Of a stretch of 64,000 nucleotides of DNA, positions 1-64,000 are shown one piece after another. The notes beneath the pieces were generated by a model, which ran no database searches, was not told the DNA's origin, and saw nothing but the letters and a program-made list of their open reading frames with translations. Position 1 is the stretch's first letter, and each line of letters opens with the position of its first letter. The position numbers were made by a program, and so were the translations under genes. The DNA comes from Pycnococcus provasolii (Eukaryota; Chlorophyta; Pseudoscourfieldiophyceae; Pseudoscourfieldiales; Pycnococcaceae), in contig OW568864.1 in assembly GCA_938743325.2 (NCBI GenBank), positions 1,116,001 through 1,180,000 of the forward strand, read 5' to 3'.

Positions 1-1
1 C

Positions 2-490
2 GACATTCCGAGCGCTCCTGAACAGACATACAAGTCATCAGGTTGGCTGTCGTACCCCGACTTCCTCGGGTACCAGATCGGCAAGGTGGCTGGCGAGTAT
101 CGCTCGTTCGAAGAGGCGCGCGCGTACGTGCATACGCTCGGTCTGAAGAGCCAGGAGGAGTGGGCGGCGTGGAGCGCGTCAGGCGCGAGGCCTTACGATA
201 TTCCAGGCAATCCTCAAACGTATTACGCGTCATCAGGCTGGCTGTCGTACGGCGACTTCCTCGGATACCAGATCGGCAAGGTGGCTGGCGAATTTCGCAG
301 CTTCGAGGATGCGCGCGCGTACGCGCATACGCTCGGTCTGGAGAGCAAGAAGGAGTGGACGGCGTGGAGCGCGTCAGGCGCGAGGCCTTACGACATTCCA
401 GGCGATCCTAATCAGAAGTACGCGTCATCAGGCTGGACGTCGTTCCCCGACTTCCTCGGATACGATATCGACAAGAAAACGCGATCCTAA
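2..490 (+). CDS. Integrase-repeat-unit protein, C-terminal part (5' end outside window)
   Basis: The frame is open from the left edge to a TAA at 488-490, so only the C-terminal 162 residues are seen. They form two and a half copies of a repeat of about 61 residues: an aromatic/charged opening (YRSFEEARAYVHTLGL), an EEWAAW segment, GARPYDIPG, then SSGW and DFLGY. This pattern matches the 'phage-integrase repeat unit' seen in many algal proteins and in some large DNA viruses of algae; the link is from family knowledge and its function is unknown. Repeats differ by scattered substitutions, which suggests tandem duplication followed by drift. No catalytic integrase residues are present in this part. 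The other frames across the repeat are also open and are shadows. Confidence 0.6.
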   Translation, partial: DIPSAPEQTYKSSGWLSYPDFLGYQIGKVAGEYRSFEEARAYVHTLGLKSQEEWAAWSASGARPYDIPGNPQTYYASSGWLSYGDFLGYQIGKVAGEFRSFEDARAYAHTLGLESKKEWTAWSASGARPYDIPGDPNQKYASSGWTSFPDFLGYDIDKKTRS

Positions 491-819
491 AAAAGCGCAA
501 TCTGCGCACATGAACGCGCAGTTGTCTCAAATGGTTTGTAAAGACCAATGTAAAACATCGCTGTAGTGTAGTCTACGATCTTGTTGATTGGCTAGACTCA
601 CTCCCCTTGTGTGTGTCTGACCTGGTTGGCTGTCTTTCTCAATATAATTAGTATAAAACACTTCACTTTCTGCTCGCGTCCCAAGCGCCTGCGCGATTAA
701 AGCAATGCAAAGCGCCCGTCTGCATCTTGTTGATCCAGTGTCCGCGTAAACGCGTCTCAATGTCATAATTGTTCGGGTTCGGGTTCAGGGATCGCCATGC
801 TGGGCGCGCATGTTCATGT
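491..819. other. Intergenic, convergent 3' regions
   Basis: This stretch lies between the stop of the repeat protein and the stop of the minus-strand beta-trefoil gene. I see no conserved reading frame, RNA gene or repeat. It presumably holds the two 3' UTRs. Confidence 0.6.
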
Positions 820-1518
820 TCATGTTCCGTTGCCGTTCGAAGTTTGTGGCAGCGCGCGATACGAGTAGAAGATTTGCATGTTCGCCGCGGGATTGCACGT
901 GTACGTCTTAAGCGGGAAGTCCTTCGCGGGTTTCGCCTGCTTCGAGTGGTCCCACGGATTCATGAGGCAGTTGTGCATATGCTTCGTCGTCGGATTAACC
1001 TTGCGAATGAACATGAAGCTATTGCTGAAGTCGTTCTCCGTTCCTTGCGCTTCCCACAGTTGGCGACGACCGACGTCTGTGTCGGATGGCTCACACGACG
1101 TGAAATAGACCTGGCACACGACGTCTGTTGACGCCCAAAATGCCTGTCGGCATTCTTCAGCCTGTGTAAGGCACAAGTCCGTGTGGTACTCGTTCTTCTC
1201 TATGTAGATTTTTGACTCCTTGAACTGAAAGTGCTGGTCGTCAAAGCCTGGTTCGCCTTCCTTCACACATTCGTGCAAGAATGGAATGTTCAGCAAATAA
1301 TCTCTAGTCAGGCACCAGTCGTCCCACTGCAGCTGGACTTTCTCCTTGGCGAAGCTTGTCACCCATGGCTTGTTTGCGTTAGCGGCACTGCCAACTCCTG
1401 CTGCCGAGCTTAAGAGCTTGCGACTACTGGAGGTGGTTGCCGCGGAGGTGGCCACCACCACCACCGTCAGCAGCAAGAATAGTTGCAGGTGAAAGCTGTG
1501 CAAGCTCATGTTCACCAT
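820..1518 (-). CDS. Secreted beta-trefoil (ricin-B-like) domain protein
   Basis: 232 residues. Residues 1-27 are a clear signal peptide (a hydrophobic LFLLLTVVVV core ending ATSA), so the product enters the secretory pathway. The rest holds three loosely similar blocks, each starting with a Cys-Leu pair (WCLT near 68, LCLT near 115, NCLM near 183), having a second Cys about 13-25 residues later and ending in a Q-x-F/W element (QHFQF, QRLWE-like, MQIF). That threefold C...C...QxW spacing is typical of the ricin-B/beta-trefoil fold, a sugar-binding module found in many non-toxic proteins. No enzymatic domain is attached. A second in-frame ATG at 1509 could also serve as start. The fold call is inference from pattern; the carbohydrate ligand is unknown. 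Confidence 0.55.
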   Translation of the reverse strand: MVNMSLHSFHLQLFLLLTVVVVATSAATTSSSRKLLSSAAGVGSAANANKPWVTSFAKEKVQLQWDDWCLTRDYLLNIPFLHECVKEGEPGFDDQHFQFKESKIYIEKNEYHTDLCLTQAEECRQAFWASTDVVCQVYFTSCEPSDTDVGRRQLWEAQGTENDFSNSFMFIRKVNPTTKHMHNCLMNPWDHSKQAKPAKDFPLKTYTCNPAANMQIFYSYRALPQTSNGNGT

Positions 1519-1988
1519 GTATTTTTATGTTGGCGTGGTTTGTTGGTGCGTTGTGATGCAAACCGACCAAAAAAAAAAACCGGAGTTGCGGCGGGTCGAG
1601 AACAGCAGAGGGGAAGGGGGAACGAAGGACCTGAACGAAAGCGAACCTTCGCCTTGCATGCGCCATCGTGCAGGCGAAGAAGGTTGTTGAATGTTGATGC
1701 ATGCGTGCCACCATCTTCACGGGGCATCCGCTCATCGCCGGTCATCCGCACGGTTGTTCAGGATGGTCAGGACTTCAGTTTCATCGACCGTGATTCGTGA
1801 AAGTGAGAAAAGAAAACCTTCCACAGGGTGGTTACAACTTGGTTATGTTTCACTCATTATTCGCCATGGCGTTCAGGGAGCAACAATTGAATGAATTGTT
1901 CGTGATGCTGGTTGTATGTCGTCGTTGCTGATGCTGCATGCAATAAACTCGGGAGTTCACCACCACGAAAAGTTCAAAGATGTAGCAC
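1519..1988. other. Intergenic between beta-trefoil gene 5' end and H2A.Z 3' end
   Basis: Both neighbours are on the minus strand, so this holds the H2A.Z 3' UTR and the promoter of the beta-trefoil gene. A poly-A run (1569-1579) and a short inverted repeat (AACAATT/AATTGTT near 1880-1900) are the only structure seen. No gene was recognised. Confidence 0.5.
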
Positions 1989-2686
1989 TCACTTCTTCGA
2001 CTTTTTGGTGATGAGACCTGTTGTTGTGTGGTGGCAGTGTTGTTGTTGTTATTGTTGTATGTATTGTGGTCAATTGTTGGTGTGTGTGTGTAGTATGTTT
2101 GTGTTGGTTAGCTTCATTTGATCCTCTCTAATAATTCTGGTGATGGTTTTGTCGGTGCTGTTGCGTTGACGTACTCTTGTGGATGTGTGGTATGACACCG
2201 CCACTGGCAATCGTCGCCTTGATTAGACTGTCGAGCTCTTCGTCACCACGGATCGCTAGCTGAAGATGGCGCGGCGTGATGCGCTTCACCTTCAAGTCTT
2301 TGGACGCGTTACCCGCGAGCTCCAGCACCTCTGCCGTCAGGTACTCGAGGATCGCCGTGCTGTTGTCATTTGCATTTGTTGTTGTTGGTTGTGAGTTTCG
2401 CTTTTGATGATGAGAATGAATGACAGAATGACAGAATGGAGAACCATCCATCAAATTATCATCATGATTTGAGAAAAGAAAAAACGACGTACGCGTACAC
2501 CGCCGCAGTCCCTCCGACGCGCCCTTTGGTCGTTTGGTTCTGTTTGAGGTACCTGTGAACGCGTCCTACGGGAAACTGCAGACCCGCCTTGGCGCTGCGC
2601 GACACTGGCTGTTTCTTCCCGCCTTGGGATCCCGTCGTCACGCCCTTCGCGCCCTTGCCGCCGCCTAATTTGCCTTTGCCCGACAT
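1989..2686 (-). CDS. Histone H2A.Z (three exons)
   Basis: Exons 2493-2686, 2175-2359 and 1989-2017 join into 135 residues. Introns are 133 and 157 bp, with GTACGT-type donors and CAG acceptors. The N-terminus ([12 protein letters not shown]) leads into the H2A fold ([51 protein letters not shown]). The variant is H2A.Z: it has [14 protein letters not shown] and [10 protein letters not shown], the extended acidic-patch and docking features of that family, and not the SQ(E/D) tail of H2A.X. The last exon supplies LITKKSKK and a TGA. H2A.Z replaces H2A in nucleosomes at promoters. The start was chosen at the canonical MSGKGK; an upstream in-frame Met lies in the presumed 5' UTR. Replication-dependent histones usually lack introns, so the introns agree with a replacement variant. 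Confidence 0.95.
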
Positions 2687-3029
2687 TGGAAATATTTCAG
2701 TAGAAAGTTGGAGAATGAGAGGAGAAAAAGGGCGAATTTGAATTCTTCGCGCCGGGTCCAGGGGGTGGAGAAAATGGAAACGCACTGCATTGACGGGGGA
2801 TTGGATAACGCAACTTTCAAAAATGTTCCCGCAATTCTATCGGGGGGTTTGGTCGTCAGGGGTACGCGTTGTCCAACGGCTACTTTTCCTGTTCAAAAAC
2901 TCCCCCTCCCGTACCCGGGTAAAAAGGGTTAAGTACTTAAGTGCCGCTTGTTTCACGTCCGTCATGTCGGGAGGGTTGTTGTTTCCGCTTCGCTTGTTAC
3001 AATCTATTCAATTCTGCGTCTCATTCAAT
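2687..3029. other. Intergenic: H2A.Z promoter and AP1G 3' region
   Basis: This holds the 5' flank of H2A.Z and the 3' UTR of gamma-adaptin, both read on the minus strand. I see no coding sequence or clear repeat; a GTACCCGGGTAAAAAG element lies near 2912. Confidence 0.5.
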
Positions 3030-5789
3030 TCACAACCCTGCTGGCAGCATGCTCGCATCTACCTGGCTCATCTCCTGCACAGCCGCGCCGGTGGAAGCGA
3101 CCGTGTACGACACGCGAATGCGTAGCGCCAGCGGGCGCATCACCTCCCGCTGCAGGCGCATCGTCTGCGTCACCGCACCGGACGAACCTGCGGGAATGCT
3201 CGAGCTCGATGCGGGACGCATCTCCAAGGTGATCCCCTTGGGAACAGCAACCTGCAAAGCGAAGCTGTTCAGATCACTCGGCGTTGCGTTTCCGAAACTT
3301 GCGGCGACTGTCACAGAGCCGTCAGCTGCTTTGGAGAAGTTCATCGTCACGCTCACGCCGTCCTTGTCGAACGCCTTCACCATCGCGGAAGCCGCTGGCT
3401 GCATGGCCACCGGCATTTGCGGTGCTGCGGAGAATTCGCTTCCAAGCAATCCGCCAAGGCCAGTTGCCGTTGGAGGAGGCGCGCTGTCACCCATCAGCGC
3501 CGCGAGCGGGTCTACGGGTGCCGCCGCTGGCGCACTCGCCGGTGCCGTCATGCCGCCGATGTCGCCACCACCACCGCCAAGCAGATCGCCGAGCAGGTCT
3601 GCGCCGCCGCCGATCGCCGCCGCGGGTGCCGCGGGCCCGACGCCATTGCCAGCGTCGCCAAGCAGGTCTGCGCCACCCAGAAGATCAGCCACCGCCGCCG
3701 CGCCGCCGTCGGCACTCGCCACCGACACCTCCTCGAGAGGGGCGGTGGCCATGTTCGCAACCTCCATCGCCGGCATGCGCTCGAAGGCGGCTTTTCGCGC
3801 AACATTGAATCGAAACAGCTCGGAGAACTCCACACTTCTCGCCTGCACCTCTAAGATTGAGCTTCCCTTGGTCTTTGCAAGCACCGCCTCCACTCGCCCG
3901 CGCAAGCTTCCCTCCAGATTTGCACGCGACGCGAGCTTCGCCAGCGCTGTAATTGCGTAGTGAGATGCGAAAAAGCCGAGCGTGCCTGAGCATTCCCTAC
4001 CATTTTCGACGATGTGCTCGATGAGCGCAACTGCGGCGCTCGCCGTGACTTGACCGCCAGCTGCGAAATCCTTCGCATTCGCCTGCGCGACTCCGATGTC
4101 GAGAACGTCGCCGTACTCGCCAAGTACCCAGCAGGTGGCGCAGGCAAGGCTTCCTGGCGTGCGCGTCTTCCGATTATCTCCAAAGTAGCACTCCCAGCAC
4201 GCGGTAAACAGCGCCTGGCACGAGTGGCGGTACACGGAGTCGTCGCCGCTCGCACTCACCGCCGCGAGGAGCGATCGCACGGCGTTCTCCTTGATGTGCT
4301 CCCCCGCCTCGACCATCACCTCTGTGACGGTGTCGACGTAGAACGCCACGCTCGGCGCGTACATCGACACCAGCTGGCACAGCTTTTCAACGAGGTCCGC
4401 CTTGAACTCGACGTCGGCGACGTGCAGGTAGTCCAGAAGCTCCTTGGTGAGCGTAGACGCGTTCGTCTCGTTGACGAGTGCGTACACGAGCTCGAGCGCA
4501 CGCCGCCGAATGCTCATGTCCGCATCCTTCACGCACTCCACCACCACGGATCGGTGCCTCTGCACCGCCTGAATGTCAACGCGGACGCACTGAGCGAGCA
4601 GCGACAGGCTGACGTATCGGATGTTGTTGTCGCGATTACCGAGGAACTTGCCAAGTGTGTTGATTGCAAGCACGCGCAGCCCGCTCGCCGCCTTGATGGA
4701 CATGATGGTGCGCACGCACTCGTAGAGTATGCTGTACGCCGCCTGCTTCATGCCCCCGCCCGTGCCCTGCGTGTTGCTCACGACGCTCGCGAGCAGGTCG
4801 GACATCTGCTCGCTCGCCTCCGCATCGTCCTCGCCGAGCACGCGCAATAGACGCAGCAGCGCCACCTGCAGGAACGGGTCAGGGATACCGTCGACGTCGT
4901 GCTCTGATGCAAACCCGGTTCCCATGAGGCTGTTCAAGATGCGGCATATGGTGGGAACTTCCTTTCGTATGCGGGGCACGTATTCCTTGGGCTCGCAGGC
5001 GCAGAGCTCGAGCGCGAGTTGTGCGCCCGCGATGAGAACGCCGTGGTGCCTGTCGTTGAGCAGCGACGGCACCGCGCCAAGGAACTGCTCCGTAACGTCG
5101 GGTGCCTTTTTGACGATGCGCACGGATGCCAAGCACGCCTTCTTGCGCACGTACGACGACTGGCTGTTGAGCAGCCTGCAAACTTCGCTGGCAAGGTCGC
5201 GGCACATTTCCGGGCTTCCGACGCCTCCGAGCGCGCAGAGCGAGAGTCCGACGACGAAGTGGTTTTTGGACGTGAGGTCACTCTTCATGCTGTTTGTGAC
5301 TAGCATGAGAACCTCTTGCCTTTCGTCGAGCAGCAGGCTGAGGCTAAGGTACCCGACGCGCTTGTCTGCGAACGACTCCTCGGCGATGAGCCTGGCAGGA
5401 TAGGAGAAGAGTGAGAAGAGAGAGAGAAGAGAGAGAGAAGAGAGGTGGTTATTATTGTTGTGTGTGCGTGTGTGCGAGTGTGAGTATATTTTGCGCGTTG
5501 GTGATAAAGGCATTGGCTTGTGCGCCGTTTTCAGTCGCACATCACATAATCGTCTTCATAAGAAGGCGAAGACGACGTACTTGAGACACTCCATCTGCCC
5601 GAAGTGCGTGGGATACCCGAGCATGTGCATGAACATGAGTTTCGCGACGTTTCTGTGTCTGTGCGCGTTGTCCTGTTCTTTGAAAGCGGTTCGCAGGGCT
5701 GCCGCTTCTCGTGCGACGAGCGCGCGCTCTTCGGCGGCTGTGCGGCACGCGCGCACGCCGCGTATGAACTCCGCGAGGCGCTGCGACAT
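3030..5789 (-). CDS. AP-1 adaptor complex subunit gamma
   Basis: Exons 5581-5789 and 3030-5391, split by a 189-bp intron (GTACGT...CAG), give 856 residues, normal for gamma-adaptin. The N-terminus ([22 protein letters not shown], then [20 protein letters not shown] and MECLK) is the conserved trunk start. The intron falls inside the MECLK-LIA segment and joining it restores the family sequence. The trunk of HEAT-like helices runs to about residue 600. A flexible Ala/Gly/Pro hinge follows, with LLGG and DLLG repeats (clathrin-box-like), then a gamma-ear of about 115 residues ending at MLPAGL. AP-1 recruits clathrin at the trans-Golgi and endosomes for cargo sorting. An upstream in-frame Met at 5873 would add a non-conserved leader and is not preferred. 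Confidence 0.95.
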
Positions 5790-6391
5790 ACAGGGAATGG
5801 GACGGGCGTTTCCTCGACAGGGACGTGCTTTTCCCGGATGATGAATGAAGTTGGGAAATGGCGGAGCAGGCACGAAACCCAGAACAAAAACCAGAAGGGA
5901 AGGAAGGGTTTTGGTTTGTTGGCCCGGAATGGAATGGAATGGTTTCCAGGAGGAAATCTTCCCTTGTGAAGTGTGTCTGTGTCAGTTCAGGTTTCCCTCG
6001 AGTTGTCAGGCACCAGGGGATCCGTCGTAGGTTCACAAGAATGCCGGGTGTCCGCGGGGGAAAAAGTTTCGGTTGTTCCAACTGGGCAGCCAAAGGGGGG
6101 GCCTCGAGGGGGGGATTCCACCAAGCCCAAGCCCAAGGGGGAAGAGGCTCCCACTTGGCCTGCTAACCCTAACCCTAACCCTAATGGGACCCTCCGCCGG
6201 CCCTAATCTCCTCCTCTCCCTCCTCCTCCCCCCTCTCTCCCCCTCCCCCGTCGTCGTCGTCGTCGTCGTCGTGTTTGGTTTGGTTTGGATAAGACACTAG
6301 GGCGTCTGTCCCATACAGTTTTAGAGGAAAAGGTCCACCTTTTCCTGTTTGGTTCGGTTCATTTTCAACTTCAACTTCGTCTTTCACTACG
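5790..6391. other. Divergent promoter region
   Basis: This region separates the minus-strand AP1G start from the plus-strand gene at 6392. It contains a CCCTAA array (6163-6184), pyrimidine-rich tracts (6205-6248) and a (GTC)n microsatellite at about 6249-6272. No gene is seen. Confidence 0.6.
6163..6184. repeat. Interstitial telomere-like CCCTAA array
   Basis: Three and a half perfect CTAACC/CCCTAA hexamers lie 208 bp upstream of the start codon at 6392. It is one of several such arrays at promoters in this window. Confidence 0.85.
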
Positions 6392-7240
6392 ATGCTTGGT
6401 GTGCCTCGTGTGTCGTCGTCTCGTCCAGCGTTTCCGTGCCGCGTCAGTCCGTTATCGCGGGGCGCCTCAGCATTCGCATCAGCGTCGTCGCCTTTGTCCT
6501 CGTCTGGGATGTCGTGCGTTTCGGTGGGCGCGCCCCCCCCGCGTTTCGGTGGGTGCAGAGTGGTTCAGAATCGTAAGAATAATAAAAAGGCGCGCTCGGT
6601 TTTGATGCGCGTCGGCTGGGATCCTGAGGGACTCCTCTCCGCGCCGCAAGGTGGACACATCTCGCGCCGCCAAATCCACCACGCACGCCAGGAGGATGAA
6701 AAGCTTGACGCGGAACTCAAGGAACGCGCGGAAAAGGAAATGCTGGAGCTCGAGGCGGCGCGAGAGGCGCGCGTCCTTCCCGCAGAGGGGGAGTACATGG
6801 AACTCATGGACTTTCTCACCAACCTCGACGAAGGTGAGCTCGAGTACGAAATGGTCAGGTGTCGCCCGCTCATCACCGCGCAATTCCTCGACTTTCTCAA
6901 AAAGGAGGTGACCACTCAAAAGCTCAGCGCGACGGACGACATTCAAGGTCAAATCGCCGGTGAGCTCGAGGCGATGTACGAGGTGCTTTCAGCCTCCGCG
7001 GAGAGGGTGGACGTGGACGTTGCAACGCTCGCCGCACCGGCGGAGCGCCTTCGCGCGCTGCTCTCAAGTCCAGACAAGAAGGCGCACATTTTGACCATGA
7101 TGGAGAATAACGAGATTGACCAGCCTTTGATTGACCTGTTGAACCAGAACGTGCACGCCGCGCGTGCTGCGGGCCAGGACGACGCCGCCGCGTTCATGGA
7201 GAAGGTGGGTGATGCGCTCAACAAGTACCTCATCAAGTAA
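6392..7240 (+). CDS. Conserved plastid-targeted protein of unknown function
   Basis: 282 residues. The first 70 or so are rich in Ser, Arg, Ala and Val with few acidic residues, which fits a chloroplast transit peptide. The mature part is mostly charged helix. A Glu/Arg/Lys-rich predicted coiled coil (residues 95-128) leads into GEYMELMDFLTNLDEGELEY, then RPLITAQFLDFLKKE, and a C-terminal helical block ending AAFMEKVGDALNKYLIK. No catalytic motif is visible. The C-terminal pattern resembles conserved but unassigned chloroplast proteins of plants and algae; I do not recognise the family with confidence. The start is the first ATG, and the CCCTAA array lies 208 bp upstream. Codon use and GC content match the neighbours. 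Confidence 0.8.
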   Translation: MLGVPRVSSSRPAFPCRVSPLSRGASAFASASSPLSSSGMSCVSVGAPPPRFGGCRVVQNRKNNKKARSVLMRVGWDPEGLLSAPQGGHISRRQIHHARQEDEKLDAELKERAEKEMLELEAAREARVLPAEGEYMELMDFLTNLDEGELEYEMVRCRPLITAQFLDFLKKEVTTQKLSATDDIQGQIAGELEAMYEVLSASAERVDVDVATLAAPAERLRALLSSPDKKAHILTMMENNEIDQPLIDLLNQNVHAARAAGQDDAAAFMEKVGDALNKYLIK

Positions 7241-7310
7241 ATTCACTAAATAATGTTTTTTTGAAGGTGTTTGTTTTACCAGATACCAGATATGATAGCA
7301 GGTACGCGAA

Positions 7311-7346
7311 GGTTAGGGCTAGGGTTAGGGTTAGAGTTAGGGTTAA
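7311..7346. repeat. Interstitial TTAGGG array in the 7241-7541 intergenic region
   Basis: Five TTAGGG-like units with one CTAGGG and one TTAGAG variant lie 196 bp upstream of the LRR gene start. The remainder of the 301-bp intergenic stretch shows nothing recognisable. Confidence 0.85.
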
Positions 7347-7541
7347 CAGTGGTTTTTTTGTTGCCTCTCATCACGTGCTCCCACAGTCCGACTTCTTCAC
7401 GCCCCTACCCTAATAATAATTTCCGGTTTCCAGTGAGTATTTTTCCTGCCCTGTTGCAATGCACTCCCTCACTTCACTGTTAAGCTCCCTCCTTCCCCTC
7501 GCACACGTCTCGCGAACTTCGCTGGCTCTCGCGCATCCGTC

Positions 7542-9044
7542 ATGTCGCAGCGCACGTCGCGCTCAGGCCGCTCGTCTGGCGAAGAGCTCGTCCCCGCCTC
7601 CGTGAACATTGGCGCCTCGCCGCTCGCGTCACTCGCCTTCCGCGACCTCGAGGCGCTGCCCGCACACGTCACGGCCGACGCAGCGTACGAGTCGCTCGAC
7701 CTCACGGGCAACCTGCTCGTGTCCATCGCCGCGGCGCGACTGCCGCTGCGACTGCGGCGACTCGCGCTCACGGGCAACCACCTATCGGCTCTGCCCCACG
7801 GTATCGCACGCCTGCCACGCCTTCAGGAGCTGTTCGTGGGATGCAACCTCATATCAGACCTAAGTCCGGCGTGGGCGTGCCCAACTCTTCTTCTGCTCAA
7901 TGCGCCGTACAACGTCGTCGCAACGCTCGACGTGCCGCCTGCAGGCTCGACCGTCATCAGCCTGGACGTCGGAAGTAATGCGCTTGAGAGCGTTGACGCC
8001 ATGGTCAAGGCGCTTACGGCATTCCCTGACCTCAAGCACCTTCGAGCTGACGGAAACCCCGCGTGCATTACGCTCGGTTGGCGCGACGCGTTGCGAGCGG
8101 CGCTTCCGAAGCTTTCCACGCTTGACGGCCTCGCAGAGGAACCGCCGGCAGCTGACAGCGGCGACGACGCTGGAGCAACTCTCACCGTGGCTGGGCCAGA
8201 CGCGGTTCACCTGCGAGTCGCACTGACCAACCTCGTGCTGGTGCCCGAGGACCCACCAGCTGCCGCACCAGCGCCCGCGGAGGAGGAGGTTGCGGAAGCG
8301 TCGAAAGACGGCGAGGAAGCCGAGCCACCACCCGAGCCACCAGCACCGCCGCCCGAGCCGGAGAGGCCTCCCATTCCACCTACGCCAGACTACTACGCGA
8401 CGGTCGTGTTCCCCGACGGAACGAGCGTGCAGACGCCGATGCTTCGTCCGGAGCCCCCGGAGGAGGAGGCTGACCCCAAGGGAGGGAAGGGTGCACACCA
8501 CGACGAAGGCGAGGAGGGCGAGGGCGAGCCAGATCTCAGCACCGCACACGCCGCGCTACCCGTCTCCTTGGAAACGGCGGATCTCCTCGCGCGAACGGGC
8601 GTGCGCGTGGCTCTCGTGAAGCGAACTCACCGCACCGCACCCGCACCTCCGCCCGAGCCTCGTGCCGAGGGTGAGGGTGAGGGTGCCGAGGGTGAAGATG
8701 GCGCGCCCGCCGCCGCAGCTGCCACGGATGGCGAGGAGCCGCCGCAGTGGGTCCCAGTGCTGAGCGAGGAAATCGTCGCCGAGGGATTTCTGCGGGCGCC
8801 GAGCCTTTTATCAGGCCTTTCGCATAAGCTTGCGTGCGAGGCGGTCGTGCCGCTTGTCCCGCGACCCACTCTTTTCCCTTGGGACAAGACGAAAAGCCCG
8901 CTTCTCTCGAGCGATCGTTTGCTCGCGCTCGACGATCCGGCGCAGCCGACGAGCGCCATGGCGACGGTGTCTTTGTCGTTGGCTCTTCACGTCGCCCCTC
9001 CGCCTCCACCAGCGAGCGAGGAGGAGGCGACTGAGGAGGAGTGA
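7542..9044 (+). CDS. Leucine-rich-repeat protein with acidic Pro-rich tail (possibly LRRC43-like)
   Basis: 500 residues. After a Ser/Arg-rich start, residues about 45-205 contain LRRs of the short SDS22-like type (YESLDLTGNLLVSI, LRRLALTGNHLSALP, LQELFVGCNLISDL, LKHLRADGNPACI), closed by an LRR-cap-like segment (RAALPKLSTLDGL). Then come long low-complexity stretches of Pro, Glu, Gly and Ala (about 235-300 and 310-415) interrupted by short ordered segments. A final ordered part includes VPRPTLFPWDKTK, and the acidic C-terminus is EEATEEE. SDS22-like LRRs serve as protein-binding surfaces. The overall plan (LRR then a long C-terminal region) recalls LRRC43-type cilia-associated proteins, but that is a weak guess. 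No signal peptide or membrane segment is present. Confidence 0.75.
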   Translation: MSQRTSRSGRSSGEELVPASVNIGASPLASLAFRDLEALPAHVTADAAYESLDLTGNLLVSIAAARLPLRLRRLALTGNHLSALPHGIARLPRLQELFVGCNLISDLSPAWACPTLLLLNAPYNVVATLDVPPAGSTVISLDVGSNALESVDAMVKALTAFPDLKHLRADGNPACITLGWRDALRAALPKLSTLDGLAEEPPAADSGDDAGATLTVAGPDAVHLRVALTNLVLVPEDPPAAAPAPAEEEVAEASKDGEEAEPPPEPPAPPPEPERPPIPPTPDYYATVVFPDGTSVQTPMLRPEPPEEEADPKGGKGAHHDEGEEGEGEPDLSTAHAALPVSLETADLLARTGVRVALVKRTHRTAPAPPPEPRAEGEGEGAEGEDGAPAAAAATDGEEPPQWVPVLSEEIVAEGFLRAPSLLSGLSHKLACEAVVPLVPRPTLFPWDKTKSPLLSSDRLLALDDPAQPTSAMATVSLSLALHVAPPPPPASEEEATEEE

Positions 9045-9304
9045 GTGAGTGAGTCGGTTAACCACGCACGCGTTCTTCGATGGCGGCTGTAACGGAATTT
9101 CCTCCTACCCTTACTATGGTAGACGTGACCCCTAACCTCTTCTTCTCCGACACGCGCACGCACTCACGACACCGGTCCCTGACACCTGGGGGGTGGGGGG
9201 TCACATCCTTCCCCCCCACCTTGGCCCCAGCTGTCTCCCCACTCGTTCGTCCCCTCCCGATTAATCGCAACTGCTTCGCCTCCGTGTTCGGTGAACTGTG
9301 AAGT

Positions 9305-10503
9305 ATGGCGGCGGTGGCGGTGGCGGGCGGGCGGGCTTATGGGCGGCCACCCCTCTTCGGCGCTTTTTCTTCGGCCACCCTTATTCTATTCACTTTGGCC
9401 GTGCTACACGCACTTGCGGCGCTCGCAGCTCCCGTCGTGCAAGACACACGTTCTCTCAAGTGCCGCACCTGCCAACTGACAGTCGCGCACCTTGACGAGG
9501 CACTCGTACCGCTTCTTTTTGACATGCTTGGCAAACCGACGCCACCTGCGTATGGCGCAATAGATGAGCTGGTCGAGGCGAAGGTAGGTTGTTCCCATGT
9601 GATTTCACGTGAAGAAATATCACTCGCGAGTTTTACTTGAAGTTTTTATACTCACCACGACATTCGTATCGTTACTTGCAGGTGGAGAAGGCGTGCTTAA
9701 CGAGCTCGATTCACCTTGTGGCGGCGCGGCGCAAAGTGTGCGCGCAGCTGCTTGAAGACCACTTCGATACCATTGCCGCGGCATTTCGAGCCATCGCAGA
9801 CGCGCACGTGAACGGCGACGCTTCCGACGAACCCGACGCCGTGACTGCGGTGTGTGGCAACTCGACGCGTATTTGTGAAGGAAAATATGCAGACATGGAG
9901 GTTTCTGACGTCGTTAAGCTTGAGGAGCAGCTCGCTTTGTCGTCAGTCAGCGGCGCTGGAAACGGCGCTGGCGAAGAAGACGACGAAAAACGCCAGTTCC
10001 TCTCAGAATCGAAGCCAGGAAAGAAGGCGCAGCGCACGTTTGGCAGCGCACGCAAGCTAGTTGCGAGTACATTCCTTGACGAAGTGGTTGTCGCGGAGCA
10101 GCGTGATGCCGTGGTGTATTTCGCGACGCCCAAGGCTACTCCGAGGTTACACGCAGCCACACTTGCAAACGTTCACTGGCTGGCGGAGCAGACGTCGAGC
10201 AAAGGATGTCTCGTTGGCGTTCTGGATGTCGAGCTTAATCGCGTGCCTCCTCCGTACGGAACACACCTCGCCGCCGGTGCGTCGGTGCAGATCTACGCCG
10301 CTGGGCGGAAGAGGTCTCCCGTCGTCGCGTTTCACCACGACGTGGCCCACGGCGACGTCGGCGCGGACGTAGCGCCTCGTCGCTCTGATTTGCTGTCCAT
10401 CTTGGGCCGCCGCGCGGGGCGCGTGGATACGCAGGCGCGCGCGAACGCGTCGGCGATCCGGCTGACAGATGCGGTGCGCGACGGCTCGGCGCGCGAGCTG
10501 TGA
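9305..10503 (+). CDS. Secretory saposin-like/thioredoxin-fold protein
   Basis: Exons 9305-9583 and 9682-10503 (98-bp intron, GTAGGT...TTGCAG, phase 0) give 366 residues. A hydrophobic segment near residues 20-38 is a signal peptide or anchor. It is followed by a Cys-rich helical part (LKCRTCQL, then VEKACLTSS, KVCAQLLEDH, VTAVCGNSTRICEGKY) whose spacing resembles saposin-like or canopy-type domains. Residues about 210-305 look like a thioredoxin fold (a VVYFATP strand, then LAEQTS, GVLDVELNR, and ASVQIYAAGRK before the last strand), but the active-site CxxC is replaced by TPKATPR-type sequence, so no redox role is expected. It is probably an ER/secretory chaperone-like protein. Start choice is the first ATG. 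Fold calls are inference. Confidence 0.65.
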
Positions 10504-10626
10504 CAAAGGGTTACCATAGTTGTAAAAAAATGCACGTGTACAGTACATAAAAAGTCAAGCACACGAAGCACGCCAGCCAGCTCCCACCAAACTAAAATGG
10601 ATCGCCGGATACCTTCGCCGGATCGA

Positions 10627-10667
10627 GTTAGGGTTAGGGTTACGTGGGTAGGGCTCTGGGTAGGGTT
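10627..10667. repeat. Interstitial TTAGGG-like array
   Basis: Two perfect and about three degenerate units (GTAGGG, TAGGGCT, TAGGGTT) end about 50 bp before the ADA2 start codon. Confidence 0.8.
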
Positions 10668-10717
10668 CGGATGCCTTCTGGCGGCTCACTCGCCCTTTTC
10701 ACTCCCTTCCACCAACC

Positions 10718-12385
10718 ATGCCGCCCGACGCCCCTCCTCCTGCCGCTGCCGCTGCCACTGCTGGTGGCGCCGGCGCTGGCGCTGCTGCTGGCGCTGGCGG
10801 GTGGTCCGCCGACGCGTCGGGGCGTCGAGGAGGCTCGCGACGCACGGGATCGCGCGGCGCCTCCTCCAACGCCGTGACGCGCATGCTGATAAAGGCGGCG
10901 CCGAGGGCAGAGGCGGCGAATCCAACCGCACAGCTCGGGAAGCGCCGGGGTGCGCCGTCGGCGTGCGCGTACTGCCACAAGGACACGACGGGGGATGTGC
11001 GCATTCGATGCGCTGAGTGCGTCGAGCCCTTCGAGCTGTGCGTGCAGTGCTTCAGCGTGGGAGCAAGCCTGAACCCACACAAGCCCACGCACCGCTACCG
11101 AGTGCTAGATGACCTGTCCTTCCCCATCTTCTCCGACGACTGGGGGGCGGACGAGGAGACGAGGCTTCTCGAGGCGCTGTCAAGCTTCGGGCCCGGCAAC
11201 TGGTCTGAGGTGGCGGAGCACGTCGGCTCGAAGACCAAGCAGCAGTGCTACGCACACTACGTCGAGTGCTACGTCGACAGCGTGAAGCGGCGGCGTTTGG
11301 AGGCTGGTGATGATACGGACGGCGACGCGGACGGCGGCGATGACGACGACATGAGGCCCATGACCATCGAGGAACGAAAGCTGGCTGACGAGCGTGACGC
11401 GCTGGCAGCTGCAAATGACCCCACGTCGGCGGCGGCTGCCGCAGCAGCAGCCGCGCCTCCTCCTCCTCCACCCCGCGTCGCGGGAAATCAGCAGGACATC
11501 ACCGGATACCACGCACGGCGCAGCGAGTTTGACACGCCGCACGAGCCGGAGGCGGAGCTGCCGCTCGCGGAGCTCGAGCTTCGCGCGGATGACACACCCG
11601 CCGAGAAATCTCGGAAGCTCCAGATGCTGCGCATTTACCAGAAGCGCCTCGAGGAGCGCGAGCGCAGGCGGCAGTTTGTCGTCGCACGCGGCTTGTGCAA
11701 CGTACGTCGCATACAGGCGGTGGAGCGCAAGCGCAGCTGGGCGGAAAATAGGGTGGCAAGCCTTCTGCGCCCGTTCCTGCGCTTCGTCCCAGCCGCGGAG
11801 CACGACGCGACGGTGGACGGATTTGTGCACGAGCTGCGGCTGCGCGCTCGCATCGCGAAGCTCAAGGAGTACCGCCGCGCGGGTCTGGCCAACCTTAGCG
11901 ATGCTGACGCGTACGACTCGGAAAAGCGCAGAAGGCGTGAGGCGGCGGCGGCTGGCCTTCAGCACGCGCAGGCGCAGGCATCAGCCGCCGCGATGGCGGC
12001 AACGGGGAATTCGGGCGGCATGGTGGCGTCTGGGTCACGCGCGCAGTTGCCAGTAGATCCCGTGCCGGCAGGAAATCCCGACCCTGTGTTTGTCGACGGT
12101 CTCGGCTGCTACGCGGGATCTGTGCTTGGCGTGGATCCACGCGACGTGCCGGTGACGTCGGAGGAACTGTCCGCAATATCGGGTGGGCTCGACATTCGTC
12201 TGCATCCCGGCACAGCTTACCTGACGTCCACTGAGCGCCGCACGCTTGCAAGCACGCACATCATACCCGCGTCGTACCTCGCAGAGAAGGCGGAGTACCT
12301 GTTCAAACCAGACCGCACTTCGGACTACCCGAGCAGCTATCGCACGCGGAACGCGGCGGCTACGTTCGTACGTGACCAACTGTAA
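10718..12385 (+). CDS. Transcriptional adaptor ADA2 (ZZ finger, SANT, SWIRM-like)
   Basis: 555 residues. After an Ala/Gly-rich N-terminus, residues 83-128 form a ZZ zinc finger (CAYCHKD...IRCAECVEPFELCVQC...H..H). It is followed directly by a SANT domain (139-188: DDWGADEETRLLEALSSFG, GNWSEVAEHVG, then KTKQQCYAHY). The middle has acidic and Ala/Pro-rich linkers plus the ADA2-specific charged helix region (LQMLRIYQKRLEERERRR, KRSWAENRVASLLRP, FVHELRLRARIAKLKEYR). The C-terminus (about 480-545) is a divergent SWIRM-like helical domain. ADA2 is the nuclear subunit that activates the GCN5 histone acetyltransferase in SAGA-type complexes. It is a single exon. A telomere-like array sits just upstream, and its last codons plus 3' flank are copied 368 bp downstream. 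Confidence 0.93.
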   Translation: MPPDAPPPAAAAATAGGAGAGAAAGAGGWSADASGRRGGSRRTGSRGASSNAVTRMLIKAAPRAEAANPTAQLGKRRGAPSACAYCHKDTTGDVRIRCAECVEPFELCVQCFSVGASLNPHKPTHRYRVLDDLSFPIFSDDWGADEETRLLEALSSFGPGNWSEVAEHVGSKTKQQCYAHYVECYVDSVKRRRLEAGDDTDGDADGGDDDDMRPMTIEERKLADERDALAAANDPTSAAAAAAAAAPPPPPPRVAGNQQDITGYHARRSEFDTPHEPEAELPLAELELRADDTPAEKSRKLQMLRIYQKRLEERERRRQFVVARGLCNVRRIQAVERKRSWAENRVASLLRPFLRFVPAAEHDATVDGFVHELRLRARIAKLKEYRRAGLANLSDADAYDSEKRRRREAAAAGLQHAQAQASAAAMAATGNSGGMVASGSRAQLPVDPVPAGNPDPVFVDGLGCYAGSVLGVDPRDVPVTSEELSAISGGLDIRLHPGTAYLTSTERRTLASTHIIPASYLAEKAEYLFKPDRTSDYPSSYRTRNAAATFVRDQL

Positions 12386-12817
12386 TATAAAAGTCTTCTT
12401 GTTTTTTCTTTCCTTGCCGAGTTGCCAAAGTGCTTCTTTCATACCCCTCATCATGCGCGTTAGAGGACCCCGACGTCGTCAACCTCCTACCAGGCTACCA
12501 GTACTACCGCGCGAGCGGTAGTACTTCGAAGAGAAATCTCCATTTGTCTTGTGTTGAGACAACCTCTTTTGAAGAGATTGGGTCGTACTTCCGATGTAGG
12601 ATTTGGTGCTGTGAGGACAACTGATTCGGTAGATCTTAACGCAACTAAACACTGTCATTTACTATGACGCTCCTCTTAAGGTTGGTAGTCCTTGGAGAGA
12701 AGTCAGAGAACATTGCATGTGGCCCGTTACTTCCACACTTGCACCAACTGTAATTCAAAAGTCTTCTGTTTTTTCTTTCCTTGCCGAGTTGCCAAAGTGC
12801 TTCTTTCATACCCCTCA
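12375..12817 (+). repeat. Direct duplication of the ADA2 3' end
   Basis: A 76-bp segment at 12375-12450, covering the last ADA2 codons, stop and start of the 3' UTR, recurs at 12743-12817 with one indel and one or two substitutions. The sequence between the copies is not similar to what follows the second copy. The whole 12386-13170 stretch otherwise holds no convincing gene, only two short inverted repeats and a GGC-rich patch (12961-12996). Confidence 0.85.
12501..12524. repeat. Inverted repeat, 10-bp arms
   Basis: GTACTACCGC and its exact reverse complement are separated by 4 bases (GCGA). It could form a hairpin; no role is known. Confidence 0.8.
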
Positions 12818-13021
12818 CCGCACTCTTTTTTCTTGCTCTGACGGCTCGCGTACACTCTGGCACAGGCGTCATGACTCATGAGCCTGCTCCTACTAGTGCT
12901 GAGGAGGTGGGGGACGAAGCGCGGCGACTCGTGCTTGGTAAAGTTGCATATTCACGAGAAGGCGGTGGCGGCGGCGGCGGGCCGGCGGCGGCGGCGATGC
13001 GAAAATTACGTATATCGGAAA

Positions 13022-13040
13022 GGGACCTCCGGGAGGTCCC
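13022..13040. repeat. Inverted repeat, 9-bp GC-rich arms
   Basis: GGGACCTCC and its reverse complement are separated by one G. It falls in the 3' flank of the minus-strand gene that starts at 13932. Confidence 0.8.
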
Positions 13041-13170
13041 CACACGATGTAAACGTCGGGAACGTGTGCGCCGCCATTTAATGAATGTTTGCTCAACCGG
13101 GATCCCACTTTTCCTCCACGACATCACTCAGAAAATGGGTTCTACGAGGGATCCCCGTCAGTGTGCGGAA

Positions 13171-13932
13171 TCATACTAAGATTAATAACATCACGTTTAC
13201 AATCAATTTCCCGATTGATTTCACGAACTGGTCCGTGACCATGTCCATCTCCTGTCTCACAACCTCGCTGCCGATGCCCAGCTCGTCGTTGTCGCGCACA
13301 GCCGTCCATACGGCTGCGCGCACGGCGGCGACGACGCCGAACGGCTTGTTTTCAAAAAATCATTTAAACACGTTTGGTCTGTCTGCGTACTCCTCTTCAT
13401 CGAATCCGAGGTTCTTGTACTTTTCCGCCGGAGTCATCCCGTTGAGCGCCTGCACGGCTGCTCCGATTAAATTCGACGTGCACGGCTCTTCCGCTTTACA
13501 CGTGGTGTCTTCTTCACCAGTGCCCCTCTTGGAAAAATTCTCCATCTGCTTCTTGGCGTAATCTCTCCTGTCCCCGTCGCAGTCCATCATGCCGCCTTGG
13601 CACTTGACGGACGCAGCCTCAAGTTGTTGGTCAGCGAATTCCGAGAATCCCTTGGGCGCCACCTTGATGTCTAGTGCGTTCGCCGGGAGTGCAGCGATCG
13701 CGCATGCAATTGCAAGAGCTGACGTGGTTGCGACAGTTTTTTTCTGAAACTCTCTCAAAGAGTGCTGCAAGTCCGCGTCGGACGCGTGCGTTGCTGCGCC
13801 ACCGGGAGCACCGCGTGTCGCAGGTGCGAAAGAGCAGGAGGCTGTGCGTGTGGTGATCTGCCTCGTTGAGCCCGAGATACACGACGAAGGCGCATACGTG
13901 CGAGATACAAGAGAGCGAGGTACACGCGGCAT
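13171..13932 (-). CDS. Thylakoid-lumen-type protein with an in-frame TGA at 13360-13362
   Basis: From the ATG at 13930-13932 there are 190 codons, then TGA (13360-13362), then 62 more codons in the same frame to a stop at 13171. The N-terminus is a bipartite plastid/lumen signal: a Ser/Arg/Thr-rich transit peptide, then KKTVATTSALAIACAIAALP ending in an ANA cleavage site near residue 86. The mature part carries APKGFSEFADQQLEAASVKC, GGMMDCDGDRRDY and FKAEEPC-like Cys residues, then LGFDEEEYADRPNVFK before the TGA. After it, FFENKPFGVVAAVRAAVWTA and DNDELGIGSEVVRQEMDMVT continue with the same GC-rich codon use, so the tail looks coding. Options are a nonsense mutation or base error (TGG to TGA), selenocysteine, or an improbable 27-nt intron. 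The family is not recognised. An in-frame Met further upstream (14076) is less likely as start. Confidence 0.6.
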
Positions 13933-14193
13933 CGAACGGCAGAGGTTGGTTGAGGTGTGTGTTGCGACGAGGAATGGAGAGGTGGTCAGTGTGTTGAGAG
14001 AAGGGAAAAATCTAGCAAAAAAAGATAAAAAAGATTTCTCATGAAGATTTCCATTTGGGGGTTGGTTTGAGGGCATGCGGGTGAAAAGGTTACCGGGTAG
14101 GGGTTGGAAAAAAGTTCAAGAGTTGACCAACTCCGGCAGTCCGGTTTGACCGGGCGTGGTTTTTTTCGCACTCCTTCCGGGCTGTCGCAGGTG

Positions 14194-16671
14194 ATGTCGG
14201 GGCGTCCGGGCGCGTCATGCCCGCCGCACGTCCCCTCGTACTGCACCGTGTGCGGCCTCCTGCTGCCGGCCGTCGCAATCAACAGGGACCATGCATCCGC
14301 GGCGTGCCAGTGCTGGAAGCGGGCCGCCTCGCAGGTTGACATGGCACTCATACAAAAGCAAACGTTCAAACCAAGAAACAAGAGAGACTTGCAGCCACCA
14401 CCCACCATCAACGGGTCTGTGCCAGAGTCGTGGGGCGCCATCGTCACGCTCGCCGTGCCTCGCAAGGCGCTCTTAACAACGCCATTTTCAAACCCAGAGC
14501 AAGAAAAGGCGCGCGCTCGGGTGCTCGCGAGACGGGAGTGGGAGGCGGCGGAACACGCTGCAAGGGCGGCCCGGCCGAAGGTGGACTCTCTCCGCCTCGA
14601 GTGGGCAAAAAGGCAGGAGAAGCTAGGCGCTCTCTTCGGCAAGCTCGCAAGCTGGTTCAACGCTCTCGCGGGGCCTATGTGGGTCGACGGAAGGAGAATC
14701 GCACCGGAGACGGTCAAGAAGGCCATCGCGCTGAAGCGAGCAGCCGCCGCCGACGCGCGTGCAGGGTCGAGCGCAGCGGCACGCCGCATCGCCTTGGCGG
14801 CGCGGCGAAGGGAGCTTGCGGCAAGCATGGCGCCAATGAATCGGCAGCAGAAGACGGCGCACGGCTTGGCGCAAGTCGCGCTCGCCACCGAGGCGTTCGC
14901 GTTCCCGTCAGCCGAAGATGCGTGGTTCGTGCACGCGCTCGTTGACCTGGCACTCATATACGAGCTTGTCGTTTGCGCTCCGGCACTGCTTGCGCGCCGT
15001 GCGTGGGCCACACGTGCATGGTTCTTCATGTCGTGGCAGCCTTTGACGCTCGTTCGCCTCGCCGTCGCCGTCGCGGGATATTCGAACGTCGCCATGTGGC
15101 TCAGAGTTGCCGCGTGCATTCGAGTCCCTCGCAGTCTCACTCTACTCGCTGTGGCTGTACGTCGATCGCGCAGCTCTCGACGCGCATTGGAGCGCGTTGC
15201 CCTCGCTCGAGGTGGCACGCCCGAATCGGAGTCTGCTGCGCTGCTCTCGCTTGACCGTGCTGAGGATGGTTGGCACACCGTCGACGCCGTCATGTGCTCC
15301 GGCGTGTGGCTCGTCTGGGCACTTGCCGGGATGCTCGTGTGGACAGGTACCTCGCCCACGACCGCCTCCGGTGCACGCACTGCAGCATTGCTTATCGCCG
15401 GTGCTGGACCAGCACACGCGGAGGCGCCGGAGACGGCAGCGTCGGCAGCCGCAGCCGCGGCGCTTGGCTGGATGTGGTTTCTGCTCGCCTGCGGTGCCGC
15501 GGTGGCACGTGCGACGGCATCGATGACGGCAACAAAACGCGCCTCATCTCTCCCACCGCCGGGCATGAGCGCCCTGAATTGCCACCATCCTACGCACGAC
15601 CCGATCGATCCATCAGCTAAAAGCTTGACGAAGGATGTACTACCTCGCGCGTGCGCGCTCGACATTGCCTCCCTCAACACCATGTGCAGGTCGCTGGTGG
15701 TAGATGGCAGCGAGGATATCGCGCACGTGCAGGCATCGCTGACAAGCCGTGAGCTAGCATCTAGCCTACAGCACGCGCGCATGGCACCTCGTCTGAAGCT
15801 GCTTCGCAAGTCAGGCATTCTGCGCCATGCTCCGGACGATATGCTGTCATCTCTCACGTCGCGCGCGGACCTTTGGCTTTGTCCGAGCCGCTCGGCGTGC
15901 GTCTCAGATGGTCTGCCGTTGGCATCCCACGTGCTCGTTCCTGGCGGCGCCGCGCAGCACGTTCTATCAATCGTTCACGGCTGCCTTCGCGTGGACTCCG
16001 CCACGGTTGATCACGGCCTGGTTCTTGAGTCAGCCGCAGTCGAACGCCATCGCGTGCTTCCACATATCGTCGCGGACGCGCCCACGGCGGTGCTCGCGCT
16101 GCGCATCTTCGACCTTCGTGGCGAGCTCGAGGGGCGAGATGGTCGGGTCGTCAGCCTTGAGTGCGAAGCCCTTCGCCGGCGCTGGCGGATGCGAGCTCGC
16201 CACGCGGCATTCCGCGAGGAGATTGCGAGTTTCGCTGAGGCGTACCTTCGCCTGTCGTCCGCGACGTCGCTCGACGACTCGCTGACAAAGCTTTCGCGCT
16301 TCCGCGAGGCGTCCGCAGACCGCGTTTCTTGGTATGCGAACAAGCTAGTGACGATCTACGGCGCACCGCCTTGGCGCGCGCTTACCATTTCCGTGCGCGA
16401 CTCCTCCGCGCGCGCGATCCAGCGCGCGTACCGCCGCTGGTCGCGTCACCCTCGCGTGCTTTCTCGCCTTCGTCGCCACGGCGCGCCGCCCAGTTCACGC
16501 AACGTGGCTGTTTGGCGCCGCCGCATCGTCGACAGGTGCGACGAGGCGCAGCTTGCGGTAAGCGCGCTGGAGCTGCAGCGCCGTCAGACTTCTCGAAGTC
16601 TCGCTCGCGGCGTGGAACGCGTCGACGACGCCCTGAAGGCGTTGGCGATCCTGAGGAGGCTTGGAGGTTGA
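14194..16671 (+). CDS. Channel-like membrane protein with degenerate cyclic-nucleotide-binding region and IQ motif
   Basis: 825 residues from the first ATG; the frame is open further upstream without an ATG. A Cys/His cluster near the start (CPPHVPSYCTVC...H...CQC) may bind zinc. A charged helical stretch precedes several hydrophobic segments between about residues 250 and 460 (ALVDLALIYELVVCAPALLA, LVRLAVAVAGYSNVAMWL, VMCSGVWLVWALAGMLVW, LGWMWFLLACGAAVA). Residues about 520-650 follow the CNG/HCN C-linker and CNBD plan (LKLLRKSGILRHAPDDMLSSL, then HVLVPGGAAQHVLSIVHGCL), but the phosphate-binding cassette is poor. An IQ-like motif (ARAIQRAYRRWSRHP) lies near 739. No G-Y/F-G selectivity filter is visible, so conduction is doubtful. 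It diverges from the lumen-protein gene across about 260 bp. Confidence 0.6.
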   Translation: MSGRPGASCPPHVPSYCTVCGLLLPAVAINRDHASAACQCWKRAASQVDMALIQKQTFKPRNKRDLQPPPTINGSVPESWGAIVTLAVPRKALLTTPFSNPEQEKARARVLARREWEAAEHAARAARPKVDSLRLEWAKRQEKLGALFGKLASWFNALAGPMWVDGRRIAPETVKKAIALKRAAAADARAGSSAAARRIALAARRRELAASMAPMNRQQKTAHGLAQVALATEAFAFPSAEDAWFVHALVDLALIYELVVCAPALLARRAWATRAWFFMSWQPLTLVRLAVAVAGYSNVAMWLRVAACIRVPRSLTLLAVAVRRSRSSRRALERVALARGGTPESESAALLSLDRAEDGWHTVDAVMCSGVWLVWALAGMLVWTGTSPTTASGARTAALLIAGAGPAHAEAPETAASAAAAAALGWMWFLLACGAAVARATASMTATKRASSLPPPGMSALNCHHPTHDPIDPSAKSLTKDVLPRACALDIASLNTMCRSLVVDGSEDIAHVQASLTSRELASSLQHARMAPRLKLLRKSGILRHAPDDMLSSLTSRADLWLCPSRSACVSDGLPLASHVLVPGGAAQHVLSIVHGCLRVDSATVDHGLVLESAAVERHRVLPHIVADAPTAVLALRIFDLRGELEGRDGRVVSLECEALRRRWRMRARHAAFREEIASFAEAYLRLSSATSLDDSLTKLSRFREASADRVSWYANKLVTIYGAPPWRALTISVRDSSARAIQRAYRRWSRHPRVLSRLRRHGAPPSSRNVAVWRRRIVDRCDEAQLAVSALELQRRQTSRSLARGVERVDDALKALAILRRLGG

Positions 16672-17398
16672 GCTAATGTAAACTTAAGGTTAGACTAACT
16701 ACTACAGTAAGAAATGTAAACATAGTTTTACTTTCGAGACCCGTTCTGTCACACACACGAAGTCACAAGTCACAAGTCACAAAGTCAGGCGCCCCCCACC
16801 CCGCTCAACTTCACCCTACAGTAAGGTACCCCTAAAGTTGCCCCCTGACATCCTGAACGCGTTCTGAAAGACGTGCTGCTGAGCGCCCACCACGCCCACC
16901 CGGGGCCGGGGAGCGAGAGGAGAGTACAGTAGTACCACCCTAGTTGTTCGTTCGCCACTACCACTACAGCCTGACAGCGGCAACAACAAGCCACACAAGT
17001 CACAACAAGCACTAGCACCAGCTGTTAACAGGACAAGGCAACAGACTGACAGACGATGGATGGCGGGGAACTTAACTGGCGGGGAAGTATGTACAAAAAA
17101 TCTCCCACCTTCTGAGGCCCTCCCTCCCCTGATGCCACCTGAAGGAAGCCTGAAGGCCGAATTCGGGAAGGCGCGAAATCAAAGCAAGCAATATATCCCG
17201 CCCCTGAAAAATCCAAATGGGTTTGCGGACCCCTGTTGTTTTAGGTGTTGTTGTCCCTCTCTTCTCTGCCCTTCTCCCCTTCTGTCTGGGGTTTCCCTGC
17301 CCGTTTTCCCCCCCCCCGGGCCCCGGTTGTCCGTTTCCACGTCAGGCAGGCCGTCGGCTCATTCGCATCCATCCGCCATTCTATTCATTCATTCTCGT
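16672..17398. other. Intergenic / 5' region of the lipase gene
   Basis: 727 bp. The lipase reading frame is open from about 17060, but that part is Pro/Cys-rich and unlike a protein start, so I treat it as 5' UTR. A short direct repeat (AAGTCACA, 16759-16780) and CACAACAA tracts (16980-17010) are the only structure. No gene is seen. Confidence 0.5.
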
Positions 17399-18537
17399 AT
17401 GTCCTCGTCAACACCACCACAGCCCTCTCCTGGGTTTGGGTCCTCGTCATCTTCGTCATCCTCGTCGTCGTCTTCTTTTTTGTCTTTATTCACCTTTTGG
17501 ATCCTTGATGTGCTCGAATCGGCAGCGGCGGCGATCGTACGTTTTCGTTTTCTTGTTTTTCTTGTCTTGTTTTTCTCTCACTTTGCTCACATCATCACGA
17601 TCTCCCGTTTTCACACAATGTGCTTTTTTTTCACAACGGCGCGATCATTTTCTCAGAACAAGGAGCTGTTCCTGGCGTTCGCGAGACTCGTGCACGGCAT
17701 GGCGGCGGTCTTCTACTCAGCAACCGCTGAGCCGGGGTACTACGGACGACTGCGGAACAGAAATAGCACGCTAGCGCCGGACGCGAGAGCGAGGTGGAGA
17801 CTCTACTGGGAAAAGCACGAAAGCTCGAGGAGCAGGCTAGGGGAAGTCGCACGCAGGTACTGCCAGGAGGTGGCGAACGCAAAGGCGGCGCTCGCGTCGT
17901 CAGCCTCGGAGCGAAGAAGAGCCGGACGGAGAACGGACGGAGGAAGCACGACCGAAGGTTTGACGGAGGACGGCGAGTCCGACGCAAGCCTCGGGCCGTG
18001 GCACGACTCCATCGGCACGCAAGGATGGCCGTCAAGTACAGAGACGCTTCTGCAAAGGCGCGGCGGCGACGACTCCGACGCCGCAGGCGACGTCGCGGCG
18101 AACGGCGACGACGACGTCAGCGACGACGAGGTGATGGGTGCTGTCACCGCGAGACGCGGAGGGCCGTTCCGCCGCAAGCACCTGCATGGCCTTGACGCTC
18201 CGGGAACGACCAAGGGACGGCAGGGTGGGCACCGCCGGCGTGGCGTGCTAGAAGAGCTGCCACTGCACGTGGATGTGGCAATCGCTTCAGCATTCCACGC
18301 AGCACGACAGTGGACGAGTCGCGCGCGTAGGAACGGGTCGACGGTGCATGAGGAGGTGCCGACGCCTCCTCACTCCGCCTCATCTACATCCACCACCACA
18401 ACCACCACCACAACCACCTCCCCCTCCTTCGCTGCCAGCGCCGATACCGCCACGCTCGCTCCCGACACATTGCCTTTGACGCGAACACGCGAACACAAGC
18501 ACCACCTCCACCATCATCGACGCCGACGACGTGCTGC

Positions 18538-18568
<31 letters not shown>

Positions 18569-19957
18569 GCGTTACCCAGTGCTGCGACACCGATATCGGC
18601 ACCAGCCGCGGCACCTGCGCCTGTGACAGCAACGGCGGACGAAGCGACGGTGACGCCGCCACACGACCCCACGACCGAGAAGAGTGACGCCACCATGCGA
18701 ACAAACGACGACGCAGGACACCTCATACGAGGCCACGGGTACCCGCACCGTGCGTACGCGGTGAAAACTGGCGACGGCTACGTGCTGCACATCGATCGCA
18801 TCCCGCGACCGAGAAGTCGACGCAAGGTGTACCTGCAGGCGGGCATCTTAGACGATGCCGTAGGCTGGGTATCATGTGGAGCTCGTAGCTTGGCGCTTTG
18901 CCTGTACGACGAGGGATACGACGTGTACCTCGGCAATCTCCGGAGCAGCCCGCCGCATCGTCACGTCGACCCATCCCTCGACCGTGGCAAGGGTGCGTAC
19001 TGGGACTTCGATGTCACGGAGCAGGCGCTCTTCGACGTGAGCGCGATTGTCGACGCCATCGCCTCGCACGCCGACGTCGAGCTCGCGGGGCGCGGCGGTG
19101 CTGCGGCGACCACGCTTCACGGGATTGGGCATAGCCTCGGTGCAGCGGCACTGCTCGCGCACGTCGCGTTCTTCGAGTGGAGACGCATGCACGGCGACGA
19201 GAACGTGACATCGTGGGAAGCGAATGGAAACGGCAAGCAGCACAATCATCCAAAGGCACCTCGCCTTTGCCTCGACGGTGTGATCGCGCTCGCGCCGGCG
19301 GGATTCCACCACCACGCCACGCCACGTGCGGCGAGCTGGTTCATGCAACTCGAGCGCGTCGTGCCGCGCGGAATTTTCCCAAGAGTTCTGCACCTCCCCG
19401 GTCCGGCTGCGCGAAGCCTGTGGCATCGATTCGTGCAGGACTTGCAGGACCTTCCTGCTCTCGGGTTGATGTTCAACAACACAGCAAGTTTTTTCCTCGG
19501 CAAGGACCCGTCGGACTGGGCGCGCGCGATGCTGAAACCGCACTACAGCGAGGAGAGCATGCCCGCGGTTTCCATGCGCACCATTCTATGGCTTTGCGCG
19601 TGCTGGCGTGCCAAGTCGTTCATGCTGTGGGACGGCGGATCGGAGTACAACACCCGAATGTACAGCTCGACAGCGCCATTCTGCGTGTCTGAGGATGGTT
19701 ACTTCGCGATTGAGACGCGCGGGCACGTCGTCGTGAGCGTCGCAAGTGGAACCGAGGACGGGCTGTGCTGCGATCGCAACGCCGCCGAGCATATACGAGC
19801 TCTCCGAGATGCGCGCGTCAAGACGAGTGGCGGTGACGCGTTCGTTGACGAGGAGGAGTACAAGCTGTTCGAAGGAGCAAGCCACAATACCTTCACTCTG
19901 GATCCTCCGGACGAGCTTGTGCGCTGGGTCCTTTCAAGGCTCGAGGTGGCGGCGTAG
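17399..19957 (+). CDS. Acid-lipase-like alpha/beta hydrolase
   Basis: I propose exons 17399-17536 and 17657-19957. The 120-bp intron has a GTACGT donor and CAG acceptor, is pyrimidine-rich, and is in phase 0 without stops, so read-through is also possible. The product is about 812 residues. A Ser run is followed by a hydrophobic segment (FLSLFTFWILDVLESAAAA), a long charged linker with Thr, His and Ala homopolymers, and the C-terminal catalytic region. That region starts with the AB-hydrolase-associated lipase motif (IRGHGYPHRAYAVKTGDGYV). The nucleophile elbow is GHSLG near residue 535, YWDFDVTEQ resembles acid lipases, and EGASHNTF supplies the candidate His. It likely cleaves neutral lipid esters; location is uncertain. 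The 450-residue N-terminal extension is unusual for the family. Confidence 0.8.
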
Positions 19958-20121
19958 GAGGGGGCAGCAAAAGAACAAATTTTTATTTTATACCCTGTAA
20001 TTGAGCTTCACACCTACAAGAGAGAATTTCGACGTCGTTGTTGTCGTTGTTGTTCTTGTTGATCGGAGCAGGAGAACGGAAAATAAATGTATCAGAAATA
20101 TATTACACGTATTAAAATTAC

Positions 20122-22582
20122 TCAGGAAAGCACAGCCACACTTTGGGACGCCTCCGCCTTGTTCACTCCAACGAAAGATGCCGGCGTCGCATCATCCGGG
20201 AAGTTGTCCATCTGTTTCATTTAGTGTGTGTGATAGGTTGTTATTGTTAGTGACTGTTGTTTATCCACCATGGCTGTTTAGTAGAGGTTGTGGAAGACTT
20301 ACGCCAGGCGCTCGGCACCAGCCCTTGGAGTTGTCAGGCCCACGTTCACTGTCGTACGAGTGACAAATACGCAGGTTGTGTCGGTAGTAGGCATGCTGAC
20401 CTCTATCCTTTAGGTGCCACGGGTGACCTTCGGGCGGGTGCACCCTATCGCTGTCAAGAAGCTCTTGCATGAGCATGCTCTCCGCCTCGAATGCATGGGC
20501 GCCGACGTTGCCCTTATCTCTCATCCCGTAGAACTTGTAGTAGTGATACGGGCTGCTCATTCCCAAGAGCGTGTTCGTCGACCCGAAGCTCTCACCAAAT
20601 CCATACGCGGTGATTGCCCTGCACCAGTTTAAGCTCGCCACCACCGCGAGCAGTCCGCTCGTGGGATCGTTTCCTCCCTCGAACGGGCCAAAGCCAGCCT
20701 TGCACAACTTCGCGCGGTATCGCACCAGCATAGCGCGGGTGAGGCTCACAAGGCGGCTCGAAAGCAGGAACACGCGAACATCCTTGTCGCGCCCTCCATT
20801 GCCCGACGCATCTTTCTTCTTGCCATGCGATCGATCGTTGTTCCTACGCGTCCAGAAGCTTGCAAGTTGCTCGTACTGCTTCTCGTCCGCGCGGGACGAT
20901 AGCAGTGCACATCCCTTCTCCAGCGGGAGCTTGTCACCGTCGATGGGGCGATTAAAGTCGCCCATGCCATGCTCCGTCACCCAGTTGGGAAGCTCCGGTC
21001 CGTACTGCATCACCAGCTTGCTGGCATCACGTGCCGTGCAGTATCGATGGCTCCAGAGCGCGTTGAGCAGCCGAAATGTCGATTTGTGACCCACGTGCTT
21101 CTCGTAGCCCTGGATGGGTGCCTGGTTGAGGCGAATCACCACGTCGTGACTGTCGATGCTCTTGCCAAATTGGCTTCTCAGCAAATCTCCGGAGTTTCCG
21201 ACGATTGCGCAGCTTCGGAACTTGTACTTGTGAAACACCTCGTGCATATCCTCCGGTATGTGCTGCGCCGTGAACGCCGGCGGCGTCTTGCGGCGGAAGA
21301 AGTTTGCATAGTTTCCCGAGTGCACAAACGAGTCCTCGACGCCGCCCATCGATCTCGGCATGTACACGATGGTATCTGTGCCAAGCGCTGGCCGCTCACC
21401 ACGGTACCCGGGACAACGTGTCCACTCGAGTCTCCCGGGCAGGTGATTGAGGTAGTACGAGTCGCGGATGTTCCCGTCGCGATCGAACATATCTGGACGC
21501 AGCTTGTGTCGCCGCAGGGCGGTGCGATTGTTCGACTGCGTGGCAGTCGCATCTGCGACATCATTTTCAGAGGCGGAAGCGGAGGAGGAGGAAAAGGCGG
21601 CGGAGGAGGAGGAAGAGGCGGAGGAGGAGGCGGAGGAGGAGGCTCGTGCGCGCGTCGTTGGCGGCGATGTCGACACCGAACGATCTGTAGATGCGCGCGA
21701 GGCACCCCCACGACGGGCGGCAGTTGCTGTTGAAGTGGCCGCTACGGCAGGTTTTGAAGCACGCTTAGATGATGCTGACGCTGATGGCTTGGCGTTGACG
21801 GCAGGGGTGGAGGCGGCGGGCACAGCACGCGTTGCGGCGGCACTCTCCTCCTTGCTTCCCTCCTGCTCGTCCACGACGTCGTCGACGAGTATGAACTTCT
21901 GCACTTCTTCTGCTGCAAGAACAACCTCACCCTTATCTTCACCACCTCCACCGTCTTCGTCCAAGCCGGCTGGCAACTCCGACTGTGCCTTCGCCCTCTT
22001 ATCGAAGAGGCTATCCGTCCCTCGCGCGTGCTTTCCGCCGACGCCGCGCGCGCCGTTCTTACTCGATCGATCACTTGCGAGCGCTTGTCTTATGAGCTCC
22101 TCGTCGACGCCAAATTCCTGCGAGAACTCCTTCGCTTCTAGTTTCATTTCGCCTTCCGCCATGTCAACTTCGCCGTCGAGCCCTGAGGCTGACTTTTCCT
22201 CGGACCACCGCCTCTTGACAAGCGCCTCTGCTTGCCTGAGCGCCGCATCGACGCCGTCTTCGGATCTCGATGGCTGCGCCGAGCCCGGCCGCGCGGCTGG
22301 CCGGTGTTTGCTCCGTACCGGCGTCCTCGCCCTGATTGCCTGAGTGCGCTGCGCGTTCGTTTCTGAGTCCCCAGCGACGTTGTCATCCGACGAGAAGTCT
22401 GCGTCGTCGGCGTTAAGGTCCGGGACGGGTGGGCGTCGCAAGTAAAGCACGAACAAGACGACCGCTGTAATAAGAAACACGAGGTTTCTCTGCGCACCCA
22501 TCAGCAGGCCTGCTCGGCTCCGTCGATGTCCACCACGCAGCGTCGTCGCCGCAAGGGTGTGCGGCGGCTTGTGCGGCGGCAT
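20122..22582 (-). CDS. GT29 sialyltransferase-like glycosyltransferase (type II membrane)
   Basis: Exons 20303-22582 and 20122-20211 (91-bp intron, GTAAGT...CAG, phase 0) give 789 residues. A short cytosolic Arg-rich tail precedes one membrane anchor ([16 protein letters not shown]), then a long Ser/Ala/Glu-rich stem and the catalytic domain. Sialyl motif L is [20 protein letters not shown] with [10 protein letters not shown]; motif S is [20 protein letters not shown] with [14 protein letters not shown] with downstream HAFEAES resembles motifs III/VS. GT29 enzymes transfer CMP-activated sialic or related ulosonic acids in the Golgi; the plant-lineage substrate is uncertain. The exon 2 tail ([13 protein letters not shown] onward) was found only by using the strong GTAAGT donor. 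The start MPPHKPPH fits a type II topology better than upstream in-frame Mets. Confidence 0.85.
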
Positions 22583-22842
22583 CTGCTTTCGAGGAGAATG
22601 AACGACGCTGGGATGGCTGCGATGTATCTGGGTACTGTACGGGTAGGGCGATGACGGGATGTCCGTTTTTGGGCAAACGAATTCAAGGAACAGCCTTCCT
22701 CTCACAAACCCCGAACTAAATAAATTCCAAATTCCATTCTCTATTCCACTCCTCGTCCTCGCCTTTCTAGGGGACCAAACTACAATCCGCCGCCGCTCGT
22801 CGTGTCTCATTCTCATTTCTGCGGTTTTACCGGCCCTTGGCA

Positions 22843-24534
22843 ATGGCTCCTCCTAATGGCAACGGAGGCAACCCTGGCGTCCTTTCGTACGCGTCCGTGC
22901 TTGTCGTTTCGCCCAGCGCAGGGGGAAAAGCAGGAGGAGGAGGAGCAGGATCATCGCGACACACCAGGGTGCCTGGAAGGAACCTGGTCACGGAAGGGGC
23001 TGCGGGTGCTAAGCGAAGTGAAATTAAGGACTTCACTCTCATGCGCGGAGAAGGGGCCGACGCAGGGGGCACGCAAGCGCGCGCGCTCTTCGGATCGTGG
23101 ATTGAAGCGGCGTCGTCCTCAAAAGCACAACAACAGCTTGGTAAACGAAAGTCGCCGTCATCTGCAGCAGCGCTTGACCCACTCGCGCCATCCTACCTGC
23201 CGCTCGAGCGTGTGCGAGACGACGACGAACACAATGCCGCCATGTTCATTCCCATGCCGGTGTTAGAAGACGACAGCGAGAAGGAGGAGGAGGAGGCGCC
23301 GCCACCCTTGCCTGCGGCGGCAACTGGCGAAGACGGATACTTAGCAGACATGCTTGATAACGCGAGCACGCCACCTTGGCTCGCAAGAGGGGGTGTCGCG
23401 GAACTCGCTCGGATTAAGAGCGCGAGCCTGCAGCTGCACCACGAAGTCTGTCGGTTCGTCGCGTACGCTGCGCCCTCCAAGGCGGAAGTGGCGCTCAGAC
23501 AGGCGGCGGTGGAACGCATACGTGATGCCGTGACTGCAATCTGGCCGCACGCAACCTTAGAGGTGTTCGGGAGCTTCGCCACTGGTCTATACTTGCCAAC
23601 GAGCGACGTCGACGCAGTCGTCATGGGTTCCAAGGTACACGACATACCAAGCGGGCTCAAGGCTCTCGCCGCCATGCTCATGCGAAGGCAGATGGCTACA
23701 AATATTCAAGTCATAGCCAAGGCTCGCGTCCCAATCATCAAGTACGTCGACTCCACGAGCCAGATCCCGTTCGACGTGTCGTTCGACGTCGCAAACGGAC
23801 CTGAGGCGGCGGTGTATGTCAAGGAGCAAATGGCGACATACCCGCCCCTCAAGCCTCTCATTTACGTGCTGAAGCTGTTCCTGCAGCAACGCGAATTGAA
23901 CGAGGTGTACAACGGCGGCGTCGGATCGTACGCGCTTCTATCGATGGTGCTCGGCTTTCTCAAGACTCACCCGAGCCGCTATCGGCCAGCAAGTCACGGG
24001 AAGGGTGGCAGCCACGCGAAGACTTCGTACAAGGAGATGGAGACGAACCTTGGAATACTCCTCGTGGACTTTCTCTGCCTGTACGGGCGTCGGCTTAGCT
24101 ACGTCGACGCCGGCGTGAGCTGCCGCGATGGCGGCCACTTCTTCTCCAAGTCGAAGCGTGGTGACGCGTGGCTCCAGCCGAGCCGGCCTGGATGCCTGTG
24201 CGTGGAGGATCCTCGCGATGCCGACAACGACCTTGGGCGCAACTCGTACAACATTAGCCACGTGCGCAACGCCTTTGGGCTGGCGTTCGACGTTCTGACG
24301 AGTCCAACAACGTACCCTGGAGAGAGCCGTCTGGCGAAGCTCGTGCGCCCAGAGGCGAATCTGTACCACCGGCTTGTGGATGGTGAAAAGCAGCCGGCAA
24401 GTGGTGGTGGTGGTGGTGGTGGTGGCGGTGCGCGAGCTCCACAACCTTTGGCGCCGGAGATTGCGGATGCGATTGGAGCCGTGGAGGCGGTGGCGCGCAA
24501 ACGCAAGCGTTCTTCTAACAACAAGGAGATGTAA
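22843..24534 (+). CDS. TRF4/5 (PAPD5/7)-type non-canonical poly(A) polymerase
   Basis: 563 residues in a single exon. An N-terminal Gly/Ala/Glu-rich part precedes the catalytic core from about residue 180. The nucleotidyltransferase motif is [20 protein letters not shown] (GS...DxD), with the third acidic residue in IPFDVSFDV. The central and PAP-associated domain includes [36 protein letters not shown] and [14 protein letters not shown], then [20 protein letters not shown], the segment typical of TRF4-type enzymes. A Gly run and a basic Lys/Arg tail follow. These enzymes add short A tails for nuclear RNA surveillance with exosome cofactors. The start is the ATG in a good context (CAATGG). 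It diverges from the sialyltransferase gene across 260 bp. Confidence 0.93.
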
Positions 24535-24602
24535 TGTAATTTAGTATCAACAACAGAAATATCTTAACATTACGGTTCTTCGAGTTAACTTTTCACCTAG
24601 GT

Positions 24603-25292
24603 TTAGCGCGTGATGGTTGTGATTGGGAGAGGAGCCAGGCTTCCGTTGTATTGCTGTGGCACGAAGACGCCTCGCATCTTAAGCTCTCGTGCGTGCTGGC
24701 AAACAACGCAAGGTGCGCACAAGCACGTTTCGCAGACATCGCCCCAAGATCCCTCCGGAATTCCGTATTTCTGACGCAGCTTCGTGCGCTGCGGTCCGAG
24801 GCACATGCACGACCCAAGGCAAGCCGCAATCGGACACGTTTCAGGGACTTGCAACCCCATCGTATAGACACAGCATGGGACCGTAAAGAACGGCGATCCT
24901 GGCCCGTTGACTATAGTTTCGGCTCGCCCGTAGAGCACGCCGAACGGTGTCAGGCACGTCTCTACGTCTGAGCAGCAGTCGAACACTCCCGACGCCCACG
25001 TCGGCGCGGCGTGAGCGCTGCGTGGGTGAGCTGGGTACGCGTAGACGGGCGCGACGAGCTGCGGCGGTGCCGCGATGACACCCGGGTAGAACGCGACCTG
25101 CTGCTGGTTGTTGACCGCGCCGTAGTTCGCGGCAGGATAGCCCGAACTAGCAGCTAACATGGCCGCGCCGTTCGTGCCATGGCTTGGTGCCGGCAAGGTC
25201 GTAGTCGTCGTCGTCGTCGGCGGCGGCGTTCCCTGCGCGACGTGCTGCTGTTGCGACAGGAGAGGCGCGGACGGCTTGTACGCGTCGTCCAT
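24603..25292 (-). CDS. PLAC8-family Cys-rich protein
   Basis: 229 residues. The first 110 are low complexity (Gln, Thr, Pro and Ala). Residues about 118-215 form the PLAC8 domain: WASGVFDCCSDVETCL, FGVLYGR, PCCVYTMG, CPIAACLGSCMCLGPQRTKL and RQKYGIPEGSWGDVCETCLC, followed by APCVVCQHARELKMRG. PLAC8 proteins (plant PCR/FWL types) sit in membranes and influence divalent metal handling or organ and cell size; which applies here is unknown. It is convergent with the poly(A) polymerase gene (68 bp between stops). Confidence 0.92.
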   Translation of the reverse strand: MDDAYKPSAPLLSQQQHVAQGTPPPTTTTTTTLPAPSHGTNGAAMLAASSGYPAANYGAVNNQQQVAFYPGVIAAPPQLVAPVYAYPAHPRSAHAAPTWASGVFDCCSDVETCLTPFGVLYGRAETIVNGPGSPFFTVPCCVYTMGLQVPETCPIAACLGSCMCLGPQRTKLRQKYGIPEGSWGDVCETCLCAPCVVCQHARELKMRGVFVPQQYNGSLAPLPITTITR

Positions 25293-25568
25293 GCTTTTTT
25301 AATATGAGGTGAGGTGAAAACGGGATGGACGTGGATGAGGTGTGGAAGCAGCTGCGAATTCCGAAGGGCAGGGTAGGTGGCAAGCTCTTGTGGCAAGCTC
25401 TTGTGGCAAGCTTTGCGGCCGGTGTTGAGTTCTGGTGTTGAGAGAAGAGCATGTGGTTTGGGGTTTAGCCCAAATATGAAAAAACGATCTGATCCCCGAA
25501 TAATCCGGATCTTTCTTTCTCTGGCCGTAATTTCCGCCCCGCCATTCCCTCCCCCTCTTCAGCCTATA

Positions 25569-26342
25569 ATGGCGTCCTCTCTCGCCCTCCTCGCGTCTCG
25601 GCGGCGCGGGATCCACCTTCCAAACGTCAATGTCTTACACAGGAATAGAAGGAGATCTCCTGGTCCTGTCAAGGTGTTCTCCTGTGCTGCTGGCGGTGGC
25701 GGTGGCTCCGCCTGGGTCAGCAAAACGAACAACTGTGTCAGCTGTGCAACAGACGAAGACGTCGGCGCGATTGTGAACCTACAAACGGACGCATTCCACG
25801 TTCCCATGGAAGGACCGCTCAGCGTCATGGACTCGCTCATGAAGCAGCAATTTAACGCCGAGGTGCTCAGCCTCATGCGGTCGAAGATGCGTGCGCAGTG
25901 GCCGACGAAATTTCAAGGACGCAAACCGGAAGAGGCGAGATACACCGTTGTGGTTGCGAGGAACGAAGGCGGTGACGTGGTTGGCGTCTGCGACGTGTGC
26001 GAGGCGAAGGTGGAACAGCGTCTCGCGCAGGCACTTTCGGAAAAGCACGGAACAGCCGTGGACAACTACGTCTTCGTCTCGTGCATGGCAGTCGCGCCGG
26101 AGGCTAGACGGAGAGGCGTCGCCTCGGCGCTACTCGACGCCGCGTCGGAGCTCGCTGGTGAGTGGCGATCTGACGGCGGTGTAGGTTCCGCCGAGGGAAT
26201 CATTGGCCTCGACGTGTATCAGGACAATATGGTTGCCATCAAGGTGTACGAGGCGAACGGGTACACGCGCGCGACGGCGGATCCGCCGTGGAGCTGGGCG
26301 TACGGCCAGCGCCCTCGTATTTGTTTGTCAAAAACGTTCTGA
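25569..26342 (+). CDS. Plastid-targeted GNAT acetyltransferase
   Basis: 257 residues. MASSLALLASRRRGIHLPNV and the following basic/Ser stretch is a transit peptide ending around the CAAGGGGG region. The GNAT fold follows: CATDEDVGAIVNLQTDAFHV at the start, a strand with YTVVVARNEGGDVVGVCDV, then the acetyl-CoA loop VAPEARRRGVASALLDAASE (R-x-x-G-x-A pattern) and DVYQDNMVAIKVYEANGYTR. It likely acetylates protein N-termini, lysines or small amines in the chloroplast. The start was taken at 25569; the frame is open to 25377, but that part is 5' flank containing a GGCAAGCTCTTGT tandem repeat (25380-25413) and a CCCCGAAT motif (25494). Confidence 0.9.
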   Translation: MASSLALLASRRRGIHLPNVNVLHRNRRRSPGPVKVFSCAAGGGGGSAWVSKTNNCVSCATDEDVGAIVNLQTDAFHVPMEGPLSVMDSLMKQQFNAEVLSLMRSKMRAQWPTKFQGRKPEEARYTVVVARNEGGDVVGVCDVCEAKVEQRLAQALSEKHGTAVDNYVFVSCMAVAPEARRRGVASALLDAASELAGEWRSDGGVGSAEGIIGLDVYQDNMVAIKVYEANGYTRATADPPWSWAYGQRPRICLSKTF

Positions 26343-26410
26343 TCGTTGACGACATGACATGTAAATAAACGTACATCTCTTTTTTTTAATAAAATGGATT
26401 TGAACTCTTA

Positions 26411-27502
26411 TCATCTCGCAACGTCGTCGGAATTCGCCTCCTCCGCCTTGGCAATCTTCTCCGCCATGTGCGCCGCGCCCTTTTCCTTCATCTTCCTCTT
26501 CTCCTCTTCGCCTTCCGCCGTCGCCGCCTCTTCCGTCTTGCCCACGAGCCGCTCGAGATCCGCAGTCCAACCAAGTAGGCTTGCCAAGCGCCATGCGCTT
26601 GCATCAATATCGCCGCCGACGAAAACGTCGCGGTACTGATACTCGCCGTCGAACAAAAATCCTCTTGCGCGTTGCCAACCTGCGATCTTGACCAAATCCT
26701 CGCTCGCCTCGCCAACCTTCTCACGGTTCATCAGTACGCGCGGGGTCATGTTCGAAACTTCGTCGACGCACGATGCGAACGGCTGAACGGCCAGGCTCGT
26801 GCCCATGACGATGAGAAGGTCAGCGTCGGGAAGGTCCTCTCGCAGTGCGTGGAAGAAGGCGTGTGGCAAGCTCTCGCCGAAGAAGACGATGTCCGGCTTG
26901 CAGAGGCCGCCGTGCTTTTCGTTGAACAGCTGCCACGTGTCCGTCCTCACCGCCTCCTTGAGTTCGTCGACGTCCACCTTCTGTCGCGTTTCAATGCACG
27001 TCGCGGCGTCGAAGTTTCCGTGGGCGGCAACCACCAATTTCTTGGGAATGCCAGCCTTCGCCTCGAGCGAGTCGATATTCTGAGTCAGCACACGCTTGAG
27101 CATGTCCTTTTCGTGGAACAGTTTCATGAGGTAGTGCGCCGGCGTGGGCTTGAAGTCGTTCGCGGCCCACATTTCCTTCGCGAGCGTGTAGAACGCCTCC
27201 GGCCTGTCTTGGAAGTAGTCTATGCTGAATATCGCCTCCGGGCTGGGCAGGTTGTACTGCTGGAGGTTGTCGTACAGTCCCGTTCCTGGCGTTCGAAAGT
27301 CAGGAATGCCGGCGGACACGCTGATGCCCGCTCCCACCGCGAACACGACTTTTTTCACTTCACCAGACTTGATTTTGTCAGCGACGCCTTGCAGGTCAAA
27401 CGACGCGAGCACAGGTTCGGGCGGCGGCGGCGACGGCTCTCCTTCGGGGTCGTTGTTGATTCCCATGCGCGCCAGCATCGCCTGAATCAGGGAAGCGTCC
27501 AT
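26411..27502 (-). CDS. Sirtuin NAD-dependent deacylase (SIRT2/3-like), zinc site reduced
   Basis: 363 residues. The Rossmann core shows GAGISVSAGIPDFR (57-70), then LYDNL and FYTLAKEMW, TQNIDSLE (140-147), the catalytic His in AAHGNF (161), KPDIVFFGESLP (202-213) and VMGTSLAVQPF. This is the class I (SIRT1-3) signature. The zinc module normally has two Cys-x2-4-Cys pairs between the HG and KPD motifs; here only C169 and C201 remain, so the structural zinc may be lost or bound differently. A charged Lys/Glu helix forms the C-terminus. No plastid or mitochondrial presequence is obvious from this start (MDASLIQAML); a hydrophobic in-frame extension to 27559 is judged non-coding. Confidence 0.9.
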   Translation of the reverse strand: MDASLIQAMLARMGINNDPEGEPSPPPPEPVLASFDLQGVADKIKSGEVKKVVFAVGAGISVSAGIPDFRTPGTGLYDNLQQYNLPSPEAIFSIDYFQDRPEAFYTLAKEMWAANDFKPTPAHYLMKLFHEKDMLKRVLTQNIDSLEAKAGIPKKLVVAAHGNFDAATCIETRQKVDVDELKEAVRTDTWQLFNEKHGGLCKPDIVFFGESLPHAFFHALREDLPDADLLIVMGTSLAVQPFASCVDEVSNMTPRVLMNREKVGEASEDLVKIAGWQRARGFLFDGEYQYRDVFVGGDIDASAWRLASLLGWTADLERLVGKTEEAATAEGEEEKRKMKEKGAAHMAEKIAKAEEANSDDVAR

Positions 27503-27895
27503 GGTCAACGAGGCGAGTGTGCCAAGTACTAGAAGCAGAACTAGAACTAGAAGCAGCACACGAGGAGACTGAGATATTGAGTTGATGATGGTTGCAAGCC
27601 TAAACTTAACTTAACTACTTAAGTGGTGAGATTTGTAAGTGACTTGAGAGGTGGCAACAAGAATCGCAACGGAGATGAGATGCTGAGATACTACTTCCTC
27701 TAAGGTGGAAGAATGAATACTGTAGTGGCGAGGATTCTGCGATGGGGAAACCTGGATCGTTACAGAAATCCGGGGATGGAAGAAAACGAAAAGAAAAGAG
27801 GGGAGGAGACTCTGCGATGGGGGAATGGCGAGGAGAATAACTGTACGGGTAGTACCATGAAATATAAATAGAGTAAAATTACAAGGTTCAGGCTG
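27503..27895. other. Intergenic between two minus-strand genes
   Basis: 393 bp that should hold the sirtuin promoter and the 3' UTR of the second sialyltransferase-like gene. CTAGAA/AAGCAG micro-repeats (27527-27558) adjoin the sirtuin start. No gene or RNA was recognised. Confidence 0.5.
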
Positions 27896-29944
27896 TCAGA
27901 TAGAAGCGCACGCGCCGAGTGCGGATGCGCCATGCTTCGTGCGAACGTCCATGCAAGAGCCGTCGACGCCACCGGGGCACATCGACTCGCCGCCGACGCA
28001 CGGCCGGAAGCAGTTCAGGCGACCAACCGCACCCTCGATGTTGCTCATCGTCGCGAGGTCGTAGCAGTACCCAGGTTTTGGCACGGAATGCCACACGTTG
28101 CAAACGCACGTGCTCCCGGGCATGCAAGAGTCGCACTGATCCGCGCCATTCGTCAGCTCGCACGGCGACGAGCATGGCTCTCCATGACGCAAGCGCCGCA
28201 TCGGCGAATCGCCGTGCATAGCACCTTGCTGTGCGCCAGACACGCGCTTCTCGAGCGCGGACAAGCTGATGAGCTCGGTGTCGTCGCGTTGCTTCTGCCC
28301 GACATTCGGCTCCTCGGCGTCAAAGTAGTGGTACGGAACGTGCAGTGTTCCTACCCCGAGTGTGGGGTTGGCGGCTCCCCAGTGACGCGCGAAGCCGTAC
28401 ACGGTGACGCGCTTGCAGATGGCGAGTGCAAGGATCACTCCGTAGAATCCGCTCGTCGCGGGAGAGTCTGCCGAAATCGGTATCGAACGCGCCGTTGCGA
28501 GCAGCTCGCGGTAGAGGTGCAGAACATGCGCATGGAACGTCGGGTCGATTGCCGAGATCGAGGCATTGTGAGCTGAAGAAGGTGCGACCTGTTGTAGCAG
28601 CCTGCGGAGGAGGAGGCGGTGGCGGCGGCGATGCCCCTGCCCCTGCTGCTGCTGCGATCCCCCAAAGCGTGCCATCTGCTCCGCACCTCCGCCAATGCCG
28701 TGCCTCGGTCTCTGCCCCACGCCTCGATCACCAAGCCGAACTCGAACAAACGCCTCGAGTGCGTCAGGCGCCGTCACATGCCCAAGCGTCGCAATTTCCG
28801 CCTGCGAGAGCCTCCGCACCACCTTGCGTGCCACCTCCGAGGGATCTGCGTTGTTGGAACGCGCGAGTTCCTCGTCAACCTGCTGATCGAGCTCGAGCAC
28901 GCGAGCGCGGTTCAAGATACGTATGGATGTTCGATTGCCCACGACACGCGCGTGCACACCCCCCGCGGGTGCGAAGTTGAATCGAATCACGCACTCGTGC
29001 GCGTCAATGGCCGCGCCGAAGCCGTATCCCTCGTCGGCGTGCACCTTGAGCGTTCCTCCGTTTCCCACAACGGCACACGTCGCAGGCCGGTAGCTCGCCA
29101 GCTCGTCGGACGACGGGAGAGAGTGCAGCAGCCGACGCCACGTCACACCCGTGTTGCGCCTCGCCAAGTCCCACTTGCGGCGTAGCTCGTGGTTCGTCGC
29201 GTACGGCTTGCCATACAGCCGCACGCCCGGATCGGGGAAGACGCGCTCGCGACTGTTGTCAATCTTGGGGATGTAGAGAGCGCCTTCGTCTTCCACCGAA
29301 TGTCGCGTGAGCGTGAACTTGTTTGGCAGATGTGTGGTGAAGGCGTTCGGGTCGTCTTTCTTCGTTTGTGCGTTGGACCCGCCGTATGACAGTGCTGCTT
29401 GGAGGATGCTGTACGCGTCGTCGCCTGTGGATTCAGGTGGCGGCGGCGGCGGTGCGGCGAGCAGCGGAAGGGGCACGTCCAGCCAACCGTCGTGGAGGCC
29501 ACGAGCGGCAGCAGGGACTGCGACGGGTGGAGGTGCTAGTATGGGCACCGGTGGAGGTGGAGGTGGAGGGAGGTGCTTGGTGATGATTTTGAGGCGAGGG
29601 GGTGCGGCGAGGGGTCCTGGAGGTGGTGGTGGTGGGAGTGGCGACGGTTCGTCGTCGTCGTTTATGAGAAGGCGGCGTGTGTGAGCAGGCCTGTGCGCGA
29701 CGTACGTTCGCGTGAGGAGCGTCGTGAACGCAAACAGGAGCAAGGCGGTTCGCTCGGACGGTAGGCGACGCAGCAGGCTTCTCCGCATAATCATCATCGG
29801 AGGAGAAGTCAAAGGGGACGTCATGGCGCCATAATAATGATGATGAGGGAGTGCTGGTGGCGGGTGGTATCCCCGATTGTCGATATGAGGTGTGTGAATT
29901 CGACAGATGAGCACTTGGGAGGCGATTTCGTTTTTGCGTGCCAT
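27896..29944 (-). CDS. Second GT29 sialyltransferase-like protein with Cys-rich C-terminal tail
   Basis: 682 residues, single exon. A membrane anchor (TALLLFAFTTLLTRTYV) after a basic patch makes it type II. A Pro-rich stem (runs of 6-8 Pro) leads to the catalytic domain. Motif L is CAVVGNGGTLKVHADEGYGF then IDAHECVIRFNFAP; motif S is DSPATSGFYGVILALAICKR then VTVYGF; HVPYHYFDAEE is the motif III/VS region. A Gly/Gln/Arg-rich insertion sits between L and S. After the catalytic part, about 100 residues carry some 13 cysteines (CSSPCELTNG, CDSCMPGSTCVC, NCFRPCVGG), a layout reminiscent of EGF-like modules and absent from the paralogue at 20122-22582. The start may be the Met at 29824 (MTSPLTSPP), giving a shorter cytosolic tail. 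Confidence 0.8.
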   Translation of the reverse strand: MARKNEIASQVLICRIHTPHIDNRGYHPPPALPHHHYYGAMTSPLTSPPMMIMRRSLLRRLPSERTALLLFAFTTLLTRTYVAHRPAHTRRLLINDDDEPSPLPPPPPPGPLAAPPRLKIITKHLPPPPPPPVPILAPPPVAVPAAARGLHDGWLDVPLPLLAAPPPPPPESTGDDAYSILQAALSYGGSNAQTKKDDPNAFTTHLPNKFTLTRHSVEDEGALYIPKIDNSRERVFPDPGVRLYGKPYATNHELRRKWDLARRNTGVTWRRLLHSLPSSDELASYRPATCAVVGNGGTLKVHADEGYGFGAAIDAHECVIRFNFAPAGGVHARVVGNRTSIRILNRARVLELDQQVDEELARSNNADPSEVARKVVRRLSQAEIATLGHVTAPDALEAFVRVRLGDRGVGQRPRHGIGGGAEQMARFGGSQQQQGQGHRRRHRLLLRRLLQQVAPSSAHNASISAIDPTFHAHVLHLYRELLATARSIPISADSPATSGFYGVILALAICKRVTVYGFARHWGAANPTLGVGTLHVPYHYFDAEEPNVGQKQRDDTELISLSALEKRVSGAQQGAMHGDSPMRRLRHGEPCSSPCELTNGADQCDSCMPGSTCVCNVWHSVPKPGYCYDLATMSNIEGAVGRLNCFRPCVGGESMCPGGVDGSCMDVRTKHGASALGACASI

Positions 29945-30314
29945 GGTTCGAATCGCGCGACGTCCGGAAAATTTCTCTGTTGAAAAGGTGGGTCTAGAAG
30001 GAATTTTAGGTTCTCTTTTTCATAAATTCTTGCGTTAGACCTAGGCTAGCAGATAGAGCAAGTCACGCATAAACAGGAAAAAGTTTCTCGAATCGCGTCG
30101 TGCATTGATTCGGCCATGGAACACCACACGGAATCGGAATTTTCGAACCATAAAACCTGGGCCTGTGCCTGTAATCTCGAAAGAGAGGGACCGTTCCACC
30201 CCCCCCTTTTTTTTTGAGCGACGCGAGCGGCGTTTCCTCCTATAGCGCGCCGACTGGGCAGGTACTGTAACGAATGTTTTTCTCGAGTTCTGCAAAAAAA
30301 AAATACAATGTTTA
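29945..30314. other. Intergenic between sialyltransferase-like and MFS genes
   Basis: 370 bp holding the promoter of the minus-strand glycosyltransferase and the 3' UTR of the minus-strand transporter. A run of T (30208-30218) and a run of A (30294-30302) are present. A GGTTCGAATC tRNA B-box look-alike at 29945 has no cloverleaf around it. No gene is called. Confidence 0.5.
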
Positions 30315-31907
30315 CTAATACAGCATACTCGCCAATTGAAGAGCCGCCATGGCGCCCAAGACCACGCAGAAAACGCCCGTCGCGTCGTCGAAGCCTAACC
30401 CCCTCACAACGGCTCCACCGGCGAGTGGTCCAACAAACGCACCCGCGGACCATGCGGCAGACAGCGCGCCCGAGAGCGAGTCGTGCCAGACTTCCTCGCC
30501 TGGCCAGTTGTCGTTGCGGCCAATTCCATTCCGTTTTCTCGCCTCCATGATGAGAGCGGGCATCGATGGCACGAACGTCAGTGCCGCGGACGGACCAATC
30601 ACGCACAGGGCCACGGCACTGCGGGCAATCACGTTGGGCAGGAGCTTTGCCCACGCTTCTCCAAGATACGGAATCGGGAACTTTGGCGTGCCAAGCAAGA
30701 AAAATCCAACGGCAATTCCCACCAGTCCGGCTGCGATGCATGCATGCGGCGCTGCGCGATCGGCGATTCGGCCCACAGGCACCGTCGCGAGGCAGTAGCA
30801 AAATGCGACGAGGCAAAATAGAAGGCCGACGGCGGATGTAGCCTCCTTTGCGTGCGCATCACTGACGGACGAGAGGATGTATATCTGCAGGCTCGGGTCC
30901 AGAGCACCAAAGCACGCACAACTCAACGCGGCTGAGCACAACGCTGCCAGAGCTCCCGGCCGCGCGAGCACAAGCCCCCCAACGCTGCACTGCTCTTCGT
31001 CGTCGCCTTGCGCTTCACTTTCTTCGCTAAGCTCGACAAGGGACGCAATCTGCCTCGCCCTTTCGCTCTTGTCCGCGTGAGGTCCCATCTGCAGTGCGAC
31101 TTGCAACGCGGGTGCCACCAAGACAACGGTAAGTCCACCCACCACGAGAAAGGGAAGAAGGAAGCCACCCAGAGCATATAGCCCAGCTCCCACCGCCGGG
31201 CCTACGGCAAAACCAAGTCCGTACGCCAGCTCTAGCTTTCCCATCCGATCCCCTAGCGTGCTTGTCGACGTCGTCGACGACGACGTCGACTCTTCCCCTT
31301 GCGTGCGCACGAGGTGAGCCTGCTCGTGATTACACAGTGACGCAATCATCGCGAATACCGTCGTGTCGACCGCACCACTCGCAAGACCAGACACCGCTCT
31401 AATGATTGACGCGGTAGCCACAAACAGCACAGGCGGCTGATTTTCGTGCGGTTTGGGTAGTTTCATGACGAACGCGAACGCGACGAACGCCAGTCCAGCG
31501 ACATTTAGGGACAAGATGAGCATAAGTCTTCGTGAGCAGAGTCGTCTTTTTAGTATCTGCGAGCACAGCGGCGATCCGATGAACGCGAATGCCGGCTGTA
31601 CGGAAAAAATAAAGCCAACGCACACACTTCCGCACGAGTAGGATTCCTTTGCTTCCTCTGGCAGATACGGCGCCGCGAGCGCGAAGCCGCACGACGCGAC
31701 GAGCGCAGAGACGCACATGAGGATGAAGAGCCAACTTGACAGCCCGGTTGGGGGGACTGCGTCATTGTCGTTGCTGTTGTTGCTGTTGTTATTGTTATTG
31801 TCGTCGTCGTTTGCGTTTAGGAGCAGCGCCGTTTCCAAGTCCGTGGATGAGGGTGAGGAGGAGGAGGCGGAGCCCAACACGGGTGTGTCTGCGAACGTGT
31901 CTGCCAT
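30315..31907 (-). CDS. Major facilitator superfamily transporter (SLC18-like)
   Basis: 530 residues with about 12 hydrophobic segments. The first is LSSWLFILMCVSALVASCGF, followed by LAAPYLPEEA, then VGFIFSVQPAFAFIGSPLCS and the loop RRLMLILSLNVAGLAF; GKLELAYGLGFAVGPAVGAG resembles the antiporter motif C of the vesicular-amine (SLC18/DHA1) branch. A hydrophilic central loop (about 260-310) separates the two halves, and SLSGALSAAWSAGAFVGPLA repeats the motif in the second half. The N-terminus is Ser/Asn-rich with an Asn homopolymer run. Substrate is not predictable. The start MADTFADTPV was chosen. The promoter is shared with the divergent inositol kinase gene (234 bp) and has two TTCGGGG motifs. 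Confidence 0.85.
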   Translation of the reverse strand: MADTFADTPVLGSASSSSPSSTDLETALLLNANDDDNNNNNSNNSNDNDAVPPTGLSSWLFILMCVSALVASCGFALAAPYLPEEAKESYSCGSVCVGFIFSVQPAFAFIGSPLCSQILKRRLCSRRLMLILSLNVAGLAFVAFAFVMKLPKPHENQPPVLFVATASIIRAVSGLASGAVDTTVFAMIASLCNHEQAHLVRTQGEESTSSSTTSTSTLGDRMGKLELAYGLGFAVGPAVGAGLYALGGFLLPFLVVGGLTVVLVAPALQVALQMGPHADKSERARQIASLVELSEESEAQGDDEEQCSVGGLVLARPGALAALCSAALSCACFGALDPSLQIYILSSVSDAHAKEATSAVGLLFCLVAFCYCLATVPVGRIADRAAPHACIAAGLVGIAVGFFLLGTPKFPIPYLGEAWAKLLPNVIARSAVALCVIGPSAALTFVPSMPALIMEARKRNGIGRNDNWPGEEVWHDSLSGALSAAWSAGAFVGPLAGGAVVRGLGFDDATGVFCVVLGAMAALQLASMLY

Positions 31908-32141
31908 GGCGACGAGACGGCGAACAAGTGATGATGACGCGAAACACCTACGCGAACCCCCCCAAAAAAGTACCACGTAAAAAGTTTTCGGGGTTACGAG
32001 TTCGGGGTTCACGTAGAGTTCGAAGAAAAAGATACCCCGAACTCGGAGATGAGAGAGGTATCAAACGAACGCGTCCCCCAGAGGATCTGAGTACCTTTTT
32101 TCCACGACACGTATTTCATTCGTCTTTTATAACGCCATATC

Positions 32142-33479
32142 ATGCTCTACGTCAAGCTACGTCAATGCTGCTGCTACACGTACCCGCCACACCCTGTCGT
32201 CGTCGTTCACGACGACTACATGCACCAGGAGGACGACTTTCACTCGTCCTCATCCCCTTCACTTTCAGCAAGAGACGTCTCATCAGCATCCAAGCACATG
32301 CACGCACCCACCACAACCTCGCAGGGGGTGGGACTAGGAGTGGCTGAGAAAGACGCCTACGCGGACACCAGGAGAAGTCCTGCTAGAGGCAGAGCAACAC
32401 GCGGATGGACATCCAAGTGGTTCGAAACGCTTCCCTCGGAGGGGAACCTGGGGGAGGCGCTCGTTCGTCAGCACACCGTCGTGCACGAGGGTACCAGGCT
32501 CGTGCCGTACGTGCACCAGGTTGCAGGGCACAGGTTCAGCGAGGGCAAGAACGGAAGCCTTGTGGACTGCAACGGGAAGTTCTACAAACCACTGCCAACC
32601 GGGCCAAGAGGTGTGCGCGAGGTGGCTTTCTACGAGCGCATTTTTGGAAAAAAGGTGGATGGTGGTGACGTGGCTGCGGACACCACCACCACGTCCAACC
32701 AACCAGGGGGCGAGAGTGCGTCGTCGCGAATCGTCGATCCCGCGCGGAGGTGGACGGACACGCAGCTGTCGGCGTTCGTGCCCACGTTCCACGGCGTCGT
32801 GCAGCTTGTTCCTGGCGCGGGAACGCGGCCGATACGCTACGTGGTGTTGCAAGATCAGGCTTTCCACTTCAACAAGCCGTCTATTTTGGACGTGAAGATT
32901 GGGTACCAAACGTGGCATCCCAAGGACAGCACGGACGAGCACCGCCTGAAGTGCGCGTCACGCGACGCCGAGTCGACGTCGAGCCGCCTCGGATTCAAGC
33001 TGTGCGGCATGCAGGTTTACATGCCCAGCGGAGGAACGTACTGGAGGGCTGGCAAGCCGGCGTGCAAACGCCTACGCATCGAGGAGGTTGAGCCAGCGCT
33101 GCGTCACTTCGTGACGAACGGAGGAAGCCTGCGTTCGTCCGACGTGCTGTTCGGCAAGCGTGGCCTCCTCGCGCAGCTGAGAGAGCTGTACAGCTTCTTC
33201 GAGGCGCAGTCTTCGTACGTCTTCTACTCGTCGAGCATTCTGGTGATGTTCGAGGGTTCCGCACAGCCTGGGGACGGCAAGACGAGCGTTTCCATCCGTC
33301 TCGTTGACTTTGCGCACACGTACTACACGGAGGAGAGCAGCTTATTCGACGGCGGTGGCGGCGACCCCACTTCCATCGACGTCAACTTCCTTGGCGGCTT
33401 GAAGAGTTTCATTGGATTTCTCGAGCGCCTCGACGAGGATGGCGGCAGCGTCGAGCTTCCTGTGCAGAATTATTCGTAG
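32142..33479 (+). CDS. Inositol polyphosphate kinase (IPK/IPMK family)
   Basis: 445 residues. The hallmark PxxxDxKxG motif reads PSILDVKIG near residue 246 and is followed by YQTWHPKDST, then SSRLGFKLCGMQVY; further on are RLVDFAHTYY, the conserved Asp for metal/ATP, and SIDVNFLGGLKSFIGFLERL at the end. ATP-side elements lie in QVAGHRFSEGK with FYKPLP and REVAFYERIF. The enzyme phosphorylates inositol phosphates (IP3 to IP5 or IP6 to IP7, depending on subclass); the subclass is uncertain. The first 60 residues are Cys/His/Tyr-rich and poorly conserved, so a later Met (32221) may be the start. Confidence 0.9.
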   Translation: MLYVKLRQCCCYTYPPHPVVVVHDDYMHQEDDFHSSSSPSLSARDVSSASKHMHAPTTTSQGVGLGVAEKDAYADTRRSPARGRATRGWTSKWFETLPSEGNLGEALVRQHTVVHEGTRLVPYVHQVAGHRFSEGKNGSLVDCNGKFYKPLPTGPRGVREVAFYERIFGKKVDGGDVAADTTTTSNQPGGESASSRIVDPARRWTDTQLSAFVPTFHGVVQLVPGAGTRPIRYVVLQDQAFHFNKPSILDVKIGYQTWHPKDSTDEHRLKCASRDAESTSSRLGFKLCGMQVYMPSGGTYWRAGKPACKRLRIEEVEPALRHFVTNGGSLRSSDVLFGKRGLLAQLRELYSFFEAQSSYVFYSSSILVMFEGSAQPGDGKTSVSIRLVDFAHTYYTEESSLFDGGGGDPTSIDVNFLGGLKSFIGFLERLDEDGGSVELPVQNYS

Positions 33480-33828
33480 ACTTATTATTATTGATTGTAG
33501 TGTAGAAAAATTGAAACATCAAACATGTCAAAAACGAAAAACTACTGTTTGACTAAGAGCAGCCATACCCGAACGGGACGAAGCCCAGAAGACGGAACCC
33601 CGAATAAGCAGGGGCCCCTTCCATCCCCGGATTCCCTCCCGATCCTCTTTCTGCGGTGTTCATCTTCATCTGATGGGTGGGTGGGTCCCGAGGTGGTTGG
33701 TTCCCAGACTCTTTCCGACAAAGAGTAGTTGGGTTTAGTTTGGTTGCCGCGTCAACCACCCACCCACGTGGAAGTGGAAAGCGCGTCCGTCATTCTGTCA
33801 TCCTCTTTGTGTGTGTGTTTGTCGCTTC
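33480..33828. other. Intergenic, promoter of the 33829 gene
   Basis: 349 bp between two plus-strand genes. A CCCCGAATAA motif lies at 33599, and a TCTTTCCGACAAAGA inverted repeat near 33712-33726. No gene is seen. Confidence 0.5.
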
Positions 33829-34512
33829 ATGTCGTCCCCCCCCTCCTGTCCTCTTGCACCCGCGCCGCACGACCTCGGCATACTCTCGCGCCTCGTCGCC
33901 GCCATCCAGCTGCCCGCGTCGACCGAGGCGGCGTCCAAGTACGCGGAAAGCCGCTTCTCCACCGAACAGGGGGCGCTCGAAGTGTACGAGGGACTCGAGG
34001 AACGTATCTCGTCCCCGGAGTACGAGCAGACGCTCGCCGCGGCTTTCAGGGAAGAAGAAACGGAACATAGTGCTGAACTGAGAACGCCAGCAATGGCGTT
34101 GGAGGAGAGCTTCTGGGACGCGCCACAGTCCTCCTCCCCACAGCCCTCCTCCTCCTCCTTTTCGGAGGAGGACTCCGACGGATTCGTGCTCGTTGCCAAG
34201 GACGACGTGCTCGACTCGATGGCGGACTTCATCGCGAGGTACCTTGCCACCGTGCCAGAGGCTCGCAGCCTGCCTCCCGCCAAACTTCAAACGGCTCTCG
34301 CGGGAACGCTGCGCGAGCTGCGTGGTAAGGGCATCCTGCGGCGGATATTCGACTGGGGAAGGATCGTCTACCGAACAACCGCACTGACCGCCGGTGCGTG
34401 GAGCCTGTACAACAACCCGTGGCTCGCCCGTGCGGTTGTGAGCGCGGTGTACGCCACCGGGAAAACAGTCATGTCGGCGGGAATGGCGGCGCTGCCGGTT
34501 GTGCTTGCGTGA
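33829..34512 (+). CDS. Conserved small protein of unknown function (plant-type)
   Basis: 227 residues from MSSPPSCPL. An N-terminal helical part (ILSRLVAAIQLP, RFSTEQGALEVYEGLEERIS, SPEYEQTLAAAFREEE) is followed by a Ser/Glu spacer. The C-terminal block (LPPAKLQTALAGTLRELRGK, then ILRRIFDWGRIVYRTTALTA, GAWSLYNNPWLARAVV) ends in a hydrophobic stretch. This C-terminal pattern resembles unassigned plant proteins that end in a short membrane-associated helix. No enzyme motif is visible, so I give no function. Confidence 0.75.
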   Translation: MSSPPSCPLAPAPHDLGILSRLVAAIQLPASTEAASKYAESRFSTEQGALEVYEGLEERISSPEYEQTLAAAFREEETEHSAELRTPAMALEESFWDAPQSSSPQPSSSSFSEEDSDGFVLVAKDDVLDSMADFIARYLATVPEARSLPPAKLQTALAGTLRELRGKGILRRIFDWGRIVYRTTALTAGAWSLYNNPWLARAVVSAVYATGKTVMSAGMAALPVVLA

Positions 34513-34610
34513 AAAAGAAAATACAAAAATATGATATGGCAAAAACAAAATCAACGTAGTAGTATCTCATCTCATATGTAATTCGTTGTTTCTTTTTACT
34601 GATGGCAAAT

Positions 34611-35627
34611 TCAACTGTCAAGCACTTTCTGCATGTGTTTCCTGGTCGCGGCGGTAATTTTATCCTCCTCCATGCCCACGAACATGTCGACGTTCGTCAC
34701 GGACGACGCGTTGTCGACGACGTCGTGCACAGCAGCTCTGGCGATGCGCTTGAACTGGTCGCTCGTGATCCTTTTGCTTCTATACTCCGGCTGCAGGACG
34801 CGCTTCACGATTTCCGTCACCGCCTCCTTGAGCTTCGTTCGCGTCTCCGCCGACAGCGGCACCTTTCTCTCCGGGCTAGGCATGGCTGCCGCCGCAGGGC
34901 TTCCCCCCATCGCTGCTGCACCCATGGGTCCCATGCCGACGCCCATGAGCGGAGGTCTCGACCCCATCGCGGGCATCGCGCCCGCGTGCGACGGCGGTGG
35001 CAAGCCTGCACCGTGCATGGGCGAGAACGCGGCTGCTCCGCCCATAGGCGAGAACGTCGGAGCACTGACTGGCGGCTGTTGTGGCGGTGGTGGCATTTGC
35101 TGTGGTGGTTGGTTGATAAGCTGTGCCAGTGGAATCTGATGCATGTCCTGCTGAAACACCGGCCACGTGCGAAGCATGTCGGCGAACGGCTCAGGCTGCC
35201 TGCACCAATATCTGAGCGTGCATAGCGCGAACGGCCCCTGCTGTTTCCCCTGCGGATCGACGTACAGCCACACCTTCGCCATTTCGTCTCTCCCGTGCGC
35301 CGGCGTCGGCCCCGGTGGTGGCGGGAACCCGCCAGCTGGCGGCGGCGGGAACCCTCTAGCTTGCGGTCCCGGCGGACCGGGCAACGGCCCACCTCCGTGT
35401 CTGAATGCGTCCCCGTGCCCGCCTCTGGGCGGCGAGCGCGAGCGCTCGCGGGGCGCACCTCCCCCAAGCCTCGGGTCGCCCATGAACGGCGCGCCGTGCT
35501 GGTGAGGAGGTGGCCCGCCTCCGTGGTACGGCGGTGGCGCCGCGCCGTTCATGTACCCAGGAGGTCCGGGCATGCTGCCGCGCGGCGGCGGCGGCGGGAA
35601 CCCGCCCATCGGCGCGCGCCCGTCCAT
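34611..35627 (-). CDS. GYF-domain protein with Pro/Gly-rich linkers and SRI-like C-terminus
   Basis: 338 residues. The N-terminal 110 are Pro/Gly-rich with an RSRSPPRGG stretch typical of RNA-processing proteins. Residues about 115-165 are GYF-like (KVWLYVDPQGKQQGPFALC, then LRYWCRQPEPFADMLRTWPV), a fold that binds Pro-rich ligands. A Met/Pro/Gly linker follows, and the C-terminal 80 residues (LKEAVTEIVKRVLQPEYRSK, ITSDQFKRIARAAVHDVVDN) form a helical domain resembling the SRI/Set2-type RNA polymerase II CTD-binding bundle. It is likely nuclear, in pre-mRNA or transcription complexes. This is inference; no catalytic site is seen. The gene lies tail-to-tail with the 33829 gene. Confidence 0.75.
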   Translation of the reverse strand: MDGRAPMGGFPPPPPRGSMPGPPGYMNGAAPPPYHGGGPPPHQHGAPFMGDPRLGGGAPRERSRSPPRGGHGDAFRHGGGPLPGPPGPQARGFPPPPAGGFPPPPGPTPAHGRDEMAKVWLYVDPQGKQQGPFALCTLRYWCRQPEPFADMLRTWPVFQQDMHQIPLAQLINQPPQQMPPPPQQPPVSAPTFSPMGGAAAFSPMHGAGLPPPSHAGAMPAMGSRPPLMGVGMGPMGAAAMGGSPAAAAMPSPERKVPLSAETRTKLKEAVTEIVKRVLQPEYRSKRITSDQFKRIARAAVHDVVDNASSVTNVDMFVGMEEDKITAATRKHMQKVLDS

Positions 35628-36124
35628 AGAGTCTAGAGAGTACTGTAGAGTCGAGAGGGGGAAAACCTAAGGTGTGTTGTAAGGGTTACCCCAGCTGCAG
35701 GAGGAGCCGGAAACCCTAACAGAACGTAGCCCTAACCCTAGTCCTAACCCTAGTTCTAACCCTAACCCTAACCTAAGCTGGTCGTGCTCTTCTCTCCTCT
35801 TCTCTCCTCTCTTCTTGAGCTTGTTTGGCGCCGCCGTCGTCCCGGACTCACGGACTGTCAGACTGTTCCCGTCGTCATTCCATTCCTCTCTCCGTGGCGT
35901 TTCATATTGGTTTCCCTTTCCAATAAGTTTTAAAGGATTGAGCCGCTTTCACGCTTTGCTTTGTTCACTCTCGTGCTTGTTGTTGTGTGCTCGTTCTTTC
36001 TTTCTTTTCATCTTCCACACTGATTGACTCTTCATAGAAGAAACACTCTCTGTAAGTGTTGTGCTCTCCTGGGAGTGCTCTCTCCTTTCAACTACGATAA
36101 CGAAAATTCGCAAATAATACGGCA
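35628..36124. other. Divergent promoter between the GYF gene and LSm2
   Basis: About 500 bp. It contains the longest degenerate telomere-like array in a promoter here (35711-35777) and TCTC-rich sequence (35785-35815). No gene is seen. Confidence 0.6.
35711..35777. repeat. Degenerate CCCTAA array
   Basis: About seven CCCTAA units, some altered (CCCTAG, TTCTAACC), lie 84 bp upstream of the minus-strand GYF gene start and 348 bp from the LSm2 start. Confidence 0.85.
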
Positions 36125-36403
36125 ATGCTCTTCTACTCGTACTTCAAATCCTTGGTCGGAAAACACGTCGTCGTCGAGCTGAAAAATGACCTCGCCATCG
36201 CGGGCACGCTGCACAGCGTCGACCAGTACCTGAACATCAAACTCACAAACGTATCCGTCGTCGACCCGGAACGGTACCCGCACATCACAAGCGTGCGCAA
36301 CTGCTTCATCAGAGGGTCTGTAGTCAGGTACGTGCAGCTGCCACCAAGTGGCGTGGACATCGAGGTCCTGCAAGATGCCACCAGGCGAGAAGCTAGGCAG
36401 TAA
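36125..36403 (+). CDS. U6 snRNA-associated Sm-like protein LSm2
   Basis: 92 residues, the usual length. It opens with MLFYSYFKSLVGKHVVVELK, the distinctive LSm2 N-terminus, has Sm1 (LKNDLAIAGTLHSVDQYLNI, with the N of the KLTNV segment) and Sm2 (NCFIRGSVVRYVQLP), and ends DIEVLQDATRREAR. It joins the LSm1-7 (cytoplasmic decay) and LSm2-8 (nuclear U6) rings. CNOT11 is encoded just downstream on the other strand, convergent, so two mRNA-decay factors are neighbours, probably by chance. Confidence 0.96.
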   Translation: MLFYSYFKSLVGKHVVVELKNDLAIAGTLHSVDQYLNIKLTNVSVVDPERYPHITSVRNCFIRGSVVRYVQLPPSGVDIEVLQDATRREARQ

Positions 36404-36606
36404 ACGACCGCCGCACGCATCCTCCTTTTTTTGTTTTCTCGCTGTCTTGTCTTTCGACACAAACTGCCGAAAAAACAAAATACAAAAAAGGAAGGAACTT
36501 CGGCACACACGACTGACTGAACAACTCTCTTGTAATCTTCCGTCACGGCTCTTCTTTTTACATACATAACATATACACGGCAGAAAACACAAACCTCCTT
36601 GATTAC

Positions 36607-38052
36607 CTACTGCGCAGCAGATAGTAACCGAAAGAGCGCCGCCGCCTCGCGAACACGGCTGAACTCGATGCAAAAGCGAGTCACCTCGCTCTCGACGAAA
36701 ACATCCTTTGGACTCAAAATCTTGTTGCGAATAAGACGCTCCAAGAACACGCATATCAGGCGCACGAGGCGGTTCTGCATGTAGCTCTTGCTCGACGTCT
36801 CTCTCGCGCTGACGGCATTAGGCGAAGGTGAAGATGGGCCGTCGCCCATTGTGCCGCCGCCGTCGCCAACTGCACCGCCGCCACCACCGCCACTTCCGCC
36901 ACCCATGCGAGTGCAGCACTCGATGCATCGCGAAACGAAACGATGCACGAAACGCTCGGGAAGCGTGACGAGCGTCGTCAGCTTGTGAACCACCTCCATG
37001 CTGTGCAGACTCATCTCCATAGCGATGAGGCTCTCGTAGAAAGGGAGCGCGACGCCGTCGATGCGGATGGCGGGTGGAGCCGCGCCAGATGCCGCGGCAG
37101 CATGCGCGACAGCGGCGTCTCCTCGTGTGGCGAGCAGCAGAAGCACCTCAATCGCCACGGACGGATTCGACGCGACGAGCTCGGGCAAGTGCGAAGGTCG
37201 CAGACCCACCTCGTGAACGCGAGGCACGTCACCGTCCATACCTCTCAGCTCCGCGCACAGTGCCTGCTGAGCCGCGGGCGTTAGTGGGCCGCGTAGAGCG
37301 CGTGCGAGCAGCTCTCGCGCCTTTGCCCATGCCGGCCGCTCGCCGCCGTCACATGCGAGCATGCTATCGTCGTACGCAAGTGCCGGCGTCTCATATGCGA
37401 GCGGGTAAAACCACGGAACTTCGCCGCCGAGCCGCTCGTCTGAATCAAAGGGCCGCGGGACGAGTGGCGGTGGCGGGAGGCTTGGCGAGGCTCCCGCGGC
37501 TGCAAGAAGAAGGCTGTCCGCCTGCTCCGGCGCACCCACGCCATTTGGCACAAACGCGGCTCTCCAACCTGCCGGTTCGCCGGGCCACGGCCACGCTTCT
37601 CTGTCTGTAAGCAATACTTGCTCCGCAAATTCGTTCGGCGTGCAAGTGTGCCACGGAGGTCTATCGTCGCCGCCCTTCGACTCGTCCGTGAGCAGCGTCC
37701 ACGCGAACGCGCGCACGGCGTCCGTCGCCTGCTCCGCCATGGCGGCGCACGCGACGGCTGTGCGCGCGAGAGTTCTCCGTTCGTCGTCGTCGACGACGAC
37801 GCCACCGCCGACGTCTTCGCAATCCGTATCGGCGTGCACGAGGAGGTACATGGACACCATGGTTGCGTTCTGCGACGTGAGTTGCCCGACATCCGTTCTG
37901 AGCAGGTAAGCGAGCGCCGTCAGAGCGCGCGCGCGTCTTTGCAAAGAAGGGAAGGCGTGCCCAAAGAGCGCGGCGGCGGCGGCGAACGTGGCGTCTGCAC
38001 CGTCGTCTTCGCCCAGAGAAAGCAGCGCGTCCCACTCGAAGCGCGACAGCAT
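36607..38052 (-). CDS. CCR4-NOT complex subunit 11 (CNOT11)
   Basis: 481 residues from the first ATG (MLSRFEWDALLSL). The diagnostic C-terminus is FVHRFVSRCIECC, a short Gly/Ser insertion, then SYMQNRLVRLICVFLERLIR and NKILSPKDVFVESEVTRFCI with EFSRVREAAALFRLL, closely matching the family end. The N-terminal two thirds are helical with Ala/Glu/Pro-rich parts, including WFYPLAYETP and VGLRPSHLPELVASNP. CNOT11 docks with CNOT10 on the N-terminal part of the CNOT1 scaffold in the deadenylase complex. A long Gly run before the final helix is specific to this protein. The frame is open upstream to 38133 without an ATG. Confidence 0.9.
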   Translation of the reverse strand: MLSRFEWDALLSLGEDDGADATFAAAAALFGHAFPSLQRRARALTALAYLLRTDVGQLTSQNATMVSMYLLVHADTDCEDVGGGVVVDDDERRTLARTAVACAAMAEQATDAVRAFAWTLLTDESKGGDDRPPWHTCTPNEFAEQVLLTDREAWPWPGEPAGWRAAFVPNGVGAPEQADSLLLAAAGASPSLPPPPLVPRPFDSDERLGGEVPWFYPLAYETPALAYDDSMLACDGGERPAWAKARELLARALRGPLTPAAQQALCAELRGMDGDVPRVHEVGLRPSHLPELVASNPSVAIEVLLLLATRGDAAVAHAAAASGAAPPAIRIDGVALPFYESLIAMEMSLHSMEVVHKLTTLVTLPERFVHRFVSRCIECCTRMGGGSGGGGGGAVGDGGGTMGDGPSSPSPNAVSARETSSKSYMQNRLVRLICVFLERLIRNKILSPKDVFVESEVTRFCIEFSRVREAAALFRLLSAAQ

Positions 38053-38525
38053 GCGTGGGCTATGTCGCGCGTCGCAGAAGACAGAGGGGTGAGACGACGA
38101 CCAGCCAGACGGCGCTTGCGCGGGGCCGACCACCCCACCTCGTCTCTGTTCCGCCCCCGGGGCCGGCCTGTGGATAACCCTAACCCTAACCCTGTCTGCT
38201 TTTCTTTGCAGTTTTTTTTACTTCCCCCTTAGGCCACCTCCCGTACGCTGGTTGGTGTGGTTGGTGTGGTTGGTTTCACTTGTGCACGTGCACGGCGCGT
38301 CCTTGCTGTGCACCGCAACAGGTGGCAACAACAACAACAGCGACAACAACAATTAAAAAAAGCTCGTCAAGTTAAGGGTATCTTAGTCTTGTTTGTTTGT
38401 TCTTGTTTATTATCGTAAGTAATGTCACGAAACATCCTTCCATTACTGAATGAGCGATCTGAGGACTATCCCCCATCCTCTCAACCTCACAACCTACCCT
38501 CTGTTGTTCGCTTCTCGCACACGCC
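38053..38525. other. Intergenic between CNOT11 and OAS-TL genes
   Basis: 473 bp holding the CNOT11 promoter and the 3' UTR of the cysteine synthase gene. It has a CCCTAA array (38175-38193), a GGTTGGTGT direct repeat (38250-38275) and an AACAACAAC tract (38325-38350). Confidence 0.55.
38175..38193. repeat. Interstitial CCCTAA array
   Basis: Three perfect units lie about 120 bp upstream of the minus-strand CNOT11 start codon at 38052. Confidence 0.85.
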
Positions 38526-39695
38526 TTAAGCCGCCAGCACCGGATCCTCGCCAGGAAGCAGTTGGTATGACGGCGTCGACTTGGCAATTTCCAGCTCCTC
38601 CTCGTTCATGTCTGCCTCGATGGTCGCGTACAGCGGAGTCGACAGGTAGCGTTCGCTCGTGTCCGGGCACATCGCGAGGATCACGCTCCCCTTCTCCGCC
38701 TTCGCCGCCGTCTTCAGCGCAACCGCAACCGTCGCACCGCCGGAGATACCCGTGAAGATACCCTCCTCCGCCGCAAGGCGCGACGCGGTCGAGATCGCCT
38801 CCTCCGCGGTGACAGGAACGAGCTCGTCGTGCAGGTTCGCATCGAGACCTTCAGAGAGGACGTAGGGGATGAAATCAGGCGTCCAGCCCTGGATCGGGTG
38901 CGGCGTGAATGCCGGGTGCGACACGGCGTGAGAGCGGCCGTTTCGCTCCTGCTCGATGCCGCTCGCAATCAGTCCCGCAGCTTCTGGCTCCGCGAGGATG
39001 ATCTTCGTCTCAGGACGAGCCACCTTGAGCACCTTTCCGGCGCCGGCGTACGTCCCTCCCGTTCCGTATCCAGTCACCCAGTAGTCGAGACGCTTTCCCG
39101 CAAAGTCACGCAGAATTTCTGGCCCCGTCGTGGACGCGTGGAAGCGCGCGTTCGCGTCCGTCTCGAACTGACTGCAGAGGAACCACCCGTGCTCTTCGCA
39201 GAGCTCTTCCGCCTTGCGCACCATACCCGTGCCCTTGCCCGCCTTGGGCGTGACGATCACTTTAGCACCAAGCATGCGCATGACCTTGCGCCTCTCCACA
39301 GAGAAGGGTTCCGCCATGGTGATGACGCACTTGTATCCGCGTGCGGCAGCGACCATGGCGACGGCGATTCCCGTGTTGCCGCTCGTGGCCTCCACGATGG
39401 TGTCACCAGGCTTGATGAGTCCCGCCGCCTCCGCCTCGAGCACGATCGAGAGCGCGAGTCGGTCCTTGACGGAGCTGAGCGGGTTGAAGTACTCGAGCTT
39501 TGCGTACATGTCGATTCCGTCGGGCGCCATGCGCTGCAGCTTGACGACGGGCGTTTCTCCGATTGTGTCGAGCACGCTGTCGTAGACGCGCGCGTTCACA
39601 CGCGGGTTGGATCGCGACGTGCGTGCGTGTCGTGGGTTTGCTGCGCGTGAGACGGGCTTCCACGCAGTTGCGAACGAGGACATGAGCGCTGGCAT
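38526..39695 (-). CDS. O-acetylserine (thiol)-lyase / cysteine synthase, plastid-type
   Basis: 389 residues. The first 35 (MPALMSSFATAWKPVSRAAN then RHARTSRSNPRV) are a transit peptide. The fold-type II PLP core follows: DTIGETPVVKL, the PLP lysine K77 in NPLSSVKDR, the phosphate/substrate loop EATSGNTGIA, TMAEPFSVERRKVMRMLGA, QFETDANARFH, the GTGGTYAG glycine loop and PHPIQGWTPDFIP. It condenses O-acetylserine with sulfide to make cysteine. The GIFTGISGGATVAV segment near the end is typical for the SAT-interacting isoforms. A second Met at 39683 may be used. It is divergent from DGAT2 over 386 bp. Confidence 0.96.
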   Translation of the reverse strand: MPALMSSFATAWKPVSRAANPRHARTSRSNPRVNARVYDSVLDTIGETPVVKLQRMAPDGIDMYAKLEYFNPLSSVKDRLALSIVLEAEAAGLIKPGDTIVEATSGNTGIAVAMVAAARGYKCVITMAEPFSVERRKVMRMLGAKVIVTPKAGKGTGMVRKAEELCEEHGWFLCSQFETDANARFHASTTGPEILRDFAGKRLDYWVTGYGTGGTYAGAGKVLKVARPETKIILAEPEAAGLIASGIEQERNGRSHAVSHPAFTPHPIQGWTPDFIPYVLSEGLDANLHDELVPVTAEEAISTASRLAAEEGIFTGISGGATVAVALKTAAKAEKGSVILAMCPDTSERYLSTPLYATIEADMNEEELEIAKSTPSYQLLPGEDPVLAA

Positions 39696-40081
39696 GACAA
39701 GTCAAGTCTTTGGAGAAAAAAAAGTGGTGCGGGAAAACGGGACGGCTGGGAAGTGAAGGGGAAGGGGGGGGATCGAAAAAGAAAAAGGCAACATCGATCG
39801 GATCCCTGTGGCCTTGAGAGGATCCCTATGTACGGTGTGTAAGAACTACGTTGTCGACAACTTTGTCGACATCCTGCCAAACCAGTGTTTTACCTTTTAT
39901 CATAGTGGTATCAATGATGCGATTGTGTTAGGGTTACGGTTAGGGTTAGGGCCTCTGGTTAGGGCTAGGGGTTCCATGTTGCTCTCTTGGCCTCTCTGAC
40001 GGCTTGCTCTTGGTTTTGTGGTTGGGCTTGCACATCCCTCCTCCCCCGTTGCCCCCGTTGTCAGTTCCCCCTTGTTTTGTC
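39696..40081. other. Divergent promoter between OAS-TL and DGAT2
   Basis: Holds the telomere-like array at 39927-39971, a GTTGTCGACAAC palindrome (39851-39862) and poly-A/poly-G tracts near 39716-39786. No gene is seen. Confidence 0.6.
39927..39971. repeat. Interstitial TTAGGG array
   Basis: Four good units plus variants (TTACGG, CTAGGGG) end 110 bp upstream of the DGAT2 start codon. Confidence 0.85.
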
Positions 40082-41218
40082 ATGTCGTCGCGTGTTAATC
40101 AGAAGAGGGAGCACCCGCCGCTCCCGGACGTGCACGCGCACAATGTTATTGCCGAGTACGGTGACGACGCGATGGTCATCAGACCCGCGCCGAACGCGAA
40201 ATCCAACCTGCCGTTCTGGGCGCGCTTCGCTCTCATGAACACGTGGCTCGGTACCATGCACCTCTCCGTGATTTGGGTGCTCACGTCGATCACCTTCCTC
40301 GTCGCGCCGGCGTCAACAGTGTACACCCGCCTGCTCGCCCTGGCGGCGCTGGCGGTCTTCTTCACGCTCAGCCTCACGGAGCTGGGGTGCTTCGACGAAC
40401 CTATACCCAGATTCGGATACGTGTTCACAAACTTCATCGACAAAATGTGCTGCAACTGGTTTCCCATCGAGGTGATCCTAGAAGGGCGCAAACACTGGCA
40501 CGACCACGGCGTTGGACCGCGCATCGTCGCGTACGAACCGCACAGCTTGCTGCCTCTCGGCTTTATCGCGTTTGTCACGGAGAGCGGACTCCTGCCCAAG
40601 AACATGGCGGCAAGGTGGTACGTCTGCGGAACGTCAGCCATCTTCCGCGTTCCCATACTCAAGCACCTGTGGGGATGGAGCCAGACGCGTGCCGTGTCCA
40701 AGGGAGTTATGGCGGACATCATCAAGAAGGGAGCCACCGCCGTCGTCTGTCCCGGGGGCGTGGCAGAGTGCATGCACATGACCGACAACGGCGCGACGGA
40801 GGTTGCCTTTCTCAACAAGCGAAAGGGATTCGTCAAGCTCGCGCTAGAGCACGACGTTCCGCTCTGCCCGTCCGTGGGTATCGGCCAGACGGCAACGCTC
40901 GACTTTTACATACCTGGACCGCCGCTGTTCAGCCACAAGGTGGTTGAGAAATTTGCTCGGTTCATCGGCTTCGTGCCGCTCGCGTTCTGGGGCATCATGG
41001 GTTGTCCTGTCCCGCACAGGCGCCCGATGCGCATCGTCGTCGGAAGGCCCGTGGAAGTGCCGCCGCAGCAGCCCGGCGAGGACGCGGCGAGCGAACGACG
41101 CATTGAAGAGCTGCACCGCCGCTACGTGACGGCGTTGACAGAGTTGTACGACAGGCACAGGGAGTTGGCGGTGCGCGAGCTCGGCTGCGTCGCGCCGAAA
41201 AAGCTCAGAATCGTGTAA
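40082..41218 (+). CDS. Diacylglycerol O-acyltransferase 2 (DGAT2)
   Basis: 378 residues from MSSRVNQKREHPPLPD. Two adjacent hydrophobic stretches (LSVIWVLTSITFLVAPAST, LLALAALAVFFTLSLTEL) form the ER membrane hairpin. The plant-type active motif is YEPHSLLPLGF (EPHS, near residue 153), followed by RVPILKHLWGW, a VVCPGGVAE block and TEVAFLNKRKGFVKLALEHD, then VPLCPSVGIGQ, all conserved in DGAT2. The C-terminal part has PHRRPMRIVVGRPVEVPP. It makes triacylglycerol from diacylglycerol and acyl-CoA at the ER. Frame upstream of 40082 is open but non-conserved. Confidence 0.95.
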   Translation: MSSRVNQKREHPPLPDVHAHNVIAEYGDDAMVIRPAPNAKSNLPFWARFALMNTWLGTMHLSVIWVLTSITFLVAPASTVYTRLLALAALAVFFTLSLTELGCFDEPIPRFGYVFTNFIDKMCCNWFPIEVILEGRKHWHDHGVGPRIVAYEPHSLLPLGFIAFVTESGLLPKNMAARWYVCGTSAIFRVPILKHLWGWSQTRAVSKGVMADIIKKGATAVVCPGGVAECMHMTDNGATEVAFLNKRKGFVKLALEHDVPLCPSVGIGQTATLDFYIPGPPLFSHKVVEKFARFIGFVPLAFWGIMGCPVPHRRPMRIVVGRPVEVPPQQPGEDAASERRIEELHRRYVTALTELYDRHRELAVRELGCVAPKKLRIV

Positions 41219-41400
41219 AGTCTTTCCATGACACAGCGTGACATTTTCTTCGCCGGCAACAACAAAGAATTCGGATTCGGGGTTTTGTCCCCGGCTGCCC
41301 CTTTTTGTAACCCCTAACAAGGACATCCAGTTCGCCAGCTGGCAGTGCCCGAAGTCAAAGTCAGTTTCTCAAGCCTACCACTCCGCACTACAGCAGCAGC

Positions 41401-43629
41401 ATGTCTGGCGGCGGCGGCGGCGGCGGTGACGACGGCGACGACGTCGACCTCGAAGGTCTCAACACGGGCGTCGGCATCGCAGAGCTCCCTCTACCCCCAA
41501 CCGTGGCTGAAGCTATGGCGCACGCTGGTTTTGCAACCGCCACGCCCGTGCAACGCCACGCGATTCCGCCCGCCGTGCGGGGCAGCGACTGCGTGGTCCG
41601 AGCCAAGGCGGGGACAGGTAAGACGGCAGTGATTGCGGCGGTGGTCGCCACGAAGTGCCTGCGAAAAAGGAGAGCAGGAAGACGCGACGCCGACGACGGT
41701 GTCATAACTGCAGCGCAACGCGCAACGGCGACGGAGTGCCACGCTCTTCTGCTGTCACCGACGCGCGAGCTAGCGATGCAAACGGCGCAGGTGGTATCCG
41801 AGGTGCTCATGCATGGCAACTTGCTTGCCACGAACCTGCGTGCATTTGTAGGAGGGCGACCTGTTGCGGACGATCTCGCGTGGCTTGCTATGAGAAGCTC
41901 TTCGCCAGCTGCGGTGGGAACGCCAGGACGGCTTCGCCAGCTCGTCGTCGATGATAATGCCATCAGCCTTTCCAACGCCGCGCTTGTCGTGTTCGACGAG
42001 GCGGATCGTCTGCTATTAGGTGGAGGCAGCGAGAACGCGTTTACGGATGACATTCGTGCGCTGCTTCGCGTCGTCCCACCCGCTGGGGCGAGGCAGACGC
42101 TCGCCTTCTCGGCAACGTTCCCCCAGCCTCTTCTCGACTCACTAGACGCGACGACGACCGCGACAGCCGCCGGCGGGATGCCGCTGCTCATGCACAAGCC
42201 GCAACACATTTTGCTCGACGGGGGAGGCGGTGCAAGTCTGCGCCGCGTGCGTCAGCTGTACGTGCTTCGCACGGACTCCGACGACTCCGCCGAAGATGGA
42301 ACGGAGTGGATGCACGCCAACCTCGTGGACGTGCTGACACGAACGCCATTCCACCAGGCGGTGATCTTCGCGTCAAATGCCGACGACGCCGCTGCTGCGA
42401 CGGAGCACCTCTCGACACACGGGTTTCCTGCGAGCCTTTTGACGGCGCAGATGAGCCAGGCGCGCCGCACCGCCGCGATGGATGCCGCACGTGCGTTCGA
42501 GGTGAGATGCCTCGTGTGCACAGATGTTGGCGCACGCGGCATCGATCTCCCGCGCGTGACGCTCGTGGTCCACCTCGGCCTGCCTGGTGGCGTTGGCACG
42601 GCGGGCACACCACGCGCAGCCTCGACGTCCGCGTCGTCCACGTACGCGCACCGCGTCGGCCGCGCAGGACGCTTCGGCGCGCGAGGGGCGAGCGTCACAC
42701 TTCTGCGTGGAGGTTCTGCGGAACTCGATGTGCTGCGCGAGCTTCTTGCGATGAGCCTGCGAGGTGCTGTGCAGGAGACGGATGCGAGCGCGATGCTAGA
42801 GGCTTTCCCATCGAAGGGTGCGCTTTCCGCAGATGCCGTGACGAGTGCACGCCATCGCGCGTCGTCGGAGATGGAGGCGAGGAGAAGGCTCGAGGAGGCA
42901 CCCGGGGAGGCGACGGAACGCCACGCGGAGGCTCTAAAGGCGGCAGATCTCGAGGGTCTGATGAGTCTCGAGGAGTGGGCCAGTGCGGTTGCGCATGCGG
43001 TGGAGAATGATGGTGTCGACGTGGTTGCTGCGAAGATGGGACTGACGTTCGAACACGATGACGATGAGGAGGAGGAAGAGGAAGAGGAGGAGGAGATCCG
43101 CATGATGATGCGGACGGCTGAGCACGCGCGCCACGTCAATCCCGCGTGGGTTGATGAATTCGTTGCCAGCTTCGAGGAATTGCGCGTCTCGCTCGAAGCG
43201 TGCGCCTCCGCCGGGGCTGCTAGCTCCCAAACAACGGTGTTAGCACCTCCCACGTCCGTCAACGATCACCAAGGGTGGCGGAATTTTGCCGCAAAGAACG
43301 AGCCAACGACAGAAATACTAGCCGCCGTCAGGGAACACGAAGCGCCAGTGCTGCTCTCCTGTCTCACGGAAGAACTCGCCGTCGCTGGCGATGCCATAGA
43401 CGAACGACGAGCGGCTTGGGTGTACGGCGTCATGGCACGGCTGGTGTGGCCGCTTGACGCAGGCGCCGCGTCCAGCCTGCGCGCGATCCTCCGCCACGCT
43501 GCACGCGCAAGAAGAGAGCACGCGCACGATGCTGCGGTACACGCGCGAGCACACGTTCTGATGGCGGCAGCTGGCGTGTATTTCAAGCAAGCGGGAGTTG
43601 ATGAGGATGAATTCCGTTTGTTGTATTAA
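41401..43629 (+). CDS. DEAD-box RNA helicase, DDX20/Gemin3-like
   Basis: 742 residues. After a Gly/Asp start come the Q-motif region (AGFATATPVQRHAIPPAV), motif I AKAGTGKT (about 69-76), PTRELAMQ, TPGRLRQL, DEAD (199) and SAT (FSATFP). In the second RecA domain, VIFASNADDAAAA and LVCTDVGARGIDLPRV are followed by motif VI HRVGRAGRFG (about 417-426). The AK(A/S)GTGKT motif I and the tail position favour the DDX20/Gemin3 branch (SMN complex) over plastid helicases, but this is tentative. A 300-residue C-terminal extension with an acidic run (near 550-560) lacks known domains. An insertion between SAT and the second domain contains Thr/Ala/Gly repeats. Confidence 0.85.
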   Translation: MSGGGGGGGDDGDDVDLEGLNTGVGIAELPLPPTVAEAMAHAGFATATPVQRHAIPPAVRGSDCVVRAKAGTGKTAVIAAVVATKCLRKRRAGRRDADDGVITAAQRATATECHALLLSPTRELAMQTAQVVSEVLMHGNLLATNLRAFVGGRPVADDLAWLAMRSSSPAAVGTPGRLRQLVVDDNAISLSNAALVVFDEADRLLLGGGSENAFTDDIRALLRVVPPAGARQTLAFSATFPQPLLDSLDATTTATAAGGMPLLMHKPQHILLDGGGGASLRRVRQLYVLRTDSDDSAEDGTEWMHANLVDVLTRTPFHQAVIFASNADDAAAATEHLSTHGFPASLLTAQMSQARRTAAMDAARAFEVRCLVCTDVGARGIDLPRVTLVVHLGLPGGVGTAGTPRAASTSASSTYAHRVGRAGRFGARGASVTLLRGGSAELDVLRELLAMSLRGAVQETDASAMLEAFPSKGALSADAVTSARHRASSEMEARRRLEEAPGEATERHAEALKAADLEGLMSLEEWASAVAHAVENDGVDVVAAKMGLTFEHDDDEEEEEEEEEEIRMMMRTAEHARHVNPAWVDEFVASFEELRVSLEACASAGAASSQTTVLAPPTSVNDHQGWRNFAAKNEPTTEILAAVREHEAPVLLSCLTEELAVAGDAIDERRAAWVYGVMARLVWPLDAGAASSLRAILRHAARARREHAHDAAVHARAHVLMAAAGVYFKQAGVDEDEFRLLY

Positions 43630-43764
43630 CTGTGTAACTGTGTACCATTGCACCACCCTCGCCGTCGGCCTCACAGGGTACAGGGGAGGGGCACAAGAGG
43701 GGTGATGACGGGACTGTGTGTGTACTGACTGGTCTACCGGATATGTGCAACTTGTCAATTCTTT

Positions 43765-44433
43765 TTACGAAATGCTGGCACCAGTGAGGCTTTTGCACGC
43801 GACGTTTCCCTTGACGCCATCCACAGCGAGCGCCGTTCCGTCAAAGGTAGCGACGCACTCATCGTTCGTCTTGAAGAACGGCTGCACTCCTTCCCAGATC
43901 TTCTTCTTCGCTACCTGGTTCGCGGACTTGGGCTCCGGCACGTCATCCTCCGGCACGACAATGCGCTGTCCAGGTGTTGCGCCCTCCGGCGGCGCGAGTG
44001 GCTCGACGACGTCGTGCGCGTCGTTGGATGCGCAGAGCAGCATGCCGTTGCTTTTGATTCCCCTCATGTTCCTCGGCTTGAGGTTGCAAAGCACGACGAC
44101 GGGTCTGTTTTGCATCTCCTCCACGGGCACGAAGTTGACGAGACCTGAGATGATCGTCCTCGGCTCCTCCTCTCCGACGTCCACCTCCTCGACGTAGAGC
44201 GAGTCAGCCTCCGGGTGTTTTTCTGCCTTGATGACGAGCCCAACGCGTATGTCCATTTGGTTCGCGTCGGCAGGCGTCGGCGCGGTCTCCGCCGTCGCCT
44301 CCTTGGTCTCCGCCGGCGCGGGTGCTGTGCAATACCGCCGCACGTTTCTGTTCAAGGAGAGGTTCGTCATGGAGTGCCGCACGAGTCTGACGGCGCGCAT
44401 GGAGGGGCGCGTCACGGACATCACGGCGGACAT
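43765..44433 (-). CDS. tRNA-binding (EMAP II/Trbp111-like) domain protein, probably organellar
   Basis: 222 residues. Residues 1-35 are Arg/Ser/Val-rich without acidic residues, a likely organelle presequence. The OB-fold tRNA-binding domain runs from about 60: DIRVGLVIKAEKHPEADSLY, VEEVDVGEEEPRTIISGLVN, then VVVLCNLKPRNMRGIKSNGM with LLCASN. The EMAP II-type extension follows (LAPPEGATPGQRIVVP, then VAKKKIWEGVQPFFKTNDEC). It binds tRNA in trans or assists an aminoacyl-tRNA synthetase; no synthetase domain is fused. About 40 bp of its 3' coding end recurs in inverted orientation at 45180-45219. Confidence 0.9.
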   Translation of the reverse strand: MSAVMSVTRPSMRAVRLVRHSMTNLSLNRNVRRYCTAPAPAETKEATAETAPTPADANQMDIRVGLVIKAEKHPEADSLYVEEVDVGEEEPRTIISGLVNFVPVEEMQNRPVVVLCNLKPRNMRGIKSNGMLLCASNDAHDVVEPLAPPEGATPGQRIVVPEDDVPEPKSANQVAKKKIWEGVQPFFKTNDECVATFDGTALAVDGVKGNVACKSLTGASIS

Positions 44434-44803
44434 GTTATGTAAGTTGCTGCTGATGTGAAACGTCGAACGATGTTGGGAAAGAAGGAAGGAAAGGGGGAAC
44501 CTGTGGTGGAAAGAAGGGGGATCAAATCCAGGATCGAAATCAGGATCGGAGGGCGTCGATTTCCTGTGGAATAGTTCAAGGGGGGGTCCCCTGATTCCAC
44601 CGTCCCCACGGATCTGGGAAACCCCGAATAATTTGTCCTTGGCTTCGTGGTCGATGTAAACCCGAGTGTCATCCGCCGTTCTTCCGTGCTCTTCCGTGTG
44701 GTTGTAGTTGTAGTCGTTTGTTGTTCGTCCTGGTTCTCGCCGCGAGGGTTTTTTATTTTCTCAGTCCCTCATTTCTCGCACGCACACACACAGGGAAGGC
44801 GAC
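44434..44803. other. Divergent promoter region
   Basis: 370 bp between the tRNA-binding gene and the ATP synthase 6 kDa gene. It holds a CCCCGAATAAT motif at 44622, GGGGGG/CCCC patches and TTGTAGTTGTAG repeats. No gene is seen. Confidence 0.55.
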
Positions 44804-45130
44804 ATGTCCTCCTCCACCGCAGCGAAGACCATGTGGGAGACGGCGACGTTCGGGCAAGTGCTCGTCAACGTCATCAAAAAGGAGTGGCCCTGGGTGACGG
44901 GATTCGCGACGGTTGGAGCAGTCCAGGCGTACATGCACCTTAACCTCACAGGTACGTTTCGTGCAGCTATGGGGGTGGTGGGGTGGGGGCTCAGAGTCGC
45001 GACGGCTTTCGACAATTAATCACGTGCTAACAACAACAACCAACAACAACAACAACACTTTGTTATAAACTCACTCACTACAGAGGAGCAGAAGAAGGCG
45101 AGCAAGTACTTGAACCCATACCAGCACTAG
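44804..45130 (+). CDS. Mitochondrial ATP synthase 6 kDa subunit (plant MtATP6-like)
   Basis: Exons 44804-44951 and 45084-45130 (132-bp intron, GTACGT...CAG) give 64 residues. The pattern is a short N-terminus, FGQVLVNVIKKEWPWVTGFA (a basic-Trp lead into one membrane helix), VGAVQAYMHLNLT and then TEEQKKASKYLNPYQH. The plan (KREW...WPFLVGFAVTGA...LTEED..KS) matches the plant-specific 6 kDa F1Fo subunit of the inner mitochondrial membrane. The intron splits the LTEEQKK segment; joining it restores the family motif. Small single-helix proteins are easily missed, but the splice signals are strong. Confidence 0.85.
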
Positions 45131-45179
45131 AATGTTGGGCGCAGAACAACGCCAACGCCGTTTCCCTCGTAAGGAAAGC

Positions 45180-45219
45180 GTCGAGGGAAACGTCACGTGT
45201 AAAAGCCTTACTGGTGCCA
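45180..45219 (+). pseudogene. Inverted 40-bp fragment of the tRNA-binding gene 3' end
   Basis: 36 of 40 bases match the minus-strand coding segment at 43776-43815; in frame it reads VEGNVTCKSLTGA against VKGNVACKSLTGA. The differences are all transitions, two of them silent. It lies about 50 bp beyond the ATP synthase 6 kDa stop. No larger homologous segment is seen around it. The 45131-45464 stretch holds nothing else recognisable. Confidence 0.6.
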
Positions 45220-45464
45220 TTAACTTCAAACTTAAAAGTAAACTTCACAAGCCCAATACACACACAGTCCCGCCATGTCATCCTTCCCACATCAGCTCCT
45301 CTCCTACTACAGTAGGTACGCACGTTTTGCCCCTTCCGTTCCCCCCGACCTCTGGGCCCGGGACCCGGGATTCCTCGTTGGTCCAATTCTCTGAGCGGAG
45401 AGTGCAGGGCCCGGGGGATCCCGCTCCGACGGCCTTTGAACTAGGAGCAGGAGCAGGAGGAGCA

Positions 45465-46505
45465 TCACGCAAACGCAATCGCAGCGCCGATGAACAGCCG
45501 CCGATGATGCCACCAAAAATAAAAATGGTGGACTTTGAGAGGATTGTCCCTCTCTCTCTCTCTCGCGGCGGCGGCGGCGGCGGCGACGAAGGCGACGGAG
45601 GCGGCGGCGGCGGAGGCGGCGGCGTCGAGGAACGCGCCGAGCCGCAAGGTCTTCTTCTCTGCTTTCCCCGCCTCCGGCGCAGCTGATCCGTGCTTGCTCA
45701 GCAGCGCCTCATAGACTTTCTGAGCGCTCATCTTTCCCACCGTCAGGATGCGACGGGTGATGGTCACGTACTGGCACTGGCGTGTCGTCAGAGCGGCTAC
45801 CACCTTCCCACCAAAGAGTGCTCTGTGCCTCGTCTCCGCGTTCACTCGGTCCTTCTCTAGCTGCTCCAGCGTCGAGGTGGCTGTATCCACCGCCGTCTTG
45901 CCCTCCAGCGCCTTGTTTGCGACGTGCAGGTCCGTGTGCATTCCATCAAGCTCCTGGCTCATCAGGCGGTGTAGCTCCTTCTCCGTCTCCATGCCCTTGA
46001 GCACGTGCTCCGCATATTCAAACGCGCTCAGTGACGGGCACGCGGTCCTGATGCTGGCCTCCAGGTCCTGCTGGAATTGTTTCGGAGTGCTCGTCATCTT
46101 GATCATCATCAGTGTAGACGGCTGTAGGTCTTGACGTGACGTAACGAACTCAGCAGTTGCTTTGGCCATGAACAGCGCCCGCATAGCTTGCGCTGCCTCT
46201 CGTTCCAGCACGCTGGCATCCTCTTTGCTTGGTCTCGGCGTTGCCTGCAGCTTTACCTCCAATTCTTCGAAAGACTTCAAGAATTCCGGCGAGGTACGGT
46301 AACCGTGCCACCAATTAGCTGCTACGCTGCCAGTCTTGAGGAATGATTCCACCGCATGCACGAACGTCTGCGGTCTGCGTATCACTGAATACGAGTCGCA
46401 CCGCTGGTTGAAAGCCTTGAGCTTCCCGTCCGCCTCGTCGTAGCCTTCATTACCGTTGAGTGCTTCCTGAATTCGCTTGGAAGAGGAGCTCTCTTCTTCG
46501 TCCAT
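45465..46505 (-). CDS. Stand-alone Gag-like protein next to the retrotransposon LTR
   Basis: 346 residues from MDEEESSSSKRIQEAL. Helical throughout; the central part (AEFVTSRQDLQPSTLMMIKM) parallels the Gag of the neighbouring retrotransposon (KEFVTKRNKLESSQLHTIKV) at the equivalent position, with similar flanking helices (LKSFEELEVKL, AEHVLKGMETEKELHRLMSQ). It has no zinc finger, protease or pol, and its C-terminus runs into a GAGA/GGC low-complexity region (45540-45620), so the last 50 residues may not be authentic. It starts about 200 bp from the LTR at 46711. It could be a remnant of a related element, a non-autonomous partner or a co-opted gene. The reading frame is intact. Confidence 0.55.
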   Translation of the reverse strand: MDEEESSSSKRIQEALNGNEGYDEADGKLKAFNQRCDSYSVIRRPQTFVHAVESFLKTGSVAANWWHGYRTSPEFLKSFEELEVKLQATPRPSKEDASVLEREAAQAMRALFMAKATAEFVTSRQDLQPSTLMMIKMTSTPKQFQQDLEASIRTACPSLSAFEYAEHVLKGMETEKELHRLMSQELDGMHTDLHVANKALEGKTAVDTATSTLEQLEKDRVNAETRHRALFGGKVVAALTTRQCQYVTITRRILTVGKMSAQKVYEALLSKHGSAAPEAGKAEKKTLRLGAFLDAAASAAAASVAFVAAAAAAARERERDNPLKVHHFYFWWHHRRLFIGAAIAFA

Positions 46506-46710
46506 ATCGTCCGTTGTGCAGCAAATTCCCGTGCCCGTTGCAGTTGTAGGTCCAGGTGTGCTTGCGCTAGCCCTCGTTGCCCACCGCGACGGCCGAATTA
46601 ACAGTGCCCTGGGTATGAAGTTCGGGCCGAAAGCGGTTGGTGACACGAGCGGTGACTCTCCTCCTGTGTCACGACGCACTACCGCGTCACAGCGTCACCT
46701 TCGACCAAAA

Positions 46711-47359
46711 TGAAATGTAACTAACTCACGTCACACACTACTCACAATCTCCCTCCACACCACCAGCGCCACCACCACCACCCCAGGCGAGCCCACGAGG
46801 CTCGACCAGGCGACAACGGACAACCCTAGTTGTTTTACCACCCTAACTCCACAAGGCCGGAGCCAAGTTACACTTAAAACTCTCTCTCTCTCTCTCTCTT
46901 CACCGGTCAACAAGCGTACGCCACTCGTGCGTACACAAAAACGCGTTGACAATGGCAGCAGGGAAACCCATACAACCACAGCCCACCACACACAACCGTG
47001 GGGCCACCTTGCAATAGGCAACCTCCACACGGGGCCGCCTTGCAACGGGCAACCTCCACTCGGGGCACCTCACCTGTCCACATCACGTGACCTTGCAAGT
47101 CCCCATGAACAGCGGACAAAAATGACATTAATGTCATTTTTGTCCGCACTTCACGGGGACCAAGAAAATCCACATTAATGTGGATTTTCTTGCTGATACG
47201 TCATCCTGATAACGTATCCCCGAATCATCCACACTCACCCATATTTATCTTGAGGGGGCCCAAACCCTCACCAACTCTAGAAGGTTGGAGGCACTTATTC
47301 CACACACACACCACTCACCACCGCACCACTGCGCCACCACACCGCCATGCCGCGCGACA
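46711..47359 (-). repeat. 3' LTR (649 bp)
   Basis: Identical by eye to 57626-58274 (constant offset 10,915). It contains two perfect palindromes, a TATAAATA-like AGATAAATATGGG on the minus strand, a CCCCGAAT motif and a (CT)n tract. Short open frames in it are not conserved genes. Confidence 0.95.
47112..47192. repeat. Twin perfect palindromes in the LTR
   Basis: Positions 47112-47147 are a 36-bp perfect palindrome and 47161-47192 a 32-bp perfect palindrome. Both are centred on CATTAATG, with different arms (GCGGACAAAAATGA and CAAGAAAATCCA). The same pair is at 58027-58062 and 58076-58107. Confidence 0.95.
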
Positions 47360-47506
47360 GCTGTCACGACGCACTACCGCGTCACAGCGTCACCTTCGAC
47401 CCCACCGCCTCGGTTGTGATATCGCTGGAAATGTCACACCGTATCAGCGCACAACCGAAACCAACTCAGGGTATGGCCACGGTACGCATTCACCACACAC
47501 ATTTGT

Positions 47507-50500
47507 TCAAATCACTAACGCCATTGGCGCTTCTGGGTCGGCCACGAACAGCCACCCCACTTCACTAGACTCTCGTCTCACTAATTGTTTGCGTATAGCC
47601 ACGGAGGCAAATATACACAACCACGCACATTGCCGCTGACGGCCAACTCTAGGCAAGTTGCTAATCACTGCAACCCTGCCTTCGTCCATCCATTGTTTCA
47701 GCATACTTGCTCGAGCTCGGGGCATCGTAGCATAATAGCTGTACGACACATGTACACACACCACCTTGGCAGTTGCCTTTACCATGAGTGGCACCACCAA
47801 ATCTAAGCAGTCGAACCAAGGGCTACATACTACTGCCTCGACACCTTGTTTCGCCATGCGTTGCCAAAATACCGGCTGACACGCATTCATACACAACTCT
47901 GCGCCATGCCCAGGGTTCAAGTCATTGCTAACTACGCGTACTTCTTGCCCGCTGAGGTATGAAGCCACCGCTTTGGTACCCGCGAACGGATCCAACACCC
48001 ACTCAAATTTATCAAGCGCCACATGCTCCCACAGCTGTTCGAGTGCACCGGGCACTGTCGTGACGCAAGGCAACGCTCGTGGCGTCTGCATAAGCGCCAC
48101 CGCCCTCGCCATATTGCTTACCGTGCGCGCTGAGCATCCGGGCTGGAGCTCTTGCATCAGTTTCGCCAACACCACATTGTCCATCAAAGGTAAGACCTCT
48201 TTGGACTTGCACAACATTGTCTCGTTCTTCCAAGCCAATGCAGCTGCCACGTGACTACCACGCGTGGACCTGAGTCTTGTCACACGAGTATCTTGTTTCA
48301 CATTATCACTTTTATCTTTGTTCACTTCACCACTCGATGGAAGCAAGTACTTGCGTACTTCTGCCTCGTACATCGTTTCTTCATCGCCATCGTCGTACCT
48401 GATCCGGAATCGGTACGGCGGGTGCGCAGTAGCCTCGAAGAGCACCGTGCCTTCATGTTGCTCCTTCACACCAGGTCCCACGTCAAACTCCTTCATGACG
48501 CGTCGCCCATGCAGCGCCAAACCTCGTTCATCTCGCAATCTCGCGGTCACAGTTGGAGGTGGACGATACGCCCCGTCACCAAACGTGCTTGGGGATGGTT
48601 GATACCCCAGCATTGAGCATGCCTCGCACACCCACGTGGTCTGTGGTACGACCTTAAGTGGTGGCGTTACACACCAGATGTGCCACGCCTTCCCACACCC
48701 GTCACACACAATCATCTTGCTGTGTTCTCGGTCACCGTTGCACCCTTGGCACCGCCACGCAGCCTTGAGTAGCGTGCCGTCAACGGTCCCGTCCAGGTCA
48801 GGCAAATGGCACGGCGCCATGTTTACCGCCTGCTCCACGATGGTTGCGCCATCGCGACCTTCCAACACAAACACATCCTCGCTTCGTGCCTCCTTGACTC
48901 GGAGCACCGTCCTCATTACCTTCGCCTCCAAACCTTTCGCATGAGCTCGCGCCACATAAACGAAATCACCCACCTCAAACTTCCTGAGCTTACGCCAGTA
49001 CGTACCATCGCGAAGCTGAGCGTATCGTAACGAATCTCGGTGTTGCGCCACCTTCAAATTCGAATCGATGGTAGCCACCATCTTCTTCATGGCCACCGCA
49101 CGCTTAAGCAAGCTGACGGCGGTTGCCTCAGTCGCTCGTTTCGCATCATCTTCCTCCACTCCTTCATAGACTAACTCGTCAGCGAAGGCACCGCCGTGAC
49201 CAATGGCCAACTGAGGCTCCGTGCCGTACACTACTTCGAACGGGCTCATACCCGATGACGCTTGCTTACTGCAGCGGTATCCGAGCACCACCCACATCAA
49301 CAAGACGTCCCAGTCGCGGTGTTCTTCCGCGTCTACAGTAAGACGTTTCAAAGACTCCTTAACCGTCTGTACCACACGCTCCACTTGGCCATTGGCCTGA
49401 GGATGGTTGCGTGACGTTGTCCGGTGGTCGATGCACGCCTCCCTTAACAATTCCGCAAACTCTCCTCCCACGAACTCTTGTCCGTTGTCCGACGTCACTA
49501 CGGCTGGAGCACCGTATCGACTCAAGACATGTTGCAAGAACGCATACGCAACATTAGAGGACGTCCTGTCGGGAGTGGGGACCGCGACAAGTTCTTTGCT
49601 GAATGCATCAATGAAGATTAAGATGTATTTGTTACCACGTTCAGTCTCATTGAACGGGCCAGCAAAATCAACATGCCACCTGAAGAACAATCCTTGAATT
49701 GGCAAGGATTGTAACTCCGTTCCACCTGCCTTGCGGTTCGGCCGTGCTTTCGCCAAATCGCAAGCCGCACACTTCCCAACCACTGTAGCCACTTGGCGAT
49801 ACATGCCGGGCCACCAATAATGTAGCTTGACCAGTTCGTACGTACGCCGTACTCCGAAGTGGCCTGTCTTACGGTGGTACAAGTCAATGACTTCTTCACG
49901 CTTGCCTGGCGGAGGCACTTCTCTTGGTCTCCGGCCGTCAGGCACAAACAAGAGCACCATCTCGCCGTCTCGTTGTTTAGTGGCATACGACCTCATGCGC
50001 CTTGCCACTCGGCTGCGCTTTGCGACGTCGGTAACCGCTCCAGCGCCACCTTCACGCATGGCTAGCATGAGTTCCTCATCCTCCCACGGGTCTGCGCTTG
50101 CAGCCGTGGAGGTGACTTCACTTGCTATTGCCGCCGCAACCTCAGCGTTGTTTTCTTCACGCCTTGGCACGAAGACACGGTACTCCGTGCCCGTCTCATA
50201 TTGTTGCACCAAGAGTTCTGAGCCACCATCTATGGCATGGACGAACCTATCCCTCAACTCTTTGGGCCAACCTGGTAACCTTGTTGTGGTTACAGGTTGT
50301 TGACTCAACTTGCGCTTCTCGTGCTGGCATACGGCCGCAATTGCCTTGCCTTCCTCATCTTGCACTCGACAGCGCGCCCATCGAGCCATGCACTTTCGAG
50401 CTGCGGAAACCTCCGGGTTGGCGTCCACGTAGCCCAATCCCTTCTTGTCCAGCCGCTCCTTAACTCCTTCTTGGCCGCTAGGCATTGGGTTCCTCAGACA

Positions 50501-53500
50501 CCAATCCCAATTGCAGACTAAAGACGCCACCGCCGCTCCGTTGGGACGATTGCCCTGCCACGGCATGACGTTGCGTGACCACAATCTTGCAGCCGCACCA
50601 ACTTGCTGTGCTTCGGTGCCGGTGCTCCTCTCCCATTCATCTCTCGCTTCGCTGACCTCGCGCGCGAGCTGCAACATGTCTCGCATGCTAATACCGTCAG
50701 CCACGTTGCGCGCAACCGCGGCCATCTGCCTGGCCGTCGCGTCACCGTTCCTCATGGAGGGTTCTTGGTGTGCGGACGTGCCTCGCTCTGCCACGCTTGT
50801 CGTCGCGTCACCTTCGTCGGCTAAGACAGCCGCAAGGAGGTCCATGCGTTCAACGTTGGTGATTACAGGGCGCCGGTTACAGCTCTCAATCCAACCATCC
50901 CACCAATTCCCTCTCGCATGTCGGGCATGCGTCTCGATTACCACTGCGGCGTTGGCGCTCGCTATTCGCTTCCACCACCGAGTGTCTGCGTCGAGCTCCG
51001 CCTCGTCCGCCATCAAACCAGCCACCACCACTTCGGCGCCACAGGCCACCGCCCGTGTGCGCTCAACGAGTTCCGTGACGTTGGCGTTATTGTCTTGCCA
51101 CGCTTGGCACCACAGTTGCTCGACGCCCGAATCAGTGCGTTGCGCCACCCATCCAGGTGGAAGCCTTGCGCGCACGTACTCGTCACGCATCTGCTCTCTC
51201 AGCTGGTACGTCTCCACAGAAACGCACATGTTCACTTGTAGTCCTGACTGCCACGCGGCGTGAACGCCTCGTCCGCACACGCCCGGTCCTTCAACCACCA
51301 CTACAGGAGAACTCCATATTGCGTTGCCAACATGATCCGTTGACGGCAACAATTCGCCTCGCACGACATGTTTCAGCCGGCGCCTCCACTCCGTCAGCGG
51401 CGTTTCCACCGTCTCATCTTCTACGGCGTCATTGACCATAGCACACACTTCGTGGCTAACCTTGTCAGCGGGGCTCACGCACACGCTCGCGCGCATGGTG
51501 ACCCTGAGCGGTGCTACTGCACCATAAGGTTCGCCCTTAATTAACGCGCCTGCCACTGCGCGCCCCACCTCTTCACCCTTTCCGTTCCCTACCGTACTCG
51601 CCATGTCCGGACTGGGATTGGGAATTGTGACGGGGACTCCGTCAAGATTGAGGTCACTTTGAGTTGCCTTGTTACCTGGGTTACGAGCAACTGCTGTGTA
51701 CCACTCGGCATACTCTTCAGGCGTCGCAAGCCTCACTTGTCCGCCCAGGTTGCGTTCCTCCCCGTCATCCAACCTTGCTCCAGAGTTATCTTCCTCCGTT
51801 GCCAAGGGGAATCGCGAGGGCACGTCGGCATTAGCATGCGACGCTCCAGCCCTGTGAATGACCACCAAGTCATATTGTTCCACCATTAATGCCCACCTCG
51901 TGTGGTGTGCATTTTTCTTCTGAGAGGAGTCCATCAACCAAACTAAAGGTTGGTGGTCCGTGATCAACTTGATATGCCTTCCCCAGATGTAGGGGTGAAA
52001 CGTACGTAACGCCCACGTCACAGCGAGCAATTCGCCATAATACGATGGATACTTAGCTTCATGTACGTTTAGGCTACGCGAGATACACGCGCACAGCCTC
52101 TCCTTCCCGTCTGGTCCCACTTGAGCTAGCACGGCAGCTATGCCGTACGAACTAAAGTCGGTATAGACGTGCGTCTCCAGCTCATCGTCGAAGTGGAACA
52201 ACCCTACGCCGGGCGTTGCCAACTTCTCTTTCAACTCATCCAACTGGGCTTGGTGCTCGTCGGTCCACGCACCCTTCACCCATACTGCACCTTTCTTGAG
52301 CAATGGTCTCATTCCTTCAATCATTGCTGACGCATTAGGGATGAAAGACCGGTAGTAGGAGATTAGGCCGAGCTGTGACCTTAAGTCACTGGCACTCTCT
52401 GGCCTCCCCATACCTATAATCGCCTTGACCTTGGCCTCATCTGGTGTAACGCCGTTCCCACCCACCTTGTGTCCTAGGAACTCCACAGTCGCCAACCCGA
52501 ACTTACTCTTGTCTGGGTGTAACCTCAAACCTGTGGTGTTACACATGGCGAACATACGCTCAAGTGCCTTCAAATGGTCACTCCACTCATCGTGGTGTAC
52601 ACACAGGTCATCTATGTAGCAGGTGGTTTCGTTGTCCAATCCCGCCACCGCCAGTTCTCGGTCCATTACCGTTTGGAACTTGGCAGCCGCGTTGACGTAA
52701 CCGAACGTCATCCGCTCCCATACATAGATTTTGCCCTTCCACCAAAACTGGGTAAGGTGTATGCTACCGGGGTCCATGGGAACCTGGTTGAAACCCTTCC
52801 GCAGGTCCACCGCGGTGATGTACTTCGCCGCTGAAAGGCGCGCGATCTGGTCATCGGCACGGTGCATACCCCGCCTGTCCCGTATGGTAATGGCGTTCAC
52901 ACCCCTCGAGTCCGCACACACCCTACAATCCGTCCACTCTCCGGTCTTCGCATCTTTCTTAGCTGCGACCGTGGTGTTCATTGCGTGGAGCCCGTACTGG
53001 TGCTCTCCCAACTTATATTCCCGAATGTACCCCGCGTCCTGAAACGCTTGGTACCATTCATCCACCTTCTCTTGTTCCGCCTTGTTCAACCTCCTCTGGC
53101 GTTGGCGGGTTTCAACTGACTTGTCCGTTACATCTATCTTGAACGGTCCGTCAACCCCACTGTATCCCGGAATGTCGTCATTGCTCCACGCAAACGCTCC
53201 TTTATTCCTGTTCAACAGTTCCAACAATTCCACCTTTTGCTCCTCAGTCAATCGTGACGCAACCATCCATCCGTCTCGTGTCTCCACGCTCTCTTCCAGC
53301 CCGACGTCACCGTATGGCGTCATTGCGTCTATGAGCCGTGCTGGGCGCCTTGGCGCGACTTTTGTCTCGCTCGTCACCGTGCAAACTGCCCACACTTGGC
53401 GCTTGACGTGAGCTCCTCCAACTAGCGTCAGCGCTACCACGGTTGCCAGCCACATCTTGACTTCAAACAACACGAGCCACGCGAGCAGTACGGTTAGCAC

Positions 53501-53923
53501 CGCGCCCGCCATCCACCCTCGCCGTGCCGGGTGCTTGGTATCCACCATTTTCTTCATCCTCCTGGCTTGGGACTTGTTCCACTTGATGCGCCGCGGTGGA
53601 TGCGTCCAGCCATTCCTTCTCGCCTCGTCTTCGAACGTGCCTCCACCTGTACTCTCGGCCCACGTGGTCGCGTCTTCGTTGACGTTACTTGCGGACGTGC
53701 CCGTGCTGGGTGTGGACATTGCCACCGCCAGTACCCACAGCACTCCGAGCCACATTATCCATCTCTTCAAACCATAAACCCTTCGTGTTTTCCCCCCTTC
53801 CCTACTTCCCTCAGCCGATGGCGAGGTCTTTACGCTCGCAGCGCATCCACCAGTAGGCGCGCGAGCTCCTCGTTTCCCGAGCCATCCTGTGAGTTGTGTT
53901 CCGGCTCGTCGACTGCCGTGCAA
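47507..53923 (-). CDS. Retrotransposon ORF2: RT, RNase H, integrase, PHD, Tudor-like and methyltransferase-like domains
   Basis: Up to 2138 codons; the first ATG is at 53755, downstream of the ORF1 stop, so expression probably uses frameshifting or reinitiation across the 53830-53923 overlap. Residues 52-70 and 137-172 are hydrophobic, membrane-like. RT spans about 290-480 (YIDD at 436-439; FLGH with GVTPDEAK following). RNase H spans about 580-705 (VYTDFSSYGIAAVL, ELLAVTWAL, HANADVPSR). An unassigned stretch of about 600 residues follows. Integrase spans about 1345-1530 (HRKTGHFG...CAACDLAK zinc site, then D in WHVDFAGPF, D in TSDNGQEF, E in NGQVERVVQ). A PHD finger lies at about 1720-1770 (CQGC...CDGCGKAWHIWC...CEAC), then a Tudor/Agenet-like segment (RIRYDDGDEE). 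Residues about 1975-2138 look like a SAM methyltransferase (VLDPFAGTKAVASYL, NDLNPG, CSPWFDCLD). Confidence 0.9.
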   Translation of the reverse strand: MHGSRRAGTQLTGWLGKRGARAPTGGCAASVKTSPSAEGSREGGKTRRVYGLKRWIMWLGVLWVLAVAMSTPSTGTSASNVNEDATTWAESTGGGTFEDEARRNGWTHPPRRIKWNKSQARRMKKMVDTKHPARRGWMAGAVLTVLLAWLVLFEVKMWLATVVALTLVGGAHVKRQVWAVCTVTSETKVAPRRPARLIDAMTPYGDVGLEESVETRDGWMVASRLTEEQKVELLELLNRNKGAFAWSNDDIPGYSGVDGPFKIDVTDKSVETRQRQRRLNKAEQEKVDEWYQAFQDAGYIREYKLGEHQYGLHAMNTTVAAKKDAKTGEWTDCRVCADSRGVNAITIRDRRGMHRADDQIARLSAAKYITAVDLRKGFNQVPMDPGSIHLTQFWWKGKIYVWERMTFGYVNAAAKFQTVMDRELAVAGLDNETTCYIDDLCVHHDEWSDHLKALERMFAMCNTTGLRLHPDKSKFGLATVEFLGHKVGGNGVTPDEAKVKAIIGMGRPESASDLRSQLGLISYYRSFIPNASAMIEGMRPLLKKGAVWVKGAWTDEHQAQLDELKEKLATPGVGLFHFDDELETHVYTDFSSYGIAAVLAQVGPDGKERLCACISRSLNVHEAKYPSYYGELLAVTWALRTFHPYIWGRHIKLITDHQPLVWLMDSSQKKNAHHTRWALMVEQYDLVVIHRAGASHANADVPSRFPLATEEDNSGARLDDGEERNLGGQVRLATPEEYAEWYTAVARNPGNKATQSDLNLDGVPVTIPNPSPDMASTVGNGKGEEVGRAVAGALIKGEPYGAVAPLRVTMRASVCVSPADKVSHEVCAMVNDAVEDETVETPLTEWRRRLKHVVRGELLPSTDHVGNAIWSSPVVVVEGPGVCGRGVHAAWQSGLQVNMCVSVETYQLREQMRDEYVRARLPPGWVAQRTDSGVEQLWCQAWQDNNANVTELVERTRAVACGAEVVVAGLMADEAELDADTRWWKRIASANAAVVIETHARHARGNWWDGWIESCNRRPVITNVERMDLLAAVLADEGDATTSVAERGTSAHQEPSMRNGDATARQMAAVARNVADGISMRDMLQLAREVSEARDEWERSTGTEAQQVGAAARLWSRNVMPWQGNRPNGAAVASLVCNWDWCLRNPMPSGQEGVKERLDKKGLGYVDANPEVSAARKCMARWARCRVQDEEGKAIAAVCQHEKRKLSQQPVTTTRLPGWPKELRDRFVHAIDGGSELLVQQYETGTEYRVFVPRREENNAEVAAAIASEVTSTAASADPWEDEELMLAMREGGAGAVTDVAKRSRVARRMRSYATKQRDGEMVLLFVPDGRRPREVPPPGKREEVIDLYHRKTGHFGVRRTYELVKLHYWWPGMYRQVATVVGKCAACDLAKARPNRKAGGTELQSLPIQGLFFRWHVDFAGPFNETERGNKYILIFIDAFSKELVAVPTPDRTSSNVAYAFLQHVLSRYGAPAVVTSDNGQEFVGGEFAELLREACIDHRTTSRNHPQANGQVERVVQTVKESLKRLTVDAEEHRDWDVLLMWVVLGYRCSKQASSGMSPFEVVYGTEPQLAIGHGGAFADELVYEGVEEDDAKRATEATAVSLLKRAVAMKKMVATIDSNLKVAQHRDSLRYAQLRDGTYWRKLRKFEVGDFVYVARAHAKGLEAKVMRTVLRVKEARSEDVFVLEGRDGATIVEQAVNMAPCHLPDLDGTVDGTLLKAAWRCQGCNGDREHSKMIVCDGCGKAWHIWCVTPPLKVVPQTTWVCEACSMLGYQPSPSTFGDGAYRPPPTVTARLRDERGLALHGRRVMKEFDVGPGVKEQHEGTVLFEATAHPPYRFRIRYDDGDEETMYEAEVRKYLLPSSGEVNKDKSDNVKQDTRVTRLRSTRGSHVAAALAWKNETMLCKSKEVLPLMDNVVLAKLMQELQPGCSARTVSNMARAVALMQTPRALPCVTTVPGALEQLWEHVALDKFEWVLDPFAGTKAVASYLSGQEVRVVSNDLNPGHGAELCMNACQPVFWQRMAKQGVEAVVCSPWFDCLDLVVPLMVKATAKVVCVHVSYSYYATMPRARASMLKQWMDEGRVAVISNLPRVGRQRQCAWLCIFASVAIRKQLVRRESSEVGWLFVADPEAPMALVI

Positions 53924-56340
53924 GTTGCGTGGCTGCTGATTCGCACCGGCAACGTCGCCACCCTCGTCGTGCCCAAACCGTCAGGGTTCCAATACATGAC
54001 CCCTTTCGCAGGTACCACGTACGCATTATAGGCGTAGTGGAACAACGTGGGTATGAGGCAATCAAATACCGCATTGTCCTCCGCCACCACCACTGAACAT
54101 GGCATCCAGGTTTCGTTCTCCGTCCCGGGCGCCACTGCACACGTCATGCCCGCCTCGAGTGGTACTTCTTCGCCCTTCCCCTCTCCCATCGCTGTGGTGA
54201 GATCGTGGGACAGAGTGGGTACACCCCGTGGAAGTGCGCCTTCAAGTTTCTTCCACAAACTTGCGGTAATAACCCACACGTTACACCCGGTATCGGACAG
54301 CGGACGTCGCGCCCGTACCGCCGCCTTCCCTAGGCGGAACTCAACCGTGCCCTCAGGGAGACGGTGTGGAGGCACCTTAATTTCGCCCTTGACAATTTGG
54401 CGCACCAATTCTGCAGCCGCCATTACCTTGGCATTCGTCTCCGGCGCCTCCGGTGTCTCTGTGGGTAACTCTTTCGTTGCGAGTGCACCCACTGACGCCT
54501 CATCTACGCCCACCACCTCGCTGTGGAGTTGTAAGCTCACCACTGCACGTACGCCATGCGCACGCACCGCTGCCAATTCCTTCACTATTGGTTGGCTCTG
54601 CGCTGGCTTCTCTCCTCGCGTGAGGAATGATTCAGGTAACGGCTGCGCGTTGACTCGGGAGTCCGCTGCGGCCGCCGTGCTGATCATAGGCTCGTCGTGC
54701 CCACCTGACACGCACACGCTAGCCGTCTTCCTACCTTGCGTGCCACCCTGGTGACCTTGCAAGTCGGCGTCAGCTAACGCCGCGGCAACGGCTGCCGCCA
54801 CCGCCGCTTCTTCGTCCCTCTCAGCCAATGCGGCTGCCACCGCCGCATCGATACGTTGCTTGCGTCCCTCTTCCGCAGACGCCGTGGCGGCAATGCCAGG
54901 CTTGCTTCCGACCGGGACAACCTTGCCCTCAGTGTCGAGCATGAGCCCTCCTGACATAGCTTTGTCCTTGGGAGTGTTACACATGTAACATTGAGTCTTT
55001 GACGCGAAATTCGCTCGGTTGCCTTTGGCTCGGCACCCTATGACTCCACATTCCCAATCACCTGGTCTTGGCACTTGACCTGTGGGCTGAGCACCTCCCC
55101 CTACGCGCCCCGTGGCTGCGTTCGGGTTCCACCTCCCACCTCCGACTGGCGCGGCCACCGCTGCCGTGTCAATTTCTGCCACCGCCGCTACCCTGTTCCG
55201 CCGCGTAGTCTGTGACATGGCGTGCACTTGCTTGTGGACGGAACAATTACCATTGGTGTGCTTGCCCTCTGGATGTAGTTCGCACGTTGCGTTTTCCCAC
55301 GCCGTGTCGCCAAACTTTGGTTTCACGAGCGACTGGAGTTGTTTCACCAATTGGTATGGCGTGATGTTCACCTCCTCGCGACGAGCGCCACCTACGGCAG
55401 CTTCACTTCGGTTGAGCCTGTTCCACTTGATCTGGGCCTGCTTGGAGATGGCCCTTATTAACCCAATGGCTATGCCCTGTCGCGTTGTGAGCCGGCGCGT
55501 ACGTGTCGCCATGGCAAACAGCTCAGGGTGTTCACCTTCCGCCTTAACTCGCCGCGCATTCTCTGTGAGCAAGTCCTGCACCTCCTCTGGTTGGAGTGTT
55601 ACGTCGGACATGTCTGAATGCGCCTCGTCGTGTGTCGAGACGGCCTCCATCCCTTCGGAGCTCTTCACCCACTCCCGGAGGTACTGGTGAAGCTCTGAAT
55701 GCTTAGTGTACGCGTCTACCACGACACGCTGGAGTTGCTCCATGTTGTACTCCGGCGCGACGCGTTCGACCTCCTGCTCCATCAACTTGGCCATGTGTTC
55801 AGGGCGGTCCTTCTTCCCACTCACCTTAATCGTGTGAAGTTGGGAACTCTCTAACTTGTTACGCTTAGTAACAAATTCTTTACGTACGGCGCCGTCCCAT
55901 TTAGTGAACAGCTCCGCCGCCGCTTTCGCCACTGCCTGTCTCTCGCTTCCCGTCTCGGCATCCTTGCTGGCGGCAAGCGCTTTCTTGAGCCAATCGGCGT
56001 CGTGCTGCGTGTCCTGCAGTAGTGTCCACGCCGGCGTGCCTTGAGCCGTGTTCGCCACCAAGAACGTCAACACCGTTTGGTAATTGGCGTTATGCAACTT
56101 CGGTTGATACAACTGTTGGAAGTTGGCCAACCACCTCGCCGCCTCCTCCGATGTCTCGGATCCCGTGAGCGGACTCAGGTGCGACGACCTGCTACCGCTC
56201 GCGTTTGCATCTCCACCGTCGCTCATCGCTGTCGGCTCTTCGGTACCCTCGCCGTCTACGCTTGGTGCCTCGTCAGTGACGTCGCGTCCCTCTTGCTCGT
56301 TGGAGATCTGTCTTTGACGACGTTGTGATCTCGTGAGCAT
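53830..56340 (-). CDS. Retrotransposon ORF1: Gag with RanBP2-type zinc finger and aspartic protease
   Basis: 836 residues from MLTRSQRRQRQ. A helical Gag core (about 70-260; ARWLANFQQLYQPKLHNANY onward) is followed by an Ala/Val-rich linker. A zinc finger of RanBP2 type follows at about 425-460 (GDWECGVIGC...NRANFASKTQCYMC), where most Ty3/Gypsy Gags have CCHC knuckles. The retropepsin core has the catalytic LSDTGCNVWVI near 682, then FDCLIPTLFHY in the flap/second part. ORF1 ends at 53830 and overlaps the ORF2 frame by 94 nt. It supplies capsid and protease for the element. The N-terminus is acidic and Ser-rich. Confidence 0.88.
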   Translation of the reverse strand: MLTRSQRRQRQISNEQEGRDVTDEAPSVDGEGTEEPTAMSDGGDANASGSRSSHLSPLTGSETSEEAARWLANFQQLYQPKLHNANYQTVLTFLVANTAQGTPAWTLLQDTQHDADWLKKALAASKDAETGSERQAVAKAAAELFTKWDGAVRKEFVTKRNKLESSQLHTIKVSGKKDRPEHMAKLMEQEVERVAPEYNMEQLQRVVVDAYTKHSELHQYLREWVKSSEGMEAVSTHDEAHSDMSDVTLQPEEVQDLLTENARRVKAEGEHPELFAMATRTRRLTTRQGIAIGLIRAISKQAQIKWNRLNRSEAAVGGARREEVNITPYQLVKQLQSLVKPKFGDTAWENATCELHPEGKHTNGNCSVHKQVHAMSQTTRRNRVAAVAEIDTAAVAAPVGGGRWNPNAATGRVGGGAQPTGQVPRPGDWECGVIGCRAKGNRANFASKTQCYMCNTPKDKAMSGGLMLDTEGKVVPVGSKPGIAATASAEEGRKQRIDAAVAAALAERDEEAAVAAAVAAALADADLQGHQGGTQGRKTASVCVSGGHDEPMISTAAAADSRVNAQPLPESFLTRGEKPAQSQPIVKELAAVRAHGVRAVVSLQLHSEVVGVDEASVGALATKELPTETPEAPETNAKVMAAAELVRQIVKGEIKVPPHRLPEGTVEFRLGKAAVRARRPLSDTGCNVWVITASLWKKLEGALPRGVPTLSHDLTTAMGEGKGEEVPLEAGMTCAVAPGTENETWMPCSVVVAEDNAVFDCLIPTLFHYAYNAYVVPAKGVMYWNPDGLGTTRVATLPVRISSHATCTAVDEPEHNSQDGSGNEELARLLVDALRA

Positions 56341-56529
56341 GCACTGGGATCCTCCGAGTGTGGGCCGTGATCCTCGCCTGGCGCTGACCTACTATGCGTA
56401 AGCCGCAGCCTTAGGCCGTGGGGAACCTACTTTCTGCCTCCCCAACTGGTGATCTCACACGTGGATCTGAGGATCCCGGGGCCACCTGTCAGTTCCTTTT
56501 TGGAAACCAACTCGGCCCGCTCCCTGTCA

Positions 56530-56633
56530 GGTTTAGGGTTAGGGTTGCGTTCGTAACCCTAACAGAAACCCTAATCAGAGACCCTAACGGTAACCCTAGT
56601 AGCAACCCTAGTCAGAAACCCTGGTCAGAACCT
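56530..56633. repeat. Degenerate telomere-like array with ~12-bp spacing
   Basis: Two TTAGGG units are followed by about six CCCTAA/CCCTAG/CCCTGG units separated by CAGAAA- or GGTAA-type spacers, roughly one per 12 bp. Confidence 0.8.
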
Positions 56634-56997
56634 TACTCAGTTGTCGGGACCTTGTCCCCCTTGTGTAGGTCTTAGGTGTACCCCCTTCCCTGTAGGTCTT
56701 ATGCTCAGGACCAACTGTGGATCCCCTCGTTACAAGCAAACGACAAAGGGTTTTCCACCCTTTTCTCAGTTCGGGTTTTGGAACGAGACAAGTGTCTTCA
56801 AGTTCGGGTTTTGGATTTATTCTAACGAGTTGCCTTCTCGGGTTTTATAGTGGAGGAGGCTTTGATAAAAGCCCCCGAGCCCGTTTTTTAACGAGGTTGG
56901 TTCGCCCACTTCCTCAGGGACCCCAACTAATTTATACACTAATTTATACGCGCGTGCGCGCCAACTGCTGACTGCTGTCGTTGTGGTCGTGTGGGAT

Positions 56998-56999
<2 letters not shown>

Positions 57000-57029
<30 letters not shown>

Positions 57030-57104
57030 GATCGTTGTCCCTTTGGGATTCCTCTCCTGCTGCTGCTGCTGCTGCTGCTGCGATCGTGGTCCCTTTGGGA
57101 TTCC

Positions 57105-57148
<44 letters not shown>

Positions 57149-57278
57149 GATCGTGGTCCCTTTGGGATTCCTCTCCTGCTGCTGCTGCTGCTGCTGCGAT
57201 CGTTGTCCCTTTGGGATTCCTCTCCTGCTGCTGCTGCTGCTGCTGCTGCGGTCGTGGTCCGGTCCCTTTGGGATCCTC

Positions 57279-57309
<31 letters not shown>

Positions 57310-57425
57310 GATCGTTGTCCCTTTGGGATTCCTCTCCTGCTGCTGCTGCTGCTGCTGCGATCGTTGTCCCTTTGGGATTCCTCTCCTGCTGCTGCTGCTG
57401 CGATCGTGGTCCCTTTGGGATCCTC

Positions 57426-57456
<31 letters not shown>

Positions 57457-57605
57457 GATCGTTGTCCCTTTGGGATTCCTCTCCTGCTGCTGCTGCTGCT
57501 GCTGCGATCGTTGTCCCTTTGGGATTCCTCTCCTGCTGCTGCTGCTGCGGTCGTGGTCCGGTCCCTTTGGGATCCTCCTCCTCTCCTGCTGCTGCTGCGG
57601 TCGTT
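57000..57605. repeat. Composite tandem array of (CTG)n plus a fixed spacer
   Basis: Eleven to twelve units, each a (CTG)4-12 tract followed by CGATCGTTGTCCCTTTGGGA (or a CGGTCGTGGTCC variant) and TTCCTCTC. Unit length varies from about 40 to 65 bp with CTG number. All three forward frames stay open across it because of the repeat, which is not evidence for a gene. Confidence 0.95.
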
Positions 57606-57625
57606 GTCCGCGTTTTTGTGTAAAA

Positions 57626-58274
57626 TGAAATGTAACTAACTCACGTCACACACTACTCACAATCTCCCTCCACACCACCAGCGCCACCACCACCACCCCA
57701 GGCGAGCCCACGAGGCTCGACCAGGCGACAACGGACAACCCTAGTTGTTTTACCACCCTAACTCCACAAGGCCGGAGCCAAGTTACACTTAAAACTCTCT
57801 CTCTCTCTCTCTCTTCACCGGTCAACAAGCGTACGCCACTCGTGCGTACACAAAAACGCGTTGACAATGGCAGCAGGGAAACCCATACAACCACAGCCCA
57901 CCACACACAACCGTGGGGCCACCTTGCAATAGGCAACCTCCACACGGGGCCGCCTTGCAACGGGCAACCTCCACTCGGGGCACCTCACCTGTCCACATCA
58001 CGTGACCTTGCAAGTCCCCATGAACAGCGGACAAAAATGACATTAATGTCATTTTTGTCCGCACTTCACGGGGACCAAGAAAATCCACATTAATGTGGAT
58101 TTTCTTGCTGATACGTCATCCTGATAACGTATCCCCGAATCATCCACACTCACCCATATTTATCTTGAGGGGGCCCAAACCCTCACCAACTCTAGAAGGT
58201 TGGAGGCACTTATTCCACACACACACCACTCACCACCGCACCACTGCGCCACCACACCGCCATGCCGCGCGACA
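57626..58274 (-). repeat. 5' LTR (649 bp)
   Basis: Identical by eye to 46711-47359. On the minus strand it begins TGTCGCGCGGC and ends TTACATTTCA. It should contain the element's promoter. Confidence 0.95.
58027..58107. repeat. Twin perfect palindromes, 5' LTR copy
   Basis: 58027-58062 (36 bp) and 58076-58107 (32 bp), identical to the pair in the other LTR. Confidence 0.95.
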
Positions 58275-58842
58275 CCTGCTGCCCTAGTGCTGTTGCTTAC
58301 AATTGGTGTGTGAGGCTCTGACTCGTCGTCGCTCTCTAGCATCAATTAACAGCCAACTGCTGCACTCCTTGCGTCTCTCGGTCCCTTGACGCCAGCTTTC
58401 AAGCTTTTACGCACTAATTAACCACTGATGCCCCAAGTCAATTCACCAATGGAGGACCTGTCCCCCTTAACAACTGCAGCTCGCCGGGACTGACAGCTGT
58501 GACTCTCGGGTTTGAATAGTAAAGAAAACGCTGTCCAAACGTTACTGTGACTTACTACCAACCACTACTTGACTCTCCTCGGCTTATACGTTAAGAAACA
58601 CACACACACTCCTGGAACGTGCACCTTAAGCACGTAAAAGCTTGCCCGAGTGAAGAGCACCGGTGTAACCGGGCCTCCCCCTCTTACCTCAGCCCACTCT
58701 TGGCACCGGGACCTTCCCCCGGGGCCACCTTATTCCTAAGTCCTAACTGTCTCTTCTCCTCCCCTTCTGACGCGTTGCCGCCACCTCCTTCCATCGGCCG
58801 CGCAGCGCCTCTTTCTCTTAACCCCCAAACACATCAAACACA
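58275..58842. other. Non-coding flank beyond the 5' LTR
   Basis: 568 bp with no recognised gene or repeat; the sequence adjoining the LTR (CCTGCTGCCC) does not match the flank of the other LTR. Confidence 0.5.
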
Positions 58843-59039
58843 TCAGTGCACCCTCCGGGCATGACACGCGTCGAGGAGTTGTTCCTCGCACGCCTCGCAC
58901 CTTTCTACGGTTGCTTGGTGCGCCTTGTGCAGCTGGTCGAGTTTTTGCGTGAGGCCGACTATTAGCTAAAGCCCCCCCTTTACGCGGCCAAAACCCTAAT
59001 CGCCCGTAGCAACCAGTGTACACACCGCCTGGACGAAAA

Positions 59040-59088
59040 AAGTGGTGGGAAAACTCGGGGGGCTGCCCCCCGAGTTTTCCCACCACTT
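59040..59088. repeat. Hairpin with 23-bp perfect arms inside the MITE
   Basis: AAGTGGTGGGAAAACTCGGG plus GGG pairs with its exact reverse complement across a 3-base CTG loop. Confidence 0.95.
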
Positions 59089-59199
59089 AGTTTTTTCATC
59101 GGATGCGAAAATAATTTTTTCACCGTTGTAAAAAAAAGCTTGGTCGTAATTTTGGTCGGGGAGGGGTCCCCCCCCGACCTAACCCGACCTGTCTGCCCA

Positions 59200-59560
59200 C
59201 CATGCCGGCGCCATGGCGTCGTCGCCGGCGCTAGTGGCGCGCGTAGTGGCGCAGTCTATGGCGCGCAGTGGCGTGCCTGGCTGCCTGGCTGCCTGTTCAG
59301 GTGCACGTGTGCCTCTTGTAAGACTCTTGTGTAACAACATCAACAACATCTTGCCGCATCCTTAAGGTCACCCACTCTCCCTTAAGGTCGCCTTCCCCCT
59401 CCATGTTCATGTAATGTGAAAGATGTTGTTACATGTTCTTACATGAGTGTCTCAAACGTTGTCACAGTCAGCCCGTAAGCCTGGACAACAGTCAGACGCC
59501 ACAGACTGCGCCACTACGCACGCCACTAGCGCCGGCGACGACGCCATGGCGCCGGCATGG
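59200..59560. repeat. Long inverted repeat (58-bp arms, one mismatch) inside the MITE
   Basis: Arms at 59200-59257 and 59503-59560 (start CCATGCCGGCGCCATGGCG) match at 57 of 58 bases, enclosing 245 bp. This makes the element a foldback structure. Confidence 0.93.
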
Positions 59561-59725
59561 CGAGCAAACATTATTTTCCCTCCCCGACCATTTTCCCCGA
59601 CTAGGGATCTTGGTTCCCTCCCCGACCATTTTCCCCGACTAGGGGGTGGTATCAGAAAATCTGTTTTTTTCCCCCAAATGGCCAAAACCGGGGTCTAAAG
59701 GGGGGGCTTTAGCTAATAGTCACCC

Positions 59726-60000
59726 TGAGTCTCCCCACCTCCATGGCGAGCGCGCGCTGCGACGCGGCGTCGAGCAGGAGTGCAGGAGCAGGTTCGTCGT
59801 CCATGAAGTTTTCCTTTCCATCTTCCTGAGGGCGTGAGTGTTCGTCGTGTGCAGCTGGTCGAGTTTTTGCGTGAGTCTCCCCACCTCCATGGCGAGCGCG
59901 CGCTGCGACGCGGCGTCGAGCAGGAGTGCAGGAGCAGGTTCGTCGTCCATGAAGTTTTCCTTTCCATCTTCCTGAGGGCGTGAGGAGTCGTCGTGTGGAG
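59726..60000. repeat. 146-bp tandem duplication in the pseudogene
   Basis: The unit starting TGAGTCTCCCCACCTCCATG at 59726 restarts at 59872. The copies are nearly identical over about 115 bp, then diverge after the CGTCGTGTG segment. Confidence 0.9.
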
Positions 60001-60079
60001 GGTTGAGCGGTGTGCTTCTTCTTCGAGGCGTTTGCAGCATGGGAGAGTCGGTTGCGGCTTGAAGAGGCCGAGGTCAGGC

Positions 60080-60133
60080 TCGACCTTGCAAGAGGTTGCA
60101 AGACCTCCGGTCGACCTTGCAAGAGGTTGCAAG
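60080..60133. repeat. 31-bp-period direct repeat
   Basis: TCGACCTTGCAAGAGGTTGC plus AAG occurs at 60080-60102 and again at 60111-60133. Confidence 0.9.
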
Positions 60134-60180
60134 GTTCCTGGCCGACCTCGACTAGGGGGTGGTCAGAAGAATCTAACTTC

Positions 60181-60260
60181 GGATTAGGGTTTCGGATTAG
60201 GGTATTAAGGAGAGGATTAGGGTTTACCAGTAAAACACACTATTTTCCTTAAAACCCTAA
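60181..60260. repeat. Scattered telomere-like units
   Basis: GGATTAGGGTTT, GGATTAGGGTAT and GGATTAGGGTTT, then AAAACCCTAA, spaced by 10-25 bp. Confidence 0.75.
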
Positions 60261-60293
60261 GTCACGGCGCGGGTCACAGGAATTCGGGGGGTG

Positions 60294-60353
60294 GTCATGA
60301 CGCGTCATGACTTACCCCCGTTACCAGGTCACCGGTGACCCGGGTCATGACCC
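60294..60353. repeat. Cluster of three perfect palindromes
   Basis: GTCATGACGCGTCATGAC (60294-60311), GGTCACCGGTGACC (60327-60340) and GGGTCATGACCC (60342-60353). All contain GTCA/TGAC half sites. Confidence 0.9.
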
Positions 60354-60597
60354 GTGGCAACTATAGGCCGTGCCAGCGACATGCCGCTGTGGCGGGCGCA
60401 TCTTTCGAGCACCTCTGCGATTCCCTAACACTAACGGGAAGGTCGAACTAGGAGGTCGAACTATTCTTTTGAAATTTGAAGGGTTTAGCTTTCAGGAAAA
60501 GGCATTTGAGGGGAATAGGAATAAGAAAGGCATTTGAGATTAGGCGGAACTCACTGATTTTAACTGTAACATAATGAATCGAATCATCGTTAAAGGC

Positions 60598-62073
60598 TTA
60601 CAATTGCGCCTCCAGCTCAGACTCGTCAAAGTCTTCCTCTTCTTCTTCCTCTTCGTCGTCAAAGTCTTCCTCCTCTTCGTCATCATCCTTTTCGTTAACA
60701 ACACGGATGCCGCGCGACGAGCATACCGCCTCAAGTGCCACCTGTCCCTCGCCACCTCTCAACTGACACCGGCTCACGTCGATCTGCTCGAGGGCGGGAA
60801 ACGCGCCGTCATTCATCGCCTTCGCAAGCACGAGTGCGCCACGCTCGCCGAGCTCCATGTTATCCGCCAGGCCAAGAGTTGTCAGACTAGGAGCGGCGCC
60901 AAGAGCAACCACAATGCGCGTCGCGCCGCGCACCGACACCTCATTCTGCGCAAAGTTCACCCTTTCAAGCGCGGGAGCACCCGTTCGACGAAGGGCGAGA
61001 CAGATTGCCGCAATTCCAGGCGCACCAAGTCCCGTGTCGCCGACAAGCAGATGCCGAAGGCACGCGCCGTGCTTTAGCACAACGCGTGCGATCGCCAAGC
61101 CATTCTCCTCGGAGATCATATTGTCCGTCAGCTCCAGGTGCTCGAGCGACGCATCTGGCAACGAAGCAAGCGCCTCCAACAGTGCACGCCCACCATCCTC
61201 CCCGACGCGCGTCGCAGTCATGCGAAGCTTAGACAAGCGAGGAGCGCGCGCCACGAGAGCAGCCACGGAGGTGGCACCCTCGTCACCTGCCATGTTGTTG
61301 TGCAGGTGCACTTCCCTGAGCTGCTCGGGCGCGACGAGAAGCTCGTGGATCGCCGCCGCGGCGGCGGCGGAGACGCCGTTGTTCTGGAACTTGACGCATT
61401 CCAAGCACTTCTGGCTCTGCAGCAGCGGTGCAAGAGCACGAATTCCCTTCTCACCCAGCGCGTTGTCAGATACATCGAGCCGTCTGATGGAGCACAACTC
61501 CGCCACGCCGCGCGCAATGGTGCCGAGCACCTCCATCGCCTCTTCTTCTGGCCTCCCTGCGAGCACGTCGGCCATGTCCAGTTCCTCCAGGGTCTCGCAG
61601 TTCACGCGGCACACCTCGGCAATCACGCCCGCCGCCTCGACGTCGTAGCTCTTATTTCCGAGCTTAAGACGACGCACTCCCGCCTTGCTGATGGCGTCGG
61701 CGAAACGCTCACGTGCCGCGGATCCCATGATGAACTCGCGTGCACCCGCGCTGACGTCGAAGCTGCCCTCCTCCGCCGGCGCCGCCTCCATAGCGGAAAG
61801 GCTCTCAGCGGCATCCTTGACTGCCTGCACGAGGAGCTCGCCCGCCTTTTTGAGGTAGAGCCTGAGCGTTTCCGACGCCTCGCGCGTTCCCGTGGTTGTG
61901 GACTTGGACGCCTCCGCGAAGGCGAACGCCTGCTGCTCGACGGCGCGCGCGAGTCCCTCGGCGTGTCCGAAGGATGGCAGCGGCGACGATCGGCAGAAGC
62001 ACATGCGCGCGGCGTTGTCCGCGGCGTAGGCGCGCAGCGTCGCGCGCTGCGAGTCCGTGGCTGGCCACTGCAT
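60598..62073 (-). CDS. Ran GTPase-activating protein with plant WPP-type domain
   Basis: 491 residues from MQWPATDSQRATLR. Residues 1-95 match the WPP domain plan of plant RanGAPs (WPATDSQRATLRAYAADNAA, HAEGLARAVEQQAFAFAEAS, TLRLYLKKAGELLVQAVK); the motif itself is WPA rather than WPP. It is followed by the RanGAP lead FDVSAGAREFIMGSAARERF and about nine RI-type LRRs (IRRLDVSDNALGEKGIRALA, LREVHLHNNMAGDEG, LEHLELTDNMISEENGLAI, LERVNFAQNEVSVRGA), ending in an acidic Asp/Glu tail (FDDEEEEEEEDFDE). RanGAP stimulates Ran GTP hydrolysis at the nuclear envelope, where the WPP domain anchors it in plants. This pairing is a Viridiplantae signature. Confidence 0.93.
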   Translation of the reverse strand: MQWPATDSQRATLRAYAADNAARMCFCRSSPLPSFGHAEGLARAVEQQAFAFAEASKSTTTGTREASETLRLYLKKAGELLVQAVKDAAESLSAMEAAPAEEGSFDVSAGAREFIMGSAARERFADAISKAGVRRLKLGNKSYDVEAAGVIAEVCRVNCETLEELDMADVLAGRPEEEAMEVLGTIARGVAELCSIRRLDVSDNALGEKGIRALAPLLQSQKCLECVKFQNNGVSAAAAAAIHELLVAPEQLREVHLHNNMAGDEGATSVAALVARAPRLSKLRMTATRVGEDGGRALLEALASLPDASLEHLELTDNMISEENGLAIARVVLKHGACLRHLLVGDTGLGAPGIAAICLALRRTGAPALERVNFAQNEVSVRGATRIVVALGAAPSLTTLGLADNMELGERGALVLAKAMNDGAFPALEQIDVSRCQLRGGEGQVALEAVCSSRGIRVVNEKDDDEEEEDFDDEEEEEEEDFDESELEAQL

Positions 62074-62258
62074 CGTTGTGTGTTGCGAAGGTGCGTTGGC
62101 GAGGTGTGGAAAGCGGCGGCTGGTTGGATCAATAATGGGGGAGAGGGAAGGGGGAGAGGGAAGGGGGCGGGAACGATCGGAGGGAAGGGGAAGGTCCAAG
62201 GGGTCTCTTCTTCAGATCTCTTCCTCATCATCGGGTATGTATCGGGGTTTCTACTACC

Positions 62259-62831
62259 TTACAGGCCGGTAAATTCGCCACCCATGTACGTGTAGTTCGG
62301 CGTGAGACCCACGTCCGCCGCGACTAGCATCGTCTGAAGAATTGCGTAAATGACGTATATCGCGAGCGCGATTCCGCCGAGCGTACCGACTGCACTGACA
62401 GGCCCCTTCTTGATGGCATCCCACACGGGCTTGAGCGCGACGTATGCGGTGCCGAGCAAGACGCTGAAGAAATACCGCACGAAGCGTGCGGTGTTGTCCC
62501 AGAAGTCGTCGTTCGACGCGATGTCGAAGAGCGGCACCGCGGAAGTTGCCGATGCGTGGTGGTGCGCGACGTCCGCGGCGTGTGCAGCGTCCGTGGCGAC
62601 GAGCGTCGTGATGAGCGCGAGCGCCACCGCGGGTCCCAGCGCGACGGCAGAGTTGTCCCTACCGTAGTTCTGTTGATCTCTTCGTTGTCCCGTTGACGCA
62701 GCGGCGTCGTGGTCGTCTTTGGTTGCGCGAGCTCGCGAATGCGTTTGCGTTCTCCTCGACGCGTGGCAACGTATCCGCAGATGCGTGTGCGTGCAAGCTG
62801 ACGGGCGTGCAGCAATACGGGCGGCGGTCAT
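62259..62831 (-). CDS. Plastid membrane protein, Ycf33/DUF751-like
   Basis: 190 residues. An Arg/His/Thr-rich transit peptide (about 1-50) is followed by VALGPAVALALITTLVATDA ending in AHA, which may be a cleaved thylakoid signal or a first helix. Then FDIASNDDFWDNTARFVRYF, FSVLLGTAYVALKPVWDAIK and SAVGTLGGIALAIYVIYAIL give two membrane helices in the spacing seen in Ycf33/DUF751 (WDN..R..RYF....LG, KGP, helix, TML). In some algae Ycf33 is plastid-encoded; here it would be nuclear. The function is unknown in the family. Assignment is from pattern only. Confidence 0.65.
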   Translation of the reverse strand: MTAARIAARPSACTHTHLRIRCHASRRTQTHSRARATKDDHDAAASTGQRRDQQNYGRDNSAVALGPAVALALITTLVATDAAHAADVAHHHASATSAVPLFDIASNDDFWDNTARFVRYFFSVLLGTAYVALKPVWDAIKKGPVSAVGTLGGIALAIYVIYAILQTMLVAADVGLTPNYTYMGGEFTGL

Positions 62832-62996
62832 CGGATACCTTGGATAGGAAATGGCGGAGGGAGGGAAGGAAGGGCGAGGAAGGAAGGACCCCGGAGCTAG
62901 ATCTCTGATCCGGGGTAAGGGTAGGTATCCGGGGTTGGCTGGTTTTCGGTTCCTGTCATCTTCGTCTCTGTCACTCTTCTCACTGTCACATGCCTC

Positions 62997-64000
62997 ATGT
63001 CGTCGGCTCGTGCGGCAGCTCTGGACTCGTCAGCGGTCGCTTTATCTGAACTGGACGAGTCTGCGCAGCTGCTTGCCTTAAGATCAGAGGCGCACGATGA
63101 GGACAACCATGAGGCGACGACGGCGCTATTCGGTAACGTATCGTGGCGACTCATACTCGCCGCGGCGGTCACATCGCTAGGACCCATGCACTTTGGCGCG
63201 TCGCTCGCGTACTCAAGCCCCGCGGAGCGATCTCTAAGATGCGACGCGCCCGACGCGCAAGCAGAGATGTGCAAGCTCAACGGCGCGCAGTTTGCCGTGT
63301 TTGCTTCCATCAACAGCCTCGGGTGCGCCGTTGGAACGGTGCTCGCCGCACCACTGTCGAGCAAACTGGGACGAGCGGCTGCACTACGCGTCGCATCGAT
63401 TCCTGGTGTACTGGGATGGGCCACTCTTGCCATGGCATCGCACGTCTGGTCACTCTACGCCGCACGCTTCTTCCTGGGATTGTTCACCGGTGCCGTTGCC
63501 GCTGTATCTCCTGCATATCTTGTGGAAATTGCACCGATAAGAATACGCGGGTTCATAGGTGCGTCTTGCCAAATTGGAATAACGGTTGGCATACTGCTCT
63601 TCTACATCCTCGGCATGAGAAAATTTAACCTAAGCTGGCGTGCGCTCGCACGATGCGGACTGGCACTTGACTTGGTCTTTCTCGTGCTGTCGCCGCTCTT
63701 CATGCCAGAGAGTCCCTCGTGGTTGGCGAAAGTCAAGCGTGATCACACCGCAGCTGCCGAGTCACTGCGCCGGCTCGGACGAGAGCGAGAGAGCATTTGC
63801 AGCTCGATGGGAGACGACAACGAAGACAACGACAGGTGTGATGATCATGCGGAACCCGCGTGCACAAACCCTTTGGCACTGCTGCGCCCGCCACTTCTCT
63901 ACCCTCTTCGCATTGCAGCCGCATTTGCTTTATTCCAGCAACTCAGCGGCATCAACGCCGTCGTGTCTTTTACGGACCGAATCCTCGTTGATGCGGGTGT
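62997..64000 (+). CDS. Sugar-porter-family MFS transporter (3' end outside window)
   Basis: 334 codons from MSSARAAALDSSAV to the right edge. The first membrane helix starts at WRLILAAAVTSLGPMHFGAS. Sugar-porter signatures are visible: SSKLGRAAALRVASI after helix 2, RFFLGLFTGAVAAVSPAYLV then EIAPIRIRGFIGASCQIGIT, the PESP motif (MPESPSWLAKV) after helix 6, and FQQLSGINAVVSFT in helix 7. The intracellular loop is extended and acidic (GDDNEDNDRCDDH). It resembles the ERD6/GLUT8-like plant and animal group; the sugar is not predictable. CCGGGGT motifs at 62910 and 62931 lie in its promoter. Confidence 0.9.
   Translation, partial: MSSARAAALDSSAVALSELDESAQLLALRSEAHDEDNHEATTALFGNVSWRLILAAAVTSLGPMHFGASLAYSSPAERSLRCDAPDAQAEMCKLNGAQFAVFASINSLGCAVGTVLAAPLSSKLGRAAALRVASIPGVLGWATLAMASHVWSLYAARFFLGLFTGAVAAVSPAYLVEIAPIRIRGFIGASCQIGITVGILLFYILGMRKFNLSWRALARCGLALDLVFLVLSPLFMPESPSWLAKVKRDHTAAAESLRRLGRERESICSSMGDDNEDNDRCDDHAEPACTNPLALLRPPLLYPLRIAAAFALFQQLSGINAVVSFTDRILVDAG

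Follow-up and report, generated by a model that had tools for sequence, protein, structure and literature searches.

What would a retrotransposon do with a histone reader and a methyltransferase placed behind its integrase? The question is raised by a Pol frame on chromosome 4 of the tiny marine green alga Pycnococcus provasolii, whose genome comprises 32.33 Mb in 46 contigs. The window analysed is a stretch of 64,000 nucleotides (bases 1116001-1180000 of contig 4), to which all coordinates given without a contig refer. The frame belongs to an 11.6-kb element on the minus strand (46667-58274; all its features below are on that strand), which is a recently active retrotransposon of the Ty3/Gypsy type.

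The Pol frame is open from stop to stop over 2157 amino acids (47507..53980) and encodes, without a change of frame, reverse transcriptase, RNase H, an H2C2 domain, a DDE integrase, a PHD finger, a Tudor-like segment and a methyltransferase fold. The reverse transcriptase (pol 371-506, 52463..52870, YIDD at residue 455) matches RVT_1 above the Pfam cut-off, and the RNase H of Ty3/Gypsy type (pol 599-703, 51872..52186) is matched above cut-off by two RNase H models. The H2C2 zinc-binding domain (pol 1356-1413, 49742..49915) and the integrase core rve (pol 1434-1527, 49400..49681) are likewise above their cut-offs. The integrase had been described as intact, and the catalytic triad D1438, D1498 and E1534, the last just past the rve match, indeed forms a complete DD35E. 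Ty3 provides the nearest solved structure for both the reverse transcriptase (E 7e-43) and the integrase (E 1.7e-24). No tyrosine recombinase was found in Gag or Pol with Pfam up to E 1, nor any match to PF00589 in the whole genome at E 0.001, a search that was positive in 14/14 prokaryotic genomes used as control and that a very divergent recombinase could escape. Pfam up to E 1 also found no chromodomain behind the integrase. Between RNase H and integrase, about 650 residues (pol ~704-1355, 49916..51871) have no Pfam match above cut-off. A degenerate cytosine methyltransferase suspected by eye within this stretch (pol ~880-1060, Rossmann-like) found no support: BLAST and hhalign against the relative P0013 (described below) and hhalign against a host DNMT were all empty.

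Upstream, a Gag frame of 852 amino acids (53830..56388) carries a protease-like DTG at residue 699. It overlaps Pol by 151 nt in a different frame, which suggests a -1 frameshift between the two. The 5' leader contains tandem repeats with a period of 49 nt (56984..57603), with many CAG-like triplets and more than one open frame. The element sits within an older retroelement Gag-like frame (45465-46694), and the rejoined empty site gives a single open frame of 422 amino acids. Elsewhere in the window, 59726-60000 holds two direct copies of 129 nt that are 97% identical and whose starts lie 146 nt from each other. The genome contains 18 near-identical copies of the element; in 15 of them the Pol frame reaches at least 2127 amino acids, and in three it is shorter.

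The original prediction placed a PHD finger, a Tudor-like segment and a methyltransferase-like domain downstream of the integrase in the same frame, and the motifs it named are found at the places it gave. The best supported is the C4HC3 PHD finger (pol 1744-1791, 48608..48751, CQGC at residue 1744), which matches PF00628 with an E value of 1.5e-8 and a score of 34.9 bits (cut-off 24), all C4HC3 ligands being present. PHD fingers of this sort are often readers of the unmodified histone H3 tail. The Tudor-like barrel (pol ~1812-1883, 48332..48547) bears the signature PPYRF..RYDDGDEE..YEAEVR, with RIRYDDGDEE at residue 1859. The evidence for it is weaker than that for the PHD finger and the methyltransferase fold: the barrel recurs in divergent loci, while the Pfam model for the PTM/DIR17 Tudor domain gives E 0.0075, below cut-off; the proposed Tudor/Agenet likeness is tentative. 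The predicted structure of the PHD-Tudor region is poor (pLDDT 52), with VIA scores of about 5-7.

The C-terminal part (pol ~1969-2137, 47570..48076) has methyltransferase-like motifs and, in its AlphaFold2 model, the fold of a class I methyltransferase. Motif I reads VLDPFAGTK (residue 1995, 47972-47998), motif II NDLNPG (residue 2019, 47909-47926) and motif IV SPWF (47813-47824), within CSPWFDC at residue 2052. The model has a mean pLDDT of 77 and a Rossmann methyltransferase fold, and both Foldseek and VIA return methyltransferases of known structure, which bears out the expected structural match. Among the top rows of Foldseek, small-molecule, RNA and DNA methyltransferases are mixed, so the fold by itself leaves the substrate unfixed. 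VIA gave mostly N6-adenine enzymes as the nearest solved structures (METTL5, Dim1, ErmC', KsgA and M.TaqI). With METTL5, the Dim1-KsgA-Erm group and M.TaqI the model shares the overall fold and the position of motif IV directly after the corresponding strand; it differs in sequence, with 7-16% identity among the matches listed, and in the motif IV S-[PC]-W-[FY]. A separate target-recognition domain is not seen in the model.

MethyltransfD12 (PF02086) is matched below cut-off by the whole Pol (E 0.042) and by the tail alone (E 0.0044); the window protein scores 17.2 bits against a cut-off of 22, whereas P0004, a relative from Pseudoscourfieldia marina, exceeds it with 25.4. The comparison with C5-cytosine methyltransferases that had been drawn was not borne out, PF00145 being absent among the Pfam matches of the tail up to E 10 and the VIA folds being mostly of the N6-adenine kind. 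The tail has no match in the PDB by sequence and only six by profile, all at E 0.046 or worse and none a methyltransferase by name; it has none in NCBIfam, and three in PHROGs (E 0.16 or worse), two of which are named DNA methyltransferase. As far as the protein search reached, the domain is restricted to this lineage, and it is probably a methyltransferase of N6-adenine type.

Would such an enzyme be active? The amino-methyltransferases that act on adenine N6 or cytosine N4 usually have [DNS]-P-P-[YFW] as motif IV. We aligned ten tail sequences: the window family, P. marina sequences, pieces from metagenomes and five loci of the P. provasolii genome. No variation is seen in 27 columns, which include the motif I glycine, N-D-x-N-P, FW and S-x-W. 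All ten carry S-[PC]-W-[FY] as motif IV (SPWF, SPWY or SCWF), a departure from the usual form, and motif I of the element family, DPFAGTK, is missing its final glycine. Going by these motifs, the enzyme could have an altered substrate or have lost catalysis. The SPWF change had been suspected of altering or removing catalysis; its presence throughout the alignment shows that it is not a lesion of one copy, and altered catalysis is possible. A loss of catalysis ancestral to the whole group, SPWF and its variants included, is also possible on this evidence.

One alternative, which we consider unlikely, is a methyltransferase fold that was kept but is catalytically dead, and that would sense SAM, bind DNA or have a structural role within the integrase complex. 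A tryptophan instead of a proline at the third position of motif IV, proline or cysteine at the second and the lost last glycine of motif I are what such a protein might show. The pocket of an inactive enzyme should drift, however, and S-x-W-[FY] together with NDxNP is conserved in 10/10 aligned sequences. The tail is moreover under strong purifying selection between copies. In eight of the 18 copies (L001-L008, L001 being the window copy), the variable codons among 597 tail codons comprise 44 synonymous and 4 replacement changes, distributed as 22/2 in the C-terminal part of the integrase, 4/0 in the PHD finger, 4/0 in the Tudor region, 4/0 in the linker and 10/2 in the methyltransferase domain. 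The tail is unbroken in 18/18 near-identical copies, so that the expectation of finding it in other members of the family was confirmed. The argument from selection rests on these counts within the family, because the ratios between loci are uneven or near saturation: among nine pairs, three of them saturated, dN/dS ranges from 0.06 to 0.69. At dS values of 1.6-2.4, close to saturation, it is 0.31 for the window copy and L009, 0.35 for L012/L014 and 0.06 for L012/L016, and for near-identical pairs with few differences it is 0.69 (L012/L013), 0.16 (L009/L011) and 0.33 (L014/L020). The value for L012/L013 speaks against strong constraint on that pair, as would be expected of dead copies.

An RNA methyltransferase, which would modify an adenine in the RNA of the element or a cap guanine in the manner of TGS1 and so protect, export or package the genomic RNA, is unlikely as well. 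Against it, the domain follows the integrase, the PHD finger and the Tudor-like module in one chain, and these work on chromatin DNA. The methyltransferases of retroelements are also described as DNA methylases, though the function of that of DIRS-type elements is called unknown in print (PMC3266345, PMC6681497). Morozov et al. (PMC6338049) assign DAM to DIRS, and DCM to both of their groups, DIRS included.

The protein search returned 14 different relatives, six of them from P. marina, three from P. provasolii and five others, among which P0014 is a Pol of 2085 amino acids with a tail 100% identical; candidates were proteins sharing 5-residue words, in part only the best 8000, so distant relatives may be missed. 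For the tail, 27 pattern matches in viral contigs yielded no confirmed one, and phages yielded none. Divergent loci of the genome itself also encode the PHD, Tudor-like and methyltransferase parts, with about 31-44% identity. That the methyltransferase-like domain was gained once by chance and retained merely through its translation together with Pol, its likeness to an enzyme being of no use, would suit a distribution in which the named relatives come only from Pycnococcus and Pseudoscourfieldia, with no outside family of known function; it is very improbable in view of the purifying selection between copies and of the PHD-Tudor-methyltransferase order, which divergent loci have kept (L009 and L015, for instance).

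One relative has a different composition. P0013 (P. marina RI054_03g15290) joins an N-terminal piece of Pol to a cytosine-methyltransferase-like stretch (GWPCQDLS...ENV) and to the end of the tail methyltransferase; from its sequence it is possibly a sibling element with a second type of methyltransferase. A Dnmt3-like identity is no more than a lead, since PF00145 gives E 0.0029, under the cut-off, and hhalign to a host DNMT covers 16 columns with a probability of 4.5; there is no PDB match to E 0.1. The host itself has cytosine methyltransferase matches to PF00145 at C39:171542-172792 and C4:886188-888008, and MT-A70 adenine methyltransferase matches at C7:61093-61773, C10:1693-2193, C30:94972-95472 and C3:274160-274309, so that both kinds of mark could matter to the element.

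The original prediction began at 47507 and therefore stopped short of the 3' end of the element at 46667, which lies beyond three repeats; neither the split direct repeats nor the target-site duplications had been part of it. In place of the plain pair of identical LTRs, the ends of the element are organised as A1-ORFs-B1-A2-B2, with A alone at the 5' end, A and B2 at the 3' end and B1 upstream of A2. A1 (653 nt, 57622..58274) is the 5' terminus and runs into ACACAAAAACG rather than into B; as a site for a tRNA primer this sequence has no TGG start, the tRNA-type start being the only one looked for. A2 (653 nt, 46707..47359) starts with TGTCGCGCGG and is identical to A1 over its whole length, so the insertion is recent. 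B1 (40 nt, 47362..47401) is joined to A2 by GC and is identical to B2 (40 nt, 46667..46706), which ends the element with ...GTGACA. The target-site duplication, CAGG in sense direction, lies directly outside the 3' end (46663..46666) and the 5' end (58275..58278). Within repeat A, about 62 nt are nearly palindromic (47099-47160 and 58014-58075), with a 90% match when the other A is reverse-complemented.

Throughout the genome the B1-GC-A2 junction occurs 19 times and the reversed pattern not at all, while the junction of A with the leader is found at 17 places and B at 44 (19 pairs and six single). A duplication of 4 bp outside TG...CA ends is perfect in 11 of the 13 copies in which both outer flanks were examined (L043, for instance, has a matching CCAA); in L035 one base of the four differs, and L040 has a degraded 5' end. 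At C4:686121 lies a solo copy made up of a shorter A (537 nt) and a B of 47 nt, with GGCT on either side. The run of T at the end of A varies among copies at the A2/B2 junctions (L029-L046) and, for example in the C40 copy (L039), also between A1 and A2, as if the A2/B2 junction were made imprecisely.

B1 equals B2 in 18/18 copies, and the six copies that vary from the B of the window, by four different changes, carry the same change in both repeats. B1 and B2 always share their changes, and they are thus renewed from one template. A local 3' duplication in one master copy, with no role in replication, would also give all daughters the same arrangement, but it is highly improbable given these parallel changes and the presence of B-A-B behind Pol in 11/14 divergent loci with five different B sequences (28-52 nt, ending in GACA; in L011 the match extends one base further). 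In the remaining three of these 14 loci the pattern is absent (L018, L021) or unrelated low-complexity repeats alone are found (L015).

Ten rebuilt insertion sites have no evident common context, several lying in long ORFs and others next to genes, and for 2/18 copies a small comparison set showed a likeness between the 3' flank and proteins of other retroelements. Targeting is therefore not supported by the insertion sites.

The element combines features of several known systems. Behind the integrase, chromoviruses have a chromatin-reading chromodomain. With these and with Ty3/Gypsy elements in general the P. provasolii element shares reverse transcriptase, RNase H, H2C2 and DDE integrase, and with chromoviruses also an extra part behind the integrase that would read chromatin. 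It differs in having a PHD finger plus Tudor-like barrel where chromoviruses have the chromodomain, an added methyltransferase fold, and split repeats where the others have two plain LTRs. PAT elements have split direct repeats A1...B1-A2-B2, and in both DIRS and PAT elements Pol includes a methyltransferase domain; they use a tyrosine recombinase and, as described, have neither an integrase nor a target-site duplication (PMC4157794, PMC3266345, PMC6681497). The P. provasolii element thus resembles PAT in its repeats and both in the methyltransferase domain of Pol, but has a DDE integrase and 4-bp duplications where they have a recombinase and no duplication.

The combination of a Gypsy element, split repeats and a methyltransferase has a published precedent in KnitGypsy-Dnmt3 of Klebsormidium nitens (de Mendoza et al. 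2018, PMC5890265), which is described with Gypsy domains, a DNA methyltransferase in Pol and DIRS-like repeats, the DIRS layout being given in a legend as A-coding-B-A-B. It resembles the P. provasolii element in its Gypsy composition, in its repeat layout and in a methyltransferase in Pol that is under purifying selection. KnitGypsy-Dnmt3 encodes a cytosine methyltransferase of the Dnmt3 type, whereas the structures nearest to ours by VIA are mostly of N6-adenine types, and ours is C-terminal, behind the PHD finger and Tudor-like barrel, unlike that of KnitGypsy-Dnmt3; the text of that report contains neither the word 'PHD' nor the word 'chromodomain'. In a literature search with subscription papers mostly outside its reach, we found no report of a PHD-Tudor-methyltransferase tail, or of an N6-adenine-type methyltransferase on an element with a DDE integrase. 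New here, within a known kind of element, are a methyltransferase that is probably of N6-adenine type and a putative pair of histone readers on a Gypsy element with split repeats.

The best explanation of the parts observed, their order, the repeats, the duplications and the constraint on the tail is, in our view, a Ty3/Gypsy-type element that acquired a chromatin-reading and base-modifying module at the C-terminus of its integrase and renews its ends by way of split repeats; we hold this reading with evenly balanced confidence. The PHD finger and the Tudor-like barrel would keep the complex of integrase and cDNA on nucleosomes. With SAM as methyl donor, the C-terminal enzyme would modify an exocyclic amino group, most likely N6 of adenine, either in the new cDNA or in the DNA around the insertion, and the mark might make the new copy resemble permitted or transcribed DNA. 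B1-GC-A2 would represent both ends of the element fused, through which the RNA would retain a template that restores the missing outer B2, a trick of PAT and Ngaro elements, before the DDE integrase would insert the finished TG...CA ends.

PAT (recombinase and Dam-like methyltransferase), KnitGypsy-Dnmt3 (C5 methyltransferase) and the P. provasolii element share A-B-A-B ends. On this ground we propose, tentatively and with considerable doubt, that the methyltransferases of retroelements accompany split-repeat replication independently of the integrating enzyme, the mark acting on the fused B-A intermediate and the PHD-Tudor pair coupling it to the choice of site. Against such an association, Symbiodinium LINE elements are reported to carry a Dnmt without A-B-A-B ends (PMC5890265). 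If it were true, the methyl mark would, for example, label the template or the finished cDNA where the B-A junction restores the ends. The alga is a good test case, having a small genome, a recently mobile family with 18 near-identical tails and a measured selection, and adenine modification could be searched for in PacBio HiFi reads that have been published for this strain, CCAP190/2 (PMC11130579). By pairing the ends of one class of retroelements with the integrase of another, along with a putative pair of histone readers, the element allows the purpose of the methyltransferase to be studied apart from the type of integrase.
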